NCBI RefSeq assembly: GCF_028737315.1
Contig: NZ_JAQZAO010000002.1
Span: forward strand, 310,001 to 374,000
Direction of reading: 5' to 3'
Length of the DNA stretch: 64,000 nucleotides
Source of the DNA: Actinomycetospora lemnae
Lineage (GTDB): Bacteria; Actinomycetota; Actinomycetes; Mycobacteriales; Pseudonocardiaceae
Numbering within the stretch: the stretch's first letter is position 1; every line of letters begins with the position of its first letter. Below, piece by piece: positions 1 to 64,000 of this stretch. Both the position numbers and the translations under genes were made by a program. Below the pieces are notes generated by a model. That model did not search any database, was not told where the DNA came from, and saw nothing but the letters and a program-made list of their open reading frames with translations.

Positions 1-155
1 GCGCCGATGAACTCCAGCGCCGCCCGGGTGGCCACCACCTGCACGTGGTGTCCGGCCTCGCGCAGGCGCCGCAGCACCTCGCAGGCCTTGTAGGCGGCGA
101 TGCCGCCGGCGACCCCGAGGACGATCTCCCGGGGTCGGGACTGCTGCTCGGTCAC
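1..155 (-). CDS. coaBC: CoaBC, bifunctional phosphopantothenoylcysteine decarboxylase/synthetase (N-terminus only)
   Basis: Only the first 51 codons lie in the window; the gene runs off the left edge. The visible residues contain the flavoprotein start LGVAGGIAAYKACEVLRRL, typical of the FMN-dependent decarboxylase half of CoaBC (Dfp), which acts in coenzyme A synthesis in the cytoplasm. The GTG start at 155 lies 10 nt beyond the rpoZ stop. Position last in mihF-gmk-rpoZ-coaBC matches the order known from mycobacteria and streptomycetes. The synthetase half cannot be seen, so bifunctionality is inferred from the family. Confidence 0.9.
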   Translation of the reverse strand, partial: MTEQQSRPREIVLGVAGGIAAYKACEVLRRLREAGHHVQVVATRAALEFIG

Positions 156-165
156 GTCGGGGAGG

Positions 166-447
166 TCACTCGCCCTCGGTGTGCTCGAGCAGGCCGGAGT
201 GGATCTCGCGCATGGCCACCGACAGCGGCTTCTCGCGCGGGCCCGGCTCGACGAGCGGGCCGACGTACTCCAGCAGCCCCTCGCCCAGCTGGGCGTAGTA
301 GTCGTTGATCTGACGGGCGCGCTTGGCCGCGTAGATGACCAGCGCGTACTTGGAGCTCACCGTCTCCAGCAGCTCGTCGATCGGGGGGTTGGTGATCCCC
401 TCCGGCCCCTCGAGGATGCTGCCGGCCCGTCCGGTGGGAATGCTCAC
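166..447 (-). CDS. rpoZ: DNA-directed RNA polymerase omega subunit
   Basis: Encodes 93 residues, the normal omega size for actinobacteria. Omega helps fold and assemble the beta-prime subunit. The segment [20 protein letters not shown] followed by [13 protein letters not shown] is the conserved omega core that contacts beta-prime. The GTG start at 447 overlaps the gmk stop as GTGA, so translation is probably coupled. The reading frame stays open far upstream, but that part is antisense-like shadow of gmk and lacks similarity to omega; the GTG start gives the expected length. Confidence 0.95.
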
Positions 448-1127
448 TCGCTCGCTCCTGCAGAGGTCGCGCCGGACGCGGACCGGTCCGGCGCAGGGGA
501 TGAGTCTGTCGACACGGCCCTCCGGCCGGCGCGCTCGGCGCCGTCGACGGGAGGACCGACGCTCAACTCTACCAACCGGCGTGCGGTCTCCCCGACGTCG
601 TGGTTCACCACCGTCACGTCGAACTCGCTGCGGGCGGCCAGTTCCTCGCGCGCGGTGGCCAGACGGCGGTCGACGACCTCGGTGGCCTCGGTGCCGCGAC
701 CGATCAACCGGTCGACCAGGACCTCCCACGACGGCGGCTCGAGGAACACGAACAGCGCGTCCGGGCGCTGCGCGCGCACCGCCCGCGCCCCGGCGAGGTC
801 GAGCTCGAGGAGCACCGGCTCGCCCGCGGCGAGGTGCTCGTCGACGGGGGCGCGCGGCGTCCCCGACCGGTGCATCCCGCCGTGGATCTCCGCCCACTCG
901 AGCAGCTCGCCCTCGGCGATCATCCGGTTGAACTCGGCGGCCGACACGAACCGGTAGTCGCGCCCGTCGACCTCCCCGGGCCGGGCGGCCCGGGTGGTCG
1001 CCGAGACGCTGAACCAGATCGGCGCGTGGATGCGCCGCAGCTCGGCGACCACCGTGCTCTTCCCGACCCCCGACGGCCCGGCCAGCACCATCAGCCGGCC
1101 GGGCCCACGGGCGGGGGAAGGGGTCAC
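444..1127 (-). CDS. gmk: Guanylate kinase
   Basis: Encodes 227 residues. Guanylate kinase converts GMP to GDP with ATP in the cytoplasm. The P-loop GPSGVGKS is at about residues 17-24, followed by the GMP-binding stretch [20 protein letters not shown]. The chosen GTG start at 1127 places the P-loop where the family has it; the frame remains open upstream but that part has no kinase sequence. The roughly 35 C-terminal residues, rich in Ser, Ala and Arg, extend beyond the usual kinase end. It starts 4 nt after the mihF stop and overlaps rpoZ by 4 nt, so it belongs to the mihF-gmk-rpoZ-coaBC unit. Confidence 0.95.
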
Positions 1128-1131
1128 CGGC

Positions 1132-1449
1132 TCACTCGCCGGAGAACTCGTCGAGCAGTGCCTTGCGCTGCCGCTCGCCCAGACCGCGCAGGCGGCGGCT
1201 CGGGGCGATCTCGAGGCGCTCCATGATCTGCTGGGCGCGCACCTTGCCGACACCCGGCATGGCCTCGAGCAGCGCCGAGACCTTCATCTTGCCGAGCACC
1301 TCGTCCGAGTCGGCCTGCTCGAGCACCTCCGAGAGGCTGGTGCCTCCCCGCTTGAGCCGCTCCTTGAGCTCGGCCCGGGCACGGCGAGCGGCGGCGGCCT
1401 TCTCCAGCGCCGCGGCCCGCTGCTCCTCGGTCAGCTCGGGTAATGCCAC
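1132..1449 (-). CDS. mihF: Actinobacterial integration host factor mIHF
   Basis: Encodes 105 residues, the size of mIHF in mycobacteria. This nucleoid-associated protein is unrelated to E. coli IHF and bends DNA through a helix-two-turn-helix fold. The signature stretch [18 protein letters not shown] followed by RRLRGLG is clear. The GTG start at 1449 is preceded on the minus strand by GGAGGAGAAC, a strong ribosome-binding site. It is the first gene of the mihF-gmk-rpoZ-coaBC unit, and the 199-nt gap to pyrF suggests its own promoter. Confidence 0.95.
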
Positions 1450-1648
1450 GTTCTCCTCCGGGGGTCGTGACGACGGGTCCGGCTCCCCGCAGGGGCGGCC
1501 CCGTGATGGCGAATGGCTTGACGGGTGCTGGCGAACGTACCGCGCGAGGCCGACACCGACAGTCCGTGGGGCGGGAGTGTCCGCAGGTCGGACGCCGGTC
1601 GCGCCCACCGGAGCGTGATCTCCGACCATCGGCACCCACCGGACCTGA
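1450..1648 (-). promoter_or_regulatory. Probable mihF promoter region
   Basis: This is the longest gap in the pyr-to-coaBC stretch, 199 nt between the pyrF stop and the mihF start. On the minus strand a TACGTT hexamer (plus 1534-1539) fits a TANNNT -10 box, with TGTCGG 16 nt upstream as a poor -35. In mycobacteria this gap is where PE/PPE genes occur; no gene is visible here. The promoter assignment is an inference from spacing and hexamers only. Confidence 0.35.
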
Positions 1649-2541
1649 CTACCCCGTGAGCGTCCCGTTCAGCGCGCCGACCGCAGCTCTCAGCGCTCGG
1701 TGGTCGGGGCCCGCGGTGAGGACCTCCCGGGCGCTCACCGGCACCACCGGTCCCCCGACCCCGCCCGGTCCGTCCGGCGCGTCCGCCCCGCCGAACACCG
1801 CCGCCACGTCGTCCGGCGTGCCGCCCTGCGCGCCGAGCCCGGGCACGAGCACCGGCCCGCCGAGGGCGGACAGGTCCAGCCCGTGGTCGCGCCCGGTCGT
1901 GCCGCGGGTGAGCCCGACGACGACGCCCGCGGCGCCGTCGCCCGGACCGTCGCGGTGCGCGGCGTTGTGGTCGGCCAGCGCGTCGACGACGGACTGGGCC
2001 ACCTCGCGCATCCGGCGCGGGGAACCTCCCGGGCCACCCACCCACGCCTGCGCCGACTGCACCCCGGACGCCTCCGGGTTCGAGGTCCGGGCGAGCACGA
2101 ACACGCCACGGCCGGTGGCGACGGCGAGGTCCAGCGCCGGCGCCAGCGCGCCCACGCCCAGGTACGGCGAGAGCGTCACCGCGTCGGCCGCGAGCGGGGC
2201 GCCGTCGGCGAGCCAGGCCCGCGCGTAGCCCGCCATCGTCGAGCCGATGTCGCCGCGCTTGGCGTCGGCGACGGTGAGCACCCCGGCGTCGCGGGCGTCG
2301 GCGAGCACCCGCTCGAGGGCGAGCATGCCGGCGCCGCCGAACACCTCGAACAGCGCGACCTGCGGCTTGAGCAGTGCCACGTGCCCCGCGAGCGCCTCGA
2401 CCGCCCCGCGCGCGAAGCGCTCCACCCCGGCCGCGTCGGCGTCGAGGCCCCACGCCGCCAGCAGGCCCGGGTGCGGGTCGATCCCGACGCACAGGGGCCC
2501 GTGGGCGGCGACCGCCTCGCGCAGCCGCGTGCGGAACGGGG

Positions 2542-2545
<4 letters not shown>
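1649..2545 (-). CDS. pyrF: Orotidine 5'-phosphate decarboxylase (actinobacterial type)
   Basis: Encodes 298 residues. It decarboxylates OMP to UMP, the last step of de novo pyrimidine synthesis. The catalytic motif [12 protein letters not shown] carries the conserved Asp-Lys-Asp set, and [11 protein letters not shown] is the N-terminal substrate motif. The length and the DAKRGDI form match the longer mycobacterial-type enzyme rather than the roughly 235-residue E. coli type. The GTG start at 2545 overlaps the carB stop as GTGA. It is the final pyr gene of the operon. Confidence 0.95.
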
Positions 2546-5942
<3,397 letters not shown>

Positions 5943-5943
<1 letters not shown>

Positions 5944-7055
5944 CAGTTCTTCCCCATCAGGTCCGCGAACCGGTCGAAGAGGCCCGCGGCGTCGTGCGGA
6001 CCGGCCGCCGCCTCCGGGTGGTACTGCACGCTGAACGCGGGCACGTCCTCGCAGGTCACGCCCTCGACGGTGCCGTCGTTCGGGCACGAGTGGCTCAGGT
6101 GCACCGTGCCGGCGGGCGAGGCGACCCGCGCGCCCGGCTCCCCGGCGACCGCGAAGCCGTGGTTCTGGCTCGTGATCGCCACCGTGCCGGTGGTGTGGTC
6201 GACGACCGGGATGTTGATCCCCCGGTGGCCGTAGCGCATCTTGTACGTCCCGAGCCCGAGGGCGCGGGAGAGGATCTGGTTGCCGAAGCAGATGCCGAAC
6301 AGCGGCACCTCGCGGCGCAGGACCTCCGCGGTGAGGTCGACGGCGTGCACCGCCGTCGCCGGGTCGCCCGGGCCGTTGGAGAGGAACACCCCGTCCGGCG
6401 CCCCGTCGAGGAGCTCGTCGATCGTCGCCGTCGAGGGCAGCACGCGGGTCTCGATACCGCGCTCGGCGAGCATGCGCGGCGTGTTCGCCTTGATGCCGAG
6501 GTCCAGCGCCGCCACGCGGAAGCGGGTCTCGCCGACGGCCGGGACCGTGTAGGCCTCGCCCGTCGTCACCGCGCCGGCGAGGTCCGCGCCCGTCATCGCC
6601 GGGCTGTCGAGCACCGCGGCGCGCATCGTCGTCGCGTCGGCCAGCGCGTCGCCGGAGAAGATGCCGGCGCGCATCGAGCCGGCCTCGCGCAGGCGCCGCG
6701 TGATCGCGCGGGTGTCGACGCCGGCGAGCCCGACCACGCCCTGGCGGGAGAGCTCCTCGGCCAGGTCGCGCTGCGAGCGCCAGTTCGACGGGCGCCGGGC
6801 CGGGTCGCGCACGACGTAGCCCGCGACCTGGATGCGGACGGACTCGTCGTCCTCGTCGTTCCACCCGGTGTTGCCGATGTGCGGCGCCGTGGCCACGACG
6901 ATCTGCCGGTGGTAGCTGGGGTCGGTCAGCGTCTCCTGGTAGCCGGTCATCCCGGTGGCGAACACCGCCTCGCCCAGCGTCCGCCCGCGGGCGCCGAAGG
7001 CCTCGCCGCGGTGGACGCTGCCGTCCTCGAGGACCAGCACGGCTTCATCGCTCAC
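5943..7055 (-). CDS. carA: Carbamoyl-phosphate synthase small (glutaminase) subunit
   Basis: Encodes 370 residues. It hydrolyses glutamine and channels ammonia to CarB. The class I amidotransferase nucleophile is in GICFGNQ, with the catalytic His in [13 protein letters not shown] and the conserved SQNHGFAV stretch. The N-terminal CPSase small-chain domain includes [15 protein letters not shown]. The GTG start at 7055 lies inside the end of pyrC (11-nt overlap), so coupling is likely. No extra gene lies between pyrC and carA, unlike M. tuberculosis, where a small exported-protein gene is found there. Confidence 0.97.
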
Positions 7056-8330
7056 TTGCCACTACCTTCCCGTCCCGCACCGTCCACCGGCCCCGCAGCA
7101 TGGTGTGCACCACGGACACCGGCATCTCCATCCCCTCGTACGGGGTGTTCTCCGCCCGGCTCGCGAGCTCCGCGCCCCGCACGGTCCACGTGGCGTCGGG
7201 GTCGACGAGCACCAGGTTCGCGGGCTCCCCCGGCGTCAGCGGACGCCCCTGGTCGGTCAGCCCGGCGATGCGCGCCGGCGTCTCGCTGCACACGCGGGCC
7301 ACGCCGCGCCAGTCGAGCAGGCCGGTGGCGACCATCGTCGTCACCACCACCGGCAACGCGGTCTGCAGCCCGAGCATGCCGGGCCGTGCCGCGGACCACT
7401 CGCAGTCCTTGGCCTCCACCGCGTGCGGCGCGTGGTCGGTGGCGACGCAGTCGACCGTCCCGTCGGCGAGCGCCCGCCGCAGCGCCTCGGTGTCCGCCGC
7501 CGGCCGCAGCGGCGGGTTGACCTTGTGCACCGGGTCGTACTCCTGCACCGCGGTGTCGGTGAGCAGCAGGTGGTGGGGCGTGACCTCGGCCGAGACGCGC
7601 ACGTCGTACCGCTCGCGGGCCCACCGCAGCACCTCCGCCGAGCGGGCCGTCGAGAGGTGGCAGACGTGCAGGCGCGCGCCCGCCGTCGCGGCGAGCATGA
7701 CGTCGCGGGCGACGATCGACTCCTCGGCCGCCGGGTCCCACCCGGCCAGCCCGAGGCGCGCCGCGACCGGCCCCTCGTGGGCCTGGGCGCCGACCGTCAG
7801 CCGGTGGTCCTCGGCGTGCTGGGCGACGACGGCGTCGAGCGCGCGGGCGTACTCGAGCGCCCGGCGCATCACCAGCGGGTCGTTCACGCAGCGCCCGTCG
7901 TCGGAGAACATCCGGACTCCGGCCGGCGAGGCCGCCATCATCCCCATCTCGGCGAGCCTCGAGCCCTCGAGGCCGACGGTGACCGCGCCGACCGGGTGGA
8001 CGTCGACCAGCCCGACCTCCCGCCCGCGCCGCCACACGTGCTCGACGACGACCGGGGAGTCGGCCACCGGATCGGTGTTGGGCATCGCGAACACCGCGGT
8101 GTAGCCGCCCAGTGCGGCCGCGGCCGACCCGGTCTCGACGGTCTCGGCCTCCTCGCCGCCGGGCTCGCGCAGGTGCGTGTGCAGGTCGACCAGCCCGGGC
8201 AGGGCGATCAGCCCGCCGGCGTCGAGGGTCTCGTCGGGGTCGTCCACCGGGTCGACGAACCGGCCGTCGCGGACGTAGAGGTCGGCCGCGTCCTCGCCGT
8301 AGGGGCGGACACCCGTGATCTTCGTGGTCG

Positions 8331-8334
<4 letters not shown>
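7045..8334 (-). CDS. pyrC: Dihydroorotase, class I
   Basis: Encodes 429 residues. It cyclises carbamoyl aspartate to dihydroorotate with a binuclear zinc centre. Metal ligands are visible in [10 protein letters not shown] near residue 60 and in [11 protein letters not shown], and the catalytic Asp is in [14 protein letters not shown]. Length and motifs fit the class I PyrC of actinobacteria. The ATG start at 8334 overlaps the pyrB stop as ATGA. The frame is open far upstream, but that part only shadows pyrB. Confidence 0.96.
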
Positions 8335-10214
<1,880 letters not shown>

Positions 10215-10709
10215 ATGGGTGACTACGCGAAGGCGCTGGGGTCGAAGCTCCGGGGCATCCGCCAGCAGCAGGGGCTGTCCCTGCACGGCGTCGAGCAGAA
10301 GTCGGGCGGCCGGTGGAAGGCCGTCGTGGTCGGGTCCTACGAGCGCGGCGACCGCGCGGTGACCGTCCAGAAGCTCGCCGAGCTCGCCGACTTCTACGGC
10401 GTCCCCGTGGCCGAGCTGCTGCCCGAGGGTCGCGTGCCCTCCGGGTCGGAGCCCGCCGCCAAGATCGTCATCAACCTCGAGCGGCTGCAGCAGCTGCCCG
10501 CCGAGAAGGCCGGGCCGCTCGCCCGCTACGCGGCGGCGATCCAGAGCCAGCGCGGCGACTACAACGGCAAGGTCCTCTCGATCCGCAACGAGGACCTGCG
10601 CTCGCTCGCGATCATCTACGACATGAGCCCGGGCGAGCTGTCCGACCAGCTCGTCGACTGGGGCGTCCTGCCGCCCGAGGCGCGGGTGGCGCGGGCGATC
10701 GACGAGTGA
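10215..10709 (+). CDS. bldD: BldD-type developmental regulator, c-di-GMP binding
   Basis: Encodes 164 residues; Streptomyces BldD has 167. BldD represses sporulation and secondary-metabolism genes when dimerised by tetrameric c-di-GMP. An XRE-type helix-turn-helix covers about residues 8-70, and the C-terminal domain carries RGD at 113-115, eight residues, then RNED at 124-127. Streptomyces has RGD-X8-RQDD, so the ligand Arg and Asp are kept with two middle changes. The ATG at 10215 begins MGDYAKALGSKLRGIRQQQG, the family start; an upstream in-frame ATG adds residues unlike BldD. It lies divergent from pyrR and convergent with nusB. Confidence 0.95.
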   Translation: MGDYAKALGSKLRGIRQQQGLSLHGVEQKSGGRWKAVVVGSYERGDRAVTVQKLAELADFYGVPVAELLPEGRVPSGSEPAAKIVINLERLQQLPAEKAGPLARYAAAIQSQRGDYNGKVLSIRNEDLRSLAIIYDMSPGELSDQLVDWGVLPPEARVARAIDE

Positions 10710-10715
10710 CCTGAC

Positions 10716-10738
10716 GCAGCGAACGGGCGGTTCGCTGC
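10716..10738 (+). terminator. Intrinsic-type hairpin after bldD
   Basis: Perfect 9-bp inverted repeat GCAGCGAAC/GTTCGCTGC with a 5-nt loop, starting 6 nt after the bldD stop. Only two T residues follow, so it is a GC-rich actinobacterial terminator rather than a classical one. Confidence 0.7.
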
Positions 10739-10743
10739 TTCTA

Positions 10744-10770
10744 CGCGCGCGAACTCCCCGTTCGCGCGCG
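10744..10770 (-). terminator. Intrinsic-type hairpin after nusB
   Basis: Perfect 11-bp inverted repeat CGCGCGCGAAC/GTTCGCGCGCG around a TCCCC loop, directly beyond the nusB stop. Together with the neighbouring 10716-10738 hairpin it makes a back-to-back pair between convergent bldD and nusB. Confidence 0.7.
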
Positions 10771-10772
10771 GG

Positions 10773-11303
10773 TCACCCCTCGCGCGGCCCGTCGTCGGCG
10801 GGCGCCTGCTCGTCCGCCGGCGCCAGCTCGACGCCCGCCGGGACCTCGACACGGTCGGGGCTCGGCGGCGCGACCGTGCCCGGACGCCCCGAGGACACCC
10901 CCGCGAGCACCCCGTTGACGAACCGCGGCGAGTCGTCGGTGGACAGCTCCCGCGCGAGGTCGATGGCCTCGTCGATGGCGACCGGGTCGGGCACGTCCTC
11001 CGACCAGCGGATCTCGTACACCCCGATCCGCAGGATCATCCGGTCGACCGCCGGCATGCGCTCCATCGTCCACCCGCGCGAGTAGGACGAGATGACCTCG
11101 TCGATCTCGTCGCGGTGCGCGACGACGCCCTCGACGAGCGAGGCCGCGAAGTCCGAGACCGGCGGCGCGTCGGCGCCCGCGATGCGCCGGGCGAGGACCT
11201 CCTGCGCGTCCTCGCCCCGCGCCTCGGACTCGAAGAGGATGTCGAGGGCCCGCTTGCGGGCCTTGGAGCGTGACCCCTTGCGGGGGGTCGCGGGTGACGT
11301 CAC
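10773..11303 (-). CDS. nusB: Transcription antitermination factor NusB
   Basis: Encodes 176 residues, of which the first 135 or so are the all-helical NusB domain (SRSKARKRALDILFESEARG, later DPVAIDEAIDLARELSTDDSPRFVNGVL). NusB with NusE binds boxA RNA in rRNA antitermination. The last 40 residues are acidic, Pro/Ala-rich and probably disordered. The GTG start at 11303 lies 1 nt after the efp stop. It ends the DUF948-to-nusB minus-strand unit. Confidence 0.95.
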   Translation of the reverse strand: MTSPATPRKGSRSKARKRALDILFESEARGEDAQEVLARRIAGADAPPVSDFAASLVEGVVAHRDEIDEVISSYSRGWTMERMPAVDRMILRIGVYEIRWSEDVPDPVAIDEAIDLARELSTDDSPRFVNGVLAGVSSGRPGTVAPPSPDRVEVPAGVELAPADEQAPADDGPREG

Positions 11304-11304
11304 G

Positions 11305-11868
11305 TCAGCTGCTCACGCGGCCCAGGTAGCGCCCGTCGCGGGTGTCGACCTTGACCTTGGTGCCGGTCTCGAGGAACAGCGGGACCTGGATCTCGGCGCC
11401 CGTCGAGACGGTGGCCGGCTTGGTGCCGCCGGTGGAGCGGTCGCCCTGCACGCCCGGGTCGGTGTGGGTGATCTCGAGCTCGACCGAGGCCGGGAGCTCG
11501 ATGTAGAGCGGCACGCCGTCGTTGAACGACACCTGGACCTCCTGGTTCTCCAGGAGGAAGCGCGACTGGTCGCCCACCGTGCCCGCCGGCACCGGCACCT
11601 GCTCGTAGTCGGCGGCGTCCATGAAGATGAAGTCGTCGCCGTCGCGGTACAGGTAGGTCATGTCGCGCCGGTCGACGTTGGCGGTCTCGACCTTCGTGCC
11701 CGCGTTGAAGGTCTTGTCGACGACCTTGCCGGTCATGACGTTCTTCAGCGTCGTGCGGACGAAGGCGCCGCCCTTGCCCGGCTTGACGTGCTGGAACTCG
11801 GTGACGGACCACAGGTTGCCGTCGATCCGCAGCACCATGCCGTTCTTCAGGTCGTTCGTCGTCGCCAC
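11305..11868 (-). CDS. efp: Translation elongation factor P
   Basis: Encodes 187 residues in three beta-barrel domains. EF-P relieves ribosome stalling at polyproline. The tip of domain I reads [11 protein letters not shown] with Lys32 at the position that is modified in some bacteria; no modification gene is seen here. The EF-P C-terminal signature [20 protein letters not shown] is complete. The GTG start at 11868 gives the standard length. It is placed between pepQ and nusB, as in mycobacteria. Confidence 0.97.
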
Positions 11869-11882
11869 GGGAGCGCTCTCTC

Positions 11883-13025
11883 CTACGGGTCGTCCCGGAA
11901 CTCGAGATCCCGGGGGCTCTGCGTGAGGGGCGCGGCACCGTCGTCGGTGACGACCAGCGTGTCCTCGATCCGGACCCCGCCGCGTCCGGCCAGGTACACC
12001 CCCGGCTCGACGGTCACCGTCATCCCTGCCTCCAGGGTAGCGGTCGCGGTCGCGGACACCGCCGGAGCCTCGTGGATGACGAGCCCGACGCCGTGGCCGA
12101 GGCCGTGCACGAACTGCTCGCCGAACCCCGCCGCGGTGATGACGTCGCGCGCCGCGGCGTCGACGTCCCGTGTCGCCACGCCCGGGGCCAGGGCCGCGCG
12201 CCCGGCCGCGGCGGCCTCGGCGACGAGGTCGTGGAGGTCGCGCTGCCAGTCCGCGGGGGTACCGATGAGGACCGTGCGGGTCATGTCGGAGTGGTAGCCG
12301 TCGACGAGCGCGCCGAAGTCCATGGTGAGCAGGTCGCCATCGGCGAGCGGTGCGTCGGTGGGCCGGTGGTGCGGGATCGCGGCGTGGGCGCCGGCCGCGA
12401 CGATCGTGTCGAACGACGGCCCCTCGGCGCCCGCCTCGCGCATGCGCTCCTCGAGGTCGCGGGCCACCTCGCGCTCGGTGCGCCCGGGGACCAGCCCGCC
12501 GGCGGCGATCATCCCGGCCAGCGCGACGTCCGCGGCCGCGCACGCCTGGCGCAGCGCGTCGACCTCGCCGGCCTCCTTGACCGCCCGCAGGGTCTCGACG
12601 AGGCCGGGCGCGCGCCGCAGCTCGCCGTGCTCCAGCGCCGTGAGCAGGTCGGCGTGGCCGTCGACGGTGACGTGGGCGCTGTCGAAGCCGACGATGCCCT
12701 CGTGGTCGCGGCCCTCCCGGTCGCGGAGCAGGGCCGGGGCGCACGCCCGCTCGACGAGGACCGCGAGGTCGGGGGTCTGGGCGGCCGCCTGGGTGGTGTA
12801 GCGGCCGTCGGTGGCGAGCACGGTGCGGTCCTCGCCGCGGTCGGCCTCGTCGTCGGCGTGGACGAGCAGCGCCGCGTTCGACCCGGTGAACCCGGTCAGG
12901 TAGCGGACGTTGACCAGATCCGTGACGAGCAGCGCGTCCAGGCCGCCCTCGCGCAGGAGCCGGCGCAGCGCGTCACGGCGTCGCGCGTGCCCGCCGGGTG
13001 CGCGCTCCGGACGCGTGGGCTCCAC
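11883..13025 (-). CDS. pepQ: Xaa-Pro aminopeptidase / proline dipeptidase (M24 family)
   Basis: Encodes 380 residues, matching the cytoplasmic M24B peptidase found next to efp in actinobacteria. The creatinase-like N-terminal domain begins [20 protein letters not shown]. Metal ligands of the pita-bread fold are visible: both Asp in [17 protein letters not shown], His in [14 protein letters not shown], Glu in TVEPGVYL and Glu in VRIEDTLVV. The start is taken as GTG 13025, since the upstream open frame shadows the plus-strand membrane gene. Substrate preference (Xaa-Pro or dipeptide) cannot be read from sequence. Confidence 0.92.
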
Positions 13026-13065
13026 ACCCGTCAGCGTAGAAGAGGGCGGGTCGTACGGTGTCCGT

Positions 13066-14139
13066 GTGCTCCCCGCCTCGGTCCGGTTGCGTCCCTGGGC
13101 TCTGCGCGCGCTCGTGCTGACCCCCGTCCTCGGCGTCGCGCAGGCGGCGTTCGTGGCCCTGCGGTCCTGGTCACCCGACATGCTGCGGCTCTGGAGCGTC
13201 CTGCTGCTCCTGGCCGTCGCGGCCATCGTGATCGGCTGGGTGGGCGGCGAGATCGTGCTCGACCGGCGCCCGCCGGAGTGGACCTGGTTCTTCGCCGCGC
13301 TGGCCACGGCACCGGCCGCGGGGCTGCTGAGCTGGATCCTGCTCGCGCTGTTCGTCGACGAGACCGGCGTCGCCGACCTCCAGTCCGCGCTCGTCGGACG
13401 GGCGTCGTTCACCGCGCTGCTGATCCTCGCCGCGGTGTTCGTCGGGTCCCGCCTGGGCTGGCTGTCGATGCGCCGCCACGGCGAAGGCACCGACGACCCG
13501 ATGCTCGACGCCGACGACGACGCCGTCGCGCGCCAGGCCGCGCTCGACCGCGCCGACGTCATGCCCGACCCCCGCGCCCCCTCCGCCGCGCGCGCCGCGG
13601 CCCGGGTGGGCGTCGTGCCGGCCGCGGCGCGCACGGCTGAGCCGGCGGTCGCGGGCGTGCGCACGCCGCGGCGGCGCTCGCCGGAGCGGGTCCCCGCGGG
13701 TGCCGAGGTCGCGGAGCCCGGGGGTGCGGGTCCTGGGGCCGTGGGGCCCGGCCTCGCGGGTCCCGAGATCACCGAGCGCGAGCGGATGCCCGAGGCGCCG
13801 CGGCTGGCCGGCCAGCGCCGGGTGTCGACGGTCCGCCCGGCCGGCGAGGACGTGTCCTCGCCGTTCGGGAGCGAGGCGGCGGGCGCGGTGTCATCGTCGG
13901 GCTCGGCGGGCACGACCGCCGACGTGCCCGAGTCGCTGGAGCCGCCGGTGGTCGCGGTGCTGCCCGGCTTCCCGCGCCCGGGTGGCCCGCTCGACCCCAC
14001 CGGCAGCCAGCCGGCGGTCAACGCTGCGGACCTCGAGGGGCACGGCGGTCAGGGCGGCGAGGGCCGGCACGGCGACGAGCCGGCCGAGCCCGAGCGGGGC
14101 CCGCGCCGCAAGTTCGGGCTGCGCCGGCCGAAGGGCTGA
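13066..14139 (+). CDS. B-4DMT family transporter-like membrane protein
   Basis: Encodes 357 residues. Four transmembrane helices fill roughly the first 135 residues (ALVLTPVLGVAQAAFVAL, LLLLAVAAIVIGWVGGE, WFFAALATAPAAGLLSWILL, FTALLILAAVFVGS). The remaining 220 residues are Ala/Pro/Glu-rich, apparently disordered and end in a basic motif. It corresponds in position to Rv2536 beside pepQ. The function is unknown; the family name rests on topology. The GTG start at 13066 directly precedes the first hydrophobic segment. It is divergent from pepQ with a 40-nt gap and convergent with aroB. Confidence 0.75.
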   Translation: MLPASVRLRPWALRALVLTPVLGVAQAAFVALRSWSPDMLRLWSVLLLLAVAAIVIGWVGGEIVLDRRPPEWTWFFAALATAPAAGLLSWILLALFVDETGVADLQSALVGRASFTALLILAAVFVGSRLGWLSMRRHGEGTDDPMLDADDDAVARQAALDRADVMPDPRAPSAARAAARVGVVPAAARTAEPAVAGVRTPRRRSPERVPAGAEVAEPGGAGPGAVGPGLAGPEITERERMPEAPRLAGQRRVSTVRPAGEDVSSPFGSEAAGAVSSSGSAGTTADVPESLEPPVVAVLPGFPRPGGPLDPTGSQPAVNAADLEGHGGQGGEGRHGDEPAEPERGPRRKFGLRRPKG

Positions 14140-14196
14140 GCCACCGACCGGCCCTCGGCCCGTCTCCGCCGTCGCCTCCGCGCCGTCTCCGCGCCG

Positions 14197-15795
<1,599 letters not shown>

Positions 15796-15799
<4 letters not shown>

Positions 15800-16992
15800 G
15801 GCTCGCTCCGCAGCAGGTGCGGGTCGATGGCGGCGGTGTAGGCCGCGAGGTTGCGGGTGGTCTCGCGCAGCGAGTCGCCGCCGAACTTCTCCAGGGCGGC
15901 GTCGGCGAGCACGAGGGCGACCAGGGCCTCGGCGACCACTCCGGCCGCGGGCACCGCGCAGACGTCGGAGCGCTGGTGGTGGGCGGTGGTGGCCTCGCCG
16001 GTGGCGGTGTCGACCGTCGCCAGCGCGCGGGGCACCGTCGAGATCGGCTTCATGGCCACCCGGGCGCGCAGCGGCTCGCCGTTGGTCATGCCGCCCTCGA
16101 TGCCGCCGGCGCGGTTGGAGGCGCGGCTGATGCCGGGCGCGGCGAGGTGCATCTCGTCGTGGGCCTGCGAGCCGCGGCGGCGGGCGGTGGTGAAGCCGTC
16201 GCCGATCTCGACGCCCTTCATCGCCTGGATGCCCATGAGGGCGCCGGCGAGGCGGGCGTCGAGGCGCCGGTCGGCCTGGACGTAGGAGCCGAGCCCCACC
16301 GGCAGGCCGTGGGCGACGACCTCGACCACGCCACCGAGGGTGTCGCCCTCCTCCTTGGCGGCGTCGACCTCGGCCACCATGGCCGCCGTCGACGCCTCGT
16401 CGACCGCGCGCACCGGGGAGGCGTCGATGCGCTCGCCGTCGCCGGGCATCGGGATAGCGCCGGGCGTCGCGTCGGCGGTGCCCAGGCTGACCACGTGCGA
16501 GAGCACCTCCACCCCCAGCGCCTGGGCGAGGAACGCCTTCGCGACCGCGCCGAGCGCGACCTTGGCCGCGGTCTCACGGGCGCTGGCGCGCTCGAGGACC
16601 GGGCGGGCCTCGTCGAACGCGTACTTCGTCATGCCGGCGAGGTCGGCGTGCCCCGGGCGGGGACGGGTCAGCGGCGCGTTGCGGGCGCGGCCTTCGATGA
16701 GGGCGGGGTCGACGGGGTCGGCCGACATGACCGTCTCCCACTTCGGCCATTCGGAGTTCGCGATCCGGATCGCCACCGGGCTGCCGAGCGTCACGCCGTG
16801 GCGCAGGCCTCCCGAGAGCTCGATCTCGTCGGCCTCGAAGCTCATCCGCGCGCCACGCCCGTAGCCCAGGCGTCGCCGCGCCAGCTCCGCCGACACCTCC
16901 TTCGAGCTCACCGACACGCCCGCGACCATGCCCTCGAGCACCGCCGTGAGCGCCGCCCCGTGCGACTCGCCTGCCGTCAACCACCGCAACAC
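15796..16992 (-). CDS. aroC: Chorismate synthase
   Basis: Encodes 398 residues. It makes chorismate from EPSP with reduced FMN. The N-terminal GESHGAAL, central [15 protein letters not shown] and C-terminal [17 protein letters not shown] motifs are the classical signatures. The GTG start at 16992 begins [12 protein letters not shown] as in mycobacterial AroF/AroC; the longer open frame upstream is shadow of the prepilin peptidase. The 26-nt gap to the peptidase gene suggests one transcript. Confidence 0.97.
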
Positions 16993-17018
16993 GGGCCCAT
17001 CGTTCCACGACGCCGCGA

Positions 17019-17642
17019 TCACGGTGCCCACCCGGCGGCCAGGCTCACGGTGAGCACGACCCACGCCGCGAGCAGCAGCGGAGGACCGAACGGGACGCGG
17101 CGCGCGCGGCGTGTCGACGCCAGCACCAGCACGCCCGCCGCGGCCAGCACGACGGCGAGCACCGGGGCGACCGCTGACGCCGCGGAAAGAGGTCCGCCGA
17201 GTGCTGGGGCGAGCTTGACGTCGCCGGCGCCGAGGGCGCCCGGGGCCGCGAGGTGCACGGCCGCGAAGGCCCCGCCGAGCAGCAGCGCGCCCGCTGCGCC
17301 CGCCGCGATCGCCGCAGCGCCGAGCGGCAGGAGGGCGAGCAGCGAGGCGCCGGCGGCGGGCAGGGTGAGGGCGTCGGGCAGGCGGTGCGCGGCGAGGTCG
17401 ACCGCGCTCCCCGCCACGACCAGCGCGCCGAGCACGAGCCAGGCCGGGAGCCACGCGGCCGGTGTCGTGCCTGCGGCGACGAGACCCACCGGGACCGCCC
17501 ACAGCACAGCGAGCGCCCCGCCGCACGCGCGCCGCGGGACGAGCGCTCCGCGCCGCATCCGGGCGAGCGCGGTCCGGAGCCCGACGCCGACCAGCGCGCC
17601 CGCCCCACCGCCGCCGAGGGCGGCCACCAGCACTGTCGTCAC
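17019..17642 (-). CDS. Prepilin peptidase, A24 type without the N-methylase domain
   Basis: Encodes 207 residues, nearly all membrane helices. The two aspartic-protease residues of the A24 family are visible in [18 protein letters not shown] and [16 protein letters not shown] (a GxGD motif). The zinc-binding methylase half of full PilD is absent, which is usual for actinobacterial copies serving Flp/Tad-type pilins. No pilin gene is in the window. It lies within the aro genes between aroE and aroC, as in mycobacteria. The substrate is unknown. Confidence 0.85.
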
Positions 17643-17753
17643 GGATCGGAGCCTGCGCCCGACCCGGGCCTGCCGTCACGCACTGCGCCGTCCGCCTGTG
17701 GACGCATCGGGACGATGGGGACAGCAGGCTCCACCGGCCTCGTCCGTCCAGCC

Positions 17754-17817
17754 CTGAGCTGGGGGCTTTCCTGCCGGTGGACGCCAGCGTGGACGCCAGG
17801 CTGGCACACCCCGTGCG
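17754..17817 (+). repeat. 64-bp dispersed repeat, copy A
   Basis: One of three copies in the window (others at 43194-43257 inverted and 43441-43504). The shared core is GCCAGCGTGG, one variable base, then CGCCAGGCTGGCAC; the 5' half shares TGGGGGCTTTCCT with copy B. The core can fold with GCCAGC/GCTGGC arms. This copy lies in the 221-nt gap between the aroE stop and the prepilin peptidase start. No transposase is nearby. Confidence 0.75.
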
Positions 17818-17863
17818 CCGGTCCGCCCTCGGCGTGTCGGGCCGGCGAGGATGCCCCGAGCCG

Positions 17864-18763
17864 TCAGGTGGGGAGGGGCAGGAGGGCCAGGTCGGCGGTG
17901 GCGGCGAGGGCCGCGTGCATGGCCTCACGCGGCGCCGGGAGGCCCGTGAACTGCTCGACCTGCCCGAAGGCCTGGTGGAGCAGCATGTCGAGGCCCGTGG
18001 CCACGGACAGTCCGCGCACCGCGGCCGCGGCGGCCAGGGGCGTGGGCCAGGGGTGGTAGACCGCGTCGAGCACCACCGCCCACTCCGGCAGCGCGGCCAC
18101 GATCCAGGTGGCGAGGTCGGCGTCGATGCTCCCGGCGGGCGTGGTGTTGACCAGCGCCGCGGCCCGCGAGAGGTCGGCCGGCTCGAGCTCGGGCCAGGTC
18201 ACGGCGCGGTGCACGAACCCGTGCGCGCGGGCCACCTCGAGCGTCCCGGCCGCCCGCGCCGTGTCGCGCACGACGAGCGTCACCGCCTCCGAGCCCACCT
18301 CGGACACCCCGCCCAGCGCCGCCGACGCCGTCGCCCCGCTGCCCAGCACCACGACGTCGGCCATGGCGGCGGCGGTCGTCGGGGGGCGCATCCCGGCGGC
18401 GCGCAGGGCGCCCGCGACGCCGTCGACGTCGGTGCAGTCCGCCGCCCAGCCGCCGTCGCGCGGCACGAGCGTGTTCGCGGCCCCGACCCGGGCGGCGCGC
18501 GCCGAGACCGTCGTCGCCGTCTCCAGCGCCGCCCGCTTGCCCGGCATGGTCACCGAGAGACCCGCCCACGAGCTGTCGAGCCCGCGCACGAGGCCCGGCA
18601 GCTCCTCGGCGGTGCACTCGATCGTCTCGTAGGTCCAGTCCTCGAGCCCGAGCGCGGCGTACGCCGCCCGGTGCAGCACCGGCGAGCGCGAGTGGGACAC
18701 CGGCGAGCCGAGGACCGCGGCGCGGCGGGAGACGGAGCGATGCGGAGCCCGACCCATCGACAC
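17864..18763 (-). CDS. aroE: Shikimate dehydrogenase
   Basis: Encodes 299 residues. It reduces 3-dehydroshikimate with NADPH. The substrate site [19 protein letters not shown] is near the N-terminus, VTMPGK carries the catalytic Lys (the family usually has VTxPhK), and VGAANTLV and [10 protein letters not shown] follow. The nucleotide-binding [14 protein letters not shown] replaces the strict GxGGxx form, with Ser-Gly-Ala instead of Gly-Gly-Ala. It starts 3 nt after the mltG stop. An alternative ATG two codons downstream gives the same protein. Confidence 0.93.
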
Positions 18764-18766
18764 GAG

Positions 18767-20344
18767 CTAGTAGACCCCGCGCTCCTGGGCCAGGCGCCGG
18801 TTGGCGTCGTGCTCCTCCGGGGTCACCGCGAAGCACGAGATGCCGTCGGTCTGGCACTTCACGAAGTACACCCACGGCCCCGGCGTCGGCTCCAGCGCCG
18901 CGCGGAGGGCCTCGGGGCTGACCGCGCCGATGGGGGTCGGGGTCAACCCGAGGTTGAGGTACGTGTTGTACGGGCCGGGGCGCGCGCGGTCGTAAGGGCT
19001 GGTCAGGAGCGTCTGACGGTCGAGGGGATAGTTCACCGTCGAGTCGAACTGGAGGCGCATCGGCACCGCCAGCCGGTTGACGATGACCCGCGTGACCTTC
19101 CCGAAGTCGGCCGCGACGCCCTCGCGCTCGGCCAGCGAGCCCACGATCAGCGCGTCGTACGGCGCCACCCCCGCGGCCTCGGCGTCGGCCAGGAGCCCGC
19201 CGGCCTCCAGCCGCGGCACCGACGCCGCGACGACGGCCGCCAGCGCCTCGCGCGCCCCCGTGCCCGGCGCGATGTCGTAGGTGCCGGGGGCGAGCAGACC
19301 CTCGAGGCGCCGGTTCGGCTCGGCCCGCCGCACGCCCTCGAGCGCCCAGGTCGGCACCCCGAGCTCGGCGGGGTCGGTCTCGGCCATCGCCGCGCGCAGG
19401 TCGTCGACGCTGGCGCAGCGCTCGGCCCCCGCCTCGTCGACGGTGCAGGTGGCGCGCGAGATCGCCGACAGCACGCCGGGCACCGTCGCCGTGCCCGCGC
19501 CCACCGTGTCGTCGAGCTGCGTGCCGCTGCGGATCTCCAGGCGGCCGACCCGGCTGGCGGGGTCGAGCAGGGCGTCGACGGCGCCGGCCGCGGACATCTG
19601 CCGGCGCAGCTCGTAGAAGCCCGGCTGGATGCCGCGCCCGTTCGGGTCCTCCTCGGCGGCGTCGCCGAACGCCCGCGCGGACGCGACGACGTCGGCGGCG
19701 ACGAGCTCCTCCCCGATCGCGCGGGTGGACGAGCCGTCGGCGACCTCGACGACGACCCGACCCGTGCCCGGGCCCTCGTAGTCGGGAGGGAAGAGCAGCG
19801 GCAGCAGGTCGCGGGCGAAGAACACTCCGCCCACCAGCGCGAGCACGAGGATCCCGGCGACGGCCGGCCACAGCCACCGACGCCGGCGGCGGTCCGGCGG
19901 CGGAGCCTCCGTCCCGGTCTCCCCACCGCGCGGCGCGGGAGCGTCGTCCTCCGGCTCGTCGTCGCCCAGCAGCCACCCGGCGTCGGCGTCCGCGCCGCCG
20001 GCGGGATCGGCCGAGGGGCGTCCGGACCTCCCGGCCGTGGCCGTCGTCTCGGTGTCGGCGTCGTCGTCGGGGAACCAGGGCCGCCAGTCCGCGGCGACGT
20101 GCCGGTCGGTCTCGGCGTCGGGGTGGACGCCGGGCCGCGGGGAGGGGTGCTGGGACGGGTGCTGGGACGGGTGCTGGGACGGGCGCTGCTGCGTCGAGTG
20201 CTGCGGCGGGTGCTGCGACGAGCCCGCCGCGCGACCCCATGGCCGGCCGGGTGCGGGCGACATCCGCACCAGCCGGCGCTCGGGGTGCGGCGCGCGGCCG
20301 TCGGGCCGGCCCGGTCGGCCGAGCCCGCCGTGACGTCCGGTCAC
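18767..20344 (-). CDS. mltG: Endolytic murein transglycosylase MltG (YceG)
   Basis: Encodes 525 residues. MltG cleaves nascent peptidoglycan glycan strands at the membrane. An unusually long cytosolic N-terminus (about 155 residues) is disordered and contains tandem QHPS units at 57-68; one transmembrane helix follows at about 157-177, then the YceG domain. The presumed catalytic Glu is in [15 protein letters not shown], and [15 protein letters not shown] is the C-terminal YceG signature. The GTG start at 20344 overlaps the ruvX stop as GTGA. The start is less certain because of the low-complexity N-terminus. Confidence 0.93.
20147..20182 (-). repeat. 12-bp tandem repeat within mltG
   Basis: Three exact copies of GTGCTGGGACGG (plus-strand form), followed by a diverged unit. 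They encode repeated Gln-His-Pro-Ser in the disordered cytosolic tail of MltG. The unit length of 12 keeps frame, so copy number can vary without breaking the gene. Confidence 0.85.
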
Positions 20345-20799
20345 GAGTCCTCCGGGCGGTCGGGCGCACGGTGCGCCCGGCGGGCGTCGAGGTGACCCTG
20401 CAGGATGCCGACGGCGGCGGCCTGGTCGATCACGCGCCGCTGCTTGCGGCCCTTGACGCCCCGGTCCGAGAGCGTCCGGGTGGCGTTCACGGTGGTCAGC
20501 CGCTCGTCGGAGAGCACGACGGGCACGTCGCGGTCGCCGAGACGGCGCGTGAGGGCGTCGGCGTACTCCCGCGCGGTCTGCGCGGCCGGACCGTCGCGAC
20601 CGGCGAGCGTCCGGGGAAGCCCCACGACCACCTCGACCACCTCGTGCTCGTCGACGAGCGCCACGAGCCGGTCCAGGTCGGTGCCGGCTCCGTCGTGATC
20701 GAGGGTAACGAGCGGCGTCGCGAGCACGCCGCCGGGATCGGACAGCGCGACACCGATGCGCACGCTGCCGACGTCCACCCCCAGACGCCTGCCGCTCAC
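20341..20799 (-). CDS. ruvX: RuvX/YqgF Holliday-junction resolvase-like protein
   Basis: Encodes 152 residues with the RNase H-like fold of YqgF. The N-terminal [15 protein letters not shown] carries the first acidic residue; [13 protein letters not shown] and DERLTTVNA hold the other conserved positions. Proposed roles in this family are 16S rRNA 5' processing or Holliday-junction resolution. It lies between alaS and mltG, the standard order. The GTG start at 20799 is 7 nt after the alaS stop. Confidence 0.95.
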
Positions 20800-20806
20800 C
20801 GATTCG

Positions 20807-23476
<2,670 letters not shown>

Positions 23477-23530
23477 TTTCGTCCTGCTCTGGAGGTGAAA
23501 CGGGTGGGACGCAGAACGCGGGGGCAGGCC

Positions 23531-23833
23531 TCAGCGGGCGTGCGAGGCTCCCCGCCGGGGCGCTCGCGCGTGACGGGCCGACGTCGGCGGTTCGGGCCGC
23601 ACGGGGATCTCGGTCGTGTCCTCCACCATCGCGTACAGCTCCTCGGCGCGCTCGTTCATTCCGGCGCGCACCTCCGCGCCGAACGCACCGAGGCCCGCGC
23701 CGAGCTCGCGCAGGCCCTCGCCGAGGCTGGTGCCGATGCCCGCCGGCGTGGCCTTCTGGGTCAGCTCGTTGACCTTGCGGGTGGCCGTGACGCCGACCGC
23801 GACGCCGACGCCGACCCAGAACAGACGCTTCAT
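23531..23833 (-). CDS. Small hypothetical membrane-associated protein (DUF6167-like)
   Basis: Encodes 100 residues. It starts MKRLFWVGVGVAVGVTATRK, a short glycine-rich hydrophobic segment that could be a membrane anchor, followed by a helical stretch and a basic tail. A small gene of this type lies between the DUF948 gene and alaS in many actinobacteria; the DUF6167 name is from memory of that context. The ATG at 23833 overlaps the DUF948 stop as ATGA. Its function is unknown. Confidence 0.7.
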   Translation of the reverse strand: MKRLFWVGVGVAVGVTATRKVNELTQKATPAGIGTSLGEGLRELGAGLGAFGAEVRAGMNERAEELYAMVEDTTEIPVRPEPPTSARHARAPRRGASHAR

Positions 23834-24228
23834 GCGCGCACGCTCCGCTTCGACTTGCTCTTCGCCGGCGACCCGTTCTTGAGCTTGCGGGCCTGCTGGG
23901 CCTTGCGCAGCCCGTAGGACAGCGCCGCCACCTTCACCAGCGGACCGCCGAGCGTCGCCGTGAACAGCGTGGTCAGCGCCTTGGTGTTGGCCGCGACGGC
24001 CTGGGCGCTGGCGGTCATGCCGTCGACGCGCTCGAGCTGGGTGTTCACCGAGGTGAGCGTGACGTTGGCGTCCGACAGCAGCGGCTCGGTGCCCTCGTGG
24101 GCCTTGCGGATCGCGATCGTCGCCTCGTCCAGCGTCCGCCCGAGCTTGAGCAGCGGGATGGCGAGCAGCACCACCAGGATCACGAACGCCACCGCCGCGA
24201 TGATCGCCGCGATCTGGCCGACCGACAC
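23830..24228 (-). CDS. DUF948 domain membrane protein
   Basis: Encodes 132 residues. One N-terminal membrane helix (IAAIIAAVAFVILVVLLAI) is followed by an amphipathic region with LLSDANVTLTSVNTQLERVD, typical of DUF948. The C-terminus is Lys-rich. The GTG start at 24228 has GAGGAGGAGACC just upstream, an excellent ribosome-binding site, whereas an upstream in-frame ATG lacks one. It heads the DUF948-DUF6167-alaS-ruvX-mltG unit. The function is unknown. Confidence 0.8.
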   Translation of the reverse strand: MSVGQIAAIIAAVAFVILVVLLAIPLLKLGRTLDEATIAIRKAHEGTEPLLSDANVTLTSVNTQLERVDGMTASAQAVAANTKALTTLFTATLGGPLVKVAALSYGLRKAQQARKLKNGSPAKSKSKRSVRA

Positions 24229-24309
24229 GGTCTCCTCCTCGGTGCTGGGTGCGTGGCAGGTCCGGAGGACCGACATCCGCCCCCACCCCCCGGAGGAGGT
24301 GTCGCGGAC

Positions 24310-24328
24310 GCCACCTGGCGCAGGTGGC
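24310..24328 (-). terminator. Hairpin between the HTH-membrane gene and the DUF948 gene
   Basis: Perfect 8-bp inverted repeat GCCACCTG/CAGGTGGC with a GCG loop. It lies 54 nt beyond the stop of the 24382-25224 gene and 82 nt before the DUF948 start, consistent with a terminator for the former. There is no T-tract. Confidence 0.5.
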
Positions 24329-24381
24329 GGCAGGTTACCGTGCGGGCCCGGGGCCCTCGCCCACCCGCCGGGTCGAGCAGA

Positions 24382-25224
24382 TCAACAGGGCGGCAGGCCC
24401 AGGCCGCCGCGGTAGGACGGCGCGAGGTAGACCTCGGAGATGTAGCCGACGCGCCCGTCCGGGGCCAGCGCGCCGAGCCAGACCTCGGACACCGCCGCGT
24501 TCGGGTTCTGGCCGATGCTCGTCGAGGTCAGGTCGGCGTTCGTGATCACCTCGCCGGTGAGCTGGCAGACCGCCTCGAACGTGGCGCCGCTCCACACGTC
24601 CGTGCCGGGGATCTTGCAGCCGGGGATGCGCGCGCAGTAGGCGACCGGCCGCGACGACAGGTACGACGGCGTCCGGTCCTCGACGAGGTCGCCCGGGCCG
24701 ATCGCGACCCGGTTCTGGACCAGCACCGTGCGCGGTTCCGGAGAGGGCGGCGCGACGAGGACGAGCACGAGCGCCGTCGCGAGGCCCGCCACGAGCGCGA
24801 CGAGCAGGACGAAGACCGCGATCTCGACCCGGCGGCGGGTCGAGCGACGGCCGGGCGCGGACGGTGCCGCGGGCTCCGGTGCGGCCTCTGTCGCCGGCGG
24901 GAGCGTCGGGGTGTCGACGGCCGGCGGAGGGTCGCGCAGCCGGGCGTGCCGCGTCCGCCACGCCGCCACCTCGTCCGGCTCGAGGCCGACGGCGGCGAGC
25001 ACGTCGGTGACGAGGTCGCCGTTCGGCAGCCCCGGCCCGCGCGTCGCCGCCGCGATCGTCGACTTGCCCCAGCCCGAGAGCTCCTCGGCCCGCCGGAACG
25101 ACACGTCGCGCGCCCGCAGGACGTCGCGGAAGTCCGTGCAGAACCGCGCGGGCGAGTCGGTCCGCCCGTCGCTGTCCGTGCCCCGGCCGGTCCCCGGCCC
25201 GCCCGCGGTCTCCCCGTTCGTCAT
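24382..25224 (-). CDS. Hypothetical HTH-transmembrane protein with extracytoplasmic Cys-containing domain
   Basis: Encodes 280 residues from the ATG at 25224 (GGGGGG just upstream); an in-frame ATG at 25266 would add 14. Residues about 27-92 resemble an XRE-like helix-turn-helix (FRDVLRARDVSFRRAEELSG, then STIAAATRG). A Pro/Ala linker and Arg cluster precede one membrane helix at about 133-157. The outer part has Cys at YCARIPGCK, AVCQLTG and the C-terminal LPPC, and a small beta-rich domain (VGYISEVYLAPSY) that could be SH3-like. The function is not recognised; a membrane-tethered regulator or sensor is a possibility. Confidence 0.65.
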   Translation of the reverse strand: MTNGETAGGPGTGRGTDSDGRTDSPARFCTDFRDVLRARDVSFRRAEELSGWGKSTIAAATRGPGLPNGDLVTDVLAAVGLEPDEVAAWRTRHARLRDPPPAVDTPTLPPATEAAPEPAAPSAPGRRSTRRRVEIAVFVLLVALVAGLATALVLVLVAPPSPEPRTVLVQNRVAIGPGDLVEDRTPSYLSSRPVAYCARIPGCKIPGTDVWSGATFEAVCQLTGEVITNADLTSTSIGQNPNAAVSEVWLGALAPDGRVGYISEVYLAPSYRGGLGLPPC

Positions 25225-25380
25225 GTCCCCCCGGTCCCCGAGTCCCCCCGGACCCGCCGAGATCATCCGTCACGGGCACATCCCCTGCACAGCCGCCGTC
25301 CGGACGCTGTCCGGGACGCGGCCGGACGGCGCAGGACGCGTCCACCGAAACCCCGGTGTCGTTGGTCCCGAAGACTGGGT

Positions 25381-25417
25381 GGTGCCGCGGGCGGCCGGGG
25401 GGCGCGCCCGCGGCACC
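25381..25417 (-). terminator. Strong hairpin after rarA
   Basis: A 13-bp perfect stem, GGTGCCGCGGGCG with CGCCCGCGGCACC, and an 11-nt loop rich in G. It sits 3 nt beyond the rarA stop on the minus strand and most likely terminates the asparaginase-to-rarA transcript. Confidence 0.7.
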
Positions 25418-25419
25418 AC

Positions 25420-26913
25420 TCAGCTCGGGACGCCGCGAACGACCTCGCGCAGGCGCGCCAGCCGGTTCGCCCGGTCCCGCTCGTCGCCCCGCCCGCCCGG
25501 GCGGTAGTAGTCGCGACCGACCAGCTCGTCCGGCGGGTACTGCTGCGCGACCACACCGGCCCGGTCGTCGTGCGGGTAGACGTAGCCCACGGCGTTGCCC
25601 TGGGCCTGGGCGCCCGCGTAGTGGCCGTCGCGCAGGTGCGGGGGCACCGGCCCGGCCGCGCCCCGGCGCACGTCGGCCATCGCCTCGTCGATCGCGGTGA
25701 TGACGGCGTTCGACTTCGGCGCGGTGGCGAGGTGGATGGTCACCTGGGCGAGGTTGATGCGCGCCTCGGGCAGGCCGATCAGCTGGACGGCCTGCGCGGC
25801 GGCGACCGCCGCGGGCAGCGCGGTGGGGTCGGCGAGCCCGATGTCCTCGCTGGCGTGCACGACGAGGCGCCGGGCGATGAACCGCGGGTCCTCCCCCGCC
25901 ACGATCATGCGGGCGAGGTAGTGCAGGGCCGCGTCCGGGTCGGAGCCGCGGATCGACTTGATGAACGCCGAGATGACGTCGTAGTGCTGGTCGCCGGCAC
26001 GGTCGTAGCGCACGGCGACCTCGTCGACGACCCGCTCGACGTCCGCGAGCGTGATCTCCACCGGGAGGTCGGGCTTCGCTCCGCTCCGTCTCCCGCCGGT
26101 CCCCCCGACGGCGTCGGCGGCGGCCTCGAGCGCGGTCAGGGAGCGCCGGCCGTCGCCCGCGGCGAGGCGGACGAGGTGGGCGCGGGCCTCGGGCTGCAGC
26201 GTCACCGCGCCGCCGAGGCCGCGCGGGTCGGCGACGGCGCGGTCCAGCAGGGTGCCGACGGCCTCGTCGTCGAGGGCGTGCAGGCCGAGGACCAGCGACC
26301 GCGACAGCAGCGGGGCGACGACCGAGAAGCTCGGGTTCTCCGTGGTGGCGCCCACGAGCAGCACGACCCGGTCCTCGACGGCCGCGAGCAGCGCGTCCTG
26401 CTGGGTGCGCGAGAAGCGGTGTATCTCGTCGATGAACAGCACGGTGCGCCGGGGCTCGGCCGCCGCGAGACGCCGGCGGGCGACCTCGATGACCCCGCGC
26501 ACCTCCTTCACCCCGGCGTTCAGCGCGCTGAGGGCCTCGAACGCGCGGCCCGTGGCCTGCGAGATGAGGCGCGCGAGCGTCGTCTTGCCCGTGCCCGGCG
26601 GGCCGTGGAGCAGCACCGACGCCGGCGCCGCCCCCTCGACCAGGCGCCGCAGCGGCGCGCCGGGGGCGAGCAGGTGCTGCTGGCCGACGACCTCGTCGAG
26701 GCTCGCCGGGCGCATCCGGACGGCCAGCGGCGCCGTCACACCGCTGGACGGCGCCCCGTCCGAGGGTCGAGCTCCCCTGTCGGTGTGCTCCCCCCGACGC
26801 TGCGTCTCCCACCGGTCCTCCACGACGCCCCGCGTCACGGGTCGGTCGGGGTCCGGGCCCGCGGGCGCTGCGGACCCCGCGGCCTCCACCTCGAACAGCC
26901 CGTCCTCGCTCAT
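25420..26913 (-). CDS. rarA: Replication-associated recombination protein A (RarA/MgsA AAA+ ATPase)
   Basis: Encodes 497 residues. The AAA+ core has Walker [10 protein letters not shown], Walker [12 protein letters not shown] and sensor [18 protein letters not shown]; the C-terminal MgsA domain includes [25 protein letters not shown] and [13 protein letters not shown]. RarA works at stalled replication forks with SSB. The first 60 residues are acidic and low-complexity before [18 protein letters not shown]. The ATG at 26913 follows the neighbouring stop by 19 nt. Its place upstream of alaS matches Rv2559c. Confidence 0.95.
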
Positions 26914-26932
26914 GCCCCGCACGGTAGCGAGG

Positions 26933-27370
26933 TCAGCCGACGCCCCAGGCGGTCCCGGCACGCGGGACCACGTCGACCGCGACGCCGTCGCGGGTCGTGA
27001 GCCGCCGGGCCGGCCCGGGGTCCGGTCCCGACAGCAGGACCGGGCCACCGCGGTACCGGGCGGTGACGGCCACCCGCACGATCGCCTCGGCGAGGGCGAG
27101 GCCGTCGGCCGGTGCGGTGTCCACCGGCGGCGTCCCCGGACGGGCGGCGCGGGCCCGGGCGACGATCTCGTCGACCGAGTGCGCCGGCGCGAGGGCGCCC
27201 TGCGGACCGGTGACCGTGTAGCCCCCGGCCCACGGCACGATCCGCCACCGCCACGGCGCGAGCGCGCGGGTCAGGGCGGCGGCGAGGCGGCGGGAGGCGC
27301 CGGGGTCGGGCGGGCCGACCGTGTCCTCCCACGGCGCCCGCACCCGCCCCGACCCGCACGCACCACACAT
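26933..27370 (-). CDS. Hypothetical protein with N-terminal CGACGSG motif
   Basis: Encodes 145 residues. It starts [20 protein letters not shown], a Cys-x-x-Cys-Gly element that could hold a metal together with unseen partners, then an Ala/Arg-rich region ([20 protein letters not shown]). I do not recognise a family. It lies 10 nt after the deacetylase stop and 19 nt before rarA, so it is probably co-transcribed. Codon use resembles its neighbours. Confidence 0.6.
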
Positions 27371-27380
27371 CGCGAGCCCC

Positions 27381-28268
27381 TCAGGAGCGCGGGTTCCGGG
27401 CGACGAAGTCCTGCGCGATCTCGTCGAACGTCGCCCAGCGCACGCCGTCGTGGCCGTCGATGTGGTCGATGAGCCGCTCGAGGGCCAGCAGCACCTGCGG
27501 GCGCCCGGAGACGTCGGGGTGGATCGTCATGGTGAAGGCCGCGTAGTCGCACTCGCGATGGGTCCAGTCGAACTGGTCGCGCCACATCTCCTCGATGTCG
27601 CGCGGGTTGACGAAACCGTGGCTGTTCGGGCTGCCCTTGATGAACATCATCGGGGGCAGGTCGTCGAGGTACCAGTTCGCCGGGATCTCGACGAGGTCGG
27701 TCTCCTGGCCGCGCTCGAGCGGCTTCATCCACGACTCGGCGGGCTGGTCGTAGTCGATCGGCGTCCACCGGTCGCCCACCCGCACGTAGTACGGGGTGAC
27801 GTCGCGGTGCATGAGCGAGTGGTCGTAGCGGAAGCCGCGGTCGAGCAGGATCTCGTTGGTGACGCGGCTGAACTCCCACCACGGCGCGACGTAGCCGGTC
27901 GGGCGGCGCCCGCTGCGGCGCTCGATGAGCTCGGTGCAGTAGTCGAGGATCGTCTCCTCCTGCTCGCGGCTCATGGCCAGCGGGTTCTCGTGGCTGTAGC
28001 CGTGGACCCCGATCTCGTGGCCGGCCGCGACGCAGGCGTCGAACTCGCCGGGGAAGGTCTCGACGGAGTGCCCGGGCCAGAAGAAGGTCTGGGTGATCCC
28101 GCGCCGGCGGAACAGCTCGATCAGCCGCGGGACGCCGACCTCGCCGGCGAACAGCCCGCGCGAGATGTCGTCGGGCGAGTCCTGCCCGCCGTACGAGCCG
28201 AGCCAGCCGGCGACGGCGTCCACGTCGACGCCGAAGGCGACGAGGATCTCCTTGTTCCCAGCGGCCAT
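27381..28268 (-). CDS. Polysaccharide deacetylase family protein (HpPgdA/allantoinase PuuE-like)
   Basis: Encodes 295 residues of the NodB-homology carbohydrate esterase 4 fold. The metal-site residues are visible as FGVDVDAV (Asp pair) and HGYSHENPL (His-x3-His). The pattern [10 protein letters not shown] and [13 protein letters not shown] matches the HpPgdA/PuuE subgroup, whose members act on small cyclic amides or other substrates rather than peptidoglycan. No signal peptide is present, so a cytoplasmic small-molecule substrate is more likely. It is 13 nt downstream of the asparaginase. The true substrate is unknown. Confidence 0.75.
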
Positions 28269-28281
28269 GCGGTGTTCCTCC

Positions 28282-29274
28282 TCAGGTCAGGTGCTCCGCG
28301 AGGAGTGCCCGCGGGTCCTCCGGCTCAGCCGCGAGGGCGAGACCGAGCAGCATCCGCGCCTGCCAGGGCGTCATCTCGCCCACGGGCTGCGCGCCGGCCT
28401 CGACGAGCGCGGCACCGCCGGTCGCGTAGCGCGCGGAGACCGGGCCCTCGGCGACCCGGCTCGCGAGCAGGACGGTCACCCCGTCCGCCACGGCCTCGCC
28501 CACCGCCGCGATCACGTCCGGGGCCGCGTTGCCGATCCCGAGCGCGGCGAGCACGACGCCCCGGGCCCCGGCGCCGACCGCCGCGCGCAGCAGGGCGCCG
28601 TCGGCGCCGTGGTGGGCGGCGACGACGTCGACGCGCGGCGGGTCGGCGGCCACGAGCGGCAGGGCGGGGCGCCGCACCGGGTGCGACACCCGCCGCACCC
28701 GCCCGTCGACGACGCGGTGCACGACCGACCCGCCGAAGGCGCCGGCCGCGAGGGTGTGGCGCTTGGTGACGCCCCGGGCGGCGAACACCTCGCCGTCGAA
28801 GCACAGCAGCACCCCGTCCCCGCGGACCTCGGGGTCGGCGGCCACGTCGAGCGCGGCGCGCAGGTTGGCGGACCCGTCGGCGCCCGGCTCGTCGGCGGTC
28901 CGCTGCGCGCCCGTGAGGACCACGGGGCGGCGGTCCTCGAGCAGGAGGTCCAGGCCGTAGGCGCTCTCCTCCATCGTGTCGGTGCCGTGGGTGACGACGA
29001 CCCCCTCGGCCCCGGCGTCGAGGGCGGCCGTCACCGCGGCGTGCAGCCGGCGCAGGTCGTCCCACCCCATCGCGTAGCTGCCGGCGGTCTCGACGTCGGT
29101 GACCTCGACGTCGTCGGTCACCCCGGCGTCGGCCAGCAGCGTGCGCCCGTCGCGGGAGGCCCGGCGCGCCCCCGGGAAGCCGGTGCTGGCGATGGTGCCG
29201 CCGGTGGCGACGAGGTGCACGGGCGGCTGGACGGGCGGCTGGACGGGCGGCTGGACGGGCGGCTGGACGGGCAC
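28282..29274 (-). CDS. L-asparaginase (class I/II fold) with repeat-expanded N-terminus
   Basis: Encodes 330 residues. It hydrolyses asparagine to aspartate and ammonia. The first catalytic Thr is in [12 protein letters not shown] and the second in [12 protein letters not shown]; the [10 protein letters not shown] segment and the [10 protein letters not shown] segment fit the family. The N-terminus begins with four VQPP units ahead of the fold and has no signal peptide. The GTG at 29274 is the only start before the repeats. A divergent Lrp-type gene lies 50 nt away. Asparaginase versus a related amidase cannot be separated by sequence alone. Confidence 0.85.
29221..29268 (-). repeat. 12-bp tandem repeat at the asparaginase N-terminus
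   Basis: Four exact copies of GGGCGGCTGGAC, encoding Val-Gln-Pro-Pro units right after the start codon on the minus strand. Exact identity of the copies implies recent expansion; the unit length keeps frame. Confidence 0.9.
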
Positions 29275-29324
29275 GGGGCGGCTCCGCAGGTCGGCGACGT
29301 CGGGGACGACTAGGGTCGTTCCCC

Positions 29325-29804
29325 ATGCACGAGATCCTCACCGTGCTCGAGTCCGACGCCCGCGCGACGCCCGAACGGATCGCGGCGCTCACCGGCATCC
29401 CCGAGGACGAGGTGCGCGCGGCCATCGCCGGCTGGGAGGCCGACGGGGTGATCCGCCGGTACAAGACGGTGGTCGACCGGGACCGGCTCGGCGACAGCCG
29501 CGTGACCGCGTTCGTCGACGTCACCGTCGCGCCCGAGCGGGGCCGGGGGTTCGACGACGTCGCCGAGCGCATCGCCCGCTTCCGCGAGATCCGGGCGGTG
29601 CACCTCGTGTCCGGCGCCCAGGACCTGCGGGTCGAGGTGGAGGGGGCCTCGATGAAGGAGGTCGCGGACTTCGTCGCCCAGAAGCTCTCGGGCGTCGACC
29701 GCGTCACGGCGACGAGCACCCACTTCCTGCTGCGGCGCTACAAGGACGACGGCCAGCTGCTCATCGACCCCGAGCCGGACCACCGGCTCTCGGTGATGCC
29801 CTGA
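29325..29804 (+). CDS. Lrp/AsnC family transcriptional regulator
   Basis: Encodes 159 residues. An N-terminal winged helix (ILTVLESDARATPERIAAL, EDEVRAAIAGWEADGVIRRYK) precedes the RAM ligand-binding domain (VDVTVAPERGRGFDDVAERI, HLVSGAQDLRVEVEG). Such proteins sense amino acids. It is divergent from the asparaginase and shares one base with the next aminotransferase (TGATG), so it probably controls both sides. The ligand is unknown. Confidence 0.9.
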   Translation: MHEILTVLESDARATPERIAALTGIPEDEVRAAIAGWEADGVIRRYKTVVDRDRLGDSRVTAFVDVTVAPERGRGFDDVAERIARFREIRAVHLVSGAQDLRVEVEGASMKEVADFVAQKLSGVDRVTATSTHFLLRRYKDDGQLLIDPEPDHRLSVMP

Positions 29805-30970
29805 TGACGCCGCAGAAGCCGCTCTCACGGGTCGTCGAGGCGATGCCCCCGTCGGGCATCCGCAAGTTCTTCGATCTCGCCCAGACGATGACCGGCGTCA
29901 TCACCCTCGGCGTCGGCGAGCCCGACTTCCCGACGCCGTGGGGCGTGCGCGAGTCGGCGATCCACGCCCTGACGCGCGGCGCGACGACGTACACCGGCAA
30001 CTCCGGGCTGCTCGAGCTGCGCGAGCTGATCTGCGCGGACCTCGAGGCGCGCCACGGCCTGCGCTACCGCCCGGCCGACGAGTGCCTGGTGACGTCGGGG
30101 GTCTCCGAGGGCCTCGACCTGGCGCTGCGGGCGCTGCTCAACCCGGGCGACGAGGTGATCGTCCCCGAGCCGTCGTACGTGGCCTACCAGCCGTGCGTGG
30201 CGTTCGCGGGCGGCGTGCCGGTGCCCGTGCCGGCCGACCCGGCGCAGGGCTACCGCCTCGACGCCGAGCGGATCGCCGCGGCGGTGACCCCGCGGACGAA
30301 GGCCGTGCTGTTCGGCTCGCCGTCGAACCCGACCGGGGCCGCGCAGAGCGCCGAGGACCTCACCGCCCTGGCGGCGCTCGCCGCGCGCGAGGACTTCTGG
30401 CTGGTCAGCGACGAGATCTACGACCGTCTGACCTACACCGGCACCCACACCAGCACGGCCGCCGTCGAGGGCGCGTGGGAGCGCACGGTGCTGCTCAACG
30501 GCTTCTCGAAGTCGTACGCGATGACCGGCTGGCGGGTCGGCTACGTGTGCGCGCCCGAGCCGGTGGCGGCGCTCATGCACCGCATCCACCAGTACACGAT
30601 GCTCTGCGCGCCGCACGTCAGCCAGGTCGCGGCGATCGAGGCGCTCAAGAGTGCGGACCCCGACGTCACCGAGATGGTCGCCGACTACGACCGGCGCCGG
30701 CGGCTGTTCGTCAAGGGCCTCGACGAGCTCGGGCTCACGTGCCCCGAGCCGGGCGGGGCGTTCTACGCGTTCCCGTCGATCCGCAGCAGCGGGCTGAGCT
30801 CGCAGGACTTCGCCGAGCAGCTGCTCGAGGAGCAGAAGGTGGCCGTGGTGCCCGGCGACGTCTTCGGGCCGTCGGGCGAGGGCCACGTCCGCTGCTCCTA
30901 CGCCACCGCGCTCCCCCTGCTCGAGCAGGCCCTCGAGCGCATCGGCCGCTTCCTCTCGACCCGTACGTGA
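29804..30970 (+). CDS. PLP-dependent class I/II aminotransferase
   Basis: Encodes 388 residues of fold type I. The Schiff-base Lys is in GFSKSYAMTGWRVGY; ITLGVGEPDFPTP and FGSPSNPTGA are typical of aspartate/aromatic/alanine aminotransferases. It overlaps the Lrp gene by one base, an arrangement seen for amino-acid-responsive aminotransferases in archaea and bacteria. Substrate choice cannot be decided from sequence. It is convergent with the PEP-mutase-family gene, with 8 nt between stops. Confidence 0.88.
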   Translation: MTPQKPLSRVVEAMPPSGIRKFFDLAQTMTGVITLGVGEPDFPTPWGVRESAIHALTRGATTYTGNSGLLELRELICADLEARHGLRYRPADECLVTSGVSEGLDLALRALLNPGDEVIVPEPSYVAYQPCVAFAGGVPVPVPADPAQGYRLDAERIAAAVTPRTKAVLFGSPSNPTGAAQSAEDLTALAALAAREDFWLVSDEIYDRLTYTGTHTSTAAVEGAWERTVLLNGFSKSYAMTGWRVGYVCAPEPVAALMHRIHQYTMLCAPHVSQVAAIEALKSADPDVTEMVADYDRRRRLFVKGLDELGLTCPEPGGAFYAFPSIRSSGLSSQDFAEQLLEEQKVAVVPGDVFGPSGEGHVRCSYATALPLLEQALERIGRFLSTRT

Positions 30971-30978
30971 GTGGGGGG

Positions 30979-31752
30979 TCAGTTGAGCTTGCGGGTGCCC
31001 TCGGGCAGGCCGCCGCCGGCGTAGGCGTCCTCGGCCAGCTGCGCGAGCGCGGTCAGGGCGACGTTCTGGCTCCACGGGCCGAATGAGCAGCGGGCGACGC
31101 CCAGCTCGGCCAGCCGCGCGGTGCCGGGCATGCCGGGCACGCCGATGACGTTGACCGTGCGCTCCCCCAGCGCGTCGACCAGCGCCCGGATCGTCTCCTC
31201 GTCGAGCTTGCCGGGCACGAAGAAGTTCGTGGCGCCCGCCTCGAGATAGGCGCGGCCGCGCTCGATCGCGTCGTCGAGGATGACCTCCGGGTCACGGTCG
31301 CCGCCGCGCACCCACGCGTCGGTGCGGGCATTGAGCGCGAACGGCACGCCGGCCTTCTCCGCCGCGGCGACGGCCGCCTCGACGGCCCGGACCGACTCGG
31401 ACAGCGGCTTGAGCTGGTCCTCGAGGTTCGCCCCGACGACCCCGACGTCGATGGCGCGGGCGATCGTGCCGCCCGGGTCGCCGTAGCCGCCCTCGAGGTC
31501 GGCGGTGACGGGCAGCTCGGTCTGCCGGGCGATGAGCCCGACCTCCGCGATCATCTCGTCGCGCGGGATGACCTCGCCGTCGGGGTAGCCGCGCGACGCC
31601 GCGATGCCGTGGCTCGCCGTGGCGAGGGCCTTGGTGCCGGGGGTGTTCGCGACGGTCCTGGCCGTGATCGCGTCCCACACGTTGACGACGACGAGCAGCT
31701 CGGGGTCGCTGTGCAGGCGCTGGAGCTCTCGGGCCTTCTCGACGGTGCTCAT
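30979..31752 (-). CDS. Isocitrate lyase/phosphoenolpyruvate mutase family protein
   Basis: Encodes 257 residues of the PEP-mutase/ICL TIM-barrel superfamily. LPVTADLEGGYGDPGGTIARA and FALNARTDAWVRGG carry the Mg-binding acidic residues. The family includes carboxyphosphonoenolpyruvate mutase, oxaloacetate hydrolases and 2-methylisocitrate lyase; the KxKRCGH motif of true lyases is not seen. A start at ATG 31752 is taken; ATG 31758, two codons earlier, is an alternative. The reaction is unknown. Confidence 0.78.
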   Translation of the reverse strand: MSTVEKARELQRLHSDPELLVVVNVWDAITARTVANTPGTKALATASHGIAASRGYPDGEVIPRDEMIAEVGLIARQTELPVTADLEGGYGDPGGTIARAIDVGVVGANLEDQLKPLSESVRAVEAAVAAAEKAGVPFALNARTDAWVRGGDRDPEVILDDAIERGRAYLEAGATNFFVPGKLDEETIRALVDALGERTVNVIGVPGMPGTARLAELGVARCSFGPWSQNVALTALAQLAEDAYAGGGLPEGTRKLN

Positions 31753-31849
31753 GGTCATCCGAAGCGCGGGGCCGTCGCTCCTTGTTCCTGTGTCGTGGAT
31801 CACATACCGTCGGGCGGGGCGCGGACCGACGACGGGGCGGGCGATCAGC

Positions 31850-32518
31850 ATGGACACGGCGGCGGCGGTGCTCGGCCTGTGGGAGTCGGCCGAGGACGCG
31901 GTGGACGGCATGGCCGCGGACGACTGGACGCGCGACGCCCCGGGCCCGGAGCCCACGGTCGGCGACCTCGTCGCGCACCTCGCGGGCGAGCACGGCGGCG
32001 TGCACTACGCCGCGCCCGCGCGCCTGCGCTCCTCGCTGGCGGGCGCCCGGCACCGCGAGGCGCTGCGGATGGCGGGCCTCGACGCGGGCGACCCCGTGCT
32101 CGGCGCCTCCTGCCTCGACCTCTGCCTGCACGCCCACGACCTGCGCACCGCGCTCGGTCTGCCCGTCGACCTCGCCGAGCACGCACCGGCGGTCCTCGCG
32201 GCCGCGCGTCTCGTGGTCGACCTCGCGCCCCGGCTCCTCGTCGCCGCGGTCGGGCCTCGGGCGGCGTCGGTCCGGCTCGTCGTGCGGGCGCCGGGCGACG
32301 ACGCGGCGGTGCTCGACCGCACCGTGCACGTCGTCGACGGGCACCCCGCCGCGCCGGACCGCGACACGCCTCCGGACGTCGTCGACGTCGACGCGGACGC
32401 CCTGCTGCTCCTGCTCGCCGGGCGTCGGCCCGCCGAGGCGCTCGCCGCGGACGGGGCGGCGGCGTGGTCGGGACCCGCCGCGGACGCCCTCGTGCACCGG
32501 GCGCCGCTGGCAGCCTGA
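31850..32518 (+). CDS. DinB-like maleylpyruvate isomerase family protein
   Basis: Encodes 222 residues. The N-terminal four-helix-bundle pattern (AAAVLGLWESAEDAVDGMAADDW, then TVGDLVAHLAGEHGG and LDLCLHAHDLRTALG) carries the His residues expected in the mycothiol-dependent MDMPI/DinB metal site. The C-terminal part resembles the SCP2-like MDMPI_C domain (ALLLLLAGRRPAEAL). Enzymes of this type use mycothiol, consistent with an actinobacterium; the substrate is unknown. It is divergent from the PEP-mutase gene. Confidence 0.72.
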   Translation: MDTAAAVLGLWESAEDAVDGMAADDWTRDAPGPEPTVGDLVAHLAGEHGGVHYAAPARLRSSLAGARHREALRMAGLDAGDPVLGASCLDLCLHAHDLRTALGLPVDLAEHAPAVLAAARLVVDLAPRLLVAAVGPRAASVRLVVRAPGDDAAVLDRTVHVVDGHPAAPDRDTPPDVVDVDADALLLLLAGRRPAEALAADGAAAWSGPAADALVHRAPLAA

Positions 32519-32537
32519 GCGGCCAGCCGGCGCGAGC

Positions 32538-33794
32538 TCAGCGCCGCGCGAACGCCGGGTAGGGCGGCAGCCCCGCCTCGCCGCCGTGCCGGCCCAGGGC
32601 CGCGACGACCGCGGCCGCGAGCTCGGCCGTCGCCACCCGGCCCGCGCGCTCGGCGTCGGTGCCGACGCGGCGCCACAGCGCGCTGAGCACCGCGGGTGTG
32701 TCCTCCCCCGGGTCGGCGACGACGACCCGCGCCGCCCGCCCGGTGTCGACGGTGCCGAGGACCGCGGGCAGCAGCGCGCGGGTGGAGAGCCAGACCCACA
32801 GCACCTCGGCCTGCAGGAGACGGTCGCGCAGGACGTCGGCGTCGGCGAGGTCGGGCCACACCGGGCTGATCTCCGCCTGCCACGCCGCCACCATCGCCTC
32901 GGCCATGCCCGGCGGCTGCGCCCGTGCGGGCCCGCCGCTGGGCAGCGGCAGGCGCAGCGACGCCGCGGTGAGGGCGACGTCGCGGAAGCAGGCCCACTCG
33001 AAGTCGAGGAACCGCGAGCCGCTGCCGGTGAGCAGGCAGTTGTCGGGGCGGACCTCGGCGGGACTGAACGCGCGGTAGCCCGACCCACCGAGGAGCCTCG
33101 CGGCACTGCGCGCCTCGGCCACCGCGGCCGGCGCGGCCTCGACGCGCAGGAGATGGGCCAGCTGGTCGGGCACCTCGGCGAGCGCCGCGCGGGCGTCGTC
33201 GGCCAGCGGGTCGCGCCACGTGCGCTCGCCGAAGCGGCGGAGCAGCGCCCCGAAGTCGTCCTCGCGGCCTGCGGTGGCCGCCTGCATGCGCCCGAGCGCC
33301 CGGGCCCAGCCGAGCAGCGCCCGCTCGGCGGCCTTGGCGTCGCGCTCCTCGAGCCGGTCGGCCAGCGTCGAGCAGCGCCCGAGGTCCTCGAGCACGAGCA
33401 GGCGGTGCACCGGGTCGTTCGCCACGAGCATCGGGCTCGCGCGCTCCTCGCTGGGCATGGCCGTGAGCAGCTGGCAGGAGGCGGCCTCGTAGCGGAAGCG
33501 CACGGTGCTCTGCTCGCCGGACTGTGCCGGACCCCCCTGCTCGTCGAGGTAGTGCTTCAGGACGAGCGTGCGCGGCAGCGAGAACGGGTTCTCGGCCACC
33601 CGCACCCGGACCACGAGCGAGCGGGAGCTGCCGCCCAGATCGACGGGCTCGGCGAGCCGCACGGTCGCCCCGTGGCGCCGGGTGAGCAGCTCCTCGGCCA
33701 GCGCGACGGCCTCCGCCGTCCGATCGGCCGAGCCGGGAGCGCCGGCCGCGTGACCGTCGGAGGTGTCCGCGTCGTCCGTCGTCAGGGGAGCCAT
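32538..33794 (-). CDS. Aminoglycoside phosphotransferase/choline kinase-like protein
   Basis: Encodes 418 residues with a kinase-like fold. An ATP-site Lys is in TLVLKHYLD, the catalytic-loop region is AFSPAEVRPDNCLLTGSG (Asp in place of the usual HxD context) and the metal Asp is in SRFLDFEWACFRD. The expected HGDxxxxN is altered to EVRPDNCLL, so the catalytic base is uncertain. It is 13 nt downstream of the convergently oriented stop region of DUF389. The substrate is unknown. Confidence 0.7.
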   Translation of the reverse strand: MAPLTTDDADTSDGHAAGAPGSADRTAEAVALAEELLTRRHGATVRLAEPVDLGGSSRSLVVRVRVAENPFSLPRTLVLKHYLDEQGGPAQSGEQSTVRFRYEAASCQLLTAMPSEERASPMLVANDPVHRLLVLEDLGRCSTLADRLEERDAKAAERALLGWARALGRMQAATAGREDDFGALLRRFGERTWRDPLADDARAALAEVPDQLAHLLRVEAAPAAVAEARSAARLLGGSGYRAFSPAEVRPDNCLLTGSGSRFLDFEWACFRDVALTAASLRLPLPSGGPARAQPPGMAEAMVAAWQAEISPVWPDLADADVLRDRLLQAEVLWVWLSTRALLPAVLGTVDTGRAARVVVADPGEDTPAVLSALWRRVGTDAERAGRVATAELAAAVVAALGRHGGEAGLPPYPAFARR

Positions 33795-33807
33795 CAGCCG
33801 GAGGACT

Positions 33808-34773
33808 CTACCCCGACCGTGAGCGCGTCGGGAGGGATTCGGGGACACCGCGGCGTCGCCGGAACGCCCGGACGATCAGCAGGACGATCACTCCCGCGAC
33901 GACGATCCCGGCCACGTTGACGACGAGCTGCAGCAGCGAGCTGGCCGCGCGAGGCCAGTCGGCGAGCGTGACCGCGACCGCCGCGAACCCCGCGGCGGGC
34001 ACCGTCGTCACCGAGATGAACACCCCGACGAGCACGCCGGAGCCCTCCCCCGCGATGAGCGCCACCATGCCCGCGATCCCGGCGAGCAGCGCCACGACCA
34101 GGGAGAACGGGCCCACCTGGTAGACGAACTCGACGCCCGACAGGTTCGTCAGCGCGTCCTCGGGGATGAGCTCGATCGCCTCCGCCCCCGCCGAGGCGAG
34201 GGCGGTCACGGTGACGGCGATGGCGAAGCCCGCGCCGAGGGCGAGCGCCGCGGTGCGGGCCAGCGGGCCGTCGCGGCGCACCGTGGCGACCGCGAGCGCG
34301 GCCAGCGGCCCGAACTCCGGACCGAGGACCATCGCGCCGACGACGGTGACCGGGGAATTGGTGACGACGCCGATCGCCCCGAGCAGGCAGGCGATGGTCA
34401 GCATGACCACGAACGTCACCGACAACCGTGCCGACTGCCCGGTGCGGCCGAGGAGCTCGGCCCACACGACGGCGTCGACGCCCTCGCCGGGGACCGCCGC
34501 CTCGGCCCGGTCGGCGGCGTCGGAGACGACGGTGTCGAGCGTCTCGAGGACGATCCCGCCGCGCTCGGCGCAGCCCAGCTCGCGCAGCGCGTCGAGCACG
34601 TCGTCGATGGCCTCCCGCGCGACGTCGGCCTCGACGACGTCCCCGCGCGGGTCCACCGCGGCCCCGCGCACCCGCACGACGTGCACGGCACCGGGCTCGT
34701 CGTGCAGCACGCCCAGGACGCGGTCGACGAGCCCGGCCTCGGTGTCCGGGCAGAGGACCCGCAGCCGGTTCAC
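33808..34773 (-). CDS. DUF389 membrane protein
   Basis: Encodes 321 residues. About 90 soluble N-terminal residues (RLRVLCPDTEAGLVDRVLGVL) precede six or so membrane helices (VTFVVMLTIACLLGAIGVVT, then VVGAMVLGPEFGPLAALAVA, a DUF389 hallmark). The function of DUF389 is unknown. The GTG start at 34773 is 61 nt from the aspS stop; the phosphotransferase follows by 13 nt, so the two may form a unit. Confidence 0.88.
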   Translation of the reverse strand: MNRLRVLCPDTEAGLVDRVLGVLHDEPGAVHVVRVRGAAVDPRGDVVEADVAREAIDDVLDALRELGCAERGGIVLETLDTVVSDAADRAEAAVPGEGVDAVVWAELLGRTGQSARLSVTFVVMLTIACLLGAIGVVTNSPVTVVGAMVLGPEFGPLAALAVATVRRDGPLARTAALALGAGFAIAVTVTALASAGAEAIELIPEDALTNLSGVEFVYQVGPFSLVVALLAGIAGMVALIAGEGSGVLVGVFISVTTVPAAGFAAVAVTLADWPRAASSLLQLVVNVAGIVVAGVIVLLIVRAFRRRRGVPESLPTRSRSG

Positions 34774-34834
34774 GTCACCCGACCCGGACGGGTCTCACCA
34801 CGCCCGGGTCGAGCTCCGCCGCGCTCCGGCTCCC

Positions 34835-36646
34835 TCACTGGACCGGCCGCTCCGGCGGCTTGACCGGCGCGGCCGGCTTGGTCGGGGCGTCCACCCCCGC
34901 CTCCTTGCGCTGCAGGGCCGTGATCGGGGCCGGCGCGGCGGTCAGCGGGTCGTAGCCGCCGCCGGTCTTCGGGAAGGCGATGACCTCACGGATCGAGTCG
35001 ACCCCGGCGAGCAGCGCGCAGATGCGGTCCCAGCCGAACGCGATGCCGCCGTGCGGGGGCGGGCCGTACGCGAAGGCGTCGAGCAGGAACCCGAACTTCT
35101 CCTGCTGCTGCTCGGGGCTCAGCCCCATCAGCGCGAAGACCCGCTCCTGGACGTCGCGGCGGTGGATACGGATGGACCCCCCGCCGATCTCGTTGCCGTT
35201 GCAGACGAGGTCGTAGGCGTACGCCAGGGCGTGCTCCGGGTCCTCCTCGAACCGGTCGATCCAGTCCGGGGTGGGCGAGGTGAACGCGTGGTGCACCGCC
35301 GTCCACTGCCCCTCCCCGACCGCGACGTCGTCGGTCGAGCCGGCCGCCTCGAACAGGGGCGCGTCGACGACCCACACGAACGACCAGGAGCCCTCGGGGA
35401 TGAGGTCGAGGCGCCGGGCGATCTCGTTGCGGGTGGCGCCGAGCAGGGCGCGGCCCTCCGCCGGCGTGCCGGCGCCGAAGAAGATGCAGTCGCCGGGGTT
35501 CGCGCCCGCGGCCTTGGCCAGGCCCTCGCGCTCGGCGTCGGTGATGTTCTTCGCGACCGGTCCGGAGAGCGTCCCGTCCTCGCCGACGAGCACGTAGGCG
35601 AGGCCCTTGGCGCCGCGCTGCTTGGCCCACTCCTGCCAGCCGTCGAGCGTGCGCCGCGGCTGCGACGCCCCGCCGGGCATGACGACCGCGCCGACGTAGG
35701 GAGCCTGGAACACGCGGAACGGCGTGTCGGCGAAGTAGTCGGTCAGCTCGACGAGCTCGATGTCGAAGCGCAGGTCGGGCTTGTCGGAGCCGAAGCGCGC
35801 CATCGCCTCGAGGTAGGGCATCCGCGGGATGGGCGTGGGGATCTCGTACCCGGCGAGCTCCGACCACAGCGCGGTGATGACCGCCTCGCCGAGGGCGATG
35901 ACGTCGTCCTGGTCGACGAAGCTCGCCTCGATGTCGAGCTGCGTGAACTCGGGCTGGCGGTCCGCACGGAAGTCCTCGTCGCGGTAGCAGCGCGCGATCT
36001 GGAAGTAGCGCTCGAGCCCGCCGACCATGAGCAGCTGCTTGAACAGCTGCGGCGACTGCGGCAGCGCGTACCAGCTGCCGGGCCGGAGGCGCGCCGGGAC
36101 GAGGAAGTCGCGCGCGCCCTCGGGCGTCGACCGGGTGAGGGTGGGGGTCTCGACCTCGACGAAGTCCCGGTCGGAGAGCACGTCGCGGGCGATCTTGTTG
36201 GCGCGGCTGCGCAGCCGCAGGGCGGACGCCGGGCCCTCGCGGCGCAGGTCGAGGTAGCGGTGGCGCAGGCGGGTGTCCTCGCCGACGCTCCCCGATTCGG
36301 AGCCGTGCTCGTCGAGCTGGAAGGGCAGCGGCGCCGACTCCGACAGGACGGTGAGCGCGGTGGCGCTCACCTCGACCTCGCCCGTGGCCAGCTCGCGGTT
36401 CTCGCTGCCCGCGGGGCGCTGCTCGACGACGCCGGTGATCTGCACGCAGAACTCGGCGCGCAGCCGGTGGGACTCCTCGGCCACGTCGCCGAGCCGGAAC
36501 ACCACCTGCACGACGCCCGAGGCGTCGCGCAGGTCGATGAACACGACGCCGCCGTGATCACGCCGGCGGGCCACCCAGCCGGCGAGGGTGACCGTGGCGC
36601 CGACGTGCTCGGCGCGCAGCGTGCCGGCGGGGTGCGAGCGCATCAT
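34835..36646 (-). CDS. aspS: Aspartate--tRNA ligase, probably non-discriminating (Asp/Asn)
   Basis: Encodes 603 residues: OB-fold anticodon domain, class II core, bacterial GAD insertion. Motif 2 is [23 protein letters not shown] in part and motif 3 is [16 protein letters not shown]. Residue 31 in RRRDHGG is His; in discriminating enzymes this position is usually Leu, and His is associated with relaxed enzymes that also charge tRNA-Asn for GatCAB. That reading is an inference from known work on ND-AspRS. The tail is Pro/Lys-rich. Confidence 0.95.
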
Positions 36647-36721
36647 CAGGGGTGGTGCTCCTGGGTCGGTTCGGGACGGATCCGTCGCCCCCGAGGCTAT
36701 CGACCCGGTTCCACCGCGATC

Positions 36722-37132
36722 TCAGCCGCTCACGGTCGGACCCGCCCGGTCGAGGTGCACCCGCAGGAGCACCCGGCGCTCCCGGCGCATGGCCTCGTCG
36801 TACTCCTCCCAGTCGGGGTGCTCGCCCGCGACCTGCCGGTAGTACGCCCGCAGGCCCTCGAGGGCCTCGGGCTGCTCGACGATCTCGACGCTGCCCTCGA
36901 CCTGGATCCACCGTCCGAAGAAGCCGTCGGGCAGCACGCAGAGCCACGCCCGGGGCTCGCGGCGCAGGTTCTTCGTCTTCACCGCCGTCTCCCGCGTGCT
37001 GACGACCGCCGCGCCGTCGTCGTCGACGCCGACCGCCACCGGCGACATCTGCGGCGCCCCGTCGCCCCGCCGGGTGGCCAGTACCGCGTGGTGCTGCTCG
37101 CGGAGCACCTGCCGCGCCTCGTCAAGGTCCAT
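36722..37132 (-). CDS. PPOX-class (pyridoxamine oxidase-like) probable F420- or FMN-dependent oxidoreductase
   Basis: Encodes 136 residues of the split-barrel flavin/F420 fold (LREQHHAVLATRRGDGAPQMSPV, STRETAVKTKNLRREPRAWLC). The pattern matches the Rv1155/TIGR03618 group, which binds F420 in mycobacteria. The cofactor cannot be proven by eye. The ATG start at 37132 gives the family length. It lies between aspS and the HNH gene on the same strand, 75 nt before aspS. Confidence 0.8.
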   Translation of the reverse strand: MDLDEARQVLREQHHAVLATRRGDGAPQMSPVAVGVDDDGAAVVSTRETAVKTKNLRREPRAWLCVLPDGFFGRWIQVEGSVEIVEQPEALEGLRAYYRQVAGEHPDWEEYDEAMRRERRVLLRVHLDRAGPTVSG

Positions 37133-37160
37133 GACCAGAGGTTAGTGAGGCGGCGGCTGG

Positions 37161-37351
37161 TCAGAACGGCGGCGGATCCGGGTCCTCCTCGGGAGCCATC
37201 GCCGGAGGTGGGGGTGGCTGCGCAGGCGCCGACGGGGGCGGGCTGTCCCAGGCCGGTCCGTCGTCGGCGTACCCGCGTGGTTCGGTGCTCGACGGCGTGG
37301 TCGGAGGTCGCGGGGCGGGGAGGTCGTCGACCACGGGCCGGGGTCCGCGCT
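37161..37351 (-). pseudogene. Displaced C-terminal tail of the DUF222/HNH gene (apparent frameshift)
   Basis: Beyond the TAG stop at 37352 a second frame reads on as LERGPRPVVDDLPAPRPP, later DDGPAWDSPPPSAP, and ends DPDPPPF at a TGA (37161-37163). Codon use is strongly GC-third and Pro-rich, and such PPPF ends are what I remember from related 13E12-type proteins. One base gained or lost near 37350-37365 would join the frames. A sequencing error or a recent frameshift are both possible. Confidence 0.5.
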
Positions 37352-39208
37352 CTAGGTGTGACCGGTGGGGCTGGTCCAGCGGAACCACCCGGGCCGGGGT
37401 TGGGTGAGGGTCCATCCCCGGTCCTTGAGGTCGTGGTCGTGTCCGCACGCCGGGTCGAGGTTGGCGGGCAGTGTCCGTCCGTGGTCGGTGACGGCGTGCG
37501 TGTGGTCGATCTCGGCCGCGAGCGCGGAGGCCCCGCAGGGCGGGAACACGCACGATCGGTCGCGCATGGTGATCCAGCGCCGCAGCGCCGCGGACGGGAA
37601 GCGCGCGAGGGCCTCGTGCGCCCGTGCCCGTCGTCGTGCGGCGATCCGGGCCCAGGCCTCGACGTCGAGGGGGTCGTCCCACGGCCGCTCGGGCTCAGCG
37701 GCACGACGTTCGGCCTCCTGGGCAGCGAGATCCTCGTCGTGGGCCGCACGCCAACGGCTCAGCTGCTGCTGCAGGTCGATGAGGAAGGGCGCCCAGCCGT
37801 CGTGCTCGCGTGGTCGCAGCCGCGCGAGCCCCGCCTCGGAGACGTGCAGCTCGACCACCGGGCGCGGTGCCCCGGCGAGGGGTGGCTGCTGCGGGGTCGT
37901 CGTCGTGTGTGCCGGTCGGCGACCGGCGAGCAGTGCGGCGATGAGCACTCCGCTGTCGTCGGTGACCGCCACCCGCCACTCCGCGTCGGCGTGGGCGGCC
38001 GCGAGCTCGCGCGCCAGGCCCGCGGTGATCACGCCCAAGCCGGGCAACCGCGCCGGCCGCTCGTCGAGCTCGAGCAGCGTGTTCAGCCCCACCCGCAGCT
38101 CGAACCGGGACTGCCGGGTCGGTCGGCGCCCGCCCGTGGCGCCCAGCGCGTCGTCGGTGCCGACGGCCGGGTCGGCTGCGTGAGGAGGCGCGCTGCCGGG
38201 CGGGGTCGGGTCGCCGGTCGGGGTCGAGGTCGGGGTCGAGGTCGGGGTCGGGGCGTCGGTCGGAGTCGGGTCGGCCGGCGGTGTGGGGTCGTCGGGCGGG
38301 GCCTGGGCGGGATCGGGGACGCGGCGCGGGCGGGGGTCGTCGTCGTGGCCCATGGCGAGCACCGCGGCCACGATCGCGGCGTCGTCGGCGCCGGCGTTGT
38401 CGGGATGGAACAGCGCGAGCACGACGTCGGCGCGGATGGTGTCGATCAGCCCGGGACGTCCGGCCGCCTGCGACCGGGCGGCGAGGGCGTTGATCCGCCG
38501 CACCGATCGCACCCCGCCGGGCATCGGCAGGTCCAACGCCGAGAGGTTGACCGTGCCGGCGTCGGTGCACCGAGCCCGGACCCGACGCTGACGGCGAGCC
38601 TGCCGGTAGAGCTTCTCCGCCCACGCCGGGTCGAGCGCCTTGGCCAGCGCCTGGATCCGGTCGATCAAGCGCGACGGCGTCATCGCACCGGCCTGGTCGA
38701 TCAGCTCCGCGATCACCGCGGCGGCGTGCTCCACCGAGAGGGCCGCGGTCCAGCGCACCAGGATCGCCACCCGCTGCTCATCGACCTCCCCCGCCCGCCA
38801 TGCCGCGCCCAGGCGAGGATGGCGCTGGGCGGCGTCCGCGAGGTCGAGCAACCGCGCCACCGCCGTCCGGGACGCCGAGAGGACCGCCCGCAGCTCGTCA
38901 CCGGACTCGGCGACGTCCCGCTCGGCCCGCCCACCCGGCGCGTCGGGATCCGCCAGCGCGGCCTCCCGGGCGCACGCGTGGAAGCACGCCTGCTGGTGCG
39001 CGAGCTGGCGGCGCTGGGCGGCCACCAGGCGCACCGTCTCGGACGGCGACACCCGCCGCGGATCGAGCCGCTCCAGGACGGCGGCCAGCGCGGCGCCGGC
39101 GGGCGTCTCCTCGAGCTCCGCCGGCACCACCTGGTAGCCGTCGTCGAACCCGTGTTCGATGGTAGCGGCTGCCCCCGACACCGGTCTGGCGTCCGCCACA
39201 TCAGCCAT
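37352..39208 (-). CDS. DUF222/HNH nuclease (13E12-type)
   Basis: Encodes 618 residues. DUF222 spans roughly residues 25-420, and an HNH domain is at the C-terminus: ITMRDRSCVFPPCGASALAAEIDHTH, then HDHDLKDRGWTL, with the paired Cys and His of the HNH fold. A mid-protein linker carries Thr-Pro repeats near 38216-38260. Members of this family are abundant in actinobacteria, and several M. tuberculosis copies are LexA targets. The ATG at 39208 shares its A with the stop of the radical SAM gene, so both lie in one operon. The C-terminus looks truncated by a frameshift. Confidence 0.88.
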   Translation of the reverse strand: MADVADARPVSGAAATIEHGFDDGYQVVPAELEETPAGAALAAVLERLDPRRVSPSETVRLVAAQRRQLAHQQACFHACAREAALADPDAPGGRAERDVAESGDELRAVLSASRTAVARLLDLADAAQRHPRLGAAWRAGEVDEQRVAILVRWTAALSVEHAAAVIAELIDQAGAMTPSRLIDRIQALAKALDPAWAEKLYRQARRQRRVRARCTDAGTVNLSALDLPMPGGVRSVRRINALAARSQAAGRPGLIDTIRADVVLALFHPDNAGADDAAIVAAVLAMGHDDDPRPRRVPDPAQAPPDDPTPPADPTPTDAPTPTSTPTSTPTGDPTPPGSAPPHAADPAVGTDDALGATGGRRPTRQSRFELRVGLNTLLELDERPARLPGLGVITAGLARELAAAHADAEWRVAVTDDSGVLIAALLAGRRPAHTTTTPQQPPLAGAPRPVVELHVSEAGLARLRPREHDGWAPFLIDLQQQLSRWRAAHDEDLAAQEAERRAAEPERPWDDPLDVEAWARIAARRRARAHEALARFPSAALRRWITMRDRSCVFPPCGASALAAEIDHTHAVTDHGRTLPANLDPACGHDHDLKDRGWTLTQPRPGWFRWTSPTGHT

Positions 39209-40797
39209 CAGAGCAAGGAGAGCTGCTCGGGGGGCGCCGTGACGACCTCCTCCGGCACCGCGGGCGGCGGCATCGACCCGTCGGGCCAGCCGCCCTTGCC
39301 CTCGCGCCCGTCGATGCCCTCGCCGTACCCCTGCCGCCCACCCATCGCGTGCCCGCCGCCGGTGAGTCCGTGGCGCTCGAGCAGCGGCCGGACCCGGGCG
39401 GCGAGGTCCGTCCGGTAGGCGGCGTCGACGTAGGCGCCCCGGCGGTAGAGCGCGGCGTAGCGCTCGAGCAGCTCGGGGTGCTCGCGGGCGAGCCAGGCGT
39501 GGAACCACTCGCGCGTGCCCGGCCGCAGGTGCAGGGCGAGCACGCTGGCCCCGCTCGCGCCCGCGGCGGCGATCTCGCCGAGCAGCGCCTCGAGGTGCTC
39601 GTCGGTGTCGGTGAGCCCGGGCAGCACCGGGGCGACGAACACCCCGCACGGCAACCCGGCGTCGCGGATGCGGCGCACGAGGTCGAGGCGCGCCCGGGGC
39701 GTGGGCGTGCCCGGCTCGACGCGGCGGTGGAGCTCGGGGTCGAGCAGGGCGAGCGAGACGCCCACGCCGACCGGGACGTCGCGCGCCGCCGCGGTGAGCT
39801 CGGGCAGGTCGCGGGCCAGCAGCGTGCCCTTGGTGAGGATCGAGAACGGCGTCCCCGTGCCGCCGAGCGCCCGGATGATGCCCGGCATGAGCGCGTAGCG
39901 GCCCTCGGCCCGCTGGTAGGGGTCGGTGTTGGTGCCCATCGCGACGTGCTCGCGAGCCCAGCGCGGCGAGCGGAGCTCGCGGGCGAGCACCTCGGGCGCG
40001 TTGAGCTTCACGACGACCTGGCGGTCGAAGTCGTCGCCCGCGTCGAGGTCGAGGTAGGTGTGGGTGTTGCGGGCGAAGCAGTTGTGGCTGATGACGCCGT
40101 CGGCCACGAAGTCGCCGGTGCCGGTGGTGAGGTCGGCCAGCGGGCGCTCACCGCCGAGGTCCTCGACCGCCACCACCGCCCGCCCGCCGGGGGCATCATT
40201 CGGCGGCGGTGGCGCCACCGGCGGCGAGCCGGGACGGCGGAAGGCCTCGTCGGCGAGGGTCTCGGCGCCGACGAGCACGTCGCCGACCCGCAGGTGCGGC
40301 CGCTCCGTCCCCGCGCACCCCTCCGGCCGGACGTGCACCCAGCCCCGCGGCGTGAGGAACCGGTGGTCCGCGCTCGCCACGAGCGTCGTGCCGTCGACGA
40401 GGCGCACCCGCCAGGCGGGCTTCGTCGTCGTCCACGCGTCGTGGACCGGCGTCGGGACGAGGCTGCGCACGCCGCCACGCATCGCCGTGCCCACCACGAG
40501 GTCGCCGACCCGGACGTCGGCCAGCCGCACGCTCGTGCCGTCGACCATCAGGACGGGCGTGTCCGGCGCGAGGCAGTAGGTGCACGCGTGGCTGCACCCC
40601 CGGTACGGGTTCACCGTCCAGGAGAAGGGCATCGGCGACGCCCCGGGCACCCGGTTGAGCACCGAGCGCGCCCGCACCTCGTGGAAGGTGATGTCGGCGA
40701 ACTCCGGCGTCCGGACGCTGCGCACCAGCCCCTTGAGCGCGGGCATGCCCGGGAGCTCCTGGGGCCCGCCCGCGACCTTCTGCTCGTCCCACCGCAC
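39208..40797 (-). CDS. Rv2578c-family radical SAM protein interrupted by a mini-intein
   Basis: Encodes 529 residues before splicing, 364 after. The N-terminal VRWDEQKVAGG and LVRSVRTPEFADITFHEVRA match the Rv2578c family. The radical SAM motif GCSHACTYC is at residues 68-75, with the last Cys replaced in the gene by the intein's first Cys; after splicing it is restored. SplB-like stretches (AMGTNTDPYQRAEG, FSILTKGTLLARDLP) follow. Its substrate is unknown. GTG 40797 is chosen by homology; ATG 40746 has an AGGAG site. An SOS-type palindrome lies 8 nt upstream. Confidence 0.88.
   Translation of the reverse strand: MRWDEQKVAGGPQELPGMPALKGLVRSVRTPEFADITFHEVRARSVLNRVPGASPMPFSWTVNPYRGCSHACTYCLAPDTPVLMVDGTSVRLADVRVGDLVVGTAMRGGVRSLVPTPVHDAWTTTKPAWRVRLVDGTTLVASADHRFLTPRGWVHVRPEGCAGTERPHLRVGDVLVGAETLADEAFRRPGSPPVAPPPPNDAPGGRAVVAVEDLGGERPLADLTTGTGDFVADGVISHNCFARNTHTYLDLDAGDDFDRQVVVKLNAPEVLARELRSPRWAREHVAMGTNTDPYQRAEGRYALMPGIIRALGGTGTPFSILTKGTLLARDLPELTAAARDVPVGVGVSLALLDPELHRRVEPGTPTPRARLDLVRRIRDAGLPCGVFVAPVLPGLTDTDEHLEALLGEIAAAGASGASVLALHLRPGTREWFHAWLAREHPELLERYAALYRRGAYVDAAYRTDLAARVRPLLERHGLTGGGHAMGGRQGYGEGIDGREGKGGWPDGSMPPPAVPEEVVTAPPEQLSLL
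40081..40575 (-). other. Mini-intein in the radical SAM gene
   Basis: 165 residues, from CLAPDTPVLMVDG to GVISHN, inserted between Tyr74 and the Cys that completes CxxxCxxC. Block A (CLAPDTPVLM), block B (VASADHRFLT, with Ser-x-x-His), block F (LADLTTGTGDFVADG) and block G (VISHN then Cys) are all visible. About 60 residues of Pro/Gly/Arg-rich linker replace a homing endonuclease domain. The +1 nucleophile is the third iron-sulphur Cys itself. Confidence 0.93.
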
Positions 40798-40805
40798 CGA
40801 ACCAT

Positions 40806-40821
40806 TCGAACACGTGTTCGA
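40806..40821. promoter_or_regulatory. Perfect LexA/SOS box
   Basis: TCGAACACGTGTTCGA is a 16-bp perfect palindrome that exactly fits the mycobacterial-type SOS box TCGAAC-N4-GTTCGA. It lies 8 nt upstream of the radical SAM GTG start and 33 nt before the divergent ATG at 40855, so it could control both. The position close to the start codon suggests a leaderless or very short 5' leader on the minus side. Confidence 0.85.
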
Positions 40822-40854
40822 GGGTGCGGCAAGCCACCGACAGCGAGGACCATC

Positions 40855-41715
40855 ATGGGGGTGGACGACGCCCGACGCCTCTGGACCTTGTTCGAGCCGC
40901 TGCACGCGGTCACCTACTTCACCGTGGAGGCCCGCACCGCGGCCGACGCCGTGGGGCTGCGCGGGTTCTGGATGGCCTACGTCGCCCAGCGCTCGGCGCC
41001 GCTCGGCGCGGTCGGTCCGGAGGTCGCGTACGCCGCCTTCCACGGCTTCCACCGCCTGCGCCTCGAGCGGGCGCTGCCCGACGCCTGGGAGCTCGCCGAC
41101 CCGGAGCGCTGCCTGACCGCGCGCTCGATCGGTGCGGGCGCCGCGCTGCACCGGCTGCTCGGCGAGGAGACGGCGCACCGGCCGGAGATCGCCGAGGCCG
41201 CCGAGCTGGCCGGCGCGGCCGCGGACGCCGCCGACGTCGAGGGCCGGGTGCTCGGCGCCGCGAACCAGGCGCTCCCCCGCCCCGAGGAGCCCGTCCGCGC
41301 GCTGTGGCAGGCGATGACGACGCTGCGCGAGCACCGGGGCGACGGCCACGTGGCGGTGCTCGTCGCGTCCGGGCTCGGACCGGTCGCGGCGCACCGGCTC
41401 AAGGAGGCCGCCGGGGAGCTCAACGGCTCGACCACCCGGCAGGCGCGTCGCTTCGACGAGGACGACTGGGCCGCCGGCGCGGCGGAGCTCCGGGGGCGCG
41501 GCTGGCTGGACGACGCGGGCCGGCTCACCGACGCGGGACGCGCGGGCCACGACGAGATCGAGTCGGCCACCGACCGCCTGGCGGCCCGCCCCTGGGCGGC
41601 GCTGGGGCGGGAGGGCACCGACCGGCTCGCCGAGCTCCTCACGCCGCTCTCCGACGCCGTCGTCGCCGGCCACGCCTTCCCGCCCGGCAATCCGGTCGGC
41701 CTCGTCCGCTCCTGA
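40855..41715 (+). CDS. SCO6745-like hypothetical protein (helical)
   Basis: Encodes 286 residues, nearly all helical, with RRLWTLFEPLHAVTYFTVEARTAADAVGLRGFW at the start. Residues about 190-240 resemble a winged-helix (HRLKEAAGELNGSTTRQARR, then ELRGRGWLDDAGRLTDAG). I recall similar actinobacterial proteins named SCO6745 family; the function is unknown. It is divergent from the radical SAM gene across the SOS box, so DNA-damage control is possible. Confidence 0.7.
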   Translation: MGVDDARRLWTLFEPLHAVTYFTVEARTAADAVGLRGFWMAYVAQRSAPLGAVGPEVAYAAFHGFHRLRLERALPDAWELADPERCLTARSIGAGAALHRLLGEETAHRPEIAEAAELAGAAADAADVEGRVLGAANQALPRPEEPVRALWQAMTTLREHRGDGHVAVLVASGLGPVAAHRLKEAAGELNGSTTRQARRFDEDDWAAGAAELRGRGWLDDAGRLTDAGRAGHDEIESATDRLAARPWAALGREGTDRLAELLTPLSDAVVAGHAFPPGNPVGLVRS

Positions 41716-41831
41716 GCCACGTTTCGGTACCGTCGGTACGCGGTACTGGGTGGTAACAGCAGGATGGAGCAGAGCTCCGGGACCAGGAGGTGGCGTCCGG
41801 TGGTGGAGACGACGCAGCGGGAGGCCCGGCC

Positions 41832-43202
41832 ATGAGTGCCTTCACCCTCGAGCTGACCCCGGCCCACCACGAGCTGGTGCGGCGCGCGCACGCCTTCGCC
41901 GAGGACGTCATCCGGCCCGCGGCGCCCAAGTACGACGCCGCCGAGGAGTGCCCCTGGGACATCGTCGACCGCGCGGCGCGCGAGGGCTTCTACAGCCCGC
42001 TCTTCTACGCCGACCTCATCGCCGACCCGACCGGCCTGTCGTTGCCGCTGTTCCTCGAGGAGATCTTCTGGGGCTGCGCCGGCATCGGGTTGACCGTCGT
42101 CCTGCCCGCCCTCGCCCTCTCGGCGCTCAACCAGGCCGGGACGCCCGAGCAGCTCGCCCGCTGGGCCCCGGAGATGTTCGGTGAGCCCGGCGACATCAAG
42201 CTCGCCGCCCTCGCCGTCTCCGAGCCGCAGGGCGGCAGCGACGTCGCGAACCTGCAGACCCGGGCGCGCAAGGACGGCGACTCCTGGGTGCTCGACGGCG
42301 AGAAGATCTGGATCGGCAACGGCGGGATCGCCGACGTCACCATCGTCAACGCCGTCGTCGACCCCGAGCTGGGGACCAAGGGCCAGGCGATGTTCGTCGT
42401 GCCCAAGGACACACCGGGCATGGAGCAGGTCCGGCGGCTGCGCAAGCTCGGGCACCGCGCCTCGCACACCGCCGAGCTCAAGTTCGAGGGCTGTCGCATC
42501 CCCGCCGACCAGCTCCTCGGCGGCGAGGACAAGCTCGAGCACAAGCTGGAGAAGGCGCGCCGGGGCGAGGGCAAGGCCGCGGCCCTGGGCACGTTCGAGC
42601 AGACCCGCCCGATGGTCGCGGCGATGGCGCTGGGCGTGGCGCGCGCGGCGTTCGAGTACGCCTGCGCCTACGCCCGCGACCGCGAGGCGTTCGGCGGGCC
42701 GATCATCGCCAACCAGGGCGTGTCGTTCCCGCTCGCCGACCTGGCCGCCGACATCGACGCCGCGCGCCTGCTCACCTGGCGGGCGTCGTGGATGGCCGCG
42801 AACGGCGTGCCGTTCCAGGTCGGCGAGGGTTCGATGTCCAAGCTCAAGGCCTCGGAGGTCGCCGTGCGCGCCGCCGAGCAGGCCGTGCAGACCTGCGGGG
42901 GCTGGGGCTACGTCGACGACCTGCCCGTCGAGAAGTGGTACCGCGACGCCAAGCTCTACACGATCTTCGAGGGCACGAGCGAGATCCAGCGGATGGTCAT
43001 CGGGCGGACGCTGTCCGACCCCGACTCCACCGCCGAGCCCGTGCACCACCGCCTGCCCGGCGACAAGCGCGGCCTGTCGCGGAAGTTCGGCCACGGGTCG
43101 CTGACGCGCGCCCGGGCCGGCGAGGTGTTCATGAAGCTCGCCACCAAGGCACCCGAGCCCGTCCTGCGCCTCGGCGGCAAGCTGGCCTCTCCCGGCACCT
43201 GA
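41832..43202 (+). CDS. Acyl-CoA dehydrogenase
   Basis: Encodes 456 residues, FAD-dependent. AVSEPQGGSDVANLQTRA is the FAD/substrate loop, and the catalytic-base region YTIFEGTSEIQRMVIGR carries a Glu at the family position. It removes two hydrogens from an acyl-CoA alpha-beta bond; chain preference is unknown. The ATG at 41832 is chosen since upstream residues are low-complexity. The stop codon at 43200-43202 lies inside repeat copy B. It is not clearly in an operon. Confidence 0.9.
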   Translation: MSAFTLELTPAHHELVRRAHAFAEDVIRPAAPKYDAAEECPWDIVDRAAREGFYSPLFYADLIADPTGLSLPLFLEEIFWGCAGIGLTVVLPALALSALNQAGTPEQLARWAPEMFGEPGDIKLAALAVSEPQGGSDVANLQTRARKDGDSWVLDGEKIWIGNGGIADVTIVNAVVDPELGTKGQAMFVVPKDTPGMEQVRRLRKLGHRASHTAELKFEGCRIPADQLLGGEDKLEHKLEKARRGEGKAAALGTFEQTRPMVAAMALGVARAAFEYACAYARDREAFGGPIIANQGVSFPLADLAADIDAARLLTWRASWMAANGVPFQVGEGSMSKLKASEVAVRAAEQAVQTCGGWGYVDDLPVEKWYRDAKLYTIFEGTSEIQRMVIGRTLSDPDSTAEPVHHRLPGDKRGLSRKFGHGSLTRARAGEVFMKLATKAPEPVLRLGGKLASPGT

Positions 43203-43257
43203 GGTGCCAGCCTGGCGTCCACGCTGGCACTCAACGCGAGGAAAGCCCCCATCTCAG
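43194..43257 (-). repeat. 64-bp dispersed repeat, copy B (inverted)
   Basis: Inverse orientation to copies A and C. Read on the minus strand it shares TGGGGGCTTTCCT and the GCCAGCGTGGACGCCAGGCT core with copy A. It covers the last codons and stop of the acyl-CoA dehydrogenase and faces copy C 183 nt away, so the two could pair in RNA. Confidence 0.75.
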
Positions 43258-43288
43258 ACAGCACCGCGGGCCCGGCGATGATGGCGCG

Positions 43289-44806
43289 GTGACCTCCCCG
43301 CTGCCACCGGCACGCCGCACCCGCGCGGCGGCGGCTCTGCGTGACGGGGACGACGACGCGCCGACCGGACCGATCCGGGTCGACGGCGAGCCGGTCGCGT
43401 CGGAGACCGAGGCCCCGCGTCGGCGGCGTGCCGATGGCGGTCGAGCTGGGGGAGATCCTGGTGTTGAACGCCAGCGTGGCCGCCAGGCTGGCACACCCCG
43501 TGCGACGTCCCGGTCGGGGAAACGGCGGCCGGTCGAGGGCGCGGGCCCTGGCCACGGCCACGGCCACGGCCACGGCCACGGCCACGAGGGCGGGGGGCTC
43601 GAGGGGGCCTCGGCGCGGCGGGTGCGCGTCCTGCTCGCCGCGCTCCTCGTCCCCTGCGCGCTGGCGGTCCTCGTCGGGTTGGTGACGCTCGCGCCCTCGC
43701 CGGGTGAGTACGCCGCGGTCGCCCAGCGCGCCGCGACTGGTCAGGGCGCCCCGGGCCTCGGCTCGCAGACCCCGGTCGACGGCGAGGTCCTGCGCGCCGC
43801 GGGCGAGTCCGACTGCACCGACCCCAACCTGCCCGCCCCCGCCCCGGGCGAGGGCTGCGTGGCCGTCACCGTCCGCCTCACCGACGGCCCGGCGCCCGGC
43901 ACCTCGATCCTCACCCTCGTCCCGGCCACCCCGGGCTCGCCGCGGTTCGCGGTCGGCGACCCGGTCGTCCTCGGCTGGGCGGGCGGCGACCCCGCCGACC
44001 CGCTGACCTACACGATCGTCGACTTCCAGCGCGGCACCCCGCTGCTCGTCCTCGGTGCCGCCTTCGCGCTGGCGGTCGTCCTCCTGGGGCGCTGGCAGGG
44101 GCTCGCGGCGCTGGTGGCGCTCGGGGTGACGCTCGGGGTGCTCGCGCTGTTCGTGCTCCCGGCGCTGGCCACGGGGTCGTCGCCGGTCCCGGTGGCGCTC
44201 ACGGCGTCGGGGCTCATCGTCGGCGTCGTGCTGCCGCTGACCCACGGCGTCTCGGCACGCACCGCGACGGCCGCCCTCGGGACGCTCGCGAGCCTCGGGC
44301 TGATCGGCGTCCTCGCCGTGGTCTTCGCCGCGCTGTCCCGCCTGACCGGGCTCGGCGAGGAGGCCTCGGAGCTCGCCGGGGTGCTCGGACCGGGGCTGGA
44401 CCTGCGCGGCCTGCTGCTCGCCGGCGTGATCATCGGCGCGCTGGGGGTGCTCGACGACGTCACCGTCACCCAGACCAGCGCCGTCTGGGAGCTGCACCGC
44501 GCAGACCCGGCCACTCGGCTGAACGACCTCTATGGTTCCGCCATGCGTGTCGGTCGGGACCACGTCGCCTCCGCGGTGAACACGCTGGTGCTCGCCTACG
44601 CCGGGGCGGCGCTGCCCCTGCTGCTGCTGTTCGGGCTGGCGGGGCGGGGTCTCGGCGACCTGCTCACGGCGGAGGACGTGGCGCAGGAGATCGTGCGGAC
44701 CCTGGTCGGCAGCATCGGGCTGGTGGCCTCCGTCCCGCTGACCACGCTCCTCGCCGCCGTCGTCGTCCGCGCCGTCAGCACCAGCCCCCGGAGTGAGCCC
44801 GCATGA
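43289..44806 (+). CDS. YibE/F-family membrane protein with long, repeat-invaded N-terminus
   Basis: Encodes 505 residues from GTG 43289. A basic and acidic N-terminus (1-110) contains six Gly-His dipeptides at 88-99, one anchor helix at about 113-135, an extracytoplasmic domain with a Cys pair (DCTDPNLPAPAPGEGC), then six or more helices with the YibE/F pattern (LDDVTVTQTSAVWELHR, SAVNTLVLAYAGAALPLLLL). The role of the family is unknown; transport has been proposed. A later in-frame GTG at 43622 is a possible start. The stop overlaps the decapeptide-repeat gene as ATGA. Confidence 0.8.
   Translation: MTSPLPPARRTRAAAALRDGDDDAPTGPIRVDGEPVASETEAPRRRRADGGRAGGDPGVERQRGRQAGTPRATSRSGKRRPVEGAGPGHGHGHGHGHGHEGGGLEGASARRVRVLLAALLVPCALAVLVGLVTLAPSPGEYAAVAQRAATGQGAPGLGSQTPVDGEVLRAAGESDCTDPNLPAPAPGEGCVAVTVRLTDGPAPGTSILTLVPATPGSPRFAVGDPVVLGWAGGDPADPLTYTIVDFQRGTPLLVLGAAFALAVVLLGRWQGLAALVALGVTLGVLALFVLPALATGSSPVPVALTASGLIVGVVLPLTHGVSARTATAALGTLASLGLIGVLAVVFAALSRLTGLGEEASELAGVLGPGLDLRGLLLAGVIIGALGVLDDVTVTQTSAVWELHRADPATRLNDLYGSAMRVGRDHVASAVNTLVLAYAGAALPLLLLFGLAGRGLGDLLTAEDVAQEIVRTLVGSIGLVASVPLTTLLAAVVVRAVSTSPRSEPA
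43441..43504 (+). repeat. 64-bp dispersed repeat, copy C (inside the YibE/F reading frame)
   Basis: Shares GCCAGCGTGGCCGCCAGGCT and the flanking ACACCCCGTGCG with copy A. It falls at codons 51-72 of the YibE/F frame; here third-position GC collapses (GAT GGC GGT CGA GCT, GAT CCT GGT GTT GAA), while codons on either side are normal. That is what insertion of a mobile repeat into coding DNA would look like. Confidence 0.75.
43550..43585 (+). repeat. Hexamer tandem repeat (GGCCAC)x6
   Basis: Six exact GGCCAC units encode (Gly-His)6 in the cytosolic N-terminus of the YibE/F protein. Exact copies indicate recent slippage; a His-rich stretch beside a membrane protein could bind metal, but this is conjecture. 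Confidence 0.9.
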
Positions 44807-46422
44807 GCCGTCCCGCCCCCCGGGCGCTGCCGCGCGCCGTCGAGTCCGCCCCCAGCGGCATCCTCGACACCGCCCGCGCCCTCGTCGTGGCCTCCACCCG
44901 CACGGCCGTCGAGCTCACGCTGAACGGGCCCTCCATCGTGCGCGGCATCGCCGACATCGCCACTTCCGGCGCCCGCACCACCGCCGACCTCAGCCCGCTC
45001 GTCGCCGACGCCCTGCGCGCCGTGCCGCGGCTCGTGTCGATGCTCGAGCAGCTCCTGCCCGTCGCCTCGGGGCTGCGCAGCACCCTCGACGAGCTCGCCC
45101 CCGACCTGACCCGCCTGTCGTACGCCACCGACGCCCTCGACCGGCTCGCCGGCGCCGTCGACGACCTGCACGCCATCGCCCGCGCCGTCCCGATCCTCGA
45201 GCGGATCGCGGGTGCGGTCCCGTCGCTCGACCGGCTCGCCGACGCCGCGCCCGCGCTCACCCGCCTCGGGCAGGCCACCGACGACCTGCACGCCCTCGCC
45301 GAGGCCGCCCCGGCCCTGCAGGCGATCGCCGGCGCGGTGCCGGACATCCGCGCACTCACCGAGGCCGTGCCGGCGCTCCAGCAGATCGGCGACGCCCGGG
45401 GCGACATCGCCACGCTCGCCCAGGCCGTGCCCGCGCTCCAGCAGATCGGCGACGCCCGCGGCGACATCGCCACCCTGGCCTCGGCCGTGCCCGCCCTCCA
45501 GCAGATCGGCGACGCCCGCGGCGACATCGCGGCGCTGGCCGGGGCCGTGCCCGCGCTCCAGCAGATCGGCGAGGCCCGCGGCGACATCGCCACCCTGGCC
45601 TCGGCCGTGCCCGCCCTCCAGCAGATCGGCGAGGCCCGCGGCGACATCGCGGCGCTGGCCGGGGCCGTGCCGGCGCTGCAGCAGCTGGGCGAGGCCGCGC
45701 CGGTGCTCGACCGGCTCGCGGAGGTGGCCCCGGCGCTGCAGGAGCTCGGCGCCGCCGTGCCGCACCTCGCCGAGCTCGCGGGCGCCGTCCCGACCCTGCA
45801 GCAGATCGCCGGGGCCGTCGACGACCTCGGCACGCTGGCCGGCGCCACGAGCGACCTGCGCACGATCGCGGGGGCCACCGGCTCCGTCGCGCAGATCGCG
45901 CACGGGGTGCCCTCGGTCGGCCGGCTCGCCGACGCCGTCCCGACCGTCGCCGCCCTCGCCGACGCGGTCCCGACGATCGCCCGGCTGGCCGAGGCCGTCC
46001 CGACGCTGTCGTCGCTGGCCGGGGCGGTCGACGACCTGCACGCCCTCACCGCCGCCGTCGACGACCTCCACGCCCTCGCCGAGGCCGCGCCGTCGCTGCA
46101 GCAGATGGCCAGCGCGGTGGACGAGGTCCGCAAGCTCAGCGCCGCGGTCGAGCACGTCGAGACCCTCGCCCGGCACGCCGACACCACGTTCCCCGACGTG
46201 CCGCCGCGCCTCGAGCACCTCGACACGTCGCTGACGACCGCGGCCGGCGAGCTGCAGAAGGTCAGTCCGGACCTGCGCACCCTCGCCGGGCGCATCGACG
46301 ACCTCGACGAGCAGATCAAGGTCCTCGCCGACGCCCTCGCCCCGCTGCAGGGCACCACCGAGCGCCTCGGACGCCTCGTGGACCGCCTGCCCTCCGGACG
46401 CCGGGGGCGCTCGGGCGAGTAG
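44803..46422 (+). CDS. Decapeptide-repeat protein of unknown function
   Basis: Encodes 539 residues. After about 107 unique residues, 35 gap-free decapeptides run from residue 108 to 457 with pattern A-[VAT]-[PDG]-x-[LIV]-x-x-[LIM]-[AG]-x, for example AVPALQQIGDARGDIATLAQ. Hydrophobic positions spaced 3-3-4 suggest an extended helix rather than a normal heptad coil. The C-terminus (LRTLAGRIDDLDEQIKVLADAL) looks coiled-coil. No signal peptide or membrane helix was seen. The ATG overlaps the YibE/F stop by 4 nt, implying a joint role at the membrane. I know no matching family. Confidence 0.85.
   Translation: MSRPAPRALPRAVESAPSGILDTARALVVASTRTAVELTLNGPSIVRGIADIATSGARTTADLSPLVADALRAVPRLVSMLEQLLPVASGLRSTLDELAPDLTRLSYATDALDRLAGAVDDLHAIARAVPILERIAGAVPSLDRLADAAPALTRLGQATDDLHALAEAAPALQAIAGAVPDIRALTEAVPALQQIGDARGDIATLAQAVPALQQIGDARGDIATLASAVPALQQIGDARGDIAALAGAVPALQQIGEARGDIATLASAVPALQQIGEARGDIAALAGAVPALQQLGEAAPVLDRLAEVAPALQELGAAVPHLAELAGAVPTLQQIAGAVDDLGTLAGATSDLRTIAGATGSVAQIAHGVPSVGRLADAVPTVAALADAVPTIARLAEAVPTLSSLAGAVDDLHALTAAVDDLHALAEAAPSLQQMASAVDEVRKLSAAVEHVETLARHADTTFPDVPPRLEHLDTSLTTAAGELQKVSPDLRTLAGRIDDLDEQIKVLADALAPLQGTTERLGRLVDRLPSGRRGRSGE
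45361..45660 (+). repeat. Five 60-bp tandem repeats with 120-bp higher-order pattern
   Basis: Five successive 60-bp units, each coding two decapeptides, are nearly identical; a sixth at 45661 diverges in its second half. From 45421 to 45660 the unit ends alternate between CACCCTGGCC and GGCGCTGGCC, so units at 45421/45541 and 45481/45601 pair, giving a 120-bp higher-order repeat. This points to recent duplication by unequal recombination. Confidence 0.9.
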
Positions 46423-46527
46423 GAGGGCGCCGCCCGAGATCCGGAGCGCCGCACGCACCCGGCCGAGCGCGGCGGGGTGCGTGACGTACTCCTGACCTCC
46501 GGCGCGCCACCTCCTCCCCCGCGACGA

Positions 46528-46566
46528 ACGACGCCCTCGCTGCTCCGGGAGCAGCGAGGGCGTCGT
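46528..46566. terminator. Strong bidirectional hairpin terminator
   Basis: An 18-bp perfect stem, ACGACGCCCTCGCTGCTC with its exact complement, closes a CGG loop. It sits in the 194-nt gap between the convergent decapeptide-repeat gene and the secreted-protein gene, so it can end both transcripts. There is no clear T-tract on either side. Confidence 0.85.
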
Positions 46567-46616
46567 CCGCGTCAGCGGTCCGGCCGTGAAGGACCGGCCG
46601 GGGTCAGCGGCCGTGA

Positions 46617-47654
46617 CTACGACCCGGCGCACATCGGCGGCTCGTGGCCGCCGTCGCCGGGCTGCTCGTGGCCGGGCTGCTCCTGGCCGCCCTCCCCGTG
46701 ACCGTTGTCGGGCTTCTCGTGGCCGGCGTTCGGCGCGTGGCCCTCGGGCTCGTCCTTGCCGCCGTCCTCGTGGCCGTCGTTCGCGCCACCGGTCCCGCCG
46801 CCGTTCCCGCCGCCGTTCTCCCCGCCCTCACCGGGCAGTCCGGGGACGGTCGGCTCCTCGCACGGGTCGGTGCCGGGCACCTCGGGCTCGGTGAGCTCGA
46901 AGTCGTAGGTCGTGCTCGGCGTCGAGACGAGGTCGACGGCCGCGTCGAGGCCGGGGTTGCCGCTGCCCTGGTTGACGACCACGCCGTTGACGATGATGTC
47001 GGGCTGGGCGGTGATGTACTCCGCGAGCGGCTTGTCGCCCCCGCCCGAGCAGGACCGCTGGGACTCCTCGATCACGCCGGGGATGGCGCGCGTGGAGCAC
47101 CAGTCGCCCGCACCGGCCTGGTAGCGGTTCCACTGACCGGGCGCCGTGCTGACCGCGTTGTAGGCGGGCTCGTAGGTCAGCGTCGAGAAGCCGCCCTCGG
47201 CCGCCCCGTTGAAGTCGACGATGAGCTGCAGGCTCGGGAACTGGACCGCGCTCTCGGCGGCACCCTGGTAGGCCGAGTAGGCCGCCGTCGGGATCCACTC
47301 CGCGAGCGGCGTGCCCGCGTCCTCGCGGCTGACGATCGACGCCTTCGCCGCGTCGTCGGGCGTCTCCAGGTGCAGGGATGCCTCGCCCCCGCCCGTCGGC
47401 GCGCCGAACTCGTCGTCGACCGCGGCGGTCCCGGGAGGACGCGTGTCGAGCGTCGTGAACGGCGCCAGCTCGTCCTCCGGCGTCACGTACGTCGTGCCGA
47501 CGCCCGGGAGCGCCGGCACGCCGGGCAGTTCCGGGAGCGGTGCGGCGTTGCCCGCTCCGACCATCGTCGCGGCTCCGCCGCCGACGATCAGGGCCCCGGT
47601 GGCCGCCAGCGCGACCATCCCCCGACGACCGAGTTTCGCCCTGTGAAGACCCAT
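46617..47654 (-). CDS. Secreted protein with Gly/His/Glu-rich C-terminus
   Basis: Encodes 345 residues. A classical signal peptide (RRGMVALAATGALIVGGGAA, cleavage likely after GNA) leads to a globular part of about 230 residues with one Cys pair (GDWCSTRAIPG, QRSCSGGGDKP). The last 75 residues are Gly/Glu/His-rich (HEDGGKDEPEGH, HEKPDNGHGEGG), possibly metal-binding, and end PPMCAGS. I do not recognise the globular fold. GGAAGGA lies about 12 nt upstream of the ATG at 47654. It appears to be a single-gene unit. Confidence 0.8.
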   Translation of the reverse strand: MGLHRAKLGRRGMVALAATGALIVGGGAATMVGAGNAAPLPELPGVPALPGVGTTYVTPEDELAPFTTLDTRPPGTAAVDDEFGAPTGGGEASLHLETPDDAAKASIVSREDAGTPLAEWIPTAAYSAYQGAAESAVQFPSLQLIVDFNGAAEGGFSTLTYEPAYNAVSTAPGQWNRYQAGAGDWCSTRAIPGVIEESQRSCSGGGDKPLAEYITAQPDIIVNGVVVNQGSGNPGLDAAVDLVSTPSTTYDFELTEPEVPGTDPCEEPTVPGLPGEGGENGGGNGGGTGGANDGHEDGGKDEPEGHAPNAGHEKPDNGHGEGGQEQPGHEQPGDGGHEPPMCAGS

Positions 47655-47833
47655 GCGTGTGGTGTCCTTCCGCCCCTTGGATGACGTGGTCGCCGTCGGC
47701 CACCACGCACCGAGTAACGACGAGGACACGGAGGGGTGACGGAATCGTTCATCCGCATGGGGGATCAAGATCAGCCGATGGCACGTCGCGCAACCTCCGG
47801 GCGACGTACTCGCCGCGCCGGGGGACGGAGACC

Positions 47834-48562
47834 TCAGCCGGCCGCCGGCGGCAGGGCCGCGCCGGTGTCCTTGAGCTCCACGCCCGTCAGCTGCCGGCGG
47901 AAGGCCTCGTGCATCAGGGCCGCGAGCACCTCGGCCGCGGCGTCGTAGCCGAGCCCGTCGGGCGGGCGGATGTTGGACACGCAGTTGCGCTCGGAGTCGA
48001 CGCGCCCGGCACGGGGCTCCCAGGTCAGGTAGGCGCCGAGCGAGTCCGGCGACGACATCCCGGGCCGCTCGCCGATGAGCACGAGCACCATCCGCGCCCC
48101 GAGCGCCGCGGCGATCTCGTCCCCGAGCGCCACCCGGGACTGCAGGGCGACGACGACCGGCGCCACCGACCAGCCCTCGAGCCGCGGCAGCAGGGCGTCG
48201 ACGACGGCGACGGCGTGGTCGGCGACCGCGCGCGCCGAGAGCCCGTCGGCGATCACCACGGAGAGGTCGTACTCGCCCTCCGTGAGCCCGTGGTCGGGAG
48301 CCAACCGCCGCCCCAGGTCGGGACGCTGCAGGTACTCCGTCCGGTCGGCGACCTGCGAGCGCACCACCGGCCCGGCCCGATCCCCCAGCGCCGCGACGAC
48401 CGCGTCGACGTCCAGCGCGGTGTGCACGGCGTCGCGGGCCTGGGCGTGGGCGGCGGCGAGGCGGAGGTTCTCGGCGGTCGACAGCCCGTCGCCGGCGCGG
48501 CCGAGCCCGACGCGCGCCCGGGTGGCGGCGCGCAGGGTCTCCCACGGATCGGTCGTCGTCAT
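47834..48562 (-). CDS. eutC: Ethanolamine ammonia-lyase small subunit
   Basis: Encodes 242 residues. With EutB it splits ethanolamine to acetaldehyde and ammonia using adenosylcobalamin. LVLIGERPGMSSPDSLGAY and SERNCVSNIRPPDGLGYDAA are the cobalamin-binding small-subunit signatures. The ATG overlaps the eutB stop as ATGA. The gene ends the eat-eutB-eutC unit. Confidence 0.95.
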   Translation of the reverse strand: MTTTDPWETLRAATRARVGLGRAGDGLSTAENLRLAAAHAQARDAVHTALDVDAVVAALGDRAGPVVRSQVADRTEYLQRPDLGRRLAPDHGLTEGEYDLSVVIADGLSARAVADHAVAVVDALLPRLEGWSVAPVVVALQSRVALGDEIAAALGARMVLVLIGERPGMSSPDSLGAYLTWEPRAGRVDSERNCVSNIRPPDGLGYDAAAEVLAALMHEAFRRQLTGVELKDTGAALPPAAG

Positions 48563-49962
48563 GCCATCAGCGCCCGGATCGGCTCGGGCACGAGCTGCGG
48601 CACGCGCCCGGCGTCGTCGAGCAGCCCCACCGAGCCCAGCCACGCCTCGAACTCCGGCGCCGGGCGCAGCCCGAGCGTCTGGCGGACCTGCAGCACGTCC
48701 TGGAACGACAGCGACTGGTAGTTGAGCATGATGTCGTCGCCGCCCGGCACGGTGATGACGAACCCGCACCCCGCCGCCCCGAGCGTGAGCAGCAGCGTGT
48801 CGGTGTCGTCGGCGTCGGCCTCGGCGTGGTTGGTGTAGCAGACGTCGACGCCCATGGGGACGCCGAGCAGCTTGCCGCAGAGGTGGTCCTCGAGCCCGGC
48901 GCGCAGGATCTGCTTGCCGTCGTAGAGGTACTCCGGCCCGATGAAGCCGACGACGGTGTTGACCAGCAGCGGGTCGAACGCCCGGCACACCGCGTACGCG
49001 CGGGCCTCGAGGGTCTGCTCGTCGACGCCGTGGTGGGCGTCCGCGGAGAGCGCGGAGCCCTGCCCGGTCTCGAAGTAGGTGACGTTGTCGCCGACCGTGC
49101 CGCGGTGCAGCTCGGAGGCTGCGGCATGGGCCTCGCGGAGCTGGTCGAGCGTCACGCCGAAGCCCCGGTTGGCCGCCTGGGTGCCGGCGACCGACTGGAA
49201 CACCAGGTCGACCGGCGCCCCCTGCTCGAGCAGCTCGAGCGTCGTCGTGACGTGGGTCAGCACGCACGACTGGATCGGGGCGTCGAGGCGGCGGCGGGCG
49301 TCGTCGACGAGCTCGAGCAGCGCGCGGACCGTCGAGGGCCGGTCGGTCGCCGGGTTGATCCCGACCACCGCGTCCCCGGCACCGTGCAGCAGCCCGTCGA
49401 CGAGCGAGGCGGTGATGCCGACGGCGTCGTCGGTGGGGTGGTTGGGCTGCAGCCGCGTCGCGAGCCGCCCCTCGAGCCCGATCGTGGTGCGCAGGGCGGT
49501 GACGACGCGGGTCTTGCGGGCGACGGCGACGAGGTCGCCGACGCGCATGAGCTTGCTCGTCGCCGCCACCATCTCCGGGGTGAGGCCGGGGGCCAGCGCC
49601 GTGAGCGCCGCGGTGTCGGCCTCCCAGCTCAGCAGCCAGTCCCGGAACCCGCCGACGGTCAGCGAGCGCACCGGCGCGAACGCCTCGGCGTCGTGCGAGT
49701 CCATGATCAGCCGGGTGACGTCGTCGTCCTCGTAGGGCACGACGGCCTCGTCGAGGAAGTGCGCGAGCGGCACATCGGCGAGCACCGTCTGGGCGGCGAC
49801 GCGCTCGGCGGCCGACTCCGCGGCCACGCCGGCGAGCACGTCGCCGGAGCGCAGCGGGGTGGCCTTGGCGAGCAGATCGCGCAGGTCGGCGAACGAGTAC
49901 GAGTGGCCCCCGAGCGTGGTCTGGAACGTCCCCCGTCGCTGCGCTCGCCCCGGCATGCTCAT
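48559..49962 (-). CDS. eutB: Ethanolamine ammonia-lyase large subunit
   Basis: Encodes 467 residues of the TIM-barrel catalytic subunit. VVGINPATDRPSTVRALLEL, THVTTTLELLEQGAPVDLVF and FIGPEYLYDGKQILRAGLED are typical EutB stretches. It overlaps the permease stop and eutC start by ATGA on both ends. No microcompartment shell, eutG or eutE genes are nearby, so the acetaldehyde must be oxidised elsewhere, as usual for actinobacterial eutBC. Confidence 0.96.
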   Translation of the reverse strand: MSMPGRAQRRGTFQTTLGGHSYSFADLRDLLAKATPLRSGDVLAGVAAESAAERVAAQTVLADVPLAHFLDEAVVPYEDDDVTRLIMDSHDAEAFAPVRSLTVGGFRDWLLSWEADTAALTALAPGLTPEMVAATSKLMRVGDLVAVARKTRVVTALRTTIGLEGRLATRLQPNHPTDDAVGITASLVDGLLHGAGDAVVGINPATDRPSTVRALLELVDDARRRLDAPIQSCVLTHVTTTLELLEQGAPVDLVFQSVAGTQAANRGFGVTLDQLREAHAAASELHRGTVGDNVTYFETGQGSALSADAHHGVDEQTLEARAYAVCRAFDPLLVNTVVGFIGPEYLYDGKQILRAGLEDHLCGKLLGVPMGVDVCYTNHAEADADDTDTLLLTLGAAGCGFVITVPGGDDIMLNYQSLSFQDVLQVRQTLGLRPAPEFEAWLGSVGLLDDAGRVPQLVPEPIRALMA

Positions 49963-51398
49963 TCCAGCTCCTCCTCCGCCTTCGCCAGTGCCGCGAACTC
50001 CTCGTCGGGCGCGGCCGCGACGAGGTGGTGACGCGAGTACAGCCCGAAGTAGGCCATGAGGACGGCGAACGCGCCCAGCGCGCAGAGGGCGGCGACGACG
50101 TCGACGAGGAACGTGGCGACCACCGCGGCGAGGGCGAGGACGAGCGCGACGCCGGTGGTGATGCGCCCGCCCGGCGTCCGGTACGGCCGCGGCAGCTCGG
50201 GGTTCCGGACCCGCAGCACCTGGTGGGCGACCATCATCAGCACGTACGACAGGGTCGCCCCGAACACGGCGAGGTTGATGAGGATGTCGCCGTTGCCGAA
50301 CGCGGCGAGGACGAAGCCGATCGCCGCCGGGATGACGAGCGCCAGCGTCGGGGCCTTGCGGCTGTTGGTCCTCGACAGCACGCGGGGCAGGTAGCCCGCG
50401 CGCGAGAGGGCGAAGGTCTGCCGCGAGTAGGCGTAGATGATCGAGAAGAAGCTCGCGATCAGCCCGAGCAGGCCGATGTAGTTGACGGTGGTCGAGAGCC
50501 AGGACGGGCCGCCGAGCCCGGTCTCCAGGGCGCTGACCAGCGGGTTCTCGCTCTCCGACAGCGCCTGGGCGCCCTGGGCGCCGGGTGCGAGCAGCAGCAC
50601 CGCGGCCGCGGCGACGACGAGCACGGCCATCGCGACGATGATGCCGCGCGGCACCGCGCGCACGGGGTCGCGCGCCTCCTCGGCGGCGAGCGGGACGCCC
50701 TCGACGGCGAGGAAGAACCAGATCGCGAACGGGAAGCTCGCCCACACCCCGACCAGGCCGAACGGCAGCAGCGGCGAGGCGCCGGCGGCGTCGGTGACGG
50801 GGATGTCGGTGAGGTTCGCGGCGTCGAACGACAGGATGCCGCCGACCGCGAAGAGCACCAGGCCGACGACGGCGATCGCGGCGATGACGAACGTGGCCTT
50901 GAGGGCCTCGCCGACGCCGAGCAGGTGCACGCCGACGAAGACCACGTAGCAGGCGAGGTAGACCCACCAGCCGTCGGTGATCCCGAACAGGCCGAGCGAC
51001 TCCACGTAGCCGCCGATGAAGGTCGCGATGGCCGCAGGGGCGACGGCGTACTCGAGGAGGATCGCCGCGCCCGTGGCGAAGCCGCCCCAGGGACCCATGG
51101 CGACGCGGGCGAAGGTGTAGCCGCCGCCGGCCGCCGGGAGCGCCGAGGACATCTCGGCCAGGCCCAGCACCATGCACGTGTACATGACGGCCATGAGCAC
51201 CGCGGCGACCGCGAGCCCGCCCCAGCCGCCCTGGGCGAGACCGAAGTGCCAGCCGGCGTAGTCGCCGGAGATCACGTACGCGACGCCGAGCCCCGCCAGC
51301 AGCACCCAGCTCGCCGAGCCGGCCCGCAGCTGGCGCGCGGCGAGGTAGTCGCTGCTCCCCGTGCCCGATCCCGGAGTCGACTCGACCTGTTCCGCCAT
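49959..51398 (-). CDS. APC-family ethanolamine permease-like transporter
   Basis: Encodes 479 residues with about 12 membrane helices (ASWVLLAGLGVAYVISGDYAG, GPWGGFATGAAILLEYAVAP, IIYAYSRQTFALSRAGYLPR). The sequence resembles the ethanolamine permease Eat. It is translationally coupled to eutB (ATGA), which supports ethanolamine as substrate. GGAGAAGGGG precedes the ATG at 51398. Confidence 0.88.
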   Translation of the reverse strand: MAEQVESTPGSGTGSSDYLAARQLRAGSASWVLLAGLGVAYVISGDYAGWHFGLAQGGWGGLAVAAVLMAVMYTCMVLGLAEMSSALPAAGGGYTFARVAMGPWGGFATGAAILLEYAVAPAAIATFIGGYVESLGLFGITDGWWVYLACYVVFVGVHLLGVGEALKATFVIAAIAVVGLVLFAVGGILSFDAANLTDIPVTDAAGASPLLPFGLVGVWASFPFAIWFFLAVEGVPLAAEEARDPVRAVPRGIIVAMAVLVVAAAAVLLLAPGAQGAQALSESENPLVSALETGLGGPSWLSTTVNYIGLLGLIASFFSIIYAYSRQTFALSRAGYLPRVLSRTNSRKAPTLALVIPAAIGFVLAAFGNGDILINLAVFGATLSYVLMMVAHQVLRVRNPELPRPYRTPGGRITTGVALVLALAAVVATFLVDVVAALCALGAFAVLMAYFGLYSRHHLVAAAPDEEFAALAKAEEELE

Positions 51399-51544
51399 CC
51401 GTGTCCCCTTCTCCTCGCCCCCGGAGCGCACAGCGTGAGGCAGGCGTGAAGTCCGTGGGTGACGATCGGGTTGCGATCGCCGACCAGCGCCCTCGCCCAC
51501 CGGACACCTCCCCACGGACGCACCCGTGCGGCACGCTGTCGCGC

Positions 51545-52285
51545 GTGGACGAGAGCGCCCCGCTACGGGTCGGGTCGGCGCTGCCCGATCCCCCGTTCGA
51601 GCTCGACGGCACGGCGCAGGCGGGCGGCGCGATCGGCTTCGACCCGGCCGTCATGCAGGAGGTGTGCCGGCGCCTCGGGCGGGAGTACGTCCTCGTGCGC
51701 TACGAGGCCGACGACTTCGACGGCATCTTCGCCGGCCTCGACCAGGGCTCGTACGACGTCGTGGCCTCCGGGGCGACGATCACCGCGCACCGGCGCACGC
51801 TGGCCCGGTTCTGCCGCCCGCACGTGCGCTCCGGCCAGAGCCTCGTCGTCGACCGCCGCCGCCACCCCGACGTCCGCACCGTCGACGACCTCGCCGGCGG
51901 CATCCTCGGGGTGCAGCGGGGCAACACCTCCGAGCCGGTGGCCGAGGAGCTCGCCCGCGCCGGCCGGGTCGCGGCCGTCCGGCACTACGCCTACCACGAC
52001 ATCCTGATCGCGCTGGACGACGTCGCCGCGGGCCGGGTCGACGGCTTCATGAAGCTCGAGCCGGTCATGCGCTGGCTCACCCGCGACCGCCCCGGCCTCG
52101 CCGTCGTCCAGACCGGCATCACGCAGGAGGAGATCGGCGTGGCCGTCCGCCGCGACGACGCCGAGCTGGCCGATCGGCTCGACGGTGTCCTCGACGAGCT
52201 GCGCGGCGACGGCACCCTCGCCCGCCTCGGCCGCGAGTGGCTCGGCACCGACGCCCCGGGCACCACGACCGCGGTGCTGTCGTGA
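51545..52285 (+). CDS. Solute-binding-like protein (SBP_bac_3 type) without signal peptide
   Basis: Encodes 246 residues. The periplasmic-binding fold of amino-acid ABC systems is clear: YEADDFDGIFAGLDQGSYDVV, ATITAHRRTLARFCRPH, RVDGFMKLEPVMRW. The frame begins directly with VDESAPLRVGSALPDPPFE, without a hydrophobic leader or lipobox, and the upstream open frame has none either. No ABC permease genes are adjacent. A cytosolic sensor or a mis-placed start are both possible. It is divergent from the ethanolamine operon. Confidence 0.75.
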   Translation: MDESAPLRVGSALPDPPFELDGTAQAGGAIGFDPAVMQEVCRRLGREYVLVRYEADDFDGIFAGLDQGSYDVVASGATITAHRRTLARFCRPHVRSGQSLVVDRRRHPDVRTVDDLAGGILGVQRGNTSEPVAEELARAGRVAAVRHYAYHDILIALDDVAAGRVDGFMKLEPVMRWLTRDRPGLAVVQTGITQEEIGVAVRRDDAELADRLDGVLDELRGDGTLARLGREWLGTDAPGTTTAVLS

Positions 52286-52324
52286 CCCGCTCGTCCCGAG
52301 CTCGACGCCGGACCCGGCGGATCC

Positions 52325-53671
52325 TCAGGCGGTCGTCGTGTCGCTCCGGGGGCGGACGGTGGCCGGCTGCGCGTCGGTGTCGTCGGTGTCGTCGAGGCCG
52401 CGACGGCTCGTCTCCCCCGCCGCGAGGACGCAGACCACGGTGAGCACGCAGCAGGCCGCGATGACCACCGACACGAGCAGCGCGCTGCCCGAGCCCTGCA
52501 GCAGGCTCGCGAACACGACCGGCCCGAGCCCGGCCCCGATGCCCGCGACCTGGTAGCCCAGCGAGGCCCCGGTGTAGCGGGCGCGGGTGGAGAACAGCTC
52601 GGTGTAGAGCGCCGCCAGCGGCCCGTACATCGCCGCGTGCACGACGCCCTGGCCGACGACGACGCCGAGCACGAGCAGCGCGGTCGAGCCCGAGTCGACC
52701 AGCGGGAAGAGCAGGAACGCCCACACCGTCATCGCGAGGGCCCCGACGAGCACCACCGGGCGCCGGCCCACCCGGTCCGACAGCGCCGCGAAGCCGATGA
52801 TGCCGACGATCGCGGCGATCGAGGACACCGTCAGGGCGTTGAGCACGGTCTGGCGGGCGAAGCCGGCCTGCACGGCGTAGGCGATGACGAACGTGGTGAG
52901 CACGCCCTGCGCGACGAAGGCGCCGAACCCGATACCGATCGAGAGCAGCAGGTTGCGCGGGTGGCGGCGCAGCACCTCGAGCAGCGGCGGTGCCGAGGGC
53001 GCGGCGTCGCTGCTCGCGCGGGCGAACACCGGCGTCTCCTCGACGCGGGCCCGCACGAACAGCCCGACGGCGAGCAGCACCGCGGAGAGCAGGAACGGGA
53101 TGCGCCAGCCCCAGGAGAGGAAGCCCTGCTCGCCCGCGACGGCCGCCGCCCCGGCGAGCGCGGCCGTGGAGAGCACCATGCCGCTCGGCGCGCCCGCGTT
53201 GGTGAAGCTCGCCCAGAGCCCGCGGCGCGACGTCGCGTGCTCGGCGGACATGAGGACCGCCCCGCCCCACTCGCCGCCGACCGCGACACCCTGCAGCACG
53301 CGCAGCAGGACCAGCAGGATCGGGGCCCAGACGCCGATCTGGGCGTAGGTGGGCAGCACCCCGATGAGCACGCTGACGACGCCCATCAGCGTCATGGTCA
53401 CGACCAGCATCTTCTTGCGCCCGACGCGGTCACCGAAGTGCCCGAACAGGATGCCGCCGAGCGGCCGCGCGAGGTAGCCGGTGGCCAGCGTCCCGAAGCT
53501 CGCGACGGTGCCCACCAGGGGGTCGAGCGTCGAGAAGAAGACCTTGGCGAACACGACCGCCGACGCCGTGGCGTAGAGCAGGAAGTCGTAGTACTCGATG
53601 ACACTGCCCAGGTAGCTGGACAGCACCGCCCGCCGGAGCTGGGTCCGCGAGCGGGCGTCGGCCTCGGCCAC
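52325..53671 (-). CDS. MHS-family (major facilitator) metabolite transporter
   Basis: Encodes 448 residues with 12 helices. The first-loop motif GHFGDRVGRKKMLVV and the later FAALSDRVGRRPVVLVG place it in the metabolite:H+ symporter group, and SSYLGSVIEYYDFLLYATA is its N-terminal signature. Members carry organic acids, proline/betaine or shikimate. The C-terminal tail is Thr/Asp-rich. The GTG start is at 53671. It is divergent from the PaaX gene, which may regulate it. Confidence 0.88.
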   Translation of the reverse strand: MAEADARSRTQLRRAVLSSYLGSVIEYYDFLLYATASAVVFAKVFFSTLDPLVGTVASFGTLATGYLARPLGGILFGHFGDRVGRKKMLVVTMTLMGVVSVLIGVLPTYAQIGVWAPILLVLLRVLQGVAVGGEWGGAVLMSAEHATSRRGLWASFTNAGAPSGMVLSTAALAGAAAVAGEQGFLSWGWRIPFLLSAVLLAVGLFVRARVEETPVFARASSDAAPSAPPLLEVLRRHPRNLLLSIGIGFGAFVAQGVLTTFVIAYAVQAGFARQTVLNALTVSSIAAIVGIIGFAALSDRVGRRPVVLVGALAMTVWAFLLFPLVDSGSTALLVLGVVVGQGVVHAAMYGPLAALYTELFSTRARYTGASLGYQVAGIGAGLGPVVFASLLQGSGSALLVSVVIAACCVLTVVCVLAAGETSRRGLDDTDDTDAQPATVRPRSDTTTA

Positions 53672-53764
53672 GCCGGACCTCCTCGTCGTGTGTGGTCGCG
53701 GTCACGGGATCGCGGGGTCAATGTAGGCATCTCGCCGACGGCCGTCAACGATGTGCCCAACATC

Positions 53765-54673
53765 ATGAGCGCTACGCTGCCCCGCGTGTCCGAGCACGAC
53801 GTCGAGCCCCAGCACGACGTCGAGGTCGAGCCCGACGTCGAGCCGGACGCCGACGCACCCCGACCCCAGGCGATGCTGCTGACCTTCCTCGGCGGCTACC
53901 TGCTCGGCCGCGGCGTGCACGTGGCGACGAGCAGCCTCGTCGACGTCCTCGGCCGCGCCGGCGTCTCCGAGCACGCGACCCGCTCGACGGTGAGCCGCAT
54001 GGCGCGCCGCGACCAGATCCACCGCGTACGCCGCGGGCGGCAGGTCTACGTCGGCCCGACCCCGGCGACCCGCGAGGTCCTGCGCGACGGCGACGCGCGC
54101 ATCTGGCGCACCGACGTCGTCAACACCCACTGGGACGGGTCCTGGACGCTGCTGTCGTTCTCGCTGCCCGACGCCTGGGCCCGCGAGCGGCACCTGCTGC
54201 GGGCGCGCCTGTCGTGGGCCGGGTTCGGGCCCCTGCAGGGCGGGCTGTGGATCGCGCCGGGCGACGTCGACGTCCGGGCGCTCGCCGACGGACTGGGGCT
54301 GGAGGGGAGGCTGCGCGCGTTCGGGGCCCGCGCGCTCGACGGGACCGACGTCGACGCCCTCGTCCGCGACGCCTGGGACCTGCCCGCCCTCGCCGCGCGC
54401 TACCAGGCGTTCCGGGCCCGCTGGGGCGACGCCGCGTCGCGCCCGCACCTGCCCGACCCGCTCGCGGCCCAGCTCGTCCTGCAGACCGACTGGCTGCAGG
54501 CGATCCGCCGCGACCCCCGGCTGCCCCGGCGCCACCTGCCGCCCGACTGGCCCGCCGAGCCCGCCCACGCCCTGTTCCGCGACCTGTACACGACCTTCGA
54601 GCCGGGCGCCCGCACCGGCGCCGCCGCCCTCGACGTCATCCCCGACGAGGAGGCGACCGACCGACCTCCGTGA
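53765..54673 (+). CDS. PaaX family transcriptional regulator
   Basis: Encodes 302 residues from ATG 53765 (or 295 from GTG 53786). A PaaX N-terminal winged helix (LVDVLGRAGVSEHATRSTVSRMARRDQIHRV in part), a Cas2-like middle domain (WTLLSFSLPDAWARERHLLR) and a PaaX C-domain (YQAFRARWGDAASRPHLPDPL) are in order. PaaX represses CoA-dependent aromatic catabolism in other bacteria. A GATGT-N5-ACATC dyad at 53750-53764 abuts the start and may be an operator. The stop codon lies in the 40-bp palindrome. Confidence 0.85.
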   Translation: MSATLPRVSEHDVEPQHDVEVEPDVEPDADAPRPQAMLLTFLGGYLLGRGVHVATSSLVDVLGRAGVSEHATRSTVSRMARRDQIHRVRRGRQVYVGPTPATREVLRDGDARIWRTDVVNTHWDGSWTLLSFSLPDAWARERHLLRARLSWAGFGPLQGGLWIAPGDVDVRALADGLGLEGRLRAFGARALDGTDVDALVRDAWDLPALAARYQAFRARWGDAASRPHLPDPLAAQLVLQTDWLQAIRRDPRLPRRHLPPDWPAEPAHALFRDLYTTFEPGARTGAAALDVIPDEEATDRPP

Positions 54674-54709
54674 GCGGAATTCCGAGCTATAGCTCGGAAT
54701 TCCGCTCAC
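54670..54709. terminator. 40-bp perfect palindrome between convergent paaX and marR genes
   Basis: GTGAGCGGAATTCCGAGCTA is followed immediately by its exact reverse complement, a 20-bp stem without a spacer. The TGA of the PaaX gene (54671-54673) and the TGA of the MarR gene (54706-54708) sit in symmetric positions within the arms. It most likely acts as a two-way terminator. Confidence 0.85.
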
Positions 54710-55155
54710 ATGAGGTTCGTCCGGCAGCGGTTCAGCAGAGTGCGCAGGGCGGCGCGCTCGTCGGAGGCGAGGCCGGTCAGCATGCGCTCCTCGACGTCGG
54801 CGGCGCCGGGCTCGACGCGGGCCAGCAGCGCGCGACCCTCGTCGGAGAGCCCGATGAGCACGCGCCGCCCGTGGGTGGGGTCGGGGGTGCGCGTGATCCA
54901 GTGCCCGCGCTCGAGGGCGGCGAGCAGGTCCCCCATCGCCTGCGGGCTCACGAACGCGTTGCGGGCGAGCTCCGCCCCCGTCTGCCCCTCACGGCGCGCG
55001 AGGACCGTCAGGGCGGTCCACTGCGGGACCGTGACGCCGGTGCTGCGCAGCAGGTCGTCGAGGCGCGCGCGCACCGCCAGCTCGACCTGCTTGACCGCGT
55101 AGAGCAGCGACGGCCCGGACGCCGCCACCCCCGGCTCCGCTCCCGGTGCCGCCAC
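54706..55155 (-). CDS. MarR family transcriptional regulator
   Basis: Encodes 149 residues with the winged-helix core VTVPQWTALTVLARREGQTG, then NAFVSPQAMGDLLAALERGHW and RTPDPTHGRRVLIGLSDEG, the beta-wing. It is divergent from the acyl-CoA ligase across a 79-nt region with a matching inverted repeat, so it probably represses the downstream catabolic operon until an acyl or aromatic ligand binds. The GTG start is at 55155. The ligand is unknown. Confidence 0.9.
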   Translation of the reverse strand: MAAPGAEPGVAASGPSLLYAVKQVELAVRARLDDLLRSTGVTVPQWTALTVLARREGQTGAELARNAFVSPQAMGDLLAALERGHWITRTPDPTHGRRVLIGLSDEGRALLARVEPGAADVEERMLTGLASDERAALRTLLNRCRTNLM

Positions 55156-55199
55156 CGTCGTCCCCCCTCGTCCACTTCCGCTCCCGCGCGACGCGCTCT

Positions 55200-55220
55200 A
55201 GTATCAAGATTCCTGATACT
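55200..55220. promoter_or_regulatory. MarR-type operator
   Basis: AGTATCA and TGATACT form a 7-bp inverted repeat around a 7-nt spacer, between the marR and ligase starts. TAGTAT at its left edge fits a -10 hexamer for the ligase operon, so binding would block transcription. AAGGAG follows 6 nt before the ligase ATG. Confidence 0.7.
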
Positions 55221-55234
55221 TCAAGGAGTGTGCC

Positions 55235-56767
55235 ATGAGCGCGACGCCGCGCGCTGCCCTCGTCCCCGGATTGGGGACGTGGCCGGCTCGCCGGGCCCGG
55301 GCCGCTGCGCACCGCCCGGCGCTGGTCGGTCCCGGCCGGACGCTGACCTACGGCGAGCTCGCGGCGCGCGTCGACCGCCTCGCCGCCGACCTGCGCGCCC
55401 GGGGCGTCGGCGCCGGCGACCGGGTCGCCCAGGTCGGCGTCAACGCCGTCAGCGTGCTCGAGACCTTCTTCGCGGTCTGGCGCCTCGGCGCGATCGTCGT
55501 CCCGCTCAACCACCGTCTCGCCCCCGCCGAGATCGCCTACATGCTCGCCGACTCCGGCGCCGCGCTCCTCGTGGCGGGCGAGGACGCCGCGGCGCTCGTG
55601 GCCGCGGCCGCCCCGCCCTGCCCGGTGACCTGGACCGACGCCGGCTTCGAGGATGTCGCGACCAACGGCCCGACGCTCGACGACGCGCCCGACGTCGGCC
55701 CCGAGAACCCGGCGATCCTCCTCTACACCTCGGGCACCACCGGGCGACCGAAGGCCGCGGTGCTCAGCCACGGCAACCTCACCTGGAACACCGTCAACCA
55801 GCTCGCCGACACCGACGTCGCGAGCACCGACCGCGCCCTGTGCATCGCCCCGCTCTTCCACTGCGTGGGCCTCGGTCAGATCACCCTGCCGACCCTGCTC
55901 AAGGGCGGCTCGGTCGAGCCGCTCCCCCGCTTCGACCCGGGCGCGGTGCTCGCCCGCATCGGCGAGGCCGGCATCACGAGCTTCTCCGCGGTGCCCACGA
56001 TGTTGCAGATGATGGTCGAGGACCCGGGCTGGGAGGCCGCGGAGCTCGGCACGCTGCACACGGTGCTCTACGGCGGCTCGCCGGTGCAGGAACGCGTCGC
56101 CCGCGCCTGGCTCGAGCGCGGCGTGCGCCTGCAACAGGGCTACGGCATGACCGAGGCCTCGCCCGGCGTGTGCATGGTGCCCCGCGAGGGCGACCCCGGC
56201 CGGCCCGTCTCGGTCGGCGTCCCGCACTTCTTCACCGACACCGCGATGCTGCGCGACGGCGTCCGCGACGGGCTGCCCGGCGAGCCCGCCGAGCTCCTCG
56301 TGCGCGGCCCGCACGTCTTCGGCGGCTACTGGGAGCGTCCCGCGGAGTCCGCGGCCGCGTTCGTCGACGGCGACTGGTTCCGCACCGGCGACGTCCTGCG
56401 CGTCGACGACGACGGCTGGGCCGACGTCGTCGACCGGGTCAAGGACGTGATCATCTCCGGCGGGGAGAACATCTACCCCGCCGAGGTCGAGGCCGTGCTC
56501 GTCGCGCGCGACGAGGTCGCCGACGCCGCCGTCGTCGGGGTGCCCGACGAGCGCTGGGGCGAGGTCGGCGCGGCGTACGTGCAGCTCCGGCCGGGTCGGG
56601 CGCTCGACGAGGACGCCCTGCGCGCCCACCTCGAGGCGCACCTGGCCCGCTACAAGATCCCGAAGTACCTGGTCGCCGTCGACGCGCTGCCCCGCAACGC
56701 GACCGGCAAGATCCGCCGTGTGGAGCTGCGGGGACGTGCGGTCCCCGCGGCGGGAGGAGTCCGATGA
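55235..56767 (+). CDS. Acyl-CoA synthetase (AMP-forming)
   Basis: Encodes 510 residues. The AMP-binding motif LLYTSGTTGRPKAAVLSHGN, the GYGMTEASPG motif, the hinge WFRTGDVLRVDDDGWADVVD and the C-terminal catalytic Lys in RNATGKIRRVEL are complete. It activates a carboxylic acid to an acyl-CoA; the acid is unknown. AAGGAG lies 6 nt upstream of the ATG, and a MarR operator overlaps the promoter. The stop overlaps the next gene as ATGA. It is the first gene of a five-gene operon. Confidence 0.92.
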   Translation: MSATPRAALVPGLGTWPARRARAAAHRPALVGPGRTLTYGELAARVDRLAADLRARGVGAGDRVAQVGVNAVSVLETFFAVWRLGAIVVPLNHRLAPAEIAYMLADSGAALLVAGEDAAALVAAAAPPCPVTWTDAGFEDVATNGPTLDDAPDVGPENPAILLYTSGTTGRPKAAVLSHGNLTWNTVNQLADTDVASTDRALCIAPLFHCVGLGQITLPTLLKGGSVEPLPRFDPGAVLARIGEAGITSFSAVPTMLQMMVEDPGWEAAELGTLHTVLYGGSPVQERVARAWLERGVRLQQGYGMTEASPGVCMVPREGDPGRPVSVGVPHFFTDTAMLRDGVRDGLPGEPAELLVRGPHVFGGYWERPAESAAAFVDGDWFRTGDVLRVDDDGWADVVDRVKDVIISGGENIYPAEVEAVLVARDEVADAAVVGVPDERWGEVGAAYVQLRPGRALDEDALRAHLEAHLARYKIPKYLVAVDALPRNATGKIRRVELRGRAVPAAGGVR

Positions 56768-57570
56768 GCACCGCCCCCGAACCGGACGACACCGTGGCGT
56801 CCCTGCTGCCCCGGTCCCTGACGCTCCACCGCGACGGGCCGGTCGCGGTCCTGCGGCTCGCGCGCCCCGCCAAGCGCAACGCGCTCGACGACACCACGGT
56901 GCGCGGCCTCGAGACCTTCTTCACCGCACCGCCCGCCGACGTGCGCGCCGTCGTCCTCGACGCCGAGGGCGACCACTTCTGCGCGGGCCTCGACCTCGCC
57001 GAGCTCGGCGCCACCGACGCCGTCACCGGCGTCGAGCACTCCCGGTTCTGGCACCGCGTCTTCGACCGCATCGAGCACGGGCGCCTGCCGGTCGTCACCG
57101 TGCTCAAGGGCGCCGTCGTCGGCGGCGGGCTGGAGCTCGCCGCGGCCACGCACATCCGGGTCGCCGAGCCCAGCGCCTTCTTCGCGCTGCCCGAGGGCCG
57201 GCACGGGCTGTTCGTCGGCGGCGGCGGGTCGGTGCGCATCCCCAAGCTCATCGGCGTGCCGCGGATGACCGACATGATGCTCACCGGCCGCGTCCTCGAC
57301 GCCGAGGAGGCCCTCGCGCTCGGCGTCGCCACCTACCGCACCGAGCCCGGCGGCGGCTTCGCCCAGGCCCTCGAGCTGGCCCACCGGGTGGCCGCCAACC
57401 CGCCGGTCAGCACGTTCGCCGTGCTCCAGGCCCTGCCCCGGATCGCCGCCGCGCGCGACGAGGAGGGCTACCTCATGGAGGCGCTCATGGCCGCGATCTC
57501 CTCGAGCAGCAGCGAGGCCCAGGACCGCATGACGGCCTTCCTCGCGGGCCGCGCCGGGAAGGTGCGCTAG
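56764..57570 (+). CDS. Enoyl-CoA hydratase/isomerase family protein
   Basis: Encodes 268 residues of the crotonase fold. The oxyanion-hole loops are HFCAGLDLAELG and KGAVVGGGLELAAATHI; the Glu positions of classical hydratase are partly kept (ALPEGRHGLFVGGGGSVRIP). It adds water to, or isomerises, an unsaturated acyl-CoA. The start overlaps the ligase stop (ATGA) and the stop abuts the next ATG with no gap. Exact substrate is unknown. Confidence 0.9.
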   Translation: MSTAPEPDDTVASLLPRSLTLHRDGPVAVLRLARPAKRNALDDTTVRGLETFFTAPPADVRAVVLDAEGDHFCAGLDLAELGATDAVTGVEHSRFWHRVFDRIEHGRLPVVTVLKGAVVGGGLELAAATHIRVAEPSAFFALPEGRHGLFVGGGGSVRIPKLIGVPRMTDMMLTGRVLDAEEALALGVATYRTEPGGGFAQALELAHRVAANPPVSTFAVLQALPRIAAARDEEGYLMEALMAAISSSSSEAQDRMTAFLAGRAGKVR

Positions 57571-59502
57571 ATGGCGCCGATGGGTCAGCCGCCCGAGGGC
57601 ACCGTCACCGCCCGCTTCGTCGCGTACCTCGCGCGCGAGCGCGGGCTGCGGTTCGACGACTACGCCGCCCTGCACCGCTGGTCGGTCACCGACCTCGACG
57701 GCTTCTGGTCCGCGGTCACCGAGTTCTTCGGCGTGCGGTTCCACGACGCCCCGACCGCCGTGCTCGCGCGCCGGGAGATGCCGGGCGCGCAATGGTTCCC
57801 GGGCGCCACGCTGAACTACGCGGAGCAGGCGCTCGCGCACGACGCCGGTATCGATCCCCAGGGTCCGGCTCTCCTCGCCCACTCCCAGACCCGCGACGAC
57901 CAGACCTGGACCTGGGCGGAGCTCCGCGACGCCGTCGCCCGCGCCCGCGCCGGTCTCCAGCGCCTCGGGGTCCGCCGCGGCGACCGGGTCGTCGCCTACG
58001 CCCCGAACATCCCCGAGACGGTCGTCGCGCACCTCGCCGCCGCGAGCCTCGGAGCCGTGTGGGCGTCGTGCGCGCCGGAGTTCGGGGCGCGCAGCGTGGT
58101 CGACCGGTTCGCGCAGATCGAGCCGACCGTCCTGCTCGCCGTCGGCGGCTACGTCTACGGCGACAAGCCGATCGACCGCACCGACGAGGTCGCCGCCGTG
58201 CGCGCCGCCCTGCCGACCGTGCGCCACGTCGTCGAGGTCCCCTACGGCCCGGGCACCGTCCCCGACGCGACGCCGTGGGCCGAGCTCGTCGGCACCCCCG
58301 CCGAGCCCGCCTTCGACCCGGTCCCGTTCGACCACCCGCTGGTCGTGCTCTTCTCCTCGGGCACCACCGGCCCGCCGAAGGCGATCGTCCACGGGCACGG
58401 CGGGATCACCGTCGAGCACCTCAAGAACCACGGCCTCGCCTGGGACGTGCAGCCCGGCGACCGCATGCTCTGGTTCACGACGACGGCCTGGATGATGTGG
58501 AACGCCCTGGTCAGCGGCCTGCTGCACCGTGCGACGCTGATCCTCGTCGACGGGAACCCGCTGCACCCCGACGTGTCCTGGCAGTGGCGCCTGGCCGCCC
58601 GGGCGGGCGCGACGCACTTCGGCGCCTCCCCCGGCTTCCTCATGGCCTGCCGCGGCCAGGGCGTCCACCCCGCGGTCGAGAACGACCTCGGGCCCCTGCG
58701 CCAGGTCTGCGTGGCCGGCAGCCCGCTGCCGCCCGAGGGCTACCGCTGGGTCGCCGAGGAGTTCGGCCCGGACGTGCTGCTGCTCGTCGGCAGCGGCGGC
58801 ACCGACGTCTGCACGGGGATCGTGCAGGGCGGGCCGTGGCAGGAGGTCGTCGAGGGCGAGATCTCCGGCCCGGAGCTCGGGGTCGACGCCGCCGCCTTCG
58901 ACCCGGACGGGAACGAGGTCGTCGGCGAGCGCGGCGAGCTCGTCATCCGGGCGCCGATGCCGTCGATGCCGCTGTGCTTCTGGAACGACCCGGACGGCTC
59001 CCGGCTGCGCGCGGCCTACTTCGACACCTACCCCGGCGTCTGGCGCCACGGCGACTGGGTGCGCTTCGCCCCGTCGGGCTCGGTCGTCGTGTCCGGGCGC
59101 TCGGACGCGACGCTCAACCGGGGCGGCGTGCGGCTCGGGACCGCCGAGTTCTACGCCGTGGTCGAGGAGATGCCCGAGGTCGCCGACAGCCTCGTCGTGC
59201 ACCTCGAGGACCCGGCCGGCGGGCCGGGCGAGCTGCTGCTGTTCCTCGTCCCGGCGCCCGGGTACGTGGTGGACGACGCGCTCGTCGCCAAGGTCCGCGC
59301 CGAGCTGCGCTCCGCCCTCTCGCCGCGCCACGTGCCCGACCGCGTCCACGCCGTCGCGAGCGTGCCGCGGACCCGCACGGGCAAGAAGCTCGAGGTGCCC
59401 GCCAAGCGGATCCTGCTCGGGGCCGACCCGGACGCCGTCGCCTCGCGGGACTCGCTGGCCGACGCCTCGGCGCTGGACGCGTTCGTGGGGCTCGCGCCGT
59501 GA
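57571..59502 (+). CDS. Acetoacetate--CoA ligase-like enzyme
   Basis: Encodes 643 residues, the size of acetoacetyl-CoA synthetase. MPGAQWFPGATLNYAEQAL, LFSSGTTGPPKAIVHGHGG, WFTTTAWMMWNALVSGLL and SGRSDATLNRGGVRLGTAEF are characteristic of AacS, and RTRTGKKLEVPAKRIL holds the C-terminal Lys. It would turn free acetoacetate (or a similar 3-oxoacid) into its CoA ester. It sits in the middle of the operon; its stop overlaps the next gene as GTGA. Confidence 0.88.
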   Translation: MAPMGQPPEGTVTARFVAYLARERGLRFDDYAALHRWSVTDLDGFWSAVTEFFGVRFHDAPTAVLARREMPGAQWFPGATLNYAEQALAHDAGIDPQGPALLAHSQTRDDQTWTWAELRDAVARARAGLQRLGVRRGDRVVAYAPNIPETVVAHLAAASLGAVWASCAPEFGARSVVDRFAQIEPTVLLAVGGYVYGDKPIDRTDEVAAVRAALPTVRHVVEVPYGPGTVPDATPWAELVGTPAEPAFDPVPFDHPLVVLFSSGTTGPPKAIVHGHGGITVEHLKNHGLAWDVQPGDRMLWFTTTAWMMWNALVSGLLHRATLILVDGNPLHPDVSWQWRLAARAGATHFGASPGFLMACRGQGVHPAVENDLGPLRQVCVAGSPLPPEGYRWVAEEFGPDVLLLVGSGGTDVCTGIVQGGPWQEVVEGEISGPELGVDAAAFDPDGNEVVGERGELVIRAPMPSMPLCFWNDPDGSRLRAAYFDTYPGVWRHGDWVRFAPSGSVVVSGRSDATLNRGGVRLGTAEFYAVVEEMPEVADSLVVHLEDPAGGPGELLLFLVPAPGYVVDDALVAKVRAELRSALSPRHVPDRVHAVASVPRTRTGKKLEVPAKRILLGADPDAVASRDSLADASALDAFVGLAP

Positions 59503-60350
59503 GGATCGCGGTGGTCGGGACGGGCGTGATCGGCGGGAGCTGGGCGCGCCTGTTCCTCGCCCACGGCCACGAGGTCGTCGCCACCGACCCGGCGCCGGGG
59601 GCCGAGGAGCGGCTCCCCGACGGCGTGGCCTTCACCCCCGACCCGGCCGAGGCCGTCGCCGGCGCCGACTTCGTCCAGGAGAACGGCCCCGAGCGCCTAG
59701 AGGTCAAGCACGCGCTGCTCGCGACGCTCGACGCCGCGGCGCGCCCCGAGGTCGTCATCGCGAGCAGCTCGTCGATGCTGCGGCCCACCGACCTCGCCCG
59801 CGGGGTGCCCGGCCACCCCGAGCGGGTGCTCGTCGGGCACCCGTTCAACCCGCCGCACCTCGTCCCGCTCGTCGAGGTCGTGCCCGGGGAGGCGACGTCG
59901 GAGGCGGCCGTCGAGGCCGCGATGGCGTTCTACGCGGGCGTCGGCCGCACCCCGCTGCGCCTGCGCGCCGAGCTGCCCGGCCACCTCGCCAACCGGCTCC
60001 AGGCCGCGCTGTGGCGCGAGGCGTACTCGCTGGTCGATCGCGGGGTGGCGACCGTCGCCGACGTCGACACCGCGATCACCGAGGGCCCCGGGCTGCGCTG
60101 GGCCGCCGTCGGACCGATCACCGGCCAGCACCTCTCCGGCGGCGCCGGCGGGCTCGCGCACGTCCTCGAGCACCTCCACCCCGGCACCGAGGCGCTGTGG
60201 GCCGACCTGGGCACCCCGACCATGACCCCCGAGCTCGCCGACCGCCTCGTCACCCAGGTGACCGAGGCCGTCGACGGCACCGACGCCGACACCCTGCTCG
60301 CCCGGCGTGACGCGGTCATCCGCGCCGTCCTGACCGCACGGGAGCACTGA
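59499..60350 (+). CDS. 3-hydroxyacyl-CoA dehydrogenase-family NAD-binding dehydrogenase
   Basis: Encodes 283 residues. The Rossmann motif is VVGTGVIGGSWARLF; SSSMLRPTDLA and HPFNPPHLVPLVEVVPG are the 3HCDH core. The GPGLRWAAVGP stretch resembles carnitine 3-dehydrogenase and gulonate dehydrogenase, members acting on free 3-hydroxyacids. The single C-terminal domain fits these short relatives. The GTG start overlaps the aacS stop, and the stop shares a base with the amidohydrolase ATG. The substrate is a free or CoA-bound 3-hydroxyacid. Confidence 0.85.
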   Translation: MRIAVVGTGVIGGSWARLFLAHGHEVVATDPAPGAEERLPDGVAFTPDPAEAVAGADFVQENGPERLEVKHALLATLDAAARPEVVIASSSSMLRPTDLARGVPGHPERVLVGHPFNPPHLVPLVEVVPGEATSEAAVEAAMAFYAGVGRTPLRLRAELPGHLANRLQAALWREAYSLVDRGVATVADVDTAITEGPGLRWAAVGPITGQHLSGGAGGLAHVLEHLHPGTEALWADLGTPTMTPELADRLVTQVTEAVDGTDADTLLARRDAVIRAVLTAREH

Positions 60351-61225
60351 TGGATCCCGCGATGGACCTCCAGACCCTCACCGCCATCGACGTCCACACC
60401 CACGTGGAGCAGGACGCGCACGGCTGCTTCGCGCTGACCGACGAGCTGCTCGACGCCTCGGCGGCGTACTTCCGCAGCGACCAGGACCGCACGCCCACCG
60501 TCGAGGCGATCGCCGCGCACTACCGCGAGCGGTCGATGGCCGCGGTCGTGTTCACCGTCGACGCCCCCGCGCAGACCGGGCACCCGCCGCTGTCGAGCGA
60601 GGAGATCGTCGAGCGGGCGGCGGCGTTCCCGGACGTGCTCATCCCGTTCGGCTCGGTCGACCCGCACGGCGGGCGGGCGTCGGTGGCGCGGGTGCGCCGG
60701 CTGGTCGAGCAGGGGGCCCGGGGGTTCAAGTTCCACCCGACGCTGCAGGGCTTCGAGCCCAACGACCGTGTCTTCTACCCGCTCTACGAGGCGATCGCCG
60801 AGGCCGGCGTGCCGGCCCTGTTCCACACCGGCCAGACGGGCATCGGCGCGGGCCTGCCCGGCGGCGCCGGGCTCAAGCTGCGGTACTCGGACCCGATGCT
60901 GCTCGACGACGTCGCCGCCGACTTCCCGTCGCTGACCATGATCTTCGCCCACCCGTCGGTGCCGTGGCAGGACGCGGCCATCTCGATCGCCGGCCACAAG
61001 GCCAACGTCTACATCGACCTCTCGGGCTGGTCGCCGAAGTACTTCCCGCCGCAGCTGGTGCGCGCGGCGTCGCGGCAGCTGCGCGAGAAGGTGCTGTTCG
61101 GCTCCGACTTCCCGGTGATCACGCCGGACCGCTGGCTCGCCGCGTTCGCCGACCTGGACATCCCGGACGGCGTGCGCCCGGCGATCCTCAAGGACAACGC
61201 GGCGCGGGTGCTGGGCCTGGCCTGA
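60350..61225 (+). CDS. Amidohydrolase-2 family protein
   Basis: Encodes 291 residues of the amidohydrolase TIM barrel. Metal ligands are in AIDVHTHVEQ (His-x-His), ALFHTGQTGIG, IFAHPSVPWQ and FGSDFPVITPDRWL (Asp). This subgroup includes decarboxylases of aromatic and oxo-acids such as ACMSD and resorcylate decarboxylases. It shares its first base with the preceding stop and is convergent with hisS with zero gap. The reaction is unknown. Confidence 0.85.
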   Translation: MDPAMDLQTLTAIDVHTHVEQDAHGCFALTDELLDASAAYFRSDQDRTPTVEAIAAHYRERSMAAVVFTVDAPAQTGHPPLSSEEIVERAAAFPDVLIPFGSVDPHGGRASVARVRRLVEQGARGFKFHPTLQGFEPNDRVFYPLYEAIAEAGVPALFHTGQTGIGAGLPGGAGLKLRYSDPMLLDDVAADFPSLTMIFAHPSVPWQDAAISIAGHKANVYIDLSGWSPKYFPPQLVRAASRQLREKVLFGSDFPVITPDRWLAAFADLDIPDGVRPAILKDNAARVLGLA

Positions 61226-62500
61226 TCAGCCGTCCTGCAGCGCGCGGTCCACCGCCGCCGCGGCGCCGTCGAGGGCGATCGCGCTCTGGCTGCCGTCGGC
61301 GAGGTCCTTGAGCTGGATCTCGCCGGCCTCGAGGTCGCGGTCGCCGAGCACGAGCGCGTAGCGGGCCCCGGAGCGGTCGGCGGCCTTCATCGCGCCCTTG
61401 AGCCCGCGGTTGCCGTAGGCCAGGTCGGCGCGGATGCCGGCCCGCCGCAGCGCGCCGACGATGCCGACCAGGCGCTCCTTGGCCGCCTCGCCCAGCGGCA
61501 CGCCGAAGACCTCGACGCGGCCCGCGACGTCGTGCCCGGCCTCCTCGGCGCGGCAGGCGAGCAGCGCCCGGTCGACGCCGAGGCCGAACCCGACGCCCGG
61601 GAGCGCCGGCCCGCCGAGCTCGGCCATGAGCCCGTCGTAGCGCCCGCCGCCGCCGATGCCCGACTGCGAGCCCAGACCGTCGTGGACGAACTCGAAGGTC
61701 GTCTTCGTGTAGTAGTCGAGCCCGCGCACCATCCACGGGTTCTCGACGTAGGCGACGCCCAGGTCGTCGAGGTAGCGCTTGACCGCGGCGTGGTGCGCGG
61801 CGGCCTCGTCGGAGAGGTGGTCGACCATGAGCGGCGCGCCCTCGAGCTGCGCGCGGACCTCGGGGCGCTTGTCGTCGAGCACCCGCAGCGGGTTGATGCG
61901 GGCGCGCTCGCGGGTGGGCTCGTCGAGGTCGAGCTTCTCGAGGAAGCGGGTCAGCTCGGCGCGGTACTGCGGGCGGGTCGTGGCGTCGCCGAGGCTCGTG
62001 ATCTCGAGGCGGTAGCCGCGCAGGCCCAGCGCGCGGAAGCCGGCGTCGGCGACGGCGAGGACCTCGGCGTCCAGGGCCGGGTCGTCGACACCGATCGCCT
62101 CGACGCCCACCTGCTGCAGCTGGCGGAACCGCCCGGCCTGGGGGCGCTCGTAGCGGAAGAACGGCCCGGCGTAGCGCAGCTTGACCGGCAGCCCGCCCTT
62201 GTCGAGGCCGTGCTCGATGACCGACCGGACGACGCCCGCGGTGCCCTCGGGGCGCAGGGTCACCGAGCGGCCGCCGCGGTCGTCGAACGAGTACATCTCC
62301 TTGGACACGACGTCGGTCGACTCGCCGACCCCGCGGGCGTAGAGCGCGGTGTCCTCGAAGACGGGCAGCTCGATGTGCGCGTAGCCGGCGCGGTCGGCCT
62401 CGCGGACGAGCGTGTCGCGCACCGTCGTGAACTCGGGCCCGACGTACTCCGGGATGCCCTTGGGCGCGGCGAACCCGCCGGGCGGGACCTGCGCGCTCAC
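61226..62500 (-). CDS. hisS: Histidine--tRNA ligase
   Basis: Encodes 424 residues. Class II motif 2 is in [20 protein letters not shown], and the His-binding [15 protein letters not shown] and [12 protein letters not shown] stretches are complete; the anticodon domain is at the C-terminus. The GTG start at 62500 overlaps the upstream hydrolase stop. Its stop codon directly abuts the amidohydrolase stop (TGATCA), leaving no intergenic base. Confidence 0.97.
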
Positions 62501-63213
62501 AGGTGCCGTCCGGGCGCGCTCGTCAGGCCCTGCACGAACGGGTTGGAGGTGCGCTCCTGACCGACGGTGGTCATCGGGCCGTGGCCGGGCAGCACCGCGG
62601 TCTCGTCGGGCAGCGAGAGGATCTTGTCGCGCAGCGACGCCATCATCTCCTCGGTGCTCCCGCCGGGCAGGTCGGTGCGCCCGATGCTGCCCTGGAAGAG
62701 CGTGTCGCCGGCCAGCAGGAACGGCTGGCCCTCCTCGGTGGCCGACCGGAACACCACCGAGCCGCGGGTGTGCCCCGGCGTGTGGTCGACGGTCAGGCGC
62801 AGGCCGGCGAGCTCGAGCTCCGCGCCGTCGGCGAGGACCTCCACCGAGCGCGGCTCGCGGAACTCCAGCCCCGGGTACATCGCGGCGATCTGCTGGCCCA
62901 TCGGCCCGACGGAGCCGAGCGGGTCGGCGAGCATGTGCCGGTCCTCGGGGTGGATCCAGGCGGGGATGTCGTCGCCGTCGCAGACGGGCGTGACCGACCA
63001 CATGTGGTCCATGTGCCCGTGCGTGAGCAGCACCGCCACCGGGGTCAGACGGTGGCGCGCGAGCACCTCGCGCAGCCCCTCCTCGGCGTCCTGGCCCGGA
63101 TCGACCACCACGGCGGACTCCCCGGGTCCGGGCGCGACCACGAAGCAGTTGGTCTGGAACACCCCGGCCGCGAAGGCCTCGACCAGCACGTCCTCGTCCT
63201 CCTCGGCTCGCAC
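62497..63213 (-). CDS. Metallo-beta-lactamase-fold hydrolase (glyoxalase II-like)
   Basis: Encodes 238 residues. The zinc motif [13 protein letters not shown] and the later [31 protein letters not shown] and LPGHGPMTT sites are complete, as in glyoxalase II-type enzymes. It corresponds to Rv2581c next to hisS. Substrate is probably a thioester of mycothiol or a related thiol; not proven. The GTG start is at 63213. Confidence 0.9.
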
Positions 63214-63302
63214 GGTGGTGGGATCGGCGACCCGACCAGCCTAGTCGAGACCCTCACGGGGACCGGTCGGCGCGGTTCCTACGATGTCCGCCGTGCCGAC
63301 GA

Positions 63303-64000
63303 ACGAGCAGCGCCGGAAGGCCGCCAAGCGCAAGCTGGAACGCCAGATCGAACGGCGGGCCGAGCGGGCGAAGCGCCGTCGGCAGCGCCTGGCGCTGATC
63401 TCCGTGGTGGCGGTCGTGGCCGTGGTCGCGGTCGCCGCGGGCATCTACTTCCTGGTGTCGGGGCCGAGCGAGCCCGAGCCGGTGGCCGCGCCGGCCTGCC
63501 AGTACAACCCCTCGGAGCCGGCCGCCAAGCCCAACACCCCACCGGACCCGAACCCGCCGGCCACCGGCACGGTGAACGTCGACCTGCAGACCTCGCAGGG
63601 TGCGATCCCGCTGACACTGGACCGGGCGTCGGCGCCGTGCGCGGTGAACGCCGTGGTCAGCCTCGCGTCGCAGGGCTTCTACGACGACACCCCGTGCCCG
63701 CGCCTCGTCACCGGCCAGGGTCTCCAGGTGCTCCAGTGCGGCGACCCGACCGGCTCCGGCGCGGGCGGGCCGGGGTACCAGTACGCCGAGGAGCCCCCGC
63801 AGGGCCTGCCGCCGTACCCGGGCGCCGAGGGCCAGGCGTCGACGTACGCCCGCGGCCTCGTCGCCATGGCCAAGAGCTCCCAGCCCGGCTCGACCGGGAG
63901 CCAGTTCTTCCTCGTCTACGGCGACTCGGCGCTGCCGCCGGAGTACTCGGTGATCGGGCGGATCGCGACCGAGGGGCTCGCCGTGCTCGACCGCGTCGGC
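63303..64000 (+). CDS. ppiB: Peptidyl-prolyl cis-trans isomerase, PpiB type (C-terminus outside window)
   Basis: The gene runs off the right edge. From GTG 63303 (or ATG 63294, three codons earlier) it reads VPTNEQRRKAAKRKLERQIE, the start known for actinobacterial PpiB homologues such as Rv2582. One membrane helix (LALISVVAVVAVVAVAAGIY) follows a basic stretch, then a Pro-rich linker and the cyclophilin domain (VNVDLQTSQGAIPLTLDR, QPGSTGSQFFLVYGDSALP). It is a membrane-anchored extracytoplasmic prolyl isomerase. It lies divergent from the hydrolase gene. Confidence 0.92.

Follow-up and report, generated by a model that had tools for sequence, protein, structure and literature searches.

The radical SAM gene and the DUF222-like/HNH gene that follow one another in the window, a stretch of 64,000 nucleotides from Actinomycetospora lemnae, are best explained as two separately promoted DNA-damage genes that are adjacent since one was inserted behind the other. 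Judging from sequence, we give this reading a probability of roughly 0.8. A first-pass annotation had proposed a combined damage module instead, one operon under a single SOS box, and had named separate promoters as one of the observations that would speak against it. We find that the downstream gene has a PafBC-type promoter and a perfect SOS box of its own, and that the stretch carrying it is absent in two relatives; the two genes are thus predicted to have separate promoters. Since the HNH gene appears to have been inserted with its own damage-type promoter, the pair is probably not one module. The features are listed in Table 1.

Table 1. Features of the locus and their positions in the window, whose GC content is 75%.
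Feature	Position	Strand	Remarks
136-aa ORF	36722-37132		comes after the HNH ORF here; directly after the radical SAM gene in relatives
Inserted stretch with HNH gene and promoter, about 2.06 kb	37146..39207	-	missing in A. lutea and G135
Codons for the C-terminal tail of the family	37161..37351	-	frame differs from that of the HNH ORF
DUF222-like/HNH gene	37352..39130	-	from GTG 39130, the first in-frame start past the box
HNH motif region	37424..37537	-	residues 558-595 counted from ATG 39208; aligned with relatives
Perfect SOS box belonging to the HNH gene, second of two	39144..39159	.	inside the 5' part of the ORF as first drawn
Putative PafBC-type (RecA-independent) promoter of the HNH gene	39159..39180	-	TGTCGGGGG...TACCAT; register as in relatives
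Rv2578c-family radical SAM (rSAM) gene	39208..40797	-	GTG start, 529 aa, contains mini-intein
Mini-intein of rSAM, 165 aa	40081..40575	-	sits at the third cysteine of the CX3CX2C motif
Putative sigma-70-type promoter of rSAM	40804..40832	-	conserved -35 in alignment; transcription start predicted
SOS (LexA) box of rSAM, perfect TCGAACACGTGTTCGA	40806..40821	.	counterparts in named loci
SCO6745-family helix-turn-helix gene, divergent from rSAM	40855..41715	+	family match

The exact motif TCGAAC-N4-GTTCGA occurs at 11 places in the 6.06-Mb genome, compared with none in a backward control and about 0.06 expected from base composition. By these counts the exact boxes are not chance occurrences. 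Two of the 11 lie in the window, 1.66 kb apart, and five precede DUF222/HNH genes. The genome also encodes lexA, with three one-mismatch boxes upstream of it, and so holds both sequence features of a LexA/SOS regulon, a consensus operator at the promoter and the repressor gene itself. The first-pass annotation had reported one of the two window boxes, a perfect palindrome 8 nt ahead of the radical SAM gene (GTG start at 40797), with a gene facing away across it, and both observations are confirmed.

This first box lies between and over the two elements of the putative rSAM promoter, a -35-like TTGCCG (40827-40832) and a -10-like TCGAAT (40804-40809). Because 75 aligned rSAM loci have a TTGAC-like -35 at a constant distance, the box is predicted to cover the spacer and the -10. 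The start codon follows the promoter so closely that the rSAM message is likely leaderless. A near fit to a PafBC-type element upstream of the box was rejected as chance, since its positions are not conserved in the 75 aligned loci. Rv2578c itself we take to be a LexA target; no paper containing both Rv2578c and LexA was found in the open literature searched. Among the best 80 named loci listed, 79 have an N-terminal match to rSAM (L104 has none and was left out), and in these a box is found 17-30 nt before the rSAM start, exact in 40 of the 79, with at most one mismatch in 67 and with at most two in 75. The remaining four, from Arthrobacter or Micrococcaceae, have no box near the start and show weaker sites farther upstream. 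In a second sample of 30 family loci, including that of the window, 29 have a box near the start with no more than one mismatch, and L050 has none. By sequence, rSAM is an old LexA target whose box persists in several actinobacterial orders. It is likely that rSAM is under SOS control, since the position of the box is fixed in 75 of the 79 loci and a radical SAM gene of S. venezuelae, vnz_31145, possibly of the same family, is described in the available text of PMC9380542 as LexA-bound and induced 20-fold by mitomycin C. A DNA repair photolyase and five putative HNH endonucleases, possibly of other families, belong to the RecA-dependent mitomycin set of M. tuberculosis as given in the available text of PMC8151990.

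The second perfect box had been missed in the first reading. It has one base in common with a putative PafBC-type promoter, which departs from the consensus of RecA-independent promoters, tTGTCRgtg-N8-TAnnnT (as given in the available text of PMC5656591), at just two places: the first T is absent, and a weakly conserved base is G where the consensus has its first lower-case t. The pattern TGTCRGKG-N8-TANNNT is found at 42 sites in the genome and at none in the backward control, with about 1.8 expected from composition; when the first T is required, there are six sites in the genome and again none in the control. Fifteen of the 42 stand before DUF222/HNH genes. For the other 27 we scanned 13 downstream genes against Pfam: only seven are replication- or repair-like (exonuclease, DNA polymerase III alpha, UvrA, SMC, PD-(D/E)XK nuclease, UvrB and DNA polymerase I) and six, including a carboxyltransferase and a glutamine synthetase, are not or have no clear family. 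By these signatures the HNH gene has a damage promoter of its own. Since the PafBC-type promoter is fused to a LexA box, full expression would need both the PafBC activator and the loss of LexA.

The surroundings of rSAM in relatives point to an insertion. The best-matching named rSAM loci, among the matches listed, are those of A. cinnamomea and A. lutea. In A. lutea, and likewise in genome G135 (L092 and L077, respectively), the rSAM stop is followed by a short spacer and the next gene, with no HNH gene in between; the alignment of A. cinnamomea (L091) stops at the rSAM stop. The sister genome G160 (L171) does have an HNH gene behind rSAM, with a longer gap and without an ATG at the rSAM stop, and its frame is broken before the HNH motif. 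Of 27 genus loci with HNH/DUF222 genes, L171 is the only one with rSAM within the fetched flanks. The first-pass annotation had suggested a survey for DUF222/HNH genes next to Rv2578c homologues. When queried from the window genome, none of the best 80 named loci listed has such a gene downstream of rSAM (two of the 80 have less than 0.6 kb of sequence there), and among the 30 rSAM-family loci the only downstream DUF222/HNH gene is that of the window itself. An upstream DUF222/HNH gene is present in three of the 80 named loci, all of them from Mycobacterium, and has its own box with 0 or 1 mismatch. In M. interjectum (L163), for example, the gene order is opposite: the rSAM box comes directly after the end of a DUF222 gene, which has its own box. 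With about 17 DUF222/HNH genes per 6 Mb, chance would place one in about three of 80 stretches of 8.7 kb, which is the number observed.

The upstream gene is indeed an intein-split radical SAM gene, as had been annotated. Its product passes both NCBIfam cut-offs, with 526.7 bits for NF038135 (Rv2578c family; cut-off 430) and 784 bits for NF038136 (the intein-containing form; cut-off 700). The CX3CX2C cluster motif is formed by cysteines 68, 72 and, once the intein is removed, 240. The intein, which contains no nuclease, is found at the identical site in 30 of the 79 named rSAM loci (from the best 80 listed). Cluster motif, intein site and place of the SOS box are those of the relatives. The window rSAM thus differs from its family in nothing essential, its sole peculiarity being the inserted neighbor.

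The label SplB-like had been attached to this enzyme as well, and the predicted fold of the family supports it. PDB sequence searches, which included rSAM, gave no match. The structure comparison used a model of the intein-less homologue L125 (pTM 0.73, with low confidence around the cluster loop), and its best structural match is spore photoproduct lyase (SPL, SplB). However, SPL has a hydrogen-donor cysteine, C140, and the rSAM family has no conserved cysteine at the corresponding place, whose position relative to the cluster motif is judged from the spacing in SPL. Of 24 aligned rSAM homologues, 22 have no cysteine in the stretch from the cluster motif to C220; one has a cysteine at 89 and one at 117. 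An SPL-like fold without the catalytic cysteine suggests that the rSAM product would probably carry out radical chemistry on a substrate other than that of SPL, possibly a nucleic acid.

For the downstream gene the earlier description holds in part. The ORF as first drawn, its strand and its 1-nt overlap with the rSAM stop are as described, but ATG 39208 is unlikely to be the native start, since the sister genome has a longer gap and no such ATG and since the subfamily starts 6-7 nt past the promoter, within the SOS box or next to it. The frame does not extend to 37161, the lower limit of the range first given. It ends at 37352, and it is another frame, holding the tail, that ends at 37161. 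The DUF222 part of the label is upheld by the 34-35% identity of the protein to genes of the same genome that do match DUF222, whereas the protein itself gives no match to Pfam DUF222 at E 0.1 and reaches 18.8 bits with Pfam HNH, below the cut-off of 21.4. Because its relatives match the model, it appears to work like a member of the family without being filed under it. DH, N and the final H of the motif are present, and the usual His-His of the consensus reads His-Asp-His (an HxH variant) in this subfamily. A putative HNH-like motif and a damage-type promoter are what it has in common with DUF222/HNH genes of the 13E12 type. A structure model of the protein has a pTM of 0.32. A phage, plasmid or defence origin was rejected, as there was no match in those collections.

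In relatives, a start codon lies inside the box, at the place corresponding to 39149-39151, and the window copy, alone in the subfamily, lacks it. With this loss, it is less certain that a functional gene is still expressed from the HNH promoter in the window. The in-genome paralogue, too, is damaged, being frame-shifted between its box and the remainder of the gene. No stop interrupts the ORF from ATG 39208 within the box, and translation may thus be coupled to rSAM, in which case ATG 39208 could be the translation start; read-through from rSAM into HNH is possible as well. By sequence, the window HNH is probably weakly translated, either from GTG 39130 or through such read-through. At the other end, the frame is open through the HNH motif and stops before an SSB-like tail. 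This tail closes with PPF or PTF, mostly behind acidic residues, in all ten relatives that are readable to the end, out of 16 subfamily loci from which five frame-broken and one open-ended copy were left out. SSB-type acidic tails bind repair proteins, and one SSB of the genome ends in DDEPPF. Among the 14 Pfam DUF222 genes of the genome, four have an SSB-like tail, nine do not and one is open-ended.

The fusion of the two damage signals extends beyond the window. Each of the 17 DUF222/HNH genes counted in the genome is preceded by a PafBC-type promoter (15 genes) or an exact SOS box (5 genes), and all 18 genus loci of the subfamily of the window HNH have the promoter together with a box that has one mismatch or none. 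The distance from the last T of TAnnnT to the beginning of the box is either 0 or 11 nt in these 18 loci, and one of these two fixed registers sets the start codon inside the box. An ATG or GTG is found 6 or 7 nt past the promoter in 17 of the 18, the exception being the window copy. More distant DUF222 genes have the promoter in 15 of 16 cases and the box in none within the stretch searched. Order-wide, 20 of 397 genomes contain the fused pattern, which has 26 occurrences in all and none in the backward control, and the start codon is inside the box at 17 of the 26. Of 20 genes scanned from these places, 13 match DUF222 and one matches an error-prone-polymerase family. Judged by these counts, the fused pattern is real, yet uncommon at the strictness applied. 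A box that overlaps the start of a DUF222 gene is also present in three named mycobacteria. Dual control by LexA and PafBC on one gene, which the sequence predicts for HNH, is also known for mycobacterial recA. However, the recA signals are described as two promoters, P1 and P2 (available text of PMC5656591), whereas in the HNH subfamily the two signals merge into one register and the start codon falls within the operator or next to it. A repressor site overlapping a start codon, as this HNH subfamily would have it, is an unusual switch. The first-pass annotation had named several 13E12 genes as LexA targets, and M. tuberculosis 13E12 HNH genes are indeed reported in the LexA regulon in the available text of PMC4181829. 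Neither the fused register nor SSB-like tails on DUF222 proteins were found described in the open papers searched.

We considered three alternatives to two separately promoted damage genes. The same strand, the 1-nt overlap of the ORFs and a box ahead of the first gene would fit one LexA-controlled operon in which a radical SAM repair enzyme and a nuclease are made together as a damage module. The adjacency kept in the sister genome would fit it too, and the loss of the HNH copy's own start codon would favor coupled translation. However, the HNH gene has its own promoter and box, its insert is missing in A. lutea and G135, a downstream DUF222/HNH gene is found in none of the 80 named loci listed and in none of 29 of the 30 family loci, and the gap in the sister is longer and lacks the overlapping ATG. 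We therefore consider an operon improbable. Still less credible is that the HNH protein is the free-standing homing partner of the nuclease-less intein. The mini-intein adjoins, and HNH nucleases serve as homing enzymes in other systems (available text of PMC9416677), but none of the 30 named intein loci has a downstream DUF222/HNH gene, the three loci with an upstream one have no intein, and in 26 of the 27 genus loci the close relatives of HNH are not neighbors of rSAM. On the survey of intein loci and the genus loci, we reject this explanation.

Decay has to be taken more seriously. The HNH copy may be decaying and without a current role, its promoter and box being relics, a view that we hold to be plausible although somewhat short of even odds. 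It would account for the lost in-box start codon and for the frame that ends before the tail, and it has parallels in the five frame-broken copies among 16 others of the subfamily (L171, L173, L179, L182 and L183), of which the sister's L171 is broken before the HNH motif. On the other hand, the window frame runs without interruption through the HNH motif, the box has kept both its arms and draft-assembly errors may explain the frame breaks. A broader and more tentative idea is that DUF222/HNH genes form a dedicated family of DNA-damage nucleases with a compact dual promoter and, in many members, SSB-like acidic-PPF tails, of which the window holds a captured copy. PafBC would act as activator and LexA as repressor, with the operator at or across a leaderless start codon and the box also encoding the first residues, Met-Phe-Asp/Glu, while the tail would take the proteins to SSB-binding repair proteins. 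The window copy, having lost its own start, would now rely on coupled translation behind the SOS-controlled rSAM. We regard this possibility as doubtful.

Under the preferred reading of two separately promoted genes, cleavage of LexA would allow the rSAM precursor to be made from its sigma-70-type promoter, whose spacer and -10 the box would cover, and the third cluster cysteine would take its place in the motif once the mini-intein has been removed. The HNH gene would be a member of a multicopy DUF222/HNH family tied to the DNA-damage response, and would have arrived at this site with its promoter in an ancestor of the host species and a sister.

These results illustrate that SOS genes lying side by side need not form an operon, and that a predicted start may be placed so far upstream that promoter and operator end up inside the coding region. 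A link of the rSAM family to DNA damage is called speculative in the available text of PMC12924846; a LexA-type box conserved in several actinobacterial orders would make it stronger than given there. This genome has many copies of the DUF222/HNH family, and since each of the 17 counted has a damage-type promoter or box, this vague family becomes testable: its members may be induced by damage via two pathways, and many of them possibly recruited via an SSB-like tail.

The Rv2578c-family radical SAM (rSAM) gene is preceded in four genus-mates (L073-L076) by two LexA-type SOS boxes, 17 nt apart, one of which is exact while the other carries a single mismatch. Two mycobacteria have, upstream of the rSAM gene and on the same strand, a DUF222 gene that possesses an SOS box of its own; in one of them (locus L163) this DUF222 gene ends about 20 nt before the box of the rSAM gene. 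Moreover, the rSAM gene of three genomes of the family is interrupted by approximately 14-23 kb, at the place of the cluster cysteine and the intein. For one of these three split genes (locus L065), a Pfam scan detects a large serine recombinase (Recombinase and Resolvase) adjoining the junction. An Rv2578c-family gene also serves as the integration site of a Streptomyces phage (PMC12924846).

Loci of the features discussed in the text.
Feature	Locus	Remarks
Short HNH-like gene	L031:1501-2171	214 aa; Pfam HNH and HNH_3, both below cut-off
DUF222 genes with TCGAACNNRTGAGCGA	L001-L005, L007, L014/L020	own genome
Split rSAM genes	L065:604-16377; L064:579-17052; L066 and L067	three family genomes
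Same-strand DUF222 gene upstream of rSAM	L163:2183-3767; L118	two mycobacteria
DUF222/HNH proteins with SSB-like tail	L189, L235, L241, L255 and others	

Seven DUF222 genes of the A. lemnae genome carry TCGAACNNRTGAGCGA, which corresponds to the left half of the SOS box only and within which the start codon falls, where other DUF222 genes have the SOS box. This genome has 11 exact SOS boxes, and the short HNH-like gene starts 13 nt past one of them. Many DUF222/HNH proteins terminate in an SSB-like acidic-PPF sequence (e.g., DDEPPPF), and an SSB of A. lemnae itself (in locus L261) ends in DDEPPF. Finally, PafBC-type sites resembling those of DUF222 genes are found at most 300 nt from a contig end in contigs C3, C9 and C14 of the same assembly, which suggests that the assembly is broken at DUF222 repeats.
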